Of a stretch of DNA of 64,000 nucleotides, positions 1 to 64,000 are shown piece after piece. The DNA lies in the NCBI GenBank assembly GCA_015143295.1, contig CM026561.1:37018875-37082874 (forward strand), written 5' to 3'. Under the pieces are notes generated by a model, which made no database searches, had not been told where the DNA came from, and saw only the letters and a list, made by a program, of their open reading frames with translations. This DNA is from Tetracentron sinense. Lineage: Eukaryota; Streptophyta; Magnoliopsida; Trochodendrales; Trochodendraceae. The stretch's first letter is position 1. The number at the start of each line of letters is the position of its first letter. The translations under genes and the position numbers were made by a program.

Positions 1-407
1 CAAAGGCCTTCCATTTCATCTGTGAAACAAGTTAGTTCTCTCTAAGACTGGGGAGATCTGTAAAGGATTGGCGGAGAGTCATCAATTTACAACAAGCTTA
101 TGTAATCTAGAATATGCGCAAATTCGTATTAAGTAGTGTGTAATATTGGCTATCCCTTGGTCCATAACCATTCAATACCAGTTGATCCTCTTTCCAATGG
201 AGATCGAGATAACCCAAATCCTACTCTCTTCCTTTCCGAAATCAATTTCCAGTTCAGATCTACCGATTAAGAAAAAAAAATCAATTCAGATCTATTGGTT
301 TTGATTTTTTTCTTAAACCTTAATTTTATTGCTGAAATTCTGAAATTACTCATTAGATATTGATGATACCTTCAATTAAATCATAGGATTTTGTTATTTA
401 AGATTCT
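1..407. other. Intergenic, no gene seen
   Basis: AT-rich sequence with no coding signature or repeat that I can recognise on either strand. Confidence 0.5.
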
Positions 408-416
408 TTGACTCAT

Positions 417-880
417 AGTTCAAAAATCGGCGAGTCACCCGAGTAACTCGGTCGAGTTACTCGACTCGACTGAATTTCGAGTCACCTCAAAACTCGAAGG
501 AGGCACTATTTTGCCGAGTTACTTGGGTGACTCAGTCGAGTCAATCCGAGCTTTTCAACTTGTCAGACTAGGTTGAGTCACATAAGGGTATTTTTATCAT
601 TTTTTTTAATCCTAAACTCAAACGTCATACTATTTTTGAATCATATTTTTTTTAGGTTTGCAAAGACAACTTACTACGGGTTTTGTTAAACCTAGTTTAT
701 AGGTTTGAGGTTGTAAAACCAACGTACTGAGTTCTTTTAACCTAGGTTTTTCAAGTTATTACATATATATTCCGAGTAAGACCATTTGAGTTTTTTTTTT
801 TTTTTTTGAGTTTTCCGAGTTACTCGACCCAGCTAACTTTCGAGTCAAGTCGAGTCGATTTTTCGGGTTTTTGAACCATG
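417..880. mobile_element. MITE-like TIR element rich in GAGTCGAGT
   Basis: About 464 bp. Both ends share the inverted motif TTCAAAAA (left AGTTCAAAAATCGG, right reading inward GGTTCAAAAACCCG). The interior near both ends is full of GAGTCGAGTAACTCG-type words. Flanks carry TTGACTCAT (408-416) and TTGACTGAT (881-889), an imperfect 8-9 bp duplication that fits a hAT- or Mutator-derived MITE. A poly-T run lies at about 788-807. Element boundaries are seen; family assignment is inference. Confidence 0.5.
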
Positions 881-1590
881 TTGACTGATATTTAACTTCA
901 ATTTCAATTTTGGAGTGAAACCCTAGACCTAATTTGAATTCTACATCTTTTATCAAAATTCTAGGTACGTCCTAAATCCTTCGGGTCTTTAACAGATGGT
1001 CCTAGACTCGTCAGATCAACTTGAAAATTTATGACACCTAAAAATGTACTCATAAATCATTATTGTGACCTCTGGCCGTTTGATTATTAAGGTCGATACC
1101 TTCAGCAATTCATGGCTATTGTTTTTGCACCGCATCAATCTCAGCATTCCGTCCAATAATGTCTTCTTCCTTTGGACCATTGTTACAAATCTCCCGAGAA
1201 AAGCTGAGAAAAACACCTAAAGTATAAAACCTCAATTTTATTGCGGTATTTAAAAAATCTCTCGAGAAATATGATTTTCTCTTTTTATCAAGCAAATATC
1301 GCGATTTAAACTCGTCTATTTTTTCTCCTTTTCTCTTTCAAAATAACGATATTTTCTTTTTCTTTCCCAATTAGTTTATATGCTTTCAGTTAGAGTTGAG
1401 TTATCGCGATATTATGGTTTTTGATGAATGATTTGAATTTTGTTTGATGAATTTATAAATTGGTGATATTGTTACTATTTTATGTTATTTTATTTTTTAA
1501 TCATTGCCGAGATTTAGTCGAGAAATACCCAAAAGACTCCAAATTTGAAAATCTCCCGAGAAAAACTTAGGCTGATAAAAACTCGAGAAC
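881..1590. other. Intergenic, no gene seen
   Basis: Short open frames only. Several TCTCGAGAAA or CTCCCGAGAAA words recur (about 1190, 1260, 1550), hinting at old repeat debris, but no boundaries can be set. Confidence 0.4.
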
Positions 1591-2115
1591 GAGATGTGTA
1601 ACACTGCTCTGGACAACATTCCTGGACAAAATCCTCATGCTGGATCATAACAAATTTTGTGTTTGGCCAAAGATGAAATAGTACATCACTTGTTAATTGA
1701 TTGGGCATTTTTATCCCGTCTAAGGGTGCAGTGAGTTTTTCTCCTCAGTTTTAAAACCTATTTCCAATTGATTCTTATGCGATGCGGATATGCTCTGAGA
1801 GTGGTGTGGAGCACTCTTTCAGGCGCTATCAATTGGGGAGTATGGGAGGAGAGGAATGCGGGTATTTGATAAGACTGCCGTCCCATTAAAGAAAATCTGC
1901 TCAACCATTTCTAAATTTCTAGTCAGATGGGTCTCAATTAGGAAGGATTTCGATGAGATTCGGGCGCATCCTTTCTTTGGGCATGGGTCGAATTGTTTGT
2001 TTCTAGATGTTTTTATTCTATTGTTCTCTCTTTTTCTTGTTCACCTATTAGTGAATCTGCTCTTGTATCTTCGCTCTTTTATTAATCCAATATCTGATTT
2101 GCCGATTTAAAAAAA
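1591..2115 (+). pseudogene. LINE (non-LTR retrotransposon) 3'-end remnant
   Basis: Frames on the plus strand resemble the C-terminal end of a plant L1-type ORF2. At about 1670-1735 a zf-RVT-like stretch reads EIVHHLLIDWAFLSRL. After a frame change, 1800-1960 reads GVWEERNAGIFDKTA and then FLVRWVSIRKDF, the usual post-RT tail of plant LINEs. It is followed by a hydrophobic run and stop at 2108-2110, then a short A-run. No reverse transcriptase core is present, so this is a 5'-truncated, frameshifted fragment. Family match is from memory of the motif, not a search. Confidence 0.5.
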
Positions 2116-5100
2116 TTTCATGATCTTATATTGCTAACCATCTGATCAAATGTATTTTGGACGAACAGGAATGACTAGGGCTGTAGTCTTAGAAAAGAAA
2201 AACTATTTGTCAGATGGTTAATAGTGACCAATCTAGCTTTTTTTTTGCCTAAGAGATCTCTTGCAATGGATCCACTAATTGGAAGGTCTGGATTGACAAG
2301 AACATGCACGGTAAACCTATTTTAAGTAGTGTAAAACTGAAACATGATGATGGTGTATACATCCCTGTATGTGTCATGGTTCGATGCCAGGCGGCACACC
2401 TTTGGGCCCAATGACATAATTGTTTGGCGTGACTTTTTGCCTTTCTATTTTTAACTAGTGATTTACATTATTTTCTTATAAGATTCTTTGTTGAGAAGAA
2501 AGCGCAGACACTATTTACAAAAAAAAAACTATGGATTAATAAAGATCGATAGCCCTAAGTTATATGAAGGCAAAATGCTGCCAAGAACAAAAGCAGGGCA
2601 GTTAGAACAAAGAAGAATCAAAACTAGTATAATTGAAGTACTTGAGGGCTGAGGACCAAAGATAGCAACCACACTGCATTAATAATTTAACTTGTAAAAG
2701 CATTACAGTTCATATCTTAGTGTATGTTTATTTAACTTATTTATACAAATAAAAAGATATTATTGGATTGTCATGATTGTCAAACAATGCAATCTCTGGC
2801 TATTGTCAAGATATAAAGGGGTGATCTAAATTACGGCAATTTATTCCAGTAATTATTTGACTACTTGTATGGCATTTATTTCTGATATCAGAACTCATAC
2901 ATACATGTATGCATTTGTGTACTAAGAATGCATGTGTAAAGAGGTACGATATTAACATTAGTCATATAGCATCCAAGAAGTGTCTTATTCTTGCACATTA
3001 GTTGTGAAATTTCTTGGATCTCATAAAGTATTACGATAGCATATATATATATATATATATATATATAATTCTTAGAATCCAGAAAGTGAAAGTTAGTTTC
3101 CTTCAGTTTTTAAGCCTTATGTTGTCTTCTGTTTTGATCACAATTTCTTAACTTTCTTTAGTTAGCATCAGATTTAATCTTTGTAAACATCCTGAAATGT
3201 CTTTCACATTATTCTAAACCTTCCACCCCAATCTCCAAATTCATATACATCAGACAATTTCTTCCTATCCATCTATTCTGCCATCATCTATAGAAAACCA
3301 TTGATTGTTGCCATCTACAACCCAGAAATCTAAGTTTATTGTTACACCTGTTCATGACTCGCCTGTCCAACTTGCAGTTATTTGCTCCAAAAAACATGGC
3401 CTGCATATCGAGGTTTGAAGTTGGAAGCTTGACCGTGACGACCTATTTTATCTATCTGATTCCTCATTTATCATTGTCGATGTCATCAATCTTCAAATAA
3501 CCAATGTCCCTCTGAAATAATAAACAGTGCGGGTTCTGGCTGGTGTGCCCATCAGGGACATTTATAGTTAAATTGCTGTTGAAAGTAGCACTCATGGCTT
3601 CCCTGCAGGGCTTTGCTCCCGCTATAGGCATTGGCAGGCTCTTTAGTGGAGGCAAAATAGGCACAATGATGAGAAAATATAGCCTTGCTGGTAATAATTT
3701 CTTGGATGCTAACTTGGTTGTCGTCAATCTCAGAATCCTCGACAGAAAATCCAGGGGTGGAAATCTATTTTGGGCCAAAAGAGGGAGTAGAACAGGCTTC
3801 ATTGCTGTCTGATGGATAGTCAAGTCGCTTTCTGTTAGTTGTTCACAGGGGGCAACTAATCACAGATGTTCCATGAGCTCTCTTCGTAAGAATCATTGTT
3901 CAAGTAGGGGCAAAAAAGATGAGAATTATCCAAAGTTTATTCAACTCGTTTCTAAGCGCTGTTAAAAAACTTCAACTGATGGAACATAGCTTTCCTGGAT
4001 TGGGTTTGAAGCCCAAAAATGAGTTGGACCAAGTCAGTTCTTTATTTTGCAGGTTGCCCAAATGGAGAATCTGTCGATGTTCTGACAGAAAATCCAAGAA
4101 CTTCAAGGACAAATCTGATTCTGCAAAGAACCAAAGTAGAGTTGGAAGGGAGATGGAAGCAGTTTTTAGGATAGACTCCTCTGGAAGAATGGGATTTTGG
4201 AGTCTGAAACCACTTGGAGCTGGATGAGAAAGCTACACAAGTAAATGGATCCTTGTGTTTGCAAGTCTCCAAGAGCTGTATGCTTAAACTTTAGGAATTT
4301 TGGATTCTGGAACCACAATAGCCATTCAAAAGCCAGTTTTGGGGGGTAGTAAATGATAACTTCAAAGAGTCTAGCACTTGTGAAGAGCAAGGTTGATTCA
4401 GGTAATTTATTGAGGAATGAGCAAAGCATTCCCCCTCTTTACTGGTAGAGAAAAAGCGCTCACACTCACAGACACACACAAAAGATTAAAGAAAATTTGG
4501 TTCAAGTAGTGTCTTTGACAAGAAGGTGCTTGTTTGCCGAAAAGAGAAATTTGTTGTTCGTCATCTATTTACACTTGATATTAGAGAATCTACAGAAACT
4601 GGTGCGCCATTGCAGCTCGGGCAAAAAGACACCTTATTATGGTGAATTTGTGCCCTGAATTAAGGCACAATTAGGGTGCCCTTTTACCTGTAACGCAGAT
4701 AACATCCTGTGCAGCCAAGCTACCAAGGCGCCCCATATCTCCATGGCTTTTCCTATGATAAGAAATGTCTCTCATGGTACACATGAGGATGATTTTCAAT
4801 CTAGACAAGGCACCCCAACCCACACTTGGGAATGCACATGGGCTAGGTTTCAACAAGTACCTGAGCCTCGACTAGACCCTTTTTTAGCTGGTCTTTGAGT
4901 CTGGTTTAGAAATAAGGGTTGCAAGACAAGACTGGTTTAGAATTGGGTGTAGCTAGGTCTGAAGGCCCAAAAGGCTTGGATAGCTGAATAATCTTGCTCA
5001 TAGGGGACTCCAGGTCCAGTCTCTTGAGAGTTGAGAACAGGATTGGGTGGGCTGGTACCACTGAGCCTAAACCAGAGCTAGGCGGGCCCAGGTTGATCCG

Positions 5101-5394
5101 TTGATGTGTTTCATCATCTTGGCTGCGATATCAAGACATGCCAAGCCTTTTGGGCCCACTTTCTAGGTTTATGAGGCTCACTTTCTTGACTTAAGGCCAA
5201 TGCTTCTTCTTTGCTGTTGCTGCATTTTCTTGGGCGTGGCACACATGGTCATCAATCCAATAATTCACAAACTCCCATTGGGTAACTACACCTGTCCCCA
5301 TCTCAAGGTGAGTCCGAGTCTTGTCCAATTGGGATTGAACTCAGAAGAGAGGTCAATCACATTCTCATTAACAAGTTTTAATCTTTAGGATTAA
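2116..5394. other. Gene-poor intergenic region with (AT)n microsatellite
   Basis: Holds an (AT)n run at 3041-3067. Open frames overlap on both strands at 3464-3823 (89 and 119 codons), with no recognisable domain and no clear exon structure. I do not support a gene here. Confidence 0.4.
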
Positions 5395-6640
5395 AAAAAC
5401 GTAATATATTTTTTTTTTCTAAAACAAGGTTAGATTGTTGAACCCTCTGGATTTGTGAATCTTAATCACAGTTAATGAGTGTTAAAAGGGACACATGTTG
5501 ATTTGTGGGTGCAATTGAACTAACTTTGGAGATTGAATATAATCCCAACTCCTCAAGGCATATCCGTTTAGTAGTCTGCAAACACTGGGGTTCTTCAACG
5601 ATTTTTAGGTTGTTCGGTTGTGTATCATGCGGGAAAAAAGTAAGGGTAAATTACTTTGACTTCCCTAAGGTTTGATGAAATTATAGAAACCTCTTATTTT
5701 TGAAATCACATTGACGTCCCCTCTTGTTTCTAAAATTACACTGACCCCCCCGAGGTTTGGAGAAATTACAAAACCCTTCCCTCTTATTTCTAAAACTACA
5801 TTGCCTCTTCCCTTTACTTCAATTGTCGGTAATAGATTCCCTTATGTTAATATGTCATTATTGACATGGATGGATTTTGATTATGTCATGGTTTAATCAT
5901 ATTAAAATGTTTAAATTACCTTCCTTGAAATCAGTCAATTTGGTCCTACAACGTCGATTCCTTGAGTAAGTAAATGAGGAAAAAATTGCAAAAGAATATC
6001 CTCCGTTAATGGCATCAACTTGGTGAGCCTGATAAGAAAGGGCATTGTAATTTCAAAAACACAAGGGAAGATTTTTGTAATTTTTCCAAACTTTAGGGAT
6101 GACTGTAATTTCAAAAACAAGATGAGAAGTTCCTGCAATTTCACTGAACCTTAAGGAAGGTTAAGGTTGTGTAATTTCAAAACTAAAGAGGTTTTTGCAA
6201 TTTTTCCAAACCTCAGGAGGTAAGTGTAATTTCCCCAAAAAGTAAAAATCAGTTAAACCTTGTAGTGACGATGACGACTTGTGTTGCCTTTATATAGTAG
6301 CAACTGGACGGAACTCTCATGTAGGGGATCTGCAGTGGCCTGCAAACTTCTTATGTTTAGTATTTATTGACTACAAATTCTCTCAAGTTGTAACTGGACT
6401 CCAAGGAGTACGGTTATGCTCCCACGTGTCCCTATTGACACTCCTTTAACTGTGGTTAAGATTCACCCACTCCAAGGATTCATCCATATATCCTTGGTTT
6501 TTAGAAAAAAATATCAAATTTCTTTAATCCTAGTTAAAATTCACTAACTCCTAACTCCTATGGTTAAAAAAAATATTATTAAAAAAAAAAAACTAACTAC
6601 AAGTGGGTGAATCTTAATCACAGTTAAGGGAATCAATAAT
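5395..6640. repeat. Dispersed repeat family (GTGAATCTTAACCACAGTTA type), inverted copies
   Basis: One copy reads forward at about 5400-5520 (AACAAGGTTAGATTG, then GTGAATCTTAATCACAGTTA, then AAAAGGGACACATG). A reverse-complement copy lies at about 6424-6545 (CACGTGTCCC, then TAACTGTGGTTAAGATTCAC, then a TTGGTTTTTAGAAA tail), and another forward fragment at 6600-6650. The same family recurs at 42845-43045 and as a tandem array at 48605-49400. A separate hAT-like MITE sits between the inverted copies. Confidence 0.55.
5643..6236. mobile_element. hAT-like MITE, 594 bp, 8-bp TSD
   Basis: Imperfect TIRs: left AGGGTAAATTACTTTGACTT, right (inward) GGGGAAATTACACTTACC. Perfect 8-bp direct repeats AAAAAGTA flank it at 5635-5642 and 6237-6244. 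The interior repeats the words AAATTACA and CCTGAGGTTTGG on both strands. An 8-bp TSD is the hAT hallmark. No transposase is encoded. A partial copy of a similar family occurs at about 49400-49540. Confidence 0.7.
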
Positions 6641-7419
6641 GACATGTGATGATCTGACGAGCATAAGCTTCAATGATTCCGGTTACAACTCGAGAGAATT
6701 TCGAGTCTTATTTTATTACATGTGGAGCTCTGATCGTTGATAGAGTCAACACGATTTGGCCTGAGGGTCAACTCAAAAGAAGTAGTCGTCGCTAGCTCAT
6801 GGTAAATGCAAAGGTTATAGATAAAGAACATGACATTCACGTGTGTGTCTAGATCTAGTGGAGCGGTGGCGCCGCCACATCGAGCGGAGCTGAATCTTCA
6901 CTTTACGCGTTAAGGAGACAGGCCTGATTTTTAACACCTTTTTCGTGGCTGCTTTACTTCACCAACAGGGCTTAGGTTTGGTTTGACCACTTGGTGTTGC
7001 AGAGTCAATACAAAATACTATTTTTTTTTGTTCTTTGTTAAAATAATAAAGTTAAAATATCTGATATGTCGGAGACCAGATCCGATTCGAAGAGGACTAA
7101 ATCGATTCTGAGGATCACGGTTTTGTTTGTTGGCTTGCGTCCAAGAAGACCAAGACCCCAAGTACTTCACCAAATGGGGAGTTTTAAGATTTATTGGGTT
7201 AGGAAAAAATTCTGGAGAAATTAAGGCTCTTATTCATTTAGAGTGTAAATACTTTTACAGTAAAAAATAAAATTTTTAATTAATTTTGTTGTTTGGTTGC
7301 ATTCTTGAAATTAGGTGAAAAGGTTTATTTATGTTACTTATGGTTGTAGTAAAGAAACATTGAAAATCATAGGTACGAGTGTGTTTTTGTCATTCATAAA
7401 TAATTTATAAAATTTATTT
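6641..7419. other. Intergenic, no gene seen
   Basis: No coding or repeat structure that I can define. Confidence 0.4.
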
Positions 7420-7885
7420 ATTTTTGTAAATTTAGTAGTTCAACATTTTCGTTATTTAAAATACATGCGAAGATGAGTTTTTATCATTTTAAAAAATACA
7501 TATAAATGAGTATGTTGCTATTTTAGAAAATACATATGGAATATTTTTGTTACTTTAAAAATACATATAGAGGGGTTTATTTGTTATTTTATAAAATACA
7601 TGTGGAGATGAATATTTTTGTTATTTAAAAAAATAATGTGAAGAGGGTATTATTATTTTAAAAGTATATTTGAAAAATAGTATGCTATCATTTTGAAAAT
7701 TACATGTGAAGATATTTTATCATTTTAAGAATTATTCGTATGGAGTGATATTTTTATTATTCTAAAAATACATGCACAGAGGGTAGAGGGGTATTTATGT
7801 AATCTTAAATGTGGATAGTAAATTTTTTATCATTTTAATAAATATATGTAAAAATAGTACTTTTGTCATTTCTAAAATATATTTA
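7420..7885. repeat. Degenerate AT-rich tandem repeat
   Basis: About eight diverged copies of a unit near 55 bp with core TTTTTGTTATTTTAAAA then ATACATATGGAGA. Spacing varies and no copy is exact. An old minisatellite. Confidence 0.55.
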
Positions 7886-8567
7886 AAGAGACAATACTTT
7901 AAGGAAAAATGACATGAAATTTTAAAATAAGTCTTTTTTGTTTTTTTTAATAGAAGTTGCTCATTTTCCGAAGAAACAAACAGATAATAGGAAAAACAAG
8001 GGGTATTGATGTGTTTCACCACTACTACTGCCACTATTGTCACTACCTCCAATGCCACATTGCCTCTACCATTGCCGCATGTCTTCTTGAGGAACACTCC
8101 CTCAAACAAAATTGGTGTTGCAAGGACTAGTTTAATCCTTATAGTACCAAACCTAATTTCTAGACTAATACGGTCTTGCTGTTAATAAGTTGTGGATGCA
8201 CATGCAGGGTTGCTTTCATCACCCATTGGGAGCTAGGTCCCAGCACAACCAATTTGATGTGGGAGAAGTAACTAGAGGTTACCGAGGAATCATGCATAGC
8301 ACTAAATAGGGAACCGTCAAATACATCTGCTGCGCAGAGACAAAAATATATTTAGGTTAATATATAATTTTATATTTTATTTTTATATATTTTTTAATAT
8401 ATTTTAAAGCTGGTAAACGAACAGAGTTGCCGTGAATAGCTCAAATTTAGCTGGTTAAGAGCTTGTTTGGACTTTTTTTTATCTAATAAACAAACTAAGC
8501 TTGAGCTTGATTTTTGGAGCTAGTTAACCAAACGGGCAAGCTCAAATATGCATGCACTTGGCTCGTT

Positions 8568-8613
<46 letters not shown>

Positions 8614-8800
8614 ATTTAAGTATCTATTAGTTATTAGTTCATTGGAGGCCACATGGACCTATGGGCTACACAATGAGGAGTAGCCCTCCCCACCCATAAA
8701 CCCCCTCCCCCCAAATCAATCCTGATGTATGTGGGATTTGATCCGAGTTTTTGGTTCGACGCTAGAGACGTTACGAACAAAACTAGCTGACACCTACAAA
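7886..8800. other. Intergenic with (TA)n microsatellite
   Basis: Contains a (TA)n run at 8571-8609. AGCTTGAGCTTG and AGCTGGTTAAGAGCTT words at 8440-8560 resemble the GAGCTCGAGC-rich element at 12.36-12.62 kb. No gene. Confidence 0.45.
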
Positions 8801-8943
8801 AAAATCCCCTTAATCACAAGATTGTTACAGCTATATACCAAAAAAAAGTTCACTTTTCCATCGTGAAAGAAAATCCCCTTAATCACAAGATTGTCACAGC
8901 TATATACCAAAAAAAAAAAAAGTTCACTTTTCCATCGTGAAGA
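8801..8943. repeat. Tandem duplication, 69-bp period, two copies
   Basis: Copy one at 8801-8869 and copy two at 8870-8943 both run AAAATCCCCTTAATCACAAG, then AGCTATATACC, an A-run, then TTTTCCATCGTGAA. They differ by one T/C substitution and the length of the A-run, so the duplication is recent. Confidence 0.85.
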
Positions 8944-8984
8944 AGAGTATCGCTTTGTATTTAAACCCTTTTTTTTTTGAAAAA

Positions 8985-9184
8985 GATTACCTTTGGTGGC
9001 TGCCCGAGTTGGGTGCTCGGGCATCCACAAAACAATGGGCATGTGACGTTTTAAAGGGGAAATATATCAAATGGGGAGAAGTCAAAATCGTGGGGAGAAA
9101 GTGAAATGGCTTCTCCCCTAAATTATAGCCAGGTGCCCAATGTTTTGTGGGAGCGCCCAGCTAGAAAGCCACTAGAAGTAATCT
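8985..9184. mobile_element. Foldback MITE, about 200 bp
   Basis: Left arm 8987-9046 (GATTAC, TGGTGGCT, then CCACAAAACAATGGGCA) pairs with right arm 9131-9182 (TGCCCAATGTTTTGTGG, then AGCCACTAGAAGTAATC). Arms of about 55 bp enclose a loop of about 85 bp. T-rich runs flank both sides. TSD not resolved. Confidence 0.6.
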
Positions 9185-11096
9185 GTTTCTTTTTTTTTTT
9201 TTTTGTTTTTTTTGGCTATGAAATAGGTTACGTGGCAGGAGCTTAAGTCGTCCCGGCAATGGCGATGTCGATGTCAATGTCAATGTCAATGTCAATGCAA
9301 CTCCTTGCTATACACCCATGAGCATGAACACAAACCTAAGCAGAAGTAGGGGTTTACATGACAAATCAATATGCATTAATTGATTATGCCATGCTGTCTC
9401 CTTCCTTCCTAACCGAAAGTGCAGTGTCATGGCTTTTTCCCATTGAACCACTTGTTATTAGGGCGGTGTCAAGAAGAGATACGTGGACACCGCTGAGGCA
9501 CTAGGTGGCGGGGCCTTAGGGACCCAATGCATGGCTACATTTTCCGTCCATGAAAAGATCATCTAGTATCTTCATTGGACTTGGGTAAACATTAACAGAT
9601 GATCCCACTCCTTGTCGTGAGTCGAACCCTTTCACAACGTGTCCAGCACGTAGCCGAGTCTCACACTCCCATCCAAAGAACTGTTGGTTCGAGGACACGT
9701 ATGATAGTTCTCTGTCTTAGTCACCACAAAAGTGAATGGGCCAGAGGCACTAACTTCTGCACTGTTTTTGTCCTTTCATCTTTTCTGGGAGTCCCTTCAT
9801 GTTGGGAGAATCCTCCCCTATTAACTTTTGTCAGTTATGTTGGTTACTTTTGTGTGAGTATCTTTGTGCACAAAAAAACCTTTTTGTGGTTGCAATAGTA
9901 ACTTCCATTCTTGTTGTTTTTTTTTTTTTTTTTTTTTTTTATAAGATACACAATTAGGCCGCAACACCTATTAATATTGTTAGTATTTGTTCTAGGTTAG
10001 TGAAAGATATGGATTTATCAACCATCAAACCCTCTCGAGTCTTGTTCCTGAATCAAAGGTTTGGTATACTACACACAACTAATGGGGGCAAGCATTGCCT
10101 CCCTCTCGAGTCTTACCTTTCAGAAAGTCTTTGATGTGTGTACCACACACCTCTAACATGGTTAGAAATTATAACTAACTTTATTAAATTATTATCAAAA
10201 GGGCTCCTCGAATGATTAAAATGAGTTATACACCATAACCGACTGTATATTGATCAGAATCCCTTGATAATTAAACAGAAGTTTACCAATATTAATTGGA
10301 TTAACTCAATTATAGAACCTCATCTGGATCAGTAAAATACCGGATTCAAAAATCACCAATTTTGAGTCAAGTTAGGACATCATTCCTTTTTAGAAAAGGT
10401 GATTGTTAAATTTGTTTTAGACATTGATCTTTCACATCAGATCTCGGTGATGGAGCTTTACGATCATTCCCCTTTTTGAAAATGTGATTCTCTTATCGTG
10501 ACTAGATTCATCGCTGGAAGGTTACTGGGCAAAGAGCCTAACTCATGAACATCCTTTGGTTGCAATGAAGAGTGTCTTTTTTTCCTACTTTTCCATACCA
10601 ACAACAAAAACAAATGAGTGATACAAAAAACTACAGAACAAATGAGGGCACATGTGAGGGACCCCAGTTTGATTTCTTAAGAAGTAAGGAAACAATCTAG
10701 GCAAAGATATGGAGTCACTCGCAAAATGCAACTAGGCTTTTCAACTTGTTGAGTAGCTTATTGGATTATTGGGGCCTATGTTGGCCAGGTCTGGCCTAAT
10801 CACCATTAAGGCCATCAGTTTTAGCCTTCTAGGTAGGATTGGGACACCTTAAGAAAAGTCCTAATAGATACATATCTCTCTCTCTCTCTCTCTCTAAGTG
10901 ACGACACATTAGAGTAAGTTGAAAGTTCAAAGAACTCATATTCAAAAAATTTAGATTATTTTCATTTATGAAAATGACAGTGTCTGCAGTAACTTTAAAA
11001 TTTCAAGTCATTCTCACCTCCCAACATAATTCTGGTCATTGGATCTAAACCTAACCAATCTATAGGTAGCAAATGAACTTTCTAAAGAAGCACAAT
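9185..11096. other. Intergenic with simple repeats
   Basis: (ATGTCA)n hexamer at about 9263-9297, poly-T at 9917-9940 and (CT)n at about 10875-10895. Open frames near 9516-9898 have no recognisable domain. No gene supported. Confidence 0.45.
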
Positions 11097-11262
11097 ATAT
11101 GGCAAGACAATAACCCTAACTTAATGTTTTTGACTAGTGGTAGAGCTTTTGGTGAGTCAAACAAGTCTTTTTTTAAGAACAATTTATTATTTCCTAATTA
11201 ACTTCGATAAATGGAGGTTAAAAAAAATAACAACATTAATTCTCAAACCATATGTTTTCTAA

Positions 11263-11657
11263 GAGCATCTCCAACATTGAACTTAAGGGCCTGTTTGGCA
11301 TCACTCCCAAGGAACAATTCTCTATTTCCTAGGAATAAAAACGTAAGAGTTTCTATTTCTAGGGAATAGAGAATTGTTCCTAGGGAGTGATGCCAAACGG
11401 GCCCTAAATTTCCCTCCCTATTTTTTGCCTACTTCTTCTCTCATACTCTCTTAATATCATTTTCCAACGGTTATTTTTTTTTTCAAAAAAGAGTAAACAA
11501 TGCAATGGCAATAGAAGAACGCTCATCAAATTTGATGAGCGATTTGGGTTTCCCTAAAATAGAGAGTTAGTAGCGAGTCTATTGGACTGGTGCTTTTGCA
11601 TTTCATGCTCCCTAAACTGGAGAAGGGAGCCCGTTTAGGGAGGTGTTGGAGATGCTC
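11263..11657. mobile_element. Tourist/PIF-Harbinger-like MITE, 395 bp
   Basis: TIRs GAGCATCTCCAACA and its reverse complement TGTTGGAGATGCTC bound the element. TAA lies on both sides (11260-11262, 11658-11660), the 3-bp TSD of PIF/Harbinger elements. It has been interrupted by a second TAA-flanked MITE (11287-11404). Confidence 0.75.
11287..11404. mobile_element. Hairpin MITE nested in another MITE, 118 bp
   Basis: Nearly the whole element is an inverted repeat: left GGGCCTGTTTGGCATCACTC, right (inward) GGGCCCGTTTGGCATCACTC, continuing through GGAACAATTCTCTATT. TAA flanks both ends (11284-11286, 11405-11407). Only 1-3 mismatches per arm, so it is younger than its host MITE. Confidence 0.8.
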
Positions 11658-11939
11658 TAACCTCCCTCTTGAGTCTTTTTTAAAATGCATCATGTGAAAT
11701 CGTCCTGATGCATTTCAAGATAGATCCAAGCGGGAGGTTAGAAAACATATGGATTAAGAGTTAATTAAAGCTGTTATATATTTTTCACTTTAACGGGTCA
11801 TAAGCTACATGACGGGGAGCTTTTTAACCCCTATTTAATGAGGTTATATTAAAGTAATAAATTGTTTTAAAATAAAAACTTGTTTGTCCCACCCAAAGCT
11901 ATACCATAATTCAAAAACATTAATTGGGGTTATTGGCCA

Positions 11940-13165
11940 TGTCTCCTTCTTGACAGTTATGGAACAACAAATTTAGTAAGCTATATTCATATTCTTCTCT
12001 ACATGGGCTTTGCAAAATAAAGTATATTCATAGAGAGAATATGAAGAAAGAAGGATACCCACCCACAAGTCTCAAATTGAAAATGTTTGTTAGGCTTAAG
12101 TAACATATTTTGAGAGCATGCTCAATTAGGGTTTGTTAGAAGATTTTTTGGAGATAATTTGGTAGTTTTAACTTGCTTGAAAAGAAAAGTTTTTCCTAAC
12201 TTCATAAAGAGGATTTTATTAAGGATTGTAAGAATTTTATTGCAAAACTGATTATTGCTCACGGGATTGAAAAATAAAGAAAATAATTTGGATCAATCAA
12301 TGCAAACCAATGATACCCTTAATGATGAGTTTGTAGAGGACGAATAGGAGTGTATCCAAGTCAAGCTGAGTCAAGCTCGAGCTCAAAAAATAACACTTGA
12401 AGCTCAGCTCGAATAGAATGGCTTGGTCGAGCTCGAGCTTGGTTTATTAAAAAATATTATTATTATTATTATTATTATTTCGAACCGAGCTCAAGCCAAG
12501 CCGAATCAAATTGGCTCCTGAATATAGTTTCAAGCTCAAATAAAAGCTCTGCTCGGCTTAATAGGGCCAAAAACTTCCACTTGAACTCGGCCTGATCAAA
12601 CCTAGCTAACAAGCCTGCTCGACTTAAATACACCTCTAAACATCTTCTACAAACTCGTCATTAAGGGTATCATTGACGGTTTGCATTGACTGATCCAAGT
12701 TATTTTCTTTATTTTTCAACCGACTCTTGAGCCAATGGTGGGTTTGCCTCTCTCATTAGAGAGGTCTCGGGATCCATTCCCCTTAGTGATGAATAGAAAG
12801 AACTCCAACCCCAATGCTAACCACTATTTAGCATTCAATTTTGCTATAAAATTCTCACAATCCAGAATATATATAAAATCCTCTCTATGAAGTTAGAAAA
12901 TATGTTTGTTCTTCAAGCAAGTTAACAGTGCCAAATTACCTCCAAATAAACTTCCAACAAACCCTGATTGAGCTAGCTCCAAAAAATGTTACAAGAGTAA
13001 TAAACTTTTTCAATTTGAGACTTGGGAATATCCTTCTTTCTACATATTCTTTCTAGAAAAATGCTTTCTTTTCCAAAGCACATGTATAGAAAGATGAGAA
13101 TGCAGCTTACTTAGATTGCTTATTTAGATTGCTTGTTCCATAACTGTCATGAAGGGGACATGGCC
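11940..13165. repeat. Long imperfect inverted repeat (arms about 0.4-0.5 kb)
   Basis: The left arm 11940-12358 and right arm 12625-13165 are reverse complements at roughly 80% by eye. Paired words include AAGAAAGAAGGATA / TATCCTTCTTTCT, AGTCTCAAATTGAAAA / TTTTCAATTTGAGACT, TAACTTGCTTGAA / TTCAAGCAAGTTAA, and AAAAATAAAGAAAATAA / TTATTTTCTTTATTTTT. The right arm has about 100 bp of extra sequence near 12740-12840. A GAGCTCGAGC-rich element occupies the loop. Origin unclear: long-TIR transposon or inverted duplication. Confidence 0.65.
12350..12630. mobile_element. GAGCTCGAGC-rich TIR element in the hairpin loop
   Basis: Ends are related inverted repeats (left AGGAGTGTATCCAAGTCAAG, right inward AGAGGTGTATTTAAGTCGAG). 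The body is crowded with AGCTCGAGCT and AGCCAAGCCGA words and a (TTA)n run at about 12455-12479. Such AGCTCGAGC MITEs are common in plants. TSD not resolved. Confidence 0.5.
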
Positions 13166-14660
13166 AATATAGATGAAGCCGAATTATGTGATAAAGATCT
13201 CTAAGAGGAATAAAATCTAGGGTACCAAACTTTTTATTATTGTTGACTTTAGTAGTGGTACTACAGAAAGCTAGAGATATAAGCACATGGGCAAGGGCCA
13301 TTTACACTACATTCACATGGATCCACTTTGGGAACCTGAGCTAGGGCTGCCCTATCCAATTAGGACCATGGTCCTTCTATCTTCTTTTAGGCCTTGCTGA
13401 TTGACCTAGTGATTATCATCTTCATTATAAAAATAAAAATAAAATCAGTATATGATGTGTATTACATCTTGGGTATGTAAATGGTTGCCAACACCCTCAT
13501 GGACCTGTAAAGGTAGATAAGGGCATCTCACTTCTAAAAGCGGCAGGTCTCATGTTCAAAACCCCCTGTGGTTGTGGTAAATGATGGCAAGCTTATGGGT
13601 AAGCCCTATTAACTTTTTCTACCCTAAGCATACTCTCACCCTTTTTAAATAATAAAACAAAGTAATTTGTGTCAGTCCAATTGTGGGCCCAAACTAAGTC
13701 CTTTGTTTTATTATCTAAAAAGGGTGATAGTAAGGATTGTCAGAGTATGTTTAGCATTGCTTAAAAAAGAAATATTCTAATTCGTCGACACCTATAAAAG
13801 GTCCTCCCAGCTTCTGTCGTCGCTCGGATGCATTGAGTGGGTTGGGACCCATGACTCAAAAGGGTTCCACCAATGGCTTGATGTTTCTACATTATGGCCT
13901 AGGAAGGGGGTAGATTAGATTTGATCCTCCAATTAGCCAGATAACTATTTCACCTATGGGATCTATTGGTGGAACCCTTTTGATTTTGTGTCCCAACCCC
14001 CAACCAGAAAATGTGTTTCATTTGTCCTGACTTTGTGCTTCCACACTGTTTTTATCATCTATAATAGCAAACTCTAGGTTTACCTACTTTATTTGTTTTA
14101 TTAATCCCAGGGGTGAATTATAGTCTCCTTATAGTCCATAAAAATGGTCTATAAATTTTGGTATCTTACATCGATTACTTGGATACAGTTTCACCGCGGC
14201 TACCTCCCCCACAAAATGCACGAGTGGCATGATTATTAGATAATTAGGTACATTGAACAATTTTTTACTTCACGGCAGAAAATAATGTGTTGAATTTGAT
14301 CATTATAGTCACCTTAATGATTCAGTGTCTAGCAAATGAAATATTGTAGATGGGAATGATTAACAGAAAATCTCATAGACCCTAAGCTTACAGTTTGAAA
14401 GAAGGGAATCTGGATATATTGTGTATTAGTTATAAAACTGCAATATAAATCTTTATTTATTTATTATTAATCGTCCGTGTTAGTGAGTTAGGTAAGTGAT
14501 TCTCTATCACATAACGTAAGGAAATTGAACCTAGAACTTAATGAGGGGTATACATTCACCATCCTAGCTAACTTTTTGTTACTAATTGGTATCTATGAGC
14601 ATCATAGCCTCTCCCCGTGGATACCCTTCAAGTTTACCCTTCCTATGCCATGAACCTAGT

Positions 14661-14701
<41 letters not shown>

Positions 14702-15352
14702 CTCCACTAGTGATTTTCCCTCATGGTGTTTTTAAATTTTAAGCATGCAATGGAAGTATTTGACTTGCTGACTATAGAGATTATCATGAGAACAGGAGGG
14801 GCTAAGGAGGACATGGTTTCTCAGAGGATGGTAAGAGACAAAAGAGACATGATTAGAGTGGAATGTAAATGGGATAGGGAACATGATAAGAATAATGGGT
14901 AATTTAAAATCTCATAAATATTAGGATCCTAGATCAATTTGTGCCCTATCAACCCCTCTATAGTCCCAATGACATGATGACAAGGACGGTGAAGACCGTG
15001 AGGTGGCAGTTTCCAATTGCCTGCAACCTGGTGACTCAACATCCACTTGCCGCATTACTATTTGTCGTTCATTGAACCACAGCCAATCGACGGAAAGAGA
15101 ACATGCTGATATGGTGGTTTGGTAATGGTGCTATTTTATCGCATGCTTAGCCTAATTTTCTTTTCTTTTTTACCAATGGTCGGCCTCCTTCCAGAAAGCA
15201 TCTAATCAAGATTTAGTTAAATATATATGATTACATATGTAATCATGTACCACACACACAAAAACAAAACATAGTAGAGAGGATGGTTTCACACAAGAAC
15301 TGCAAAAGTCAGATGGGTGCTCATCAACTAAGAGACAAAGGGTGTAATAGTG
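13166..15352. other. Intergenic with two foldbacks and (GA)n
   Basis: Foldback one: 13625-13668 with 13697-13751 (AAGCATACTCTCACCCTTTT against AAAAGGGTGATAG). Foldback two: 13845-13875 with 13955-14005 (GGGACCCATGACTCAAAAGG against CCTTTTGATTTTGTGTCCC). (GA)n at 14665-14698. No gene recognised. Confidence 0.5.
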
Positions 15353-15525
15353 AAGAGTGCTAGCCTACTCTCAGGCCTTTTCTACTTTCAGCCTCAGTCA
15401 ATCAAATGTCCCAAAAACAATCGGTTGAAGCACTTTTTAATGTTAAAGCACATATTTTTAAAAAAATTGGGACACTTGGTTCGCTGAGAGTAGAAAAGGC
15501 CCAAGAGTAGGGCTAGCACTCGTCA
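15353..15525. mobile_element. Foldback MITE, 173 bp
   Basis: Arms of about 38 bp: left GAGTGCTAGCCTACTCTCAG then GCCTTTTCTACTTTCAGC, right the reverse complement, GCTGAGAGTAGAAAAGGC then AGTAGGGCTAGCACTC. The loop is about 90 bp. TSD not clear. Confidence 0.65.
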
Positions 15526-15548
15526 TAGTTGTAACAATAGTAGTTTAG

Positions 15549-15579
<31 letters not shown>

Positions 15580-16117
15580 TACAATAAAAGGGGGGATCAT
15601 TTTGACTTGTTCCAGTGCTGGAAACTAAGCTCAATAGCAAATGTAGTAGATGGGTGGAGTAGACTTGGGAGTTTCCTCCATTCAAGCTGTCATCCCCATC
15701 TCCACTACTCTCCTTCAATAGGTCCCTCACACAAGCTCAAGCGTGGGCCAACACTCTACCTATCAAGGGTGGGGCAAAACTGAAGTTGTAGTCATTCACC
15801 CCCGGCCACCCATTCTGGCACAAAACACACCCATTAGAAAACTACATGCCGCCCGGACCCGTCAATCTGAAACCCCCACCTATGCTTTAGTCTCCGCCCA
15901 TGCAAGTGAGTAGGGGGCCAGCCGGCCGGCCGATCGCTCTCGTCCACTGGAAAATCAATAGGCAGTCTGAGGGAAAATATTTGGAACATGTTTGTCTAGC
16001 TATTGATGGTAAAATGGGAATGTGGTTGCGACAGTGGGAAAAAAAGAACTTATGATATGTGAAAATCTTTCTTTCTTGTGACTTCTCCTCAGTTGGGATG
16101 TAGAGCTTCCATATACC
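15526..16117. other. Upstream region of the CKX gene
   Basis: (AT)n microsatellite at about 15551-15579, then unique sequence with no gene. It is the likely distal promoter of the downstream gene. No cis-element is asserted. Confidence 0.4.
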
Positions 16118-16188
16118 AAAAGAACTGAAAAAATATACTAAAATTCTCCCACAAAAGAACTGAAAAAAAAATACTAAAATTCTCCCAC
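16118..16188 (+). repeat. 35-bp direct duplication in CKX promoter
   Basis: Two adjacent copies (16118-16152, 16153-16188) of AAAAGAACTGAAAAAA, then ATACTAAAATTCTCCCAC. They differ only in the A-tract. They sit about 70-140 bp upstream of the TATA box, so any transcription factor site inside has been doubled. Confidence 0.85.
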
Positions 16189-16257
16189 CAAAGTAGACAG
16201 TCTTCCTACGGATCTTCACCACTGAAAATGGGTTGACCATGTCACCCAAGCCTCCTC

Positions 16258-16264
16258 TATAAAT
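16258..16264 (+). promoter_or_regulatory. TATA box of the CKX gene
   Basis: TATAAAT lies 127 bp upstream of the chosen ATG in a CT-rich context. It predicts transcription starting near 16285-16295 and a 5'UTR of about 100 bp. Confidence 0.6.
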
Positions 16265-16390
16265 TATCTTCTATACCCTTCAATTTCTCAGCCCTTCTAC
16301 ACCTCTCCTTTTGCTTTTACTTCACAAGAGACAACAAATATAAGAGTTGAAGCTCTCCTACAGTTGTCCCACCTCTTCAGAAGAAGAAAA

Positions 16391-18430
<2,040 letters not shown>

Positions 18431-18727
18431 CAGTGGCCTCCGAAATGAAAAGCCATAATGCCAAATACTGTAAATTGATAGAAACCATATTTAATACTTT
18501 GTCAGGTCTCCAGCATAACGAGGAGGCCTCTGATCTGCTTGACATTTTATTGACAAGTTGCATCAAATACTTCAATAGATGGGAATAGTAAATTTACTTG
18601 TAAACATGGAAAGTTTATGATCATGTGGGTATCCAGAGAACTAGCATTAGTTTTCTCCAAGGGAAACAATGTAAATACCATTTCTGCATAAAGATACCAG
18701 ATTATCCAACAGAAAGATGATTGGCTG

Positions 18728-18733
18728 AATAAA
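18728..18733 (+). terminator. Poly(A) signal of CKX
   Basis: Canonical AATAAA 298 bp after the CKX stop codon and 217 bp before the start of the neighbouring LTR. Plant poly(A) signals are loose, so the true cleavage site may differ. Confidence 0.4.
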
Positions 18734-19740
18734 GTCAGGTTACATACTGCATAATTATAACTCAGTCAGAAAAGAAACAACTAAACAGAGGCTTCTTCAA
18801 AGGAATTAAGAAATCTGAGAATGATTTTTTTGTTGGTCTATAACAGTAATAACCGCCGTTCAGCCAGGACCCACCCTCCATATTTCCCCTTGGTGGTTCT
18901 TCGTATTCTTGGGCAACAAGAAGATAGCTACTTATATCATCTCTGGCTCTGATGCAGCCCAAGATATGGGAGCCTACATTTTGAGATGTATTAAGTTATG
19001 TGGGTGTGAAAACGATGATATCAAGATCCATGATCAATTTATCTATAACCCATAACCCATAACCCATTACCCAAGCTCTAACTATCCATATACCCATTTA
19101 GCAAGTCAATGACCTTCCACCCCCTCATTAATGCTACCTAATGTTTAGTTGTAGAAAATGGTATTTTTCCATAAGTAGTGTTTCCCCATATATTAGTTAT
19201 AGTAAGTATAGAAACCTGAATCTTCTTTCATGTCTTTAATGAAAGTAATATGAGTATAATAGTTTTTGTGATATTTTAATGCTTATGTAATTATAACTAA
19301 ATGGTGTGGTGTGATCAAGGCATAATCAAATTTGTAAAGATGAGGGATGCCTTATCATACCCTCAACTTTTGGAAGCTTTAGTTTTTCCACCACTTATCG
19401 GAATTGAGTGATTCTTGAACCATTAAAAATGTATTGAAACCCTCTTCGAGGTTCATGTTTAATGTTTTTCCAGATTTTGAGTCGAGGTTAAGTTAAATAT
19501 TGGATTTCCGAAGTCGGGTCTGCTAAAATTCTGATCTGCTGTAATCCTTCCCAAACCAGTCAGCTTTAGAGACCATTTAGATAATTAAAACCTCAGAATT
19601 AGGATTTTTCCATTATACACAAATTGTTCATCTTTAAATGACGAATTCAACACAAGTTGAATCGTCAAAATCCAATAAGTGAGTCAAAAGTTATGGTCAA
19701 AATACCAAAGCGGAGGAAAAGAAAGTCGAAATCTGGGGGG

Positions 19741-19935
19741 TTGCGATCTATCGCAAAATACTGCGATCTATCATAAATTAAGTGCGATCTATCGCAAAAT
19801 ACTGCGATCGATCGCAGTCAGTCAAAATCTAGGGAATGCTCTCGGGTCAAAGTGCTATAGATCACCCTCCAGGTGCGATAAATCGCATTGGGTTGCGATC
19901 GATCGCAATGCAGGTGCAATCGATCGAGTCGCGCC
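19741..19935 (+). repeat. Cluster of GCGATCGATCGC-type palindromes in the LTR
   Basis: Seven or so copies of TGCGATCTATCGCA or TGCGATCGATCGCA separated by 10-30 bp. The paired position in the 3' LTR (24327-24517) has the same cluster with scattered C-to-T and G-to-A changes. Palindromic arrays like this look like protein-binding sites; function unknown. Confidence 0.7.
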
Positions 19936-21260
19936 CAGATTTTTTTTTTTAAGCTACAGAAATCAGGGTTTTAAACCTCTAGGCTCTAATAGAGGTTTTA
20001 TTTCGAGGTTTTTAGGGTTCTAAACCTAATTTGGAAAAGAGTGAGAAAACCTAGGTCTCTAAGGAAGAAATTGCTTGGAAGGAGATTGCAAGGGAAGCTT
20101 GAAAAATCAACCTCAAACCTTCTTGAGAGCGTTTTGGATCCAAGGGAAGGATCCCAAAGGTCAATATTCTCTCTAATCTAATCCTTATATTATTGTTTGT
20201 TGATTAAGTATGATAAACGATAAATGTGTATGGGATATTGCATGTTTAAGTAAGGATATAGATGAATTTTTATATTAGAAGCTTAAATTGGATTATGGGT
20301 TATGCTTTATGGGTTATGGATGTATGAAAATGATAGTGGATGGCTAAATTGATGAAGGAATGGATTATGGATGCATGGATTGGGGTTGAGCTTGAATTGG
20401 ATGCTCATAGATTATATGAATGACTATTGAATGATGGAAAAATGGGGAAGGGCAATGTACACATAACAAATACTCTTAAGGTGTTTGTTTAAATGCTTGA
20501 AAGTGTTTCAATGTTAATATGATGTTATTGAGAATTGAGAAACTAAGCTAAGGAGATGTTATGGTTTATCATGCTAAATTATGTGCTATTTATATAACAT
20601 AGAAGTTTTGCATGTGTTATAAATTCTAAGGAAATGAATTGGTGGATTTTATCTATAACATGGGGGTTTTACTTATTGTGTAAATTATATTAAGTATGAT
20701 TCTACTATTATGATGTTCTATGAATGAAGGAAAGATGATGAGATTTACTATTTATGAAGTTGGTTAAGAGAATCGTGAAATCATGATAAAGTATTGTTTA
20801 CTATGACTATGTAAATTATGCCATAAACACTCGTATGCTAAATCATGCCCTATTTATACTTATACGGTGATCGACATTCGGATAGGCCAAAGCCTAGAGG
20901 AAGTCCTCCGGGTCAGGAATTCTCTAACAAGGGAGATGTAACCTAATGGAGTTTTTTGGTGGAAGACTGTAGTCTAGACGATGACCGAGTTTGAATATTA
21001 ATCACGAATTTTAAATTATGCATATCTATATCGTATGGTGATTGATATCCAGGTAGGCCAAAGCTTAAAGGAAGGTCTTCCAAACCGGGAATTCTTTAAT
21101 CATATAGTATGAGACAATATGGTGGAGTTTCCATGGTGGGAGATTGGAACCTAAGTAATGACCGAGCTCATATGTTAATCACGACACTCAAGCACAAATT
21201 CACATGTATGGTAGTGCGCTTACAAGTCTCATGGGTATATAAGCATGGCATGAGCATTGC

Positions 21261-21460
21261 ATGGGCATGGTCCGTATCCATTCCGAGCGACATGTCAGTT
21301 AAGTTATTGTATGGGCATGATCCGTATATATTCCGAGCGGCATGTCAGTTATGTTATCGCATGGGCATGGTCCGTATCTATTCCGAGCGGCATGTCAATT
21401 ATGTTATTACATGGGCATGGTCTGTGTCTACTTCCGAGCGACATGCCAGTTACTTACAAG
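21261..21460 (+). repeat. 50-bp tandem repeat, four copies, in gypsy LTR
   Basis: Units start at 21261, 21311, 21361 and 21411, exactly 50 bp apart. Core ATGGGCATGGTCCGTAT, TTCCGAGCG, CATGTCAGTTA. The 3' LTR has a more degenerate five- to six-unit version at 24885-25170 with changed spacing. Confidence 0.9.
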
Positions 21461-22329
21461 TACTGAATCATAAACACTAATTACGAGGAAAATGAAACAT
21501 GATATGATATGTCTACATGTTCTTCTGCACTCATATTATAGGATTACGCATTGGATTGAGATATTGATTATGTAAATGCTATATGAACCTGTCATTGATT
21601 ATGTCATATGAACTTGTCATTGATTATGCAAATGTCATATGAATCTGTTATTAATTTTGTAACTGTCGCATGAATCTAATATTGGTTATGAACATGAGTT
21701 ATTGCTATTGTTAGTTAGACTGGATATCCGTTGAGCGTTGTCAATGCTCAATTGACCATTTATTGTCGTTAGGTTTAGAGCGAGTTGATTATTGAGCAGT
21801 AGTTGAAGATTTTTACGTCGAGATAGAAGAAGAAGGTGAGCCGCCGGTTGAGGAAGGTTGAGAATTGGTTAGGTGGCCACATTATTAGGCATTTTTTTAC
21901 ATTTTGAAAAAGATTTTAATAGACTTAGGTGTTTCAGGATGTTGCTTAGACTGTCTTACTTTTATTGGTGGTTTTAGACTATTTAGATTATGGTAGGTTA
22001 TGTCGGACAGATTACATTTGTACAGGATGGTTTTTTATATATCGAGTTTTATATTCTCATTTTGGAGACTTGTGTTGTATGCCTTGTATGTCATGGGATT
22101 TTAAGCAGGTTTAAGAAATGTGACGACCCAAGGTCCTATTTTGGTTAAGGTAGGATTTTGGGTCGTTACAAAGGTGGTATCAGAGCACAAGGCATTAAAG
22201 TCCTCATGGTTAGGAAGATGTCGATTTTAGGAAAGCAAGATCAAGTCTAGGACTTAGGATAGTAATAAGGTTAAGTTTGAAAGTTATCAATATCCTTTGA
22301 ATGGTTCTAAAAGATGTATAATTTATGTT

Positions 22330-23460
22330 TGACTTCAGGAATTGCAAGTCATGAGGAGAGGTGCGGGGAATAATAGGAATGGGAGGGTAGTGTGACAGAT
22401 GGAGATACTCCAGATGGTGGCCACCAGCCTAACATGAGTCGAGCTATGGAGGCTATTGCTATAGCCATGGAGTGATAGGTCAAGATTATGGCCCAACAAA
22501 CTACAGTGCTAGTAGCTGGCCAAGCTAGGCAAGAGAGGCCAATTGAGGTCCACCCACCCGACAGAATGGAGTGGAAGCTTTCAGGAGGATGGGTCTTCCA
22601 ACCTTCTATGGGAGCACGGATCCGTCAGTGGCAGAGTTGTGGATAATGCAGTTGAAGAAGATATTCTTTGTGCTTGAGGCCACATATGAGCAGAGAGTGA
22701 GATGAGCCTCATTTGTTATTGAAGGAGAGGCAGAGCATTGGTGGAGGGCGGCAGCCAGGAAGAGGAATGAGTGACGAGCTGGACAGGTATGGACTTGGGA
22801 GAGTTACTCGATGTCTTCTATGAGCTGTACTTTCCGACGCCGGTGAGGGAATAGAAGGAGATAGAGTTCTCCACTCTTCAGTAGGGGAGCATGTCAGTAG
22901 CCGAGTACGAGGCCAAGTTTGTAGAGATTTCTAGGTTTGCGCCTCATCTAATCACCACAAAGAGCATGAAGGCAAGGAGATTCAAAGGAGGTTTGAAAGA
23001 TTACATCCGAAACAAGGTCGAAATCCTATGTCTTGGAACATGTCGAGAGGTAAGCGAGCGAGCTTTGATTGCCGAGAGGAGGTCGGCTGAGTTTTTGAGG
23101 AAGAAGGGAATGAAGGAAGGCAAATATGGCCAGCAAGATAAGAAGCCAAGGGTGCCAAGACCAGTACCAGTTGCCAGGCCGCCCCGGTACCAGAGGCCTG
23201 CACTTGCACCTGTAGTTCCTCGTGTTGCTCCTCAGCCACCACGAGCTGTTCCACCTATTCCAGGGACACTGACTTACGAAATTTGTGGTCACTTTGGCAA
23301 GAAGCATGATACAGTGGAGTGTCGATCGGTCACAGGTGGATGCTTCCACTGTGAATAGCTTACCCATCGAGTCAGAGACTGCCCTCGTTGTGGTCGACAG
23401 AGGCCTCTATAGGCTCCAAGGCCTCAACAGCAGCCGCCCCCCCCCCCCCCCCCCCCCCCA
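22330..23460 (+). pseudogene. Ty3/gypsy gag pseudogene
   Basis: Capsid-type (Retrotrans_gag) wording survives in pieces: LPTFYGSTDPSVAELWIMQL near 22590-22650, EGEAEHWWRAAARK near 22720-22760, then an uninterrupted stretch from 22891 with MSVAEYEAKFVEISRFAPHL, a basic and proline-rich linker, and two cysteine knuckles. The second knuckle, CFHCE-stop-LTHRVRDC, is cut by a TAG at 23356-23358 where Gln is usual. Several other stops and frameshifts precede it. A run of 23 C residues (23437-23459) sits in the proline-rich tail. The frame resumes with the start of a protease-like stretch (QDAKAFNGVV) and then stops. Protease, RT, RNase H and integrase are absent. Confidence 0.8.
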
Positions 23461-23804
23461 CCCAAACACTCAAGGTAGGGTTTTCTCCATTTCAAAGCAA
23501 GATGCCAAGGCATTCAATGGCGTAGTACAGGATACATTCTACTTATGATTTGTTTATTTAAAATATTGTCATAATTGCATGATATATGTTTACTATATGT
23601 GTAAAAACATATTACCTATATGAATATGTTGTTTGTGTACTTAATCAACACAAATAGTTAAAATATGTCTCATGCACATTGTTGGTTAGTGAGTGTTCTA
23701 CTCATATGTGATTTAGAAACGTAAAGTATTTAGAGAAAAGTAATTCTCACTCGTACGATTAATCTCGTAATTTTGAGGACGGAATTCTAATAAGGAGGGG
23801 AGGA

Positions 23805-25892
23805 TGTAGAGACCTGAATCTTCTTTCATGCCTTTAATAAAAGTAATATGAGTATAATAGGTTTTTTTGATTTTTTAATGTTTATGTAATTATATCTAAA
23901 TGGTGTAGTGTGATCAAGGCATAATCAAAGTTGTAAAGAAGAGGGATGCCTTAACCTTCAACTTTAGGAAGCTTGTCACTGCTTATCGGAATCGAGTGAT
24001 TCTTGAACCATTAGAAAGGTATTGAAACCCTCTTAAAGGTTCATGTTTAATATTTTTCCAGATTTTGAGTCGAGGTTAAGTTAAATATTGGATTTTTAAA
24101 GCCGGGACTGTTGAAATTCTGGTTTGCTATAATCCATCCTAGACATGTCAACTTTAGAAACCATTTAGATAATTAAAACCTCATAATTAGGATTTTTCCA
24201 TTAGATACAAAATTATTCTCCTTTGAATGATGAGTTTAATGCAAGTTGAATCATCAAAATCCAATAATCGAGTCAAATGTTATGATTGAAATACCAAAGC
24301 GGAGGAAAAGAAAGTCGAAATCTGGGGGTTGCGATCTATCACAAAATACTGTGATCTATCCCAATTAAGTGTGATTTATCGTAAAATACTGTGATCGATC
24401 GCAGTCAGTCAAAATCTGGGGAATGCTCTCGGGTCAAAGTGTGATAAATCACCCTTCAGGTGCGATAGATCGCACTGGGTTGCGATCGATCGCAATTGCA
24501 TTGCGATCAATCGCAGTCGTGCCCAGATTTTTTTTTTTTAAAGCTACTAAAATCAGGGTCTTAAACTCATAGGATATAAATAGAGGTTCTATTTGTTTTA
24601 GGGTTCTAAACCTTTCTAAACTTAATTTGGCAAAGAGGGAGAGAAAACCTAGGTCTTTAAGGAAGAAATTGCTTGGAGAAGAAGGAGATTGCTTGGAGAT
24701 CGCAAGGGAAGCTTGAAAAATCAACCTCAAACCTTCTTGGGGGCATTTTGGATCCAAGGGAAAGATCCCAAAGGTCGATTTCCTCTCTAATCTAACCCTT
24801 ATATTATTGTTTGTTGATTAAGTATGATAAACGATGAATATGTATGGGATATTGCATGTTTAAGTAAGGATATAGATGGATTTGTATGGGCATGGGCATA
24901 GTCTGTATCCATTCTGAGCGGCATGTCAGTTAAGTTATTGTATGGGCATGGTCCATATATATTTCGAGCAGCATTTTAGTTATGTTATTGTATGGGCATG
25001 GTCCGTATCTATTCCGAGCGGCATGTCAGTTATGTTATCGCATAGGCATGGTCCGTATATGTCAGTATGCTATCGCATGGGCATGGTCCGTATCTATTCT
25101 GAGCGGGCATGTCAGTTATGTTATTACATGGGGATGGTCTATGTTTACTTCCGAGCGATATGCCAGTTACTTATAAGTATTGAATCATGAACACTGAATT
25201 ACGAGGACAATGAAACATGATATGATATGTCATATGTTCTTCCGCACTCTGATTATAGAATTACACATTGGATTGAGATATTGATTATGTAAATGCTATA
25301 TGAACCTGTCATTGATTATGTCATATGAACTTGTTATGGATTATGCAAATGTCATATGAATCTGTTATTGATTTTGTAACTGTCGCATGAATCTGATATT
25401 AGTTATGAACATGAGTTATTGTTATTGTTAGTTAGACTGGATATCCGTTGAGCGTTGTCAATGCTCAGTCGACCTGTTATTGTCGTTTGGTTTAGACCGA
25501 GTTGATTGCTGAGCCGTGGTTAAAGATTTCTACGTCGAGATAGAAGAAGAAGGTGAGTCGCTGGTTGAGGAAGCTCAAGAATTGGTTAGGTGGCCACATT
25601 ATTAAGCATTGTTTTGCATTTTGAAAATGATTTTAATAGACTTAGGTGTTTCAGGATGTTGCTTAGACTGTCTTACTTTTATTGGTGATCTTAGACTATC
25701 CCGATTATGGTGGGTTATGTTAGACAGATTATATTTGTACAGGATGGTTTGAGTTTTATATATCGAGTTTTATTATTCTCGTTTTGGAGACTTGTGTTGC
25801 ATGTCTTGTATTTTATGGGATTTTAAGCAGGTTTAAGAAATGTGGCGACCCAAGGTCCTATTTTGGTCAAGATAGGATTTTGGGTCGTTACA
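23805..25892 (+). repeat. Gypsy 3' LTR, 2088 bp
   Basis: Starts TGTAGAGACCTGAATC and ends GGGTCGTTACA. It aligns with the 5' LTR along its whole length except for the segment of about 0.9 kb it lacks. Many substitutions between the two LTRs (about one in ten by eye) show that this insertion is old. Confidence 0.85.
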
Positions 25893-26047
25893 GTAAGTGG
25901 GTTTAATTAATGTTGGTTGATGTTTTCCCATGATAGTGGGTTTTATAGTAGTTTTTCATGTGGGATCATTGTTCTCTATATATACTTAAGAAATGAAATG
26001 AGAAGGAACTTTCTTTGAATTGATATATGATATTATAAGCTTTTAGC

Positions 26048-26668
26048 CTAGGAAGCACGGATACTTCCAGCACGGATACTTCAAATAGGGGTTCGTACCC
26101 GTATCCGATACGTATCGGATACGGATACACCTCTGATACGGCGGGATACGGCTGAAACGTATCCTGTTAATTAAAAATAAATTTTTTTATTTCGGATACG
26201 GCTCCGATACGGCATGGATACGTCCGGGATACGCCGGGATACGTCCGGGATACGGCCGTTTATATATATTTTTAAATTTTTAAATTTTTAAATTTTTTAA
26301 ATTTTTTTATTTTTATTTAATTTTTTTTTGGAGACCCGTGGGTGTGACCCTATCTCTTTTGTTTTTGCATGGACATGGTCTTCTTTATATTTTGCTTAGT
26401 GGATAATAGGATGACTTTCTTTTTTACTTAGTGGATGATGAGATGACCCTATTTCTTTTGCTTTTGCATGGACATGGTCTTTTTTATACATAAAGAGAAC
26501 TGAACCAATGGTTATTTTGTAATTATAATACAAAATATAGTATTATTACTATTTATAAAAAAAAATTACAGACGTATCCTGGCCGTACTAGTATCCTATT
26601 TTTTTAGGTTTTGCCGTATCGCTGTATCCGTATCGTATCATACCCGTATCCGTATCCGTGCTTCCTAG
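26048..26668. mobile_element. hAT-like TIR element with CGGATACG repeats, 621 bp
   Basis: Perfect 17-bp TIRs CTAGGAAGCACGGATAC / GTATCCGTGCTTCCTAG, flanked by the 8-bp direct repeat CTTTTAGC (26040-26047, 26669-26676). The empty site is seen in the sister LTR near 27930-27940. Both ends carry many copies of GTATCCGTATC or GGATACGG. No transposase: a non-autonomous element. Confidence 0.85.
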
Positions 26669-26822
26669 CTTTTAGCTTATTTTTAGTTTAGTTATTCTCT
26701 TGTGAGATAACTTGCTGAATTTGGGTGTTGAGGAGTCCACATTTATGAGTTTGGGTCATTTTTACACTCTAAAACGACCAAGTCTTTCGTCGTTTTCCTT
26801 CAAATTAAATCACCCTGCATCA

Positions 26823-27541
26823 GTTGGTATCAGAGTAAGTTCGTCCGTTGGGAGGTTCATAGAATTACGATTCTAATCAATTCATTTGATTTAGTAAAGA
26901 CTAATCTTTGTGTCATATCGTTTGACACGATGGCAACAAAAAGTCTTTGGGAATATTCTATGGATCGCCAATTTATAACTTGTATGGTGATGAAGATGAA
27001 GGCAATAGAGAAAATATCCATCAACAACTTTTAATTTAAAAAATGGCAAGTAACCAAACAAGTGTTTTAATATCAACCTCAAAGTCTTATTCTTCAAATG
27101 AAAAGATTGTAGATTGGGAGTCACCGCCAATCGTTGATGAATATTTAGATAACGGTTATTTACTCACAGTTGAAACTCTTATTTATGAAGAAGAAAAGTA
27201 TACATTGATTTCATTGTCTGTCAATGAAGATCCATTCTTATGGAGATCCTTAGAGGTTTCTTTAAAGATGACATGTATGGTGCCGATTGTAATTTTCAAG
27301 AATATCTACACCACCATTGGAAGGCATCCTAAAAATTCAAGTCGAGAAAAATATGCAAGCAATGTGTCATGGACTTATCGTTGGTTTCATATGATAATAT
27401 CATTGAGAAATAAAATATTTTTGAGGTAAGAATTAAGAAATTAAAGTGGAAGTTTTGGGCAAACCGAAGACCCAAGATCAAGGCTCAATTGAAGCAACAC
27501 CGTAGGAACTCGTGGGCGAGTTCTTTTCAAGAGGAGGAGAA
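26823..27541 (+). other. Remnant internal region of the LARD-like element
   Basis: PBS TGGTATCAGAG (initiator-Met tRNA) at 26825-26835, two bases after the 5' LTR. One open stretch of 128 codons (27043-27429) begins MASNQTSVLISTSKSY and has no domain I recognise. Just before the 3' LTR the frame reads NSWASSFQEEENDA, which resembles the C-terminal end of Ty3/gypsy pol. The polypurine tract CAAGAGGAGGAGAA lies at 27528-27541. Confidence 0.6.
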
Positions 27542-28085
27542 TGATGCAGCCCAAAATATGAGAGCCTACATTTTGAGATGTATTATGTTATGTGGGTGTG
27601 AAAAGTATGATATCAAAATCCATGATCCATTTATCTATAACCCATGACTCATTACCCATGCTCTAACTATCCATATACCCATTTAGCAAGTCAATGACCT
27701 TCCACCTCCTCATTAATGTTACCTAATGTTTAGTTGTAGAAAATGGTATTTTCACATAAGTAGTGTTTCCCCATATATTAGTTATAGTAGGTGGGTTTAA
27801 TTAATGTTGTTTGATGTTTTCCCATGATAGTGGGTTTTGTAGTAGTTTCTCATGTGGAATCATTGTCTCTATATATACCTAAGAAATGAAATGAGAAAGA
27901 ACTCTCTTTGAATTAATATATGATATTATAAGCTTTTAGCTTATTTTAGTTTAGTAATTCTTTTGTTAGATAACTTTCTGAATTTGGGTGTTGAGGAGTC
28001 CACCTTGCTGAGTATGGGTCGTTTTTACACTCTAAAACTACTAAGTCTTTCATGGTTTTCATTTAAATTAAATCGCCCTGCATTA
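27542..28085 (+). repeat. 3' LTR of the LARD-like element, 544 bp
   Basis: TGATGCAGCCCAA ... CCCTGCATTA. It is the intact copy that reveals where the two insertions split the 5' LTR. TATA-like TATATATAC at about 27867, with GTATAA-poor surroundings. Confidence 0.85.
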
Positions 28086-28090
28086 GGCTC

Positions 28091-28344
28091 CAAAGCCACC
28101 AACTCTTATAACATCATCAGATGTTATGGAGGCCTCCATGTTTATTTCTACCAAAATATTCGCAGCTCCAGAAACTGAACTTTATATGACATTTTTCCCC
28201 AACATTGATACCGACAATGGTAATTTTTACAATTTTTCCCAAGCATCCAGATCTTGTCTTGGGACATATTTTACTTCAATCTCTGGACTATCAGATTCTA
28301 ATACTTCATTAGAAATGATATCCTCATTCTTATGTGGTGAAATC
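28091..28344. other. Short unique island between two retroelements
   Basis: On the minus strand one frame reads about 37 codons ending PRQDLDAWEKL-stop (stop near 28220). Too short to assign. On the plus strand there is an unrelated open frame. Host sequence, possibly a gene fragment; not called as a gene. Confidence 0.3.
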
Positions 28345-30537
28345 TGTAGTGACCCTAAATTAAATTAAATACACTCACGGGTAAATTGGTAAATTATACC
28401 TTGAGGGTAATTTAGTAATTGATATTTTGGTCTTTAGTCTTATGGCTAACCTTGGTGGGGTAGGGCTAAACCAATGATTTAATTTAATGGGTTAAATCTA
28501 AGTTATAAGCAAACAAACCTTAGTGGGTATATATTATTAATTCTCTGAATGGAGTTTAGTATAAATAGAATTATTTAACCTAGTAACTGTCTTTTTGCTA
28601 AACCTGAATTAGGAGAAGTGGGATACATTGTTTTGGGAGGAGAATAGGAAAGTTTGGAATTCTATCGGATCTAGTGGAGAACTTGATTATTGGAATTGGA
28701 TCATCCAAGTTAGCATCAAATCTCTCTTAAGCAATCAACTTCTTGCAGTCTTCTTGAAATCAGATCTAGAGGCAAGTGGATACTTCTATAATTTAAATGT
28801 AGGGTGTGTTGTGATCACACAATAGTTTTAATGTGTTTTTCTTCTTGTGTTAATAATTGTGTCTATGAAAATATAATAGATAGGATAAATATTTTATGCT
28901 TTATTTATTAAATATGTTATGGGTGATTTTAATAAATGATAGAATAATATATTAGATTTTAAGAAAGAAAATGTGAAAGATCTAAGAGACTATAATTAGT
29001 GAATTTTTGGAATTAAATTAATTTAAAGGAAATTTACACAGTTTCGGTATACGGGTCATAACTTTATGACCTTAAGTTCGATTTTGGTCCAATAGTACAT
29101 CATTTCGAAGAGCTCAAAAAGATCTACAATTTTTGTGAAGAAAGTTTTCCCAAAATCAATAGTTTTGTGGGGTCAAAACCTTAGTTGAAAATCAAAAACA
29201 GGAAAAGGGATACTTTTCATATTAATTTTCTAAGATACTTTAATTGAATGTATATATGATTTGAGTGTGAGAACATTGTTTTGTTGGGATTCCTTTATAA
29301 CTAATTAGTTAATTTGTCAGATAGTTGAAAGATATCCCTAACAAACTTAAGTAATTAGTTACTAAATAATTTGTTAGTAACTTGGCTTATATCTTATTAG
29401 TTAATTTGTTGGTGGTTAAAATATATCCCTAACAAATTTAACTAACTAGTTACTAACCAATTGGTTAGTAATTTGGCTCATTTATGCTAGTATAAGGGTT
29501 TTACAAAACTCACTAGCATAAAAATGGCTTTCTAAGCCCTTAGGGGTTTGTGAAACCCTGAACCCCATTATCATGAGAGATTGAGAATTTGTAAGGTTAT
29601 AAATATGTGATATTTATAACTAAAGTTTCATTTGTAGGAATACAACTAAAACCCTTTTTTGTATAAAGTATGTTATGTCTACCTATATATTAATGTGAAT
29701 TATAGCATTGTGGATTTTAATTATGAATTATGATCTTGACTGTTATAAATATGTCATTTAATGTTTTAATATATTTTCATGATCATAGGAATTCATCTTC
29801 TAAAATAATGGTGATTCAATAAACATTGTGCTAACATTGGTTAAGAGTCATTCATTGAGAGAGTTGTGTAAGACCTCCCTATATGGATCCTAGGGTGATA
29901 TTGTGTACCACCCAATGATGGTTTCAGCGTGGTGTAGAATACCTACCCAGAAACAGAGGATTGAGTTGAATTGTGTAAGACACTCAATTCTCAATAGGTG
30001 AACTATGTGAGACCTAAGGGATAGGGTAAGCTGTGTGAGACCCCAATGATTCCCTTTATCAATAAGATAAGTTGTGTAAGACCCCTATTGACCAGACTGA
30101 ATCATAAGTAAAGAATTAATTCAATAATATGCATAATTTGTTAGTCATCTTATCATATGAATTGTTAATGCATCTAAAATATAGTTGTATTCTCTTGCTG
30201 AGTTGTAGGCTCACCTTTGTTGATTCTTCTTTTCAGGTAGTAATTAAAAAGAATAGGAATCATTCTCGTTTAAGCAAGTAAGACCAGCCTTAAAGTTTTC
30301 TTTCTCGTTAGAGTGTGAAAGAACTGTAGTGAGGTAAACTATATGAAAACTTTAGATAGTTTAGTTTTTTAGAGAACCCATGTTGTTGAGTCTTTTAGTT
30401 ATACTGGATATTTATATCTGTTTGATAAAGTATTAAATGATTTTAATTTTCATTAATAATGGAATTTTGTTTCCGGTTCACGCCTTGATTTCTATACAAA
30501 TATTAGTATTATTGTGTATAGGTTTCAGGGCGTGACA
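28345..30537 (+). mobile_element. Solo LTR (gypsy-type), 2193 bp
   Basis: Begins TGTAGTGACCCTAA, ends TTTCAGGGCGTGACA, and is flanked by the 5-bp TSD AAATC (28340-28344, 30538-30542). No PBS, coding region or second LTR follows, so this is the product of LTR-LTR recombination. Inside, the word TGTGTAAGACC or TGTGTGAGACC recurs about seven times between 29870 and 30095. Confidence 0.82.
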
Positions 30538-30542
30538 AAATC

Positions 30543-31816
30543 AAAGCTCAAATAATCTCAATTTGAAGTAGGGATCCTAGCATGTTTGAACATGTAATTG
30601 GTTTAAAATAATTTGGAATGAAAAAATCTAAATTAATTCATACAAATCATAGTTACCAGAGTGAAAAGCAAAAGCGATGAGTGAATTTAAAGCAAGAAGC
30701 CATAAATGAGATATAGGCACCTTATTCCCATCGTATTAGTATGAGTGGTTATACCTTAAATTTTATCTTACAAGAGATATGTGTGGAGAAGTAAGCGCCT
30801 TAAGTTCCGATCGAATAATACTGTCTTAAGGTCTACACTCTAGGCTTCACGTCCCACATGCATAGCTCTCTTTGACTAATAAATAGGACATGGTGGAAGT
30901 GAGCTTCCTAAGAACGGAGTATAGGAATGGAGTTCCTAAGAAGAGAACATCTCACTCTGTACATAGCTTCCTTGCAACTATGATACAAACATAAACCGTG
31001 TTAGCCTTACTCTCATGAATTTCCTACTCTCAACCAAAAACCACCATCTGTCCTTTCTTTCAGCTTAAAACCAACACCTATCCTTATTTTAACAAGGGTT
31101 GGTTATTATCTGAAAGTAGGGACTGCCTGAGATTAGGGCTAGCACACCTCTGCAAACAAAAGTAGGATATCAGAGCGCAAGATTTTGTGCTATTCAAATC
31201 AGTCACAGAAATATTTCCAACAGTTATCAATGGATTGAGAACTTGAAATTTTGGGGAGTTGAGGGAGGGTGGCCAAAATCTCCGGCTGAACGTTGCAACC
31301 CCGATTATTTGAATAAGGTGATCAGGTTGCACTCAGAGACATAGGATGGCTAGGTTCATCTAGCAAGTCTATTAAATGAAAAGAATAAGTTATGTTTAGG
31401 CCTTGCACACTTTGGTTTTACACTAGGGTTTTCATTGAGGGAAAACAGAAAAATGATGAGACTTATTATAACCCCATTTTTCACAGGAAATAGTGAAAAA
31501 ATCTCTCAAGAGCCGTAGACGTAGGCATATTAGCGAACCACGTAAAGATTGGGTGTGCTTTGATCTTCTTTTATTGCATTGTTTTTTCTATAGAATATGA
31601 TTAGCTTAATCTAGCAAATAAATTTTATAATTCACTGTTTATCGGTGTAAAAAAGATTGAATGTAGTTTGAAATTATTTAACTTAAGTACAAGGCTATTG
31701 GATGAAGCAACCTGATCGAAAACCAGAATATGATTAGCTTATTATTGGAATATATAAATTGTTTAACTCTAAGTGGCTAACCATAGTTGATGGATGATAA
31801 AAAAAAAATAGGAGTT
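30543..31816. other. Intergenic, no gene seen
   Basis: An 82-codon open frame on the minus strand (31084-31332) has no recognisable domain. No repeat boundaries found. Confidence 0.4.
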
Positions 31817-31962
31817 TGAGACCCCATTAGGGCCGAGACCATAAGACCATGCTCTAAGAGCATTGGATTTCATGTGGGGCCATTTCACATGGTAGGCCCC
31901 ACCTGAAATCCCATGCTCTTAGAGCATGGTATTGGCGGTCTCGGCCCTAAGGGGGTCTTGGA
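31817..31962. mobile_element. Hairpin MITE, about 146 bp
   Basis: Arms of about 65 bp with few mismatches: left GACCCCATTAGGGCCGAGAC, CCATGCTCTAAGAGCAT, GTGGGGCC; right the reverse complement, ending GGTCTCGGCCCTAAGGGGGTC. The loop is about 10 bp. Flanks are A-rich. Confidence 0.75.
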
Positions 31963-32342
31963 AGCTTTATCCTAAAAATAAAAAAAAAAGGGGTTGGACC
32001 AATGAGGTCTATGAGTCAGCTTCTAAGAAGCTGACCCTGGGTCCGTTTTCATTTCCCTTAATTGTATTCAAAGGGAAAAAAATTATGATTCGCTGTAAAG
32101 ATTGAATGCAGTTTTGAATTGTTTGATCGTTATGGATCTATCCTACGTTTTGTTGTTATAATGACACAAATCAAATAAATCAAACACACACAAAAACACA
32201 GGACTTTAGGTGGTTCTCCCAGTGTGAGCAACACCCAGTGACAATATCGTCTTCTTCACTAATCACAAGGAAATGGTACAATGATTCTCTCCTCTCTGTT
32301 TTCACAAACTGAATAATCATCCCTAAAAACCTAGCTCGAAAT

Positions 32343-32380
<38 letters not shown>

Positions 32381-33710
32381 ATTATTATAATAAGAAAAAC
32401 GGGGTTAAAAAGTTGGTTGATTTTTTTCTAATATTCCTAATGAGTCCCAATTTTATGGTATCTTACAGTTAGTAAGGGTAAATTTTTATATTTTTCTAAT
32501 TTTGCCCATAACTCCATATAAAAAAAAGTTATGATATTATGTTATCTTATTTTACATAAGAAAAATTAGTAGGAGTATTGAAGTAATATCAACTACAACT
32601 AACAATAATCCTTCAATAACTCCACGATTCCCTTAAATCCTTATTCTTATCTTCTTTCATGCTCCCTCCTTGGTCTTTCAACGAAGAGGCACACTTTCTC
32701 TACGTTGTAACTATTTTTCAAGAGAAAAAGTAGGGACGTGTTATGAGGTAGTTTCAACCCACTATATCTTTTTAAGTTAAAATTTTAAAACGGAAAAATT
32801 TAAAATTCCTTCACTAGCTAGAGTCCCTCTTCCCAGTCTCTCTCCCCTTCCCCTCTCTCTCATGTGCATCGCACGTGCCACCCACTAGTATATATATATA
32901 TATGACAATGCTAGGCCCACTTTCCCTCTCACCCACTTCCTCTTTTACGGACAAGAAGATAAAAAAAAATGTGATGGCCCCACAAAAATCTGTCATATTT
33001 TTTTGTTTTCTTGTCTATAAGAAGAAAAAGTGGATGAGAAAAAAAGTAGATATAATCGACCTAGTACCGAAAATACCTCAATGCAAATTTTAAAAATCCC
33101 AGAAAATTCTCCTCAGGCCCCACGATTTGGGGACTAGTGTAAATTTGGGGTATGAGTGATAATGGGTCCAACTTAAACTAAATACAAGACACCTCTGCAA
33201 CATGTTCATCCTGCTTTATGTTCATTCAAAACCAGCTTCATAATAAAAAGGAATGGTAAAACAGAAAGTAGAGACACCTTTAGTAGTTGAAGAGAAATTC
33301 TATCATTTGGGTGTTAGAATTATTGAGGCAATGATGCTCAATATATAGCCAACAAAATTTTTGCTTCTGTTTACTCACTGCACTGGCACAGTTCTTCCAG
33401 TTACAGTGGTGCAATTTCATCGTCCAAACTTCATGATTCCTAGATGCATTTGATCCGAACAACTTACTTTCTTTGGTTGGTGCTCCATTAGACTTTGCTT
33501 TCTATCTTTAGTCGGTGCTCCGACTTCCAGTGACACTTTGGGGAACTAGAATTCCAATCTCCTAATAGAGTGCAACCCCTGTTTGAGCAGTGAATACAAT
33601 TTTGAGAATATTTTAGGGAGATTCTAACATGTTATCAGTTGGGCAGCTAGGAAAAACAAAGGAACTTGGCCCTTAGTCTACATCTAAAGGGACCAAAGTT
33701 CCCTTACCCT
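31963..33710. other. Intergenic with (TA)n and pyrimidine-rich tracts
   Basis: (TA)n at about 32347-32376 and a short one at 32889-32902. Open frames around 32.8-33.1 kb are low-complexity. No gene supported. Confidence 0.4.
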
Positions 33711-33840
33711 ATATTTGGTGACTGAGAAAATAAGTGAAAAGGAAAGAAAATTAGACAAAACCAACTAAAAATTGTATTAAAAATCGAAAATTTTATTTTT
33801 CTTTCTATGTTTTCACTTATTTTTGCAGCAACCAAACATA
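33711..33840. mobile_element. Hairpin MITE copy 1
   Basis: Inverted arms: TTTGGTGACTGAGAAAATAA then GTGAAAAGGAAAGAAAA, against TTTTTCTTTCTATG then TTTTCACTTATTTTTGCAGC. Same family as 34867-35003. The 20-bp phrase CTTAGTCTACATCTAAAGG occurs on both sides (about 33673 and 33845), so the flank is duplicated. Confidence 0.7.
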
Positions 33841-34866
33841 CACTTAGTCTACATCTAAAGGAAAATAGGACTCCATGTCAACATCAATGTAAGTCGAATC
33901 GTCGAGGCAATGCCTAGACGATAGGGTTCCCTAAGCTAGGTGATAGGTGACCAAAATTTCGTTTTCTTATTTACATTATGCAAGATTTAGTGAGTCCCAC
34001 CTAGATATGATCTAGGAGATAAGGGTCCTGGCTAGGTGAGGTGTTGGCCTAGTCCTTGCTAAGCGACAATGACTACAATGGTCTACATCAGCCCATGTCA
34101 AGGCGGACGCGTGCCCGCTTCTTGTACATATGGAAGATAAAATATAATGGGATTATTCATGTTTTCCATGTTTCTTTTCTTTTTTTTTTCTGTTTTGTGT
34201 TCCCCTTCTTGTCTTATTTCCTTCCTTTCATCTTATCTTTTCTAATAGAAATTCCAATCAAGGATGACAAGAAAATCATGGGATTCATTTCATGTGTGTT
34301 GGACTTGACAGATGAAGGAAATCGTGAAGTCATTTAAGCCATGAACAGCATATCACAATCAAGTGCTCAATGCATGAAGAACGGCTAGCATGCTGAATGC
34401 TTGACCTTCTTGGCTGTACGGTTGTTTTCTTTGCCAAATTGACCTTCTGCGCTGCCTTTTCCATACAGAAGTAGCACTTGATATTATTGCTTTCCTTCCT
34501 AGGCTTTGACATCTTTTCGGTCGGAGCCCACTTTTCCTGAGAAGAATCTATTCGAGCCTTACCTTCTGAGGATTTCTTCTCAGACTAGTTCAAGGCTTAT
34601 CGGACTCAGTTGCATCCTGAATCTGTCCACTAATCATTGTGTCCGTAGTAATTATCACGATAATTTGATTCAGTCCTCATTTATACATCTATGTTTCCTT
34701 TTTTTTGGATCAATGGATTCATCATACTTTTGCTAGTTAAGTGGATTTCATAGTGAAATAGAACTTATTGTACTAAATAAAACAGAATAGAGATATTCCA
34801 TACGATTCAATATTGAACTTGGTGAAACAGAAATGTCATGCTTATGTTTCACAATGACAAATTTTA
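33841..34866. other. Intergenic, no gene seen
   Basis: Only short, unassigned open frames on both strands. Confidence 0.4.
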
Positions 34867-35003
34867 ATGTTTGGTTGCCGAGAAAATAAGTAAAAACATG
34901 GAAAAGAAAAGAAAATTGGACAAAACACAACTAAAAATTGTATTAAAATCCAAAATTTTATTTTCTTCCCCATGTTTTTACTTATGTTCTTGACAACCAA
35001 ACA
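34867..35003. mobile_element. Hairpin MITE copy 2
   Basis: Second copy of the family: ATGTTTGGTTGCCGAGAAAA, then TAAAAACATGGAAAAG, mirrored by CCCCATGTTTTTACTTATG, then GACAACCAAACAT. The loop sequence AACTAAAAATTGTATTAAAA is shared with copy 1. Confidence 0.7.
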
Positions 35004-35140
35004 TAGCATAAAGGAATCCTTGGATAGATCTCTGACATGTAAGCTAGTAACTCGTATGGATAATGGAACTCATTGAACATCGTAAAACTTAAGAGAAATT
35101 CCATGTGATTCTCAGACTATGAATGCTGAAGATCACATTG

Positions 35141-35718
35141 GAAAGCTTAAGAAGAATCCTGGCAAAAATCACTGACACAAGCTAGTACCATGTGAATCTT
35201 CCATTGAATCATCTTCCATGAATAGATAAAAATCTGCTCATCTGAGACAGCACTGTCCCTTATGTGTCTAGTACCTCATTGGCACCAAGCACCTAAATGA
35301 ACCTGCCAAAATAAAAGTTGACTCAAGATTTTCTATAAATAACCGATAATGCAATAGATTATGGTATCAGAATGGTGCAAAAAATACATTAAAATGGATT
35401 TATCTTCCATATACAGCATAGGTCGATAAAAGAAAGCTTAAGAACAATCCTGGCATAAATCACTGACACAAGCTAGTACCATGTGAATCTTCCATTGAAT
35501 CATCTTCCATGAATAGATAAAAATCTGCTCAATCTGAGACAGCACTGTCCCTTATGTGTCTAGTACCTCATTGGCACCAAGCACCTAAATGAACCTGCCA
35601 AAATAAAAGTTGAGTCAAGATTTTCTATAAATAACCGATAATGCAATAGATTATGGTATCAGAATGGTGCAAAAAATACATTAAAATGGATTTATCTTCC
35701 ATATACAGAGGTCGATAA
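35141..35718. repeat. Tandem duplication, 291-bp period
   Basis: Copy one 35141-35431 and copy two 35432-about 35718 share nearly every base (GAAAGCTTAAGAA, GACAGCACTGTCCC, CCTCATTGGCACCAAGCACC, ATAACCGATAATGC). Only a handful of substitutions and small indels, so recent. It ends about 80 bp before the copia insertion and contains no gene. Confidence 0.9.
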
Positions 35719-35800
35719 AAAAATGTTGGACATCAGGAACACCAAATAATAATATAAGCATAATGAATTTTAAAAAAAAAATAGAACAGTAGGAACAGAT

Positions 35801-36025
35801 TATTAGGAAGATTGTAAACTTGATTCTATATTCTGTATTTGGTTTGATTCTACATTCTGTATATGCACCTTGTAACGGCTACTAGCCAACCCATACCTCA
35901 TTCTTAGCTAGGAAACTATCCCTCCATCAAGGCAAGGATCAAGGGATACCAATTGTGTACAACCTCTATATATTGTTTTATCCCTCAAGTAATAAAATCA
36001 ATTCGGTTCATACCAAAACTTCATA
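35801..36025 (+). repeat. Copia 5' LTR, 225 bp
   Basis: TATTAGGAAGATTG ... AAAACTTCATA; ends TA...TA rather than TG...CA. Contains CTCTATATATTG as a possible TATA region at about 35964 and AATAAA near its end. Identical to the 3' LTR except AGCTA versus AGATA. Confidence 0.93.
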
Positions 36026-36037
36026 TGGTATCAGAGC
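36026..36037 (+). promoter_or_regulatory. Primer binding site of copia (initiator-Met tRNA)
   Basis: TGGTATCAGAGC starts at the first base after the LTR, complementary to the 3' end of plant initiator methionine tRNA. Confidence 0.9.
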
Positions 36038-36106
36038 AATACCGATCATAGACACCTTCTTGTCTTGTTCCTTCCGCATCCATTACTTCATCTCTGATCA
36101 GCGACA

Positions 36107-37400
36107 ATGTCCAATAGTTCCGGCACTACAGCCACCACTGAACCCACTATGACAATGTCCAACAGTTCCGGCACTACAGCCACCACTGAATCCACTATGG
36201 AAATCGGTAATCCTTTCTACCTCCATCACTCGGACAATCCGGGGACTGTTCTTGTTTCTCAGCCACTCAATGGTGACAATTATGCCTCTTGGAGCCGTGC
36301 CATGAGTATGGCACTCAATGCTAAGAACAAGACAAGCTTTGTTGACTGATCCATACCAAAACCTGATGCTCTTTCGCCAAGTTATTCCTTGTGGGTTCGC
36401 TGCAATAATATGGTCTCGTCATGGCTTCTCAATGCCATCAATCCAGATCTAGCACATAGTGTTCTCTACACCGAATCAGGGGATGAGATATGGACAGATT
36501 TAAAAGAGCGGTTCTCTCAAAGCAATGCAACGCGCATTTTCCAGATCAAGAGGTCTATTTCCTCTCATATTCAAGGTCAGAATTCTGTCGCATCTTATTT
36601 CAATTAGTTGAAAGGATATTGGGATGAGCTTGCTTCCTATATTTCTCTACAAACATGTAGTTGTGGGGCTCTCAAAAGCCTCACAGAACATGAGCAGCGA
36701 GAAAAGATCCTCCAATTTTTGATGGGTTTAAATGATACATACTCGGCCATTCGAGGACAGATTCTCCTCATGGAGCCGTTACCCTCATTGAATAAAACAT
36801 ACTCTCTTGTTCTTCAAGAGGAAAGGTAGCGAGAGATAACCATGAACACAAACAATGCCGATGTTTCTGCTCTTCTTGTTAATGCTGCCAGCACAGGAGG
36901 AAAATGGCGAGAACGCCCAACTTGTGAGCACTGCGGATTAGTTGGACACACCAAGACCAAGTGCTATAAACTACATGGTTACCCACCTGGTCACAGACTC
37001 CACAAGGCTGGTCGTGCCCCTCCCAAATAGAATTCCAGCGATTCTAGCAGCCCCTCCTTCACACCCGAGCAGTACCACCAAATCCTTTCTCTTCTCCAAA
37101 ATGGTAATCCTATGGCAAACCTTGCAGGTATATCTACTTGTTGTTTATCCTCCTTTGAAGCTAATTCTTGGATTATTGATACTGGTGCAAGTGATCACAT
37201 GGTTTCATCACCCACCTTCTTGCACAAACCCATTCCACCCAACACTTTACAACCTGTCAAATTACCCAATGGTGCCGCAGTGCCCATTACTCACATTGGA
37301 TCGGCTCACATTAGTCCAACCATGCATATTGACAATGTTTTGTGTGTTCCATCTTTCAAATTTAATCTTTTATCCATGAGTAAATTGACTCGCTCGTTGA
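36107..37400 (+). pseudogene. Copia gag-protease, four in-frame stops
   Basis: One frame throughout, no frameshift. Gag N-terminus NYASWSRAMSMALNAKN. The body includes WLLNAINPDLAHSVLY and FSQSNATRIFQIKRSI. The zinc knuckle CEHCGLVGHTKTKCYKLHG is CX2CX4HX4C. The protease has the catalytic motif IIDTGASDHM and ends at SKLTRSLNC, where the inverted block begins. Stops: TGA 36347-36349, TAG 36605-36607, TAG 36827-36829 and TAG 37028-37030. The N-terminal 50 bases hold a 15-codon direct duplication (SNSSGTTATTEPTM, twice). Gag-PR protein can no longer be made in one piece. Confidence 0.9.
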
Positions 37401-38595
37401 ATTGCTCTGATACCATATGAAGTTTTGGTATGAACCGAATTGATTTTATTACGTGAGGGATAAAACAATATATAGAGGTTGTACACAATTGGTATCCCTT
37501 GATCCTTGCCTTGATGGAGGGATAGTTTCCTATCTAAGAATGAGGTATGGGTTGGCTAGTAGTCGTTACAAGGTGCATATACAGAGTGTAGAATCAAACC
37601 AAATACAGAATATAGAATCAAGTTTACAATACGAAGTGGATGGGTAATCAGCCTTGGCAAGGGTGTAATGGTAGTCTCGTAACCAAGTAGAGGGCTGGAG
37701 ATGTCGTTGGGAGTGTCGGACAGCTGGTGGAGAGGCAACAAGAGAAAGTAAAGAAGGATCAGCCAAGAGAGGAGGGGTTTCGGCGATGACAATGGGCTGA
37801 GGGGCTCCATGTTCGAAGGGGGGAATGGGTAAGGGTAAAGAGGGGGTTGGTGATGGTGGGGTGGATGTGGTGGAAGGGGTGGTGGAGAAAGGAAATGTAG
37901 TTTCATGAAAAAGACATCCCGGCTGGAAAATATCTTGTGTGTGGTAAGATCATACATGCGGTAGGCCTTTTGGCCATAAGGGTAGCCAATGAAAATACAC
38001 TTTCGAGCTCGATGATCGAATTTTGTACGGCTTGTGCTAGTGTTAGTGGAAAAACAAAGACAACCGAAGACCCGTAAATGAGAGTAAGATGGTTGCTTGT
38101 GAAAAAGAACTTCATATGGTGTGCGGCCCGAGAGGAGGGGAGTAGGCATGCGATTTAAGAGATAAGTGGCGGTGAGCACACATTCACCCCAAAAACAAAT
38201 GGGTAAATGGGCTTGAAACCGTAAGGCCCGTGCCACCTCAAGAATGTGGCGATGTTTTCTTTCAACCACACCATTCTGTTGGGGTGTGTAGGCACAACTA
38301 CGTTGATGATAAATGCCATTTTCAACAAAAAATGAACTCATAGAAAGAAATTCAGCACCATTATCACTTCTTATAGATTGAACTTGCCGATGAAATTGAT
38401 TTTTCACTAAGGCTAGAAATGATTTTAATAGGGACTGAGTTTCAGATTTGAATTTCATTAGATAGGTCCACGTGCAACGGGAAAAATCATCAACAATTGT
38501 TAAAAAATAGTGTGCACCGGAATTAGAAGGTGTAGCATACCCACCCCAAATATCACAATGAATTAAACAAAATGGCTCAGCAGAAATTTTATTGC
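37401..38595 (-). other. Inverted block inside copia: IN core + LTR + PBS
   Basis: Read on the minus strand: integrase core, linker, a 215-bp LTR copy (37416-37630, lacking its first 10 bases), then the PBS (37404-37415). The left border falls inside the protease-IN junction at about 37400. The right border lies at a 13-bp palindrome, AGCAGAAATTTTA (38579-38591) / TAAAATTTCTGCT (38596-38608). The HHCC zinc domain that should precede the IN core was not found. Confidence 0.88.
37416..37630 (-). repeat. Third, inverted LTR copy inside copia
   Basis: Reverse complement of the terminal LTRs over 215 bases with three private differences (near 37454, 37563 and 37583). At the one site where the terminal LTRs differ it matches the 3' LTR. 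The missing 10 bases are TATTAGGAAG. It is oriented to fire leftward, antisense to gag. Confidence 0.9.
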
Positions 38596-38600
38596 TAAAA
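37640..38600 (-). pseudogene. Copia integrase core, inverted
   Basis: The catalytic core (rve) is open on the minus strand. First Asp in LIHCDIWG, second Asp in IRSDNGAEF, Glu in QNGVVERKHRHI, so the DDE triad is intact. It is followed by the GKR-type downstream wording (LRVFGCLCF, KCIFIGYPYGQKAYR) and a proline/histidine-rich linker ending DYHYTLAKADYPSTS, where it meets the inverted LTR. The N-terminal HHCC domain is missing. It cannot be read from the element's own sense transcript because it is on the other strand. Confidence 0.9.
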
Positions 38601-40150
38601 TTTCTGCTACTTTCGAACCCACTACTTTTGCTCAAGCTATGTAGGATCCTCAATGGCGAATTGCCATGGATGTTGAAATTACGATACTCGAGTGCAATCA
38701 TACTTGGACAGCTACTTCTTTGCCACCACATACCAAACCCATTGGTTGTAAGTGGGTTTATAAAATCAAGCACCGCTCTGATGGTAGTATCGAGCGCTAT
38801 AAGGCTCGCCTCATAGCCAAGGGCTATACACAGACCGTCGGGCTTGACTACCATGAGACATTTGCACCTGTTGCCAAACTTATCACTGTCCGATGTCTCC
38901 TTGCCATTGCCTCCGTTAAAAGATGGCCTCTTCATCAGTTAGACGTTCATAATGCATTCCTCCATGTAGATCTTGATGAGGAGGTCTACATGACCTTGCC
39001 TCCCGGTTATCCACGACATGGGGAGAAACTTATTTGTCGCCTACACAAATCTCTATATGGCCTCAAATAGGCTTCTCGCAATTGGTTCTCCAAGTTCTCG
39101 TCTATTGTTCGAGATGCGGGTTACATACAATCCAAAGCCAACTACTCACTATTTACTCGCTCTCATGGCTCCTCTTTCACAGCTGTTCTTGTCTATGTTG
39201 ACGACATCATTGTGTCCAGTAATCATCCTCCTGATATCCTTGCTCTTAAAGAATTTCTCCACCGTCGTTTTCATATCAAGGATCTTAGTCCTCTCAAGTT
39301 TTTTTTGGGCATAGAAATTGCCCGTTCTCCGCAAGGCATTTGCATCTCTCAACGCAAATATACTCTTGAGATTCTTGATGACATGGGCCTTCTTGGTGCT
39401 CGTCCAACAACATTTCCTATGGAGCAAAATCTTAAATTGACTATGGATGATGGCGAGCTTCTTTCCGACCCTACCATTTATCGCCGCCTTATTGGTCGTT
39501 TGATTTATCTGATGATCACACGACCCGACATTGTTTACTCTGTCCATGTCCTTAGTCAATTTATGCATCAACCACGCAAACCTCATCTTGATGCTGCCAT
39601 GCGTGTTCTTCGCTATTTAAAAGGTTCTCCAGGTCAAGGGCTTCTCTTATCATCTACAAGCAGTTTACAGTTGAAAGGTTTTTGCGATTCTGATTGGGCA
39701 AGCTGCCCTTGGACTCGGTGCTCTACCACTGGTTATTGTACTATGTTGGGTGATTCTCTCATTTCATGGAAAACCAAAAAGCAACACACGGTCTCCCGCT
39801 TATCGGCTGAAGCAGAATACCGTGCCCTGGCTGTTGCAAGTTGCGAACTCACTTGGCTCCTCTACCTCCTACACGACTTAGGGGTCTCACACTCACATCC
39901 AGTTATTTTATTTTGTGACAATCAAGCTGCCCTCCATATTGCAGCCAACCCAGTTTTCCATGAACGAACTAAACACATCGAACTCGATTGTCATTTAGTT
40001 CGTGAAAAAATCCAATCGGGTCTGATTCAAACTCGTCATCTTTCGACTGCACAACAAGTAGCCGATCTCTTCACTAAACCTTTGGGCAAAGCAAAATTTC
40101 AATATCTTGTTGGCAAGTTGGGTGTCCATAGTATTCACACTCCAACTTGA
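38596..40150 (+). pseudogene. Copia reverse transcriptase-RNase H, two in-frame stops
   Basis: Same frame as gag. The RT start is [12 protein letters not shown], then [30 protein letters not shown] and the catalytic YVDDIIV at about 39193-39213. RNase H includes [32 protein letters not shown] and [20 protein letters not shown]. It ends at 40150, seven bases before the 3' LTR. Stops: TAG 38642-38644 and TAG 39068-39070 (GLK-stop-ASRNWF, where Gln is usual). Otherwise intact. Confidence 0.92.
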
Positions 40151-40157
40151 GGGGGAG

Positions 40158-40382
40158 TATTAGGAAGATTGTAAACTTGATTCTATATTCTGTATTTGGT
40201 TTGATTCTACATTCTGTATATGCACCTTGTAACGGCTACTAGCCAACCCATACCTCATTCTTAGATAGGAAACTATCCCTCCATCAAGGCAAGGATCAAG
40301 GGATACCAATTGTGTACAACCTCTATATATTGTTTTATCCCTCAAGTAATAAAATCAATTCGGTTCATACCAAAACTTCATA
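40158..40382 (+). repeat. Copia 3' LTR, 225 bp
   Basis: Preceded by polypurine tract GAGGGGGAG; same ends as the 5' LTR. TSD CAGAT follows at 40383-40387. Confidence 0.93.
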
Positions 40383-40387
40383 CAGAT

Positions 40388-40857
40388 TGACCCAATTTAA
40401 TATTTCGTTAAAACTTAACGCAATCAAATTAAATAATTAAAAGCAGCACACTGAAATGAAAAGGTTCCCTTCTTATGGAAGTGCTAAATAAGAAGAATGA
40501 CCGACTCTGTTTGCAGCCGAAGCAAAATGTTAACATCTAACTCCATATGAAGCCTTAAGAGTGAGGAGCCAAATACCTGCTCTTGAATTATAACTCTTCC
40601 TCAAGGGACAAGTCAAATTTCAATAAATTTATTTTTTAAGATAACTCACAACATAGCCAAACTCTCTCCTTTACAAGCTCGGGAGCCAGAAAATTTAGCT
40701 CCATACTTCTCTATTGAATATTTAACGGAATTTACTCAAGATAACCTGATTAGTTTTGACCTCCTTCAGGTTGTGCATTATTCCTATTCTCCACAAATTT
40801 CCCCCTGCCATACAACACTATCAAAGTTGGGTACATTAAGGGGGTTCATCAACACCC
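40388..40857. other. Intergenic, no gene seen
   Basis: Unique AT-rich sequence between copia and the next solo LTR. Confidence 0.45.
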
Positions 40858-42194
40858 TGTTGGATTTAATTTGATTTTAAAATAATAAAATAATAAATTT
40901 ATTAGTGTTTATTATTATTAAATTATGATTTATTGTGTCTATGAGAGACATAATTGTATGTGTCTTAGTGTATTTGAATTTTGGTCCATTGAATCCATAT
41001 GGATCATTGGATAAGTTACTCTTGGAAATCAATGGTTTTGATGAAGAGAAATGAACCTAACATTTATGTAGATCTTTGGGTAATGACTTGAGACCTTTCT
41101 TTATCCAACGTTTTCTATAGAGTTTGTCTCTTTAACTTTACAAGTCACAACGCATGTGTTCATGGCATGGATGTCAATGGATAACGTTTGACTCTTCAAT
41201 TTCCTTGTGTGCCGTGCTTATCATGAGTACTCTCATCATCTCTATAAATAGAGAAAGGGTATGAGACTTGGAGAGATCATCCCAGCCGTAGAAGCTCTGC
41301 CGATATACCTCCAGATCAAGTAAGTCTTATACGCGTGTTGCAGAGGTATAATAAGACGGGTTCGAGTCATACTTTGAAGATTTTCTTATCCACTCTAATC
41401 TCTCTTGACCAGCCATATCATATGACTGATCTTTCTTGGGATCGGACTATTTAGTTCGGACCCATTTAATTGATGTAAATGGACTGTCTTTTTAGACAGA
41501 CCTCGAGATTAATTTTTGACAATCCAAATGGATCGTCTCTTTACTAGACTAATTGGACAGACTCTTTTGGGTCCGTCCTAACTGACTAGTATTTTGAGAT
41601 AATCCGATCGGATCATCGAATTTTTGGATTGGTCCTTAATTGGACTAATCCATCAACCCGAAACCGCATAAGCTAATGGGGAGACTCTGTCGAATTTTTT
41701 GGACAATTTGCAACACTTAAAATAATTAAATTTATAAGTGTTTTGAAATAATCGGCAAAATAATTTTACCCGGTTTGAAACAATATTTTGTGAAACGATT
41801 TCTTGAAATTAAATTAAATTAATTTAATTGAAATCAATTCTGATACAATAAAATTAAATTGATTAATTTTATATATGTGGTTAAATTTAAAGTATGTGAA
41901 GAAATTAAATTTTAATTTAAAATTAATTTTTCCGGGCATTCTAAAGGAGGTACCGTCGTTTCGCCAAGTAGTGCAAACTTGTAGGGAAAGACCGGAGGAA
42001 TCCGAGCTGAGTTGAATCCCGGAGATAGAGTTGCCTTATCCCTTGCACAATGAGAGGCTTCGACTATCTTAAAGAAAGACTCTTCGAGCGCCTTTCAGTT
42101 CGAATGATTCATTGTAAAACTATTTATTTTATTTCTTTGTTTATTGTAGCTAATTGTGCTCTGATTTGTGAATGTTTTTAGACTACCGTCAACA
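40858..42194 (+). mobile_element. Solo LTR, 1337 bp
   Basis: Begins TGTTGGATTTAATTTG, ends CTACCGTCAACA, with TSD CACCC (40853-40857, 42195-42199). The TGTTG...CAACA ends are typical of copia LTRs. A good TATA box TATAAATA at 41243-41250 is followed by the R/U5-like part. No internal domain, so recombined to a solo LTR. Confidence 0.75.
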
Positions 42195-42199
42195 CACCC

Positions 42200-43723
42200 T
42201 GCGTGAGTGGTAGGGGTGGCCTTCTAAGGGGAAGGTCTGGGATGCACCCCACCCCCTGCAGGTACGAGCAGCAAGAGCTCCACTGCCTATGCTAACTTCT
42301 GACGGGCTAACTCTACTGACGTAGGTAAATGATATCAACTACCCAAAAACAAAAAGGGGGGGGGGGGGGTTCATGCCTAGAATATGCCTATACTTCTTCT
42401 AACCCTCAAATTGCACTTTTCTTGCCCGAGGACAATTTTAGACATTTTAGCCCTTTAAAGTAACTCAGGGTGAGATTTGAAAAAACTATGAACACAGAAT
42501 GGGATACAAGCAAAATATGGAAAGACGTGGGGAAAAATAGAAAACGTCAAAATCCAGGGGCATCCATATAAAAACCCCTAGTATTTCCAACTCAAGGCTC
42601 GTGGATAGAGCATTAAAAGGGTTAATACCACTACATCCACGGCGGTTTTCTAAATTCACTCAAATTTGAGACAACCAATTTTCTACGAGTACTACTTCTG
42701 CTATCCTTAAACACTAGCAACACCCCTGTGCGATGCACAGGATAAGAAAAAGATAAAATATTTAATTATAAATAATAATAAAAAATAGTATTAAAAAATA
42801 ATTTTCCTCTATGGTGATAATCGGATTTGGCAAATCCAGTTATCACCCCCGAGGTCGCCACGTGTTCCTTTTAACACCCCTTAATTGTGGTTAAGATTCA
42901 CCCACCCCTAGGGTTCAACCACTCATCTTTGGTTTTTTTTTTTTAATTAAATCTTTTTTTAATATTAAATAACTATTTTTAATATTAAAATATTTAAAAA
43001 AAGAATTAATATTTTTTTTCTAAGAACCAAGGATGGGTGAATCTGACAGGTAAATAACATGTAGTCATGGTGTAGTCATCAAATACTGGTCCAATTTTTA
43101 GGTTGATTGACAAGTATAGGTCAATTTGTAAAGTACTTAGAGGGATCCATGACATAACTGAAATTTTCGTAAAAGATGTAAAATTCAAATTATATCTAAG
43201 GTTTTGATTCTAGAATTTAATTGAGGCTCAATTATGGTTAGGAACACACCTAATGAAAAATTGAATAATCTAGTTCAAATATAGGATTTAATTACAAAAT
43301 TCAATAATTGTCCCACTATCAAATTCTGAAATTTAGGGTTATCTATCCAAAAGTCAAATATGAAGCAAAATAAAGGTTTTGGATGATAAGGTTACCTTAA
43401 TAAGGCTTGGTGGCAACTATAGAACCGTAGTTTTGTGATTGAATCGATCAAAATCTCCCTTGTGTAGGTTTGGGCCACTTAGGGTTACTTCAATCTTTTG
43501 ATTCCAACACCCGAGAAATATCAATAAGTAGCAATCAACAATCACTGATTCAACACTAGCAAGAAGTAATTTTAATATTAACTCAACATAAACTACTCAA
43601 GGCCCTACACTTATTCCCATTCTAATTCCAACTTAGAAATCCCTAATAATATTGACGCTTATTCTCTTAATAGCATATAGAGAATATTTGATTTCTAAAA
43701 CAAAAACAATCTAATAAAATAAA
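42200..43723. other. Intergenic repeat debris
   Basis: Poly-G run of 14 at 42356-42369. CACTACATCCACGGCGGTTT at about 42631 looks like a CACTA-type tip with a subterminal motif, but only about 80 bp follow before unrelated sequence. 42845-43045 holds two inverted copies of the GTGGTTAAGATTCACCC repeat family around an AT-rich core. No gene. Confidence 0.45.
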
Positions 43724-44460
43724 GGTGGTGTTATGAGCACACCAATATTTGATGACTACACCTCATTTATAAATTTTCTTATATTTTCAAGCTCTCTATA
43801 TTTTTATATGTGCACCCCATTTATAATTCTTTTATTTTTCAACCGGATTTCTTCTCTATTCGTCATCACCTCTATACGGTCTTGTCATCATTTCTCTATT
43901 AACCAAAATTTTCTCATGTTCTTGTTTTTAGTTTGACAATTTAAAAAAAAAAAATTTATTCATTTTATTAAAAATTAATTATATGACTTCTCACATGGCT
44001 TTTATTTTCTTTGAATGATCGATAGCTATTGAAAATTCAATTTTGTTTGACAATTTCTAATTATTTGAAGTTCCCTCCATTTAAGTGAGAGAAATGAATA
44101 AAAATAAGAGGAAAAAAAAAAAGATTACTGGTATTGAAATTTTTGTACACCATCATAGTGTACTTCCATAGTTTATTACTGAAAAATATCAAATGAGAAA
44201 TTTTCAATCTTTAATTAAACAAGTGGTGATTGCATTATTTATTCTTGAGTAAAGTGACTCTTAAATGAAAGTGAAGCTAACATTACCCACTATTCTAATA
44301 ATTAATTAATTTGAAGTTTGGTATGTAACTATGAATTTTATAAGTAATTTTTTTTTATTTTGGTGTGCATTTAAAATTTTAAGATACTAATGGTGTGCGG
44401 TCATCAATTTTAAAAAATAGGGTGTAATAATTAAGTATTGGGGTGCACCTAACACTACCC
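43724..44460. mobile_element. Mutator-type MITE, 737 bp, 9-bp TSD
   Basis: Perfect 9-bp direct repeats TAAAATAAA (43715-43723, 44461-44469), the Mutator hallmark. TIRs about 40 bp, imperfect: left GGTGGTGTTATGAGCACACC, right inward GGGTAGTGTTAGGTGCACCC, both continuing CAATA. No transposase; AT-rich interior. Confidence 0.78.
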
Positions 44461-44469
44461 TAAAATAAA

Positions 44470-46780
44470 GACTTCTAATTTAAAAGTAAAAAAACTCTTC
44501 TAATGGACTTTGACGTAAGTCCAACAACATAGTAAATCTGGCCCATTCAAGAAGTTAGCCCCTTAGGGAATATAAAGCCAACCGTAAGGCCCCATGTGGG
44601 TCTGGGGCCCACAATAGGAAACCCTATTTTGTTGGGTTTCCTCTTTACGAAATTAAGCTCCTGCATCATGGAATCTCTATTAATTCTATTACTTTTAAAT
44701 CTTTGAACGTACATTATGGACCTAAAACGAAGATAACTGTTGGCATCAAGTTTCGGCTACCGCAAAGTTCAACAATGAGTGTTGTTACTGGTTCACCAAC
44801 TCATGCAACCTCAGCTACTGCGTCAGAGGATCATGGATTAGCTGTCACTCCTGAAACAAGCCCAGCGATGCCCTCAGTCTAGTTTCCTCAACTTTTATTG
44901 TCATTTATTGACCATGTGTCAAGGTCAACTTTTTGATTTGGCGGAACAACCATGTGTCGCCTTGATCATCCCATGATCTCAGCCAGCCTTACACTATTCA
45001 TACAACGAACGGACCCAACGTCTCATGCTACAATGTTATGACAAGGCACAACCCACCCACTACCGACTCTCATCCACTAAGTTATGCTCAGCTAGCTTAC
45101 GCATTACTTCACCATATCACATCTGACACTCGTCCAACACATAAGGTTCTCGCGCCACCAAGGTTTCGTCTCACGCATCTTGGATGCCGCTAAAGTTCAT
45201 CGATCAAGCTGAACATCCAACATGGTCAAATACTCTCAAACACAACTATCAGTCATCCCCATGCATCACGGATAGCTTAAGAGCATCACTGCCCCGTTGA
45301 TCAAGCATTGAGGGCAAAACGCCCATAACACGATCCTTGGTCTATAACCTAGTATCCCAACCATACTTCGCATCGCTCTTAGATGACCATGATCCATAAC
45401 TCACGCTTAAGGTCAAACTAGGTTGGAACCTCTTGGCTGGAGGCTCCACGCAATGCTAGGAAGTCCATCTCCTTTGCACCATCCTTGGATGCTCCAACAA
45501 CCATTCAAGGAAACCCCCCTTCAGCATCCTAGAGTCTGTCCCCAACTCCTTTGAGGTTGCTCATTAGGTGGCCCCAGATGTGCCACAAGGGAAGGCAGAG
45601 CTACACCCTTCTCCTCAAGGTGGAGCCTTTAGCCCATTTCTAAAAGGAAACATCCTATGTGTTGGGGGAGTCATATTGGCCTTTTTCAGAGCAACACATT
45701 GAATCTCCACAAACTGAAACTTGTATCAACTTTATCTTCGAATGAAGGTACTATCGGCCCTACTTCCAACATGTCATGTGGGTCTCACAACACTCACCCA
45801 TTATGTGTCCGATAGAATGCGTAGCCTAAGTTTCACCCTACAAATCTTCATGTGCACTTCACCCAAACCATAGTATCTCATACACAATATCAAGACACCT
45901 CTGTGTCCCTTCAAACTCCATGTAATACTTATCTACTAAGCAATACGGTACCCCAACATCAAGGCACCAACCTTACACCCTGCTACATTAACGCTTGTAT
46001 AATGCATCGCCCATCACCTAGGCAAGACATAGGCATTGTTTGCCCAAGTTCGGGTCATCCTGGCCCATTATCACGGTCATAGCATTACATAACCACTATG
46101 TCTGTGACACTCTCCCCCACCTGATTAGGCCGATGTCCTTGTTGACAATAGTCAAGTATTCATCAACTCCACAACATGGCTTGCACACCTGCTCTTTCCT
46201 TAGATCAAAACTCACTTTTGAAGGCCTAACCCATCAATTACTACCTCAAACTTCACATTCTCATGAATTTTGCTTAAAATAATCACCACACTTCGCCCAA
46301 TTTCACACTGAACTTGGCCTCGGAGTCTCTATACACTGCCTCCGTCTTCAACACTTCTATCTTCAACACGTTGCCCGAGCTTCTGAGAGGGATTATCTAC
46401 CTTGAATTTCTTTAATTACACTTCTAGTGCACATCTCCATGTGCGCTTTGGTCCTCTCAAGACCATTATTTGGTTGTCTCAAGCATTACTCTGACACTGA
46501 TTATCACCGTGAACTTTATTCTTTAATCTCACAACAAGCTATATATTTTACAAAAAGTTGTTTTTAAAATTTTAAAAATATTATAATTTTTTTAAATATA
46601 AATTTATACATATTGTTAGAAAAAATTTAAACATTTTAATTGGCTACTGTGAAATGCTATATATTAACGATCATTGTTTGAAACAGGTTCGAAATGGCGC
46701 CAAAGAAGAGTGTAGAGAACATCGAAGATATATGGTGGTAGTATGCTGACCCTATTAATGGTAATATAATGCACCCCTAC
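44470..46780. other. Unassigned, repeat-like region
   Basis: A CT-rich, low-GC-skew stretch without long frames. A piece at 44740-44880 reads TGSPTHATSATASEDHG and ends PAMPSV-stop, like a protein C-terminus of unknown origin. 46694-46780 reads MAPKKSVENIEDIWW-stop-YADPINGN, vaguely hAT-like. No gene or element is supported. Confidence 0.3.
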
Positions 46781-47361
46781 TTAAGGGCTGAAATCCAGCT
46801 TCTAACTGATGACCTTAGACCCCGTTCAAATTTCTTTGCTCTTTTTGCCTCATCTACGACAACATGTGGAGAAAACCTAACCAATTCAGCAAACTTTGCT
46901 TCATATTGTGCCACTGATTTTATTCTGTTGTATCAAACTCTAAAAATTCAACTTCTTTTTGATCTTGCAGACTTTCAAGAAAATATTTTTCATAGAATAA
47001 TTCTATGAATCGCGCCCAAGTAATCTGTTCGTCTCTTTGTGTTTGAATTCTTCTTGTTGTTTTCCACCAATATTCCGCTTCACCCTCTAACATAAACACA
47101 ATAAGAAGGACTCTCTGCTCATCTAAACAACCCATTACTTCAAAAATCTTTTCCATCTGCATAACCCATCGTTCTGCTTCTAATGGATCAGGAGCACCTT
47201 TAAAGGAAGGTGGATTTTGGCCTCTTAAATCTGTCTACAATTTGGTGGTTGTCAGTCACTAGCTGAATTTGCATATTGGTGTTTTGCATTTGCTGCTGTA
47301 AAATAGCAGTCATACTCTCTAAAGCCTTGCACACTTCTCCCATACTAGTATATCTCCTCAT
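46781..47361 (-). pseudogene. Ty3/gypsy gag pseudogene, minus strand
   Basis: Starts MRRYTSMGEVCKALESMTAI at 47361. After a frameshift it continues GQNPPSFKGAPDPLEAERW, then MQMEKIFEVMGCLDEQRVLL, EGEAEYWWKTTRR and WARFIELFYEKYF. After a second frameshift it runs SVAQYEAKFAELVRFSPHVV and KKFERGLRSSVRSWIS, breaking off at about 46781. This is the Retrotrans_gag capsid of a chromovirus-like gypsy. No knuckle or pol follows; truncated by rearrangement. Confidence 0.82.
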
Positions 47362-47453
47362 TGCAAAATATATGTCCACACAACACTTGCTATTAATATG
47401 ATGCTAAGTTATCTATCTAGATTCTTATTTCAGAACCTAGGGTCAAAAACCTA

Positions 47454-48604
47454 GTGCTTTGATATCAATTTGTCACGCCCCAAGATCCGGATTTTCTGAA
47501 TCTCGAGGCATGATGTTATAGCAGATCAAATATGGTCAATACAAGTGAATCACATTCATTCTTTCCTTTTTCAAGTACACAAACCATAGTATCTTCAGAG
47601 CATAACTAAAAGATATTTTTCATTACAAAAACAAAATATGGACAATAGGCATCTAAAGTTTTTAAACCTTATACACAACTCACAACCAAAACACTGAGAC
47701 CAGAGTGCCTCCAAAATCTCAGGCATTGTCTCTCAAACCCTATACACCAAAAATCTATCTTCTCTACTACTCCTCACTCTGCAAAATAAACAATACAAGA
47801 AGAGCGATCTAGAAAGCTTAATAAGTAATTAATCATATTCTATAAAGTTCAAATCCGATAATACTTGTACTATTTCAAAATTTATGTAATTTAAACAAAA
47901 CATTTTACATAAACCTGAATGACTATCATTAGAATTGATTCTAAATTGTGCCACTGTCTAAATTAGAAATTAGCTGAACACATATAATTCCCAGATTACC
48001 ATAGAGTTAATGGGTGCACTGAATACCAAGTGTAACCTCAATTGATTTAGGGCTTATAGTCAAATCAGAAGAGGTCCAGATCAAATAATTACCTGGGCAG
48101 GTCCACATGTTTAGGGTCATTCACCCAAGGGCTTCCTATCACCCTTCTTAATGGTATTCTTTTCAAATTTGAAATGATATTCTTTTTCAGATTTCAGACA
48201 ATTAACAAGAAAATCGAAACCAAAATCACATTTCATATCAAATCTTATTTCAAATCACATTTAGCGCTATATTTAAATCATATAGCAAATATTTTCAGAT
48301 CAAATCATCTCAAATCATAATATTATGAAATCGAATCTGATTAAACAATTTCAGTCCAAATCATTCCAATTATATCTTATCATATCTTTAATCATATAAT
48401 ATTTTAAATTATATGTACCAATAAAACTGAATCCAAAAACTTATCAGAATTCTTACAGAAAATTCAAAATCCCATTTGAACTAATAATTTCATTTAAGTA
48501 TTGCCATGCATAAAGGTATTAGTAGTCTACTGATATTTACAATTAAAAAAACACAATAAAACCCTAAATAATTTCACATAAGAAATCATCATACATAGAG
48601 ATGT
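47454..48604 (-). mobile_element. Gypsy PBS and 5' LTR, minus strand (partial)
   Basis: On the minus strand the LTR ends CTTGGGGCGTGACA at 47471. The PBS TGATATCAAAGCAC (47454-47467, two mismatches to initiator-Met tRNA complement) comes next and then gag, so this is the 5' LTR of the gag fragment. Its outer end could not be found; the tandem array at 48605 may cut it. Confidence 0.65.
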
Positions 48605-49400
48605 TAGATAGATGAACTCTAGGGGTGACTGAATCTTAACCATCGTTAGTGGGTATTAAAATGGACACATGGCGATTTATAGAGATCTTTTAATTGTGAT
48701 TAAGCATAATTAACCAAAGGTTAATATGTTTAATTTTTCCTTAAAAGCAAGGTTAGATGGATTAAACTTAGGGGTGAGTGAATCTTAAGCACAATTAAGT
48801 GGGTGTTAAAGGAGACACGTGGTGGCTTGTAGAGCCCCCTTTAATTGTGGTTAAGCATAATCAACCTAAGATTTTTTTTTCTTCTAAAAATCAAGGTTAA
48901 ATGGATGAATCCTAGGGGTGAGTGAATTTTAACCACAGTTAGTGGGCATTAAAAGGGACACGTGGCGGCTTATAGAGCTCCCTTTAATTGTGGTTAAGCA
49001 TAAGCAACCTAGCTAAGGTTTTTTTTCTAAAAACCAAGTTTTGATGGATGAACCCTAAGGGTGAGTGAGTTTTATAGTTAGCGGGTGTTGAAAGGGACAC
49101 ATTGTGGCTTATAGAGATCCTTTAACTGTTGTTAAACATAATTAACCGAAGATTAATATTTTTTATTATATTTTCTTATAACCAAGGTTAGATTATTGAA
49201 TCCTTAGGATAAGTGAATCTTAACCACAGTTAGTGGGTGTTAAAAGGGACACATGATGGCTTGTAGAGCCCTCTTTAATTGCGGTTTAGCATAACCAACC
49301 TAAGGTTTTTTTTTCCCTAAAACTAAGGTTAGATGGATAAACCCTAGGGGTGAGTAAATCTTAATCATAGTTAATGTGTATTCAAGTAATAGGGGCGAAA
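48605..49400 (+). repeat. Tandem array, unit 141-149 bp, about 5.3 copies
   Basis: Units start near 48623, 48772, 48916, 49059, 49207 and 49348. Consensus GGGTGAGTGAATCTTAACCA, CAGTTAGTGGGTGTTAAAAG, GGACACGTGGCGGCTT, CTTTAATTGTGGTTAAGCAT, AACCAAGGTTAGATGGAT. Units differ by 10-20% by eye. Same family as the dispersed copies at 5.4-6.6 kb and 42.85-43.05 kb. Confidence 0.88.
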
Positions 49401-50411
49401 TGGGAAAAGGGTAACTTTAGTTAACAGTGTTATTATTAAGACCCTGACAGGGGAGGGCAGTGTAATTTCATAAACTAGAAGGGAGGTTTCTGAAATTTCA
49501 TCAAACCTCAAGGGAGGTGAGTGTATATATGCCTAGTAAGATTTGTAGTTTAATTGTATGTATCTTGTGCTTACTTAATTGTTAACATCCTTGTTCCCGT
49601 TCTGGTACACTTTGTATAGTGCATGCATGACTGAACCTCGTGGTCTATGTTAACTGTTTAGGTGGTTATATGATATTTTCTTCTGATATCTATGTCATAT
49701 GTCAATGTTGGAGCAGATAATATACATATTACCCTATTTAGGACATTATCAGTGCCCAAATCGGAAATTTAAGTTCGTAGGTTCATACTCATCCATGCAT
49801 TGAAGTTTAGATTTCATGTTCAACAATCATTGCATGACAAGTGCATTTCTTGTATCACCTAATTGGACGGATTAGTTGTAAACTATGTAATTTAGTTCTC
49901 TTGTAGGGCTAAATACAGGTTAACAACTTTTCGGTTTTGTTTGTGATATAGTGTATTTGTCTGTATATGATTCTTGAATTGTCTGGTTGGACAATTTAAG
50001 AATGCATAATCTCCAATATAGTCAGTTGGTCATTGTTTGTCCAGATTGAGGAAAATGTTGGCAGTTGTTTCTCTTGTTTTTTGGGTACATATTTAGACTA
50101 TGTGGCATACTTACCCTTAGTCTAAGTCGTGTGCTAGGAGAACCGTAGGGAAATGTTGCCAAAATTTTCTTGAAATGGAACAAAGCACTTGAGCAACTCA
50201 ATATTGGAGATTATGCATTCCTGAATGGGATAGGAACATCTCATCCGTTAGAAGAGAAGTTGAAAACGATAGGAAGCATGCATGTATACATATTGTGTAG
50301 ATGGGGAAGTCATTCGATAGCTGTTTTATTGCAATTGACTAATGTGATCAACGTTTGCTATTTCTCAGAATAGCTAACGAAGCAGGACTTAGAAATCTCA
50401 TCTCATCCCTC

Positions 50412-53400
50412 ATGGATAGGAGTTGGATTGGAAAGTCAAGGTACTATTTGTCATAAGTTTTGACGAAACTCGAAATGATAAAATATCAGTATCTAAGCAT
50501 ATGATCTTTTTTTGGTTACATAGGGTTTCAAAGGAATACATAGAAGGGGTGAAGAAGTTTATAGGGTTTGCATTAGCTCGTGGAGCGACTGATAATAATG
50601 GCGGTATGAAGTGTCCATATCTCAAATGCAACAATGTCCCTTATCAAGAGAGAGGTACAGCGTACAACCATACGATCTGTTATGGATTCGACTGTAATTA
50701 TAAAATCTAGTTTTATCACGTTGAATACATATTACAACACACATCGGTTGGCGGAAGAATGTCACAGAATCCTGACGTGCACGAAAGACAGAATGAGATG
50801 GAAGACTTGGTGCACAATTTGTTTGGGGTACCAAATCCAGATGAAACCGGTGCCAGTAGTCGAGATCCCACTCCTGAGGCAAATAAATGTTTTGAATTGG
50901 TAAAGGATGTGAGACAGGTTTTGTATCCAGGATGCCTGAATCACACGAAGTTGTCTGTCATCGTAAGATTATATCACATTAAGTGTCTTAGTTGATGGAG
51001 CAACAAATCATTCACCTTGTTGCTTGAGTTGTTGAAGGAGAAACTCCCCAAGGGATCAACACTACCGGATACGTACTTTCAGACAAAAAAAGTGATGTCT
51101 GACTTGAGGCTTAAATATGAAAAAATCGATGCTTGCCCTAATGATTGCATCTTTTACTAAAAAAATACTATGAACAAGCAATCATATGACATCTGTGGTG
51201 AATCAAGATGGAAGACAGAGGATGATCAGTTGGGAGGCAAGAAAAAGAAGACTCCTGTGAAGATTTTGCGTCACTTTCCGTTGAAACCCAGGTTACAAAG
51301 ATTTTTTATGTCGTCCAAGACTGCTTCTGAAATGAGATGGCATGATGAGGGTCGAACTAAGGATGAGAGGTTAAGGCATCCTGCAGACTCACCAGCCTAG
51401 GAAAATTTGGACAACAACTATCCTTTTTTTGCTTCGGATGCTCGAAATGTGAGACTTGGGTTGGTGACTGACGACTTCAATCCATTTGGGACGATGAGTA
51501 TCGCTCACAGCACATGGCCTGTGGTTCTTATCCCATACAACTTACCACTGTGGATGTGCATGAAGCAGCCGAACTTCATTCTGTCCTTGCTTATTCCTGG
51601 TCCCTCTGGGACTGAAAATGTCATTGATGTATACATGATGCCTCTAGTCGAAGAGTTGAAGGACTTGTGGGAAAATGGTTTGCCAATTTATGATGCATCG
51701 AAAAAGGAGACATTTGTAATGCGTGCGACATTGCTCTGGACCATTAGCGACTTCCCAGGATATGCTATGTTGTCTGGTTGGAGTACGAAAGGAAAGTTGG
51801 CATGCCCATTATGCCACAAGGACACTTGCAGTCGACACTTGTCTAATAGCAGGAAACAATGTTACATGGGGCACCGTCGTTTCCTAAAGGCGGATCACTG
51901 GTTTCAGAGGGACAAACACTCTTTTAATGGCACTCTAGAGTTAAGCACTGCTCCAATTACAATGTCTGGGTCCGATGTGTACCGTCAATTGGAGGGGATT
52001 GCTTTCTCCCTTGGGAAGCAGACAGGGAAAAAACGACGAATGCAGGCTACCCAAGAAGAAGCTGAGTATATTCTTTGAGTTTCCATATTGGGAACACAAT
52101 TTGTTGAGGCACAACCTTGATTTAATGCATATTGAGAAGAATGTATACGACAATGTGCTTGAAACATTGTTAGGTTTGGAAGGAAAAACGAAAGATAGCT
52201 TAAAAGCTCGACTCGACTTGGTTGATATGCACTTAAGACTAGCACTTCACCCTCAGTTGCAGCCTGGCATAAACAAAGTGTATCTGCCCCCAGCTTGTTT
52301 TTCGATGGACAATAATGAGAAAGAGTTGTTTTGCAAAGTTCTGAAGAGTGTGAAGGTGTCAGATGGTTACTCGTCTAATATTGCAAGACATGTCAATATC
52401 GGGCACCGTAAAATTTTTGGACTTAAGAGCCAAGACTCTCATGTCATAATGCAACAATTTCTACCATTGCCTGTGAGGAAGACATTGCCGAAGAATGTCA
52501 CTTCTGTGCTAATTGAATTGAGCAACTTTTTCCTGGTTTTATGTTCCAAAGTCTGTGATATCAAGGAACTGAGATGGTTAGAGGAGAAAATTGCGCTTAC
52601 ACTATGTCATTTAGAGAGAATTTTTCCACCAGCATTCTTTGATGTGATGGTGCACTTGCCTATACAACTGGCAACAGAGGCAGGGCTAGGTGGACATGTA
52701 CAATACCGATGGATGTATCACATCGAAAGGTATAACTTCAATTATAATGTATCAATTGCTCAAACTTCTTGTGGTTATATGATTGTCTCATTGTTTTACC
52801 TAAATTTAATTCCTATAGGTACTTGTCGACACTAAAATCGTATGTCCGCAACCGAGCTCAACCAGAGGGTTGCATAGCAGAAGGGTACTTGGCCGAAGAA
52901 TGCTTGACCTTCTGCTCAAGGTACCTAAATAATGTTGAATCGATGAGAAACTCACAACATATCAAGAGTAAGATGAATACTATCATGACTTTTTTGTTAA
53001 TTGTCTTTCATTTAATTTTCATTTTTCATTTTAACAGTCGATCTGGCTTTGAGAAATATGGATCGATTCGTTATTTGCAGTCAACACATGAATGTACTCA
53101 AGATGACCAATCCCAAACTAAGATCATCTCCGCACGAACTCCAAAGAAAGCACAGCGATCAGTTTGTTGAATGATTTAGGGGTTATGTAAGTCATATGCT
53201 CTTAACTTTTATATTTGTACAACATATACACGAAGTTTTGCATATTGAACCAATCTTATTATGTAAATCATATGCCTTTGGCCTTCAAATAGGTTGAAAA
53301 GCTGCGAGCGTCATGCAGTTCCATGTCTGACGAGATTAAATGTCTCGCATACGATCCACAGACAGTCGCACAAAGTTTTAAGGGCTACGTCATCAATGGA

Positions 53401-54042
53401 TATAGGTTTTGTACTATGGATAGAGAGCGCGGACGTAGGAGTCAACATAGTGGTGTTACGGTCACTGCAACGAATCTTTGTTTTGCATCTTCTAGGGACA
53501 GAATTCCCATTGCAAGAGATATAACCTACTATAGCCGCTTAACCGACGTTGTGCAATTGATGTATTCAGAAAGCATAAAATTTGTATTGTTTAAGTGCGA
53601 CTGGGTTGATGTGATGTCACAGAGTAGAGGAATAAAGATCGATGCCTTTGGGTTTACGCTTGTGAACTTTACACGCCTGCCCCCGACACTCGCTATGTCT
53701 CATGAACCATATGTTATGGCATCTCAAGTAGAGCAGGCATTTTATGTAGAAGATCCTTTTGACCTAGGTTAACATGTTGTCATCAAGACAAAACCAAGAG
53801 ACTTCTTCGACATGAATGAAGAATCTACTGTGGACGATAATGCATTCAAAGAAAACGAGCCATTCAACAACCAACATTTAGATGCCACTAAACATGACGA
53901 TGACGGAGGTGTCAGTTGGGTGAGATTAGGGATTACCGGAACAACTGTTGATGTGCCCCCTCAAGTGCAACTCCACCAAGCTTCTTCAACTGAATCTAGT
54001 GATGATGAAGTTGAATCGGACTATAACGATGAAATAGATTGA
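50412..54042 (+). pseudogene. CACTA TNP2-like transposase, multiply broken
   Basis: Exon 1 (50412-50440, MDRSWIGKSR) splices at GT 50441 to 50524. The N-terminal Transposase-associated domain follows (SKEYIEGVKKFIGFALARGA, CPYLKCNN). The Transposase_21 domain lies at about 51170-52060 (FNPFGTMSIAHSTWPVVLI, FILSLLIPGPSG, YDASKKETF, LSGWSTKGKLACPLC). After a frameshift near 52060 come the DUF4218 region (LLRHNLDLMHIEKNVYDNVL, FPPAFFDVMVHLPIQLA) with an intron at 52730-52818, and then DUF4216 (VQLMYSESIKFVLFKCDWVD). It ends in an acidic tail at 54042. In-frame stops at 50708, 50993, about 51158, 51398, about 53174 and 53770, mostly at conserved Trp positions. Non-functional. Confidence 0.9.
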
Positions 54043-56051
54043 AACGAATAATATGTACCTAAATATACAAATAGAAACAATGTAACTTTAATCCAATCGC
54101 GGAGGTAAATGAAGATATTTTTTCAAAGAACGATGCTATCGGTTGTTTATTTACTTGTTAATGGCGAAATCCAGATACTTTTATGTGTTTAAACTCTCTA
54201 AGTACGAAATTTCCTTTACTTGGTTAAGTATTTATTTGCATATTAATGACGAAATCCATATACTTTCATAATTGAGAAAACTCTCTAAGTATGAAATTTC
54301 CTTTACTTGGTTAATTATTTATTTGTATGTTAATGACGAAATCCAAATATTTTTATGTGTTTAAACTCTCTAAGTATGAAATTGTCATTAATGGGTTTTT
54401 TATTTGCATGTTCTTTTTCAGATGGATCCTGCAGGACCTAATGGTTTGCCACCACATGCGGAATCCTCTGTACCTGAGCCCAGGCCTAGTAAGAAGACCT
54501 AAGGCCGTACCCGGATGCTGAGTATGCACAGTGTCCAGCCGGGGGAGATGACAGTGGTTGAGATCGACGATCTTGTCCAGCCCGTAGGGACGGGTGGCAA
54601 GACGTTAGGTCAGTTTTTGGGTACCATAACCCGTGACCCGCACCTTTTGCTCTTCGATGTTGGTTAGAGGGACATCGGCGCCAAGGCCAAGGCATGTTTT
54701 TGGCATCTAGTCCAGGTAAGACGCAAAAAATATGCATGTCTTATAGTTTTCATTTTTGATTAGGTAGCATTTGTTATATTAGTTGAAAAAGTAAGCAATT
54801 GACAATGTGATCCAGGAACATTTCCAGCTCTCGCCTACCCTCGATCATAATGTCTTCCTCTCACTCGAGCATTAGTGGAGGGACTGGAGGTTGAGTTTGA
54901 GGACGAAATACATGATCGCGGAGCTTGGACCGGCGGGCATCTATGCTAGATGCCCCTCAGATAATCCAGAGAGCAAGTGGCATGGCCTTGTCAATTATTG
55001 GTTCTCCGAGACAAGGATGGTATTTCTTCATTAACCTCTTTATTCTATTATGTAATAGACTTCAATTATGTCACTTCTCCATTCTAAACGGGAATAAATT
55101 TCAATTTTGCAGAAAAGAAGTGCTCAAAATAAAGAGAATCAGAAAAAGCAGAAGGTGATGCACACTTCTAAGTCGAAGAGCTTTGCTCGCGTGAGAGACG
55201 CGATGGTATGTTCGAAGAAACGTTTCCTAAATTTAAAATTTATCATATCTTTAAGTTGTGTTGACTAGTTGATGTTGTCATTATTGGGAGCATAGAAAAA
55301 GGCAAGCCCGACCCAGACAGCCCCGGGGCATGCAAAGGTGTGGATCGCCACGCACCAAGACAAGAATGGTGCACCGATGAGCAAGAAGGCTGGAGAGTTG
55401 ATGGTCAGTAATCTTTAGAAGTTAGAATAATCCATAATATAAAATATTAAATTTTTTAACATATGCGACATCCAACAACTGTTTCCAATTGTTTGTAGGG
55501 ACGCATGAGGGAGCTCCTGGCGTAGCTACCGGATGGGTTGCAGGACAGTACGGCGTGAGATGATATATTCTCCTAGGTCATGCCGCCTGAGCATCTTGGG
55601 AGCATATGTGGTCTCAGATTAGGCCCGACCGCCACCCAGTTAGGCTGGTCACGATCGTCGAGCCATGCCGGTTCGACGTCAGGAGCTGCTGAGACCCAGA
55701 TGCTGAGGGATCAGCTCGAGGATACGAGAGCACTTTTGGTGACCCAGCAAACTCAGATCACTCAGTCCAGGCGACCCTCGACCGGGTATTACAGGGGCTG
55801 GGGCTGGGGTAGGTATATAATCTAATCGACATTTATTAAACATGTTTAATAATGTGATCTTGAATCATTTATTGTCTCAAATACATCACGAACAGCATGT
55901 AGGTGAGCCTTCGACAGCAATACATGCGTCGGAGCAGGTAAATGTTAATTTTAAAAGTTTTATTTCCTATTTTTAACTGCATTAGAGCATTCCTAGCAGC
56001 CTCACCAAATTTTACTCACCAAAATAGCCAAAACTCACAAAAAGTTAGTGG

Positions 56052-56430
56052 TGGTGCTAGTGGTGGTGGATGGGTGGTAGTGGTGATGGGTGATTGTAGT
56101 AGTGATGGTAGTGATAGTGGTGGTAGGTAGTGGTGGCGGTAGTGATGGTAGTGGTGGTGGATGGGTGGTAGTGGTGATGGGTGATTGTAGTAGTGATGGT
56201 AGTGATAGTGGTGGTAGGTAGTGGTAGCGGTAGTGATGGTAGTGGTGGTGGATGGGTGGTAGTGGTGGTGGGTGATTGTTGTAGTGATGGTAGTGATAAT
56301 GGTGGTAGGTAGTGGTGGCGGTAGTGATGGTAGTGGTGGTGGTGGTGGTAGTAGTGGTAGTGGTGGTGGGTGGGTGTATGGTAGTGGTGGTGGTAGTGAT
56401 GGTAGTGGTGGTGGGTGGGTGTATGCAAAA
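56052..56430 (+). repeat. 91-bp minisatellite, about four copies
   Basis: Units begin at 56061, 56152, 56243 and 56334, exactly 91 bp apart. They are built entirely of GTGGTG, GATGGT, GTAGTG triplets (TGGTGGTGGATGGGTGGTAG, TAGTGATGGTAGTGATAGTG). The strand is almost pure purine plus T with strong G skew. Antisense frames give Thr/His/Pro-rich peptides, which I treat as artefacts. Just upstream, GAGCATTCCTAGCAGCC looks like a MITE end. Confidence 0.92.
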
Positions 56431-56924
56431 ATCTGTCATAGTTAGTTATGGACATGTTGAGTCATTGTGAATAGAAACCAAGAACATAGTTTAGTTAACT
56501 TAAAATATCTTCTTTGTTAGATTACTGTTAACTTAGACTAAATTTGTTTTTTTTGTTTTTACTTATATTCTAGTTAGTTTGTTTGATTAGTATGAACTTA
56601 GGCTAAATCTATGTTTTTAGTTAGTTGTCACCTAAATCAGGTTATTAGTTAGTCTAAGACATCTAAAATCTAGTTTTAGCATAAGTTGTAGGTCTAGGGT
56701 TAGTCTAGGGTAGTCCTCAACTTAGGTTAGATCTTAACCTATGATTGTCTCATTGCTTAGCCTAAAATTCCTTTTAGTTAAACATTTTAGATTTAGTTCC
56801 AATCGTAGTTTAGAATAAAAATCCTTTAGAATAAATCTTTTTTGGTTAATTCCGAGGTTAGATCTACCATGTATAAACATATGTTATACATAGTTCCTGG
56901 TCCATCTTTGAGTTGTTTGAAAAT

Positions 56925-57050
56925 AAACCCGATTAGGATTTGGTGCGAGGTTGTAGGTTTAGGCTAAAATAGACTTTCACATCTGGAATTCGGTCTTGTC
57001 GGTGCCCAAATCGGGCATACGGCCTCGGTGATGATGTAACTCCAACATTA
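56925..57050 (+). repeat. Isolated copy of the 179-bp satellite unit
   Basis: GTAGGTTTAGGC, then ACATCTGGAATTCGGTC, then CCCAAATCGGGCATACGGCC: part of the same unit as the main array but 1.2 kb to its left. It is closest to subtype A. Confidence 0.75.
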
Positions 57051-57124
57051 GTTAGCATTAAATTCAAAACAATGATCAAGTTTGACCTGCAAATTGCATG
57101 TTATGCCTCGATGTACCACCCACC

Positions 57125-57270
57125 CAGTTCTTGCACTGCTTATTACAACCGCATTTACTTAAGACTATACTTGATAAATTTTCTTACTAAATGACCCTTG
57201 CATGGGTCAAGAATGTCTTCATTCTTGAACTGCTCATACGGACACTAGTTACAATAAAAAGTCCGGTCAT
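57125..57270. repeat. Inverted duplication, left arm
   Basis: Reverse complement of 58095-58240: TTATTACAACCGCATTTA, TTGATAAATTTTCTTACTAA, ATGACCCTTGCATGGGTCA, TTACAATAAAA. Arms are about 90% identical by eye and enclose about 0.8 kb with no gene beyond a 101-codon unassigned frame at 57752-58057. Confidence 0.8.
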
Positions 57271-58094
57271 GTTGAGTTAGGTGATTTATAGATATACATT
57301 CGTTTAGAAACTCTTCCTTGACCAAGCCTTCACGTGTGCATGCACACGGAATGGATGATGATGACATACAGTGACCAAACCAACGTGAACAACAATGTTC
57401 ACCTTTGGTTATGTCGTTGACATTGTGGAGGGTTTCGTGCTACTTAACAACCACCAAACTACGTGAATTTGAATAACCTGTACCTTTTTTATTTCTTTTT
57501 CTTCTTATCCAGCTATCCATTTCATCATTACCGTTCCCAACAACTTTCTTTATGGTTTAGATGAAGGTCATCTAAACCAATCAGAGATAGACGTATGGGC
57601 CTCTTGGGACCCAAATCGGCCTGACTTCCACATACTTTGTCTGAATCCAGTTGTAAAATTTTAGTTGAAGATAAATATCCTCAATCATATAGAATTATTG
57701 AACCTACTTTTTCTTTGATGAAACTAATGAAAGAATTGTGCGACTGTTTTTTTGGAAATGGGTACTAATTCGACGGATAACAAACCATCTCTGAATGGTT
57801 TGGATGACCTCTATCCTAAGAAGGAAGTTGTCGCGAACGATACTAGTGTAGGGAATCATAAGAGAAAAAAATCAAAATTTTCAGCCTATTCAAATTCACA
57901 TAGTTTGGCAGTTCTTAAGTACCACGGAATCGAATACGATGTTAACGACATAACCAAAGTGAATATTATTGTTCACGTTGTTTCGTTCATTGTATGTTAT
58001 CATCATCGATTCCGTGTGCATGCTGATGTGAAGACCCGATCAAGGAAGATGTTTTAAAAAATGTATATCTATGCATCACAGGCCTCATCATCAC

Positions 58095-58240
58095 CGAATC
58101 TTTTATTGTAAAGAGTTTCCGCATAAGCGACCCAAGAATGAGAACATTCCTGACCCATGCAAGGGTCATTTAGTAAGAAAATTTATCAAGTCTGTTCTTC
58201 ACTAAATGCGGTTGTAATAAGTCGTGCAGGAACCGACATC
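58095..58240. repeat. Inverted duplication, right arm
   Basis: Partner of 57125-57270; it ends directly at the beginning of the 179-bp satellite array. Confidence 0.8.
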
Positions 58241-58274
58241 GGATTTCAACGAAACGAATTCCCACATGTAGCTT

Positions 58275-61216
58275 GAGTCGAAATATATGCGTTAGAAGAA
58301 ACGGGATCGAAATCCGACCCTTGGTCTCTAAATGGTGGGACGATGTAGGTTTAGGCCGTAGTATAGTTGTGAAACATGGAATTCGACCGTCTTGGTGCCC
58401 AAATCGGGCATATGGCCTCGGATTTGCTCGAAACCAACCCCAACACTTATGATGTATTGAAATACACGCATTAGAATAAATGAGATTGAAATCCGACCCC
58501 TGGTTTGGAAATGGTGGGACAATGTAGGTTTAGGCCGTAGTATAGTTGTGAAACATGGAATTCGGCCGTTTTGGCACCCAAATCGGGCATACGGCCTCGG
58601 ATTCGCCCGAAACTAACTCCAAGACTTAGGATGTATTGAAATATACGCATTAGAAGAAACGGGATCGAAATCCGACCTCCAGTTTGGAAATTGTGGGAGT
58701 TTGTAGGTTTAGGCCGAAGTATAGTATTCAAAAATGGATTACGGCCGACTCGGCGGCCAAATCGGGCATACGGCCTCGGATTCACTCGAAACCAACTCCA
58801 ACACTTAGGATATATTGAAATACACGCGTTAGAAGAAACAGGAGCGAAATCCGACCCCTGGTTTCGAAATGGTGGGAGTTTGTAGGTTTAGGCCGAAGTA
58901 TAGTATTCAATAATAGATTTCGACCATCTCGACGACCAAATCGGGCATACGGCCTCGGATCGCTCGAAACCAACCTCAACACTTAGGATGTATTGAAATA
59001 TACGTGTTAAAAGAAACGGGATCAAAAACCGACCCCTGTTTTGGAAATGGTGGGAGTTTGTAGGTGTAGGCCGAAGTATAGTATTCAAGAATGGATTCCG
59101 GCTGTCTCGGCACCCAAATCGGGCATACGGCCTCAGATTCCTTTGAAACCAACCTCAACACTTAGGATGTATTGAAATACATGCGTTAGAAGAAACGGGA
59201 TCGAAATCCGACCCCCGGTTTGAAAATGGTGAGACGATGTAGGTTGAGGCCGTAGTATAGTTGTGAAACATGGAATTTGACCGTCTCGGGGCCCAAATCG
59301 GGTATACGGCCTCAGATTCGCTCGAAACCAATCACAATATTTAGGATGTATTAAAATACACACGTTAGAAGAAATGGAATCGAAATCCGACCCCCGGTTT
59401 GGAAATGGTGGGAGTTTGTAGGTTTAGGCAAGTATAGTATTCAAGAATGGATTCCGGCCGTCTCGGCCCCCAAACCAGGCATACGGCATCGGATTCGCTC
59501 GAAACCAACTCCAACACTTAGGATGTATTGAAATACACATGCTAGAAGAAATGTGATTGAAATCCGACCCCCGGTTTCGAAATGGTTGGACGATGTAGGT
59601 TTAGGCCGTAGTATAGTTGTGATACATGGAATTCAGCCGTCTCGGCTCCCAAATCAAGCATACGGCCTCGGATTCGCTCGAAACCAACTCCAACACTTAG
59701 GATGTATTGAAATACATGCATTAGAAGAAACGGAATCAAAATTTGACTCTCGGTTTGGAAATGGTGAGAGTTTGTAGGTTTAGGCCGAAGTATAGTATTC
59801 AATAATGGATTCCGGCCGTCTTGGCGCCTAAATCAGGCATACGGTCTCGGATTCGCTCGAAACCAACTCCAACACTTAGGATGTATTGAAATACATGCAT
59901 TAGAAGAAACGGAATCAAAATTTGACTCTCGGTTTGGAAATGGTGAGAGTTTGTAGGTTTAGGCCGAAGTATAGTATTCAATAATGGATTCCGGCCGTCT
60001 TGGCGCCTAAATCAGGCATACGGTCTCGGATTCGCTCGAAACCAACTCTAACACTTAGGATGTATTGAAATACATACATTAGAATAAACGGGATCGAAAT
60101 CTGACTCCCGGTTTGGAAATGGTGGGACGATGTATATTTAGGCCATAGTATAGTTGTGAAACATGGAATTCGGCCGTCTCGGCACCAAATCGGGCATACG
60201 GCCTCGGATTCCCTCGAAACCAACTCTAACACTTAGGATGTATTAAAATACACACATTAGAAGAAACGGGATCAAAATCCGACCACCGGTTTGGAAATGG
60301 TGGGAATTTGTAGGTTTAGGCCGAAGTATAGTATTCAAGAATGGATTTCGGCCGTCTCCACGCTCAAATCGGGCATACGATATCGGATTCGCTTGAAACT
60401 AACCCCAACACTTAGGATGTATTGAAATACATGCGTTAGAAGAAATGAGATCGAAATCCGACCCCGATTTCGAAATGGTGGGACGATGTAGGTTTAAGCC
60501 GTAGTATAGTTATGAAACATGGAATTCGGCCGTCTCGGCGCCCAAATCGAGCATACATCCTCGGATTCGCTCGAAACCAACCTCAATACTTAGGATGTAT
60601 TGAAATACATACGTTACAAGAAACGGGATCGAAATCCGACCCTCGGTTTCGAAATGGTGGAGTTTGTAGGTTTAGGCCGAAGTATAGTATTCAATAATGG
60701 ATTTCGACCCTCTCGGTGCCCAAAACTGGAATACAGCCTCAGATTCGCTTGAAACCAACTCCAACACTTAGGATGTATTGAAATACACACGTTAGAAGAA
60801 ATGAGATCAAAATCCGACCCCCGATTTCGAAATTGTGGGAGTTTGTAAGTTTAAGCCGAAGTATAGTATTCAAAAATGGAATTCGGCCATCTCGGCACCC
60901 AAATCGGGCATATTGCCTCGGATTCACTTGAAACTAACTCCAACAGTTAGGATGTATTGAAATACACATGTTAGAAGAAATTGGATCAAAATTTGACCCC
61001 CGATTTCGAAATGGTGGGAGTTTGTAGGTTTAGGCCGAAGTATAGTATTCAATAATGGATTTCAACCGTCTTGACGCCGAAATCAAGCATACGGCCTCGG
61101 ATTTGCTTGAAACCAATCCTAACACTTAAGATGCATTGAAAGACATGCATTAGAAGAAACGGGATCGAAATCCGACCCTCGGTTTCGAAATGGTGGGACG
61201 ATGTAGGTTTAGGCCA
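58275..61216 (+). repeat. 179-bp satellite array, about 16.5 units
   Basis: The word ATGTATTGAAATAC recurs at 58451, 58631, 58810, 58988, 59167, 59346, 59523, 59702, 59881, 60060, 60238, 60417, 60595, 60773, 60952 and 61131: spacing 177-180, mostly 179. Unit core: AAACGGGATCGAAATCCGAC, AGGTTTAGGCCG, CCCAAATCGGGCATACGGCC, TCGGATTCGCTCGAAACCAA. Two subtypes differ in the middle: A (GACGATGTAGG, CGTAGTATAGTTGTGAAACA) and B (GAGTTTGTAGG, CGAAGTATAGTATTCAA). Short frames on both strands are repeat artefacts. Confidence 0.95.
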
Positions 61217-61649
61217 ATGTAATACCGAAAACTATTAATATTCTAAGAGGAGTTTGTTTCATTGCATATTTATTAATTATTACATTCTCAAATTTTCTCA
61301 TTTGGAAAAAACATTAATAAATTGTATATTATTGTTTTTTGTAGGAGGGAGCTGGCAGCACACACATATCAGGTTTTCGACCATCGCCAGGAGGGACCTA
61401 GGCGACTACTTTTATATTTTTTTTCCTTTGGGACTATGTGTACGTTTTATGACACTTTTTTATGGGCATGTATATATAATTTTAATCTTAAATGTTTGGG
61501 GCATTTTTTTTATTACATGAATTGTTTATTCTTAATTGGCATTATATATTGCTCATAGGGTAGAATACATGTTTATTGATATTTATATTGCTCACAGGTA
61601 CAAATAATACAGGAAAAAAAACAATTTTTTTGTAAAATAATTTGTTTTT

Positions 61650-62070
61650 TTTTTATCACATTGCAGCGGTTGGACCGCCGTGATTTATTGGACGGTGGTT
61701 GTACCCGCCGTAATATTACAAAACTATTTCACTGCGGTTTGAACCGCCGTGATACATGACACGGCGGGTCAATCCGCCGTGTCATTGGTCATAAATAACG
61801 GCGGTAGAAGTCGCAATTACAAAATTAAGAAAGGACGGCGGTACAAGACGCTATTATATGAAATTGAAGGACGGTGGTTTTTAACCGCAAGGCATTTAGC
61901 GATATAATATGGTGGGTTCATGTAACCGCCGTGCATATCCGTCGCCATAAGATTGCCCGACAATATAATATTTGACCCGTTACCGTACTTCCGTGATACA
62001 TTATGACGGCGGTGATTTAATATATCACGGTGTGTTTGAACTGCCGTCACAAACCTTGAATATTGTAGTG
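61650..62070. repeat. CACTA 3' subterminal repeat region and terminus
   Basis: About a dozen copies of ACGGCGGT, ACCGCCGT, CGGTGGTT in both orientations between 61660 and 62050, the binding-site layout expected at CACTA ends, followed by terminal TATTGTAGTG at 62061-62070. The opposite end is missing. Confidence 0.82.
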
Positions 62071-62761
62071 TTGGCAAATGACGGTATATCAAACATCATC
62101 TTAAATTTTTATTCTTACTTGCAAATCTAATTCTCTTTATTGAAAAACTATGATTATGAGATCATTAGCTACGGAAGATATATCAAATATACTTTTTCAA
62201 ATTTATTCTTAATGCTTACATACTTATTAATCTCTTAATTTTGACTTAACAATGATTATAATATCATTAGCTTAAATAAGTTATATCAAACATTTCTAGA
62301 TCATTTTCCTACGACCAAATGCTTGTGAATGGATCCTTGTATGCCGGAAATACAAATCAAAAGGAATTGATGAACTCTTGATCACAATCTCCTTTTTCCA
62401 AAAAAAAATTTCTTCTCCAAGCAAGAACTCTTTCAAAATCTTAGGTTTTCTCTCTCTAAAGTTCTAAGGCTCTTAGAATGATTAGAAACCTCAATCCCAC
62501 AAATAAAGATCTATTTATAAGGTTTAGAATCCTAATCCCCTTATAATTATTGAAAAAACACCTTTTTGTAGGTTATGCGAGCATGTCGGTCGACCGGTTT
62601 AAGAAACCGTTTGATCGGTTTGGGTATTTTGGCTACTGTTTTGTGATTTCACATTTTGCCCCATAGTGGTCGACCAGTTTGAAATTCCGATCGATCGATT
62701 TGGCCAATGCCTTGCTTTTCTCCTACAGTTTACAACACATGACATTGTTAGCCTAAAGGTT
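62071..62761. other. Flank right of CACTA, no gene seen
   Basis: Contains paired GTCGACCGGTTT, TTGATCGGTTTGG and TCGACCAGTTTG words at 62590-62700, similar in style to palindromic LTR motifs. No coding region. Confidence 0.35.
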
Positions 62762-64000
62762 ACAACCTTGTATAGCCCTGATAATTTTGATGATAACACA
62801 AATAATAAAATGACATTTGTGTTACTAATTTCTTCTTTAAGTTTAAATGAATTTCAGTATATAAGAGCATTAGCAAGCCATTGAAGTCAAAAAGCAAGGA
62901 ATTGACATCTAGTTTGAAAAGGCCACAATCAAGTCAAAGTCAAGATCTACAAAACAAGTCATTCAAGTTAAAGTGAAGATGTAAAATCAAGTCAATTGAT
63001 GATCAACATTTAAGTTTTAAAAAGATCAAAGACCAAGTTGAAGATCACATTTCACTTGGAAGCAATCTTGGAAGATCATGAAGATGAATCCTACATAGAG
63101 GATCCAAGATCAAGATGGAAGTCTCTCAAGAAGGTTTTAAAGCTTTATTTTTATCTTTTGAGATTGCTTAGGAATAATGTAAAAAGTCCTCAAATTTTGA
63201 AAGTTGGATGCTCAAAAGCCTAGATCAACCATAGGTGTCTTAAGACCAAATTGAATATTAATCAAGGACCTTAAATATGGATTTGTATAGGTAAAATCTT
63301 GTTAAAATAATGCCCAATGATCTAACAAATCATTCCTAAAATCAACGTTGAATAAGACAAATTTTCTGATGAAAATCAGAAAATCAGTCGACTGATTTTT
63401 TATGGTGATCAAGATCAGTCGCTTGATTTTTTCTTCAGGTCACTGGAATTAGCCAAGCCAAAACCAGTCAACTGATTTGTGCAGGGTAGCAAAATCAGTC
63501 GCCTAATTTTGCTTTGGACATTCTATTTTTGGTCTGGTTGAAAACCAGATGACTAAGTTGTGATGGGTCACAAAATCAGTCGACTGATTTTGTTGTGACA
63601 AGCATTAAATGCTTCGCAACGACTAGTTTTCAACAACCATTTTGAATTAAATGCACCTCAAATGGCCATAAAATTCACTGGGCTATATATGGAGTTCATT
63701 TATGATTGAAAAACAACTATTGACCAAAACAATAAGTCCAATCATTTACTCTAAGCCTAGATTTTCAAATCCTTTGTGAAGAAACCCTAAATCCCCAAAT
63801 CTGTTTTCTTGAGTTATTCAACTCCAAACCTTGGGAGATTTTTCTAAGAACTTTCTAGTGATCATCCAGTTCATATTAAAGAGCATTCACTGATTGTGAA
63901 TCATTTTTCATCAAGTGTATTTGAAATCAAGAATCGGTGGATTCTTATCCTTGAAGCGGAAAACTTTGTTGAAGACAAGAGAGGGTGTTCTCTTTTGTAA
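62762..64000 (+). mobile_element. Probable LTR (copia-type), cut by window edge
   Basis: Begins near TTTTGATGATAACACAAATA, a phrase common at the start of plant copia LTRs. It has palindromic AAATCAGTCGACTGATTT motifs at 63360-63600, a TATA-like GGGCTATATATGG at about 63680, and CTAAACCC-rich 3' leader-like sequence. Neither boundary nor TSD is proven and no coding region is reached. Confidence 0.45.

Follow-up and report, generated by a model that had tools for sequence, protein, structure and literature searches.

The window analyzed here, i.e., the whole stretch of 64,000 nucleotides from Tetracentron sinense (assembly GCA_015143295.1, contig CM026561.1, positions 37,018,875 to 37,082,874), contains a Copia-type LTR retrotransposon of 4,582 bp at positions 35801–40382, all of it inside one target duplication. 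The features of this element, with protease, integrase and reverse transcriptase abbreviated as PR, IN and RT and with the relatives described further below referred to as L009–L015, are the following.

35796–35800, no strand: left target-site duplication CAGAT, identical to the right copy at 40383–40387
35801–36025, plus strand: 5' LTR of 225 bp, TATTAG...TTCATA, with a TATA box at 35967 and AATAAA at 35991
36026–36037, plus strand: PBS TGGTATCAGAGC, directly adjoining the 5' LTR
36098–37407, plus strand: gag and protease region with four in-frame stops, aligned with L009–L011 and L014 up to 37407
37401–37407, no strand: left joint, a 7-nt microhomology (ATTGCTC) between native PR sequence and PBS complement
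37404–37415, minus strand: inverted PBS
37416–37630, minus strand: inverted LTR, nt 11–225, with three changes relative to both outer LTRs and with TATATA and AATAAA kept
37628–37633, no strand: middle joint between the integrase-RT linker (...CTTCGT) and LTR nt 11, with no clear microhomology
37631–38579, minus strand: integrase core, SH3-like domain and linker, inverted in place, with the region just before the core lost
38579–38608, no strand: right joint, palindrome AGCAGAAATTTTA-TTGC-TAAAATTTCTGCT, consisting of a native 5-bp stem and a 7–8-nt fold-back copy (38579–38586)
38587–40150, plus strand: reverse transcriptase and RNase H region (Pfam RVT_2) with two premature in-frame stops, colinear with the relatives
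40150–40157, plus strand: putative polypurine tract AGGGGGAG, assigned by its motif
40158–40382, plus strand: 3' LTR, the main predicted pairing partner of the inverted LTR (193 bp)
40383–40387, no strand: right target-site duplication CAGAT, a perfect match to the left copy

The outer LTRs differ from each other at 1 of 225 positions (5' vs. 3') and are enclosed by a 5-bp target duplication, as is characteristic of Copia (Ty1-copia) elements. LTR ends are usually TG...CA. Those at 35801 and 36025 are the start of TATTAG and the end of TTCATA, respectively, and the TATTAG start is also found in L009–L011. The PBS TGGTATCAGAGC is presumably the complement of the 3' end of initiator tRNA-Met; scans of the window for tRNA genes and Rfam families returned no matches. 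Similarly, we take AGGGGGAG to be the polypurine tract on the basis of its motif. The gag, Pol_BBD, rve and RVT_2 domains are all detected by Pfam, with the integrase inverted. In the gag-protease region, Retrotran_gag_3 and Pol_BBD (1–78 of 81 positions) are matched, and Retrotran_gag_2 scores 22.6 bits, below its 27-bit cut-off. The four in-frame stops in gag-PR and the two premature ones in RT indicate that the copy is defective. The start of gag contains two tandem 48-bp copies (36103–36199), and a 292-bp tandem duplication (97%) is found at 35141–35720, about 75 bp upstream of the target duplication.

The preliminary description of this locus had noted an inverted LTR and PBS copy (37404–37630) opposite the 5' LTR and PBS (35801–36037), and this pair is real: positions 37630–37401 form a 230-nt inverted match, 98% complementary to 35811–36040, with 1,360 nt between the arms and a BLAST E value of ~1e-111 for a chance match. 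The first 10 nt of the LTR are missing from the inverted LTR, which is also 99% complementary to the 3' LTR over 215 nt. Together with its PBS, it constitutes a piece of 227 nt that begins with LTR nt 11 and extends up to the end of the PBS, where it enters the left joint. Plus-strand strong-stop DNA (U3-R-U5-PBS) extends from LTR nt 1 to the PBS. The inverted piece starts at nt 11 and ends at the PBS, at a joint that is ambiguous by 7 nt; thus, its extent is close to that of plus-strand strong-stop DNA but inexact at the 5' end. Autointegration predicts the LTR's terminal base at the joint; it is rejected here, since the LTR continues through the PBS.

The structure of the native element can be deduced from other copies in the genome, which was searched (1.16 Gb, 1,479 contigs) with match counts that are lower bounds. 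A query of the LTR with its PBS is found in at least 21 places (21 of 21 candidates scored). Seven relative loci were selected by place, five of which (L009–L012 and L014) reach the PR-IN-RT region, whilst L013 and L015 do not; the set leaves aside weaker LTR matches (C13, C14 and further C1 places) and left-joint matches of 79–87%. The order PR-IN-RT is colinear in all five relatives that reach this region, and the family shows the Copia domain order gag-PR-IN-RT-RH. The four relatives with both LTRs have target duplications of their own, i.e., TGTAA, GAGTC, GACGA/GACAA and ACATC, the last of these in L012. No relatives were found in the viral_contigs and genome_contigs collections. Copia-like RT-RNase H sequences 30% identical to that of the window are present in NZ_CP115302.1 (L016, 2260–5159) and NZ_CP115454.1, small records labeled as plasmids of rhizosphere Streptomyces and Kitasatospora that are perhaps eukaryotic contaminants.

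The inverted integrase block, with Pfam matches to rve (4–102 of 102 positions) and SH3_retrovirus, aligns in reverse to positions 2417–3370 of L009. Sequence is missing on both sides of it: 309, 303 and 302 bp between PR and IN in comparison with L009, L010 and L011, respectively, and 88 bp between IN and RT in comparison with each of these three. The colinear relatives and the flanking losses together indicate that the integrase block was turned around at its original position, its ends being trimmed. A simple inversion through recombination of inverted repeats is rejected on account of the unequal flanking losses and of the added LTR piece.

The joints were compared with the native copies. 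At the left joint, native PR sequence ending in TTGAATTGCTC runs into the PBS complement, TGATACCATATG, and the 7 nt ATTGCTC are common to both; with the L012 allele, the microhomology extends to 9 nt. Given this microhomology, the PBS tail fits tRNA-primed cDNA and element DNA alike. At the middle joint, the linker ending in CCACTTCGT abuts LTR nt 11, ATTGTAAAC, with no clear overlap. At the right joint, native RT sequence, read antisense and ending in AGCAGAAATTTTAGCAATAAAA, gives way to TTTCTGC(T), after which comes native integrase sequence, (T)GAGCC. The inserted 7–8 nt are the reverse complement of the bases across a native 5-bp stem, and the most likely explanation is that a 3' end folded back and copied itself. 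The resulting palindrome has an arm of 13 nt. Palindromes with arms of at least 13 nt and a loop of 3–12 nt occurred at a mean of 0.0 in 20 Markov-randomized windows (simple repeats excluded), and chance is rejected as the source of the palindrome at this joint; the real window contains four by the same criteria, i.e., two AT repeats, one AT-rich stretch and the right joint.

In searches with the LTR and with two of the three joints, the rearrangement was found at one locus only. Among the at least 21 places matched by the LTR query, the window alone has an opposite-strand LTR match within element distance of another. The window is also the only locus spanning the full left-joint query (1 of 40 scored matches, from 52 candidates) and the full middle-joint query (1 of 32 scored matches, from 32 candidates). 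An amplified rearranged subfamily is, therefore, not supported by the LTR search or by the searches with these two joints.

These observations are probably best explained by a single defective Copia-type copy that was rearranged once, by break repair combined with capture of a cDNA intermediate, and that most likely is a relic. A single DNA molecule of the element would have been broken twice. This molecule may have been the linear cDNA before integration or, less likely, an integrated copy. Its middle (integrase) piece would have been rejoined backwards, a reverse-transcription intermediate of approximately the extent of plus-strand strong-stop DNA (U3-R-U5-PBS) would have been captured at one joint, and the other joint would have been sealed by fold-back synthesis. 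Breakage and rejoining of one molecule is suggested by the three internal blocks, which are present without overlap. Support for the repair scenario as a whole comes from the colinearity of PR-IN-RT in all five relatives and the comparison of the joints with native copies, from the palindrome with its 13-nt arm at the right joint, and from the boundaries of the captured piece at LTR nt 11 and the PBS end, whilst the presence of the left and middle joints and of the opposite LTR pair at only one locus argues for a one-off event.

Precedents in yeast lend further support to repair with capture. With Ty1 cDNA, capture at breaks has a hotspot at the LTR end, and cDNA-only nucleotides were present in 40 of 56 such Ty1 inserts (PMC10802722, preprint). 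Likewise, breaks give rise to short fold-back inversions (PMC11724301). The Ty1 case resembles the present one in that a cDNA piece from the LTR end is found at a joint. However, the yeast inserts were obtained at experimental chromosomal breaks (PMC10802722), whereas the piece in the window lies inside an element of the same family. Alternatively, the 5' LTR of the element may have served as a local template for the inverted piece.

As to how the rearrangement originated, the main competing explanation, which we consider rather unlikely, is that reverse transcriptase switched templates within the particle. The nascent minus strand would fold back and copy minus-strand integrase DNA; copying would then proceed through the LTR to the tRNA/PBS end, followed by a mis-transfer to PR RNA. 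A single continuous path of this kind would account for the PBS end and all three joints as well as for the intactness of the outer LTRs, and both the fold-back and the microhomology at the PBS end fit. Moreover, Copia template-switch complexes with normal target duplications have been reported (PMC1950507). The three internal blocks, with no overlap and small losses only, nevertheless resemble one broken molecule, and copying between templates should often leave duplicated blocks. The three-LTR Copia complexes of Angela and Opie similarly have a third, internal LTR, near-identical outer LTRs and one 5-bp target duplication, but their internal LTR is common to two complete cores (PMC1950507), whereas that in the window is inverted and no core is duplicated. 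Consequently, the window copy does not qualify as a template-switch complex in the sense of Sabot and Schulman.

A nested antisense insertion of the kind described for EVD, in which a second copy of the family enters the element and deletions follow, would also place an inverted LTR inside an element (PMC11624286). Here, the inner copy has no complete outer LTR edge, no internal block is duplicated, the LTR leads via the PBS to PR sequence, and what is inverted is the integrase region missing from the element itself; such an origin is hardly credible. An EVD-type nested insertion would entail a complete LTR edge and a separate target duplication at the inner copy, whereas here nt 1–10 are gone on one side of the inverted LTR, and the PBS and then PR follow on the other. 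An assembly artefact or a chimeric read is also highly improbable. The locus is known from the assembled genome alone, which leaves room for such an error, but the two losses, the self-templated insert, the microhomology and the inverted LTR's own set of changes all fit repair, and the flanks and the target duplication are intact.

The evidence, weak as it is, leans towards an event before integration. First, the captured piece appears to be derived from the same small family. Second, changes are at least as numerous in the inverted LTR as in the outer LTRs: 3 in 215 nt were counted vs. 1 in 450 (P ~0.10). The higher count is only suggestive of the inverted LTR being older than the outer LTRs; a comparison of the outer LTRs with the internal private changes yielded P ~0.08. 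One of the three changes, at LTR nt 78, is also present in an LTR of L012.

From the layout of the element, it is plausible that both arms of the inverted LTR match belong to one transcription unit. The preliminary description had proposed that RNA started in the 5' LTR would form an LTR hairpin in which R-U5-PBS pairs with the inverted copy. A fold was computed for an RNA taken to extend from 36000, ~30 nt downstream of the TATA box at 35967, to 40372. A hairpin is indeed predicted, but its main partner is a different one. From the assumed start, the 5' end can offer only the R-U5-PBS segment 36000–36040 (~41 nt), and in the minimum-energy fold, the 3' LTR takes up 193 of the 230 inverted-LTR bases and the 5' R-U5-PBS 36, with 1 left unpaired. 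Thus, in a transcript running from end to end, pairing with the 3' LTR would yield a U3-R hairpin of 193 bp, in addition to a duplex of ~36–41 bp at the 5' end. The longest predicted helix, with small bulges allowed, measures 193 bp vs. 30, 31 and 17 bp in L009, L010 and L011, and the fold energy is -343.9 kcal/mol per kb vs. -249.7, -253.7 and -247.2, respectively. This contrast, i.e., a 193-bp helix and -344 kcal/mol per kb vs. 17–31 bp and -247 to -254 in the relatives, is among the points in favor of the explanation preferred above. The duplex would hold the U3 promoter and, hence, would suit transcriptional silencing better than one of R-U5. In addition, since TATATA and AATAAA are retained in the inverted LTR, this LTR could possibly give rise to an antisense PR-gag RNA facing the 5' LTR.

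If transcribed end to end, the window copy would be a possible local source of siRNAs, and the most probable reading is that of a relic, present in a single copy, with the potential for silencing. A more ambitious proposal, which we regard as doubtful at best, is that of a natural retrotransposon silencer comparable to Mu killer, with siRNAs that methylate the promoters of the family. Its dsRNA would arise when transcripts fold, mainly by pairing of the inverted LTR with the 3' LTR, or when they meet antisense RNA from the inverted LTR. It would draw on the 193-bp duplex predicted in full-length RNA from the assumed transcript ends, on the facing LTR promoters with TATATA kept and on a U3 promoter that appears to fall within the duplex. 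By its LTR differences in 225 positions (1, vs. 4, 4, 4 and 19 in the others), the window copy is the youngest of the five dated copies, as would be expected if activity then stopped; yet a copy is the youngest of five with a chance of 0.2. Methylation-type changes were considered as a footprint of silencing, but no excess was found: private C>T/G>A changes account for 27 of 42 in the window copy vs. 18 of 33 in L009 and 26 of 43 in L010, in a count over five of the six aligned copies (L014 left out, L013 and L015 unused) with gapped columns dropped. Furthermore, all five relatives counted (L009–L012 and L014) have at least one stop within their aligned pieces, in counts that cover six protein pieces and not whole frames, so the family may have decayed without any involvement of the window copy. 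That cDNA repair flipped the integrase and captured the strong-stop piece, that the product integrated, and that its 193-bp hairpin then shut the family down is, as a complete sequence of events, very unlikely.

Precedents for such a silencer are Mu killer and the facing repeats of DIRS-1. Mu killer (Muk) of maize is likewise a rearranged transposon copy with a self-complementary transcript, which in the window is a prediction. Muk, however, derives from a DNA transposon, and a perfect 2.4-kb hairpin RNA and siRNAs have been reported for it (PMC2563033), whereas the window copy has 193 bp, by prediction only, with a loop of 2.5 kb. DIRS-1 of Dictyostelium similarly has facing terminal-repeat promoters, but there the facing repeats are the normal structure of the family, and siRNAs and silencing in trans were demonstrated with constructs (PMC4482531).

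A retrotransposon version of Mu killer, as the preliminary description called it, is not a new idea. In 2024, LTR hairpins from antisense Copia copies were proposed for EVD (ATCOPIA93) of Arabidopsis, and both a hairpin model and a convergent-transcription model were put forward for the LTR siRNAs (PMC11624286). An antisense nested copy was found in an rdr6 line, where its role in silencing is untested (PMC11624286). Thus, EVD, too, is a Copia element with oppositely oriented LTRs a few kb apart, but there a second copy was inserted in the first, whereas in the window the element's own integrase is flipped and a lone LTR-PBS piece is present. Shared internal LTRs were described in a 2025 study of tandem LTR elements, in the accessible text of which no inverted case was found (PMC11899658). 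In a literature search confined largely to open sources, no LTR-PBS piece lying inverted within a single target duplication came to light in the texts retrieved.

How plants first recognize a new retrotransposon is an open question, and a simple trigger would be an LTR hairpin that arises incidentally when the element replicates or is repaired. The joints described here show base by base how a locus with an inverted LTR can arise without nested insertion, and they offer a search rule for further cases, i.e., an inverted LTR continuing into its PBS within one target duplication. If siRNAs are found at this locus, it would provide a natural test of hairpin-first silencing; if they are absent, inverted LTR copies need not trigger silencing.

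The window contains other repeats besides this element. Diverged repeated segments (86–93%) occupy 18950–28086, with 50-bp tandem arrays at 21256–21452 and 24892–25060. At 58280–61215, there is an array of ~16 copies of a 179-bp tandem repeat with 84% matches, the unit length of which is satellite-like.
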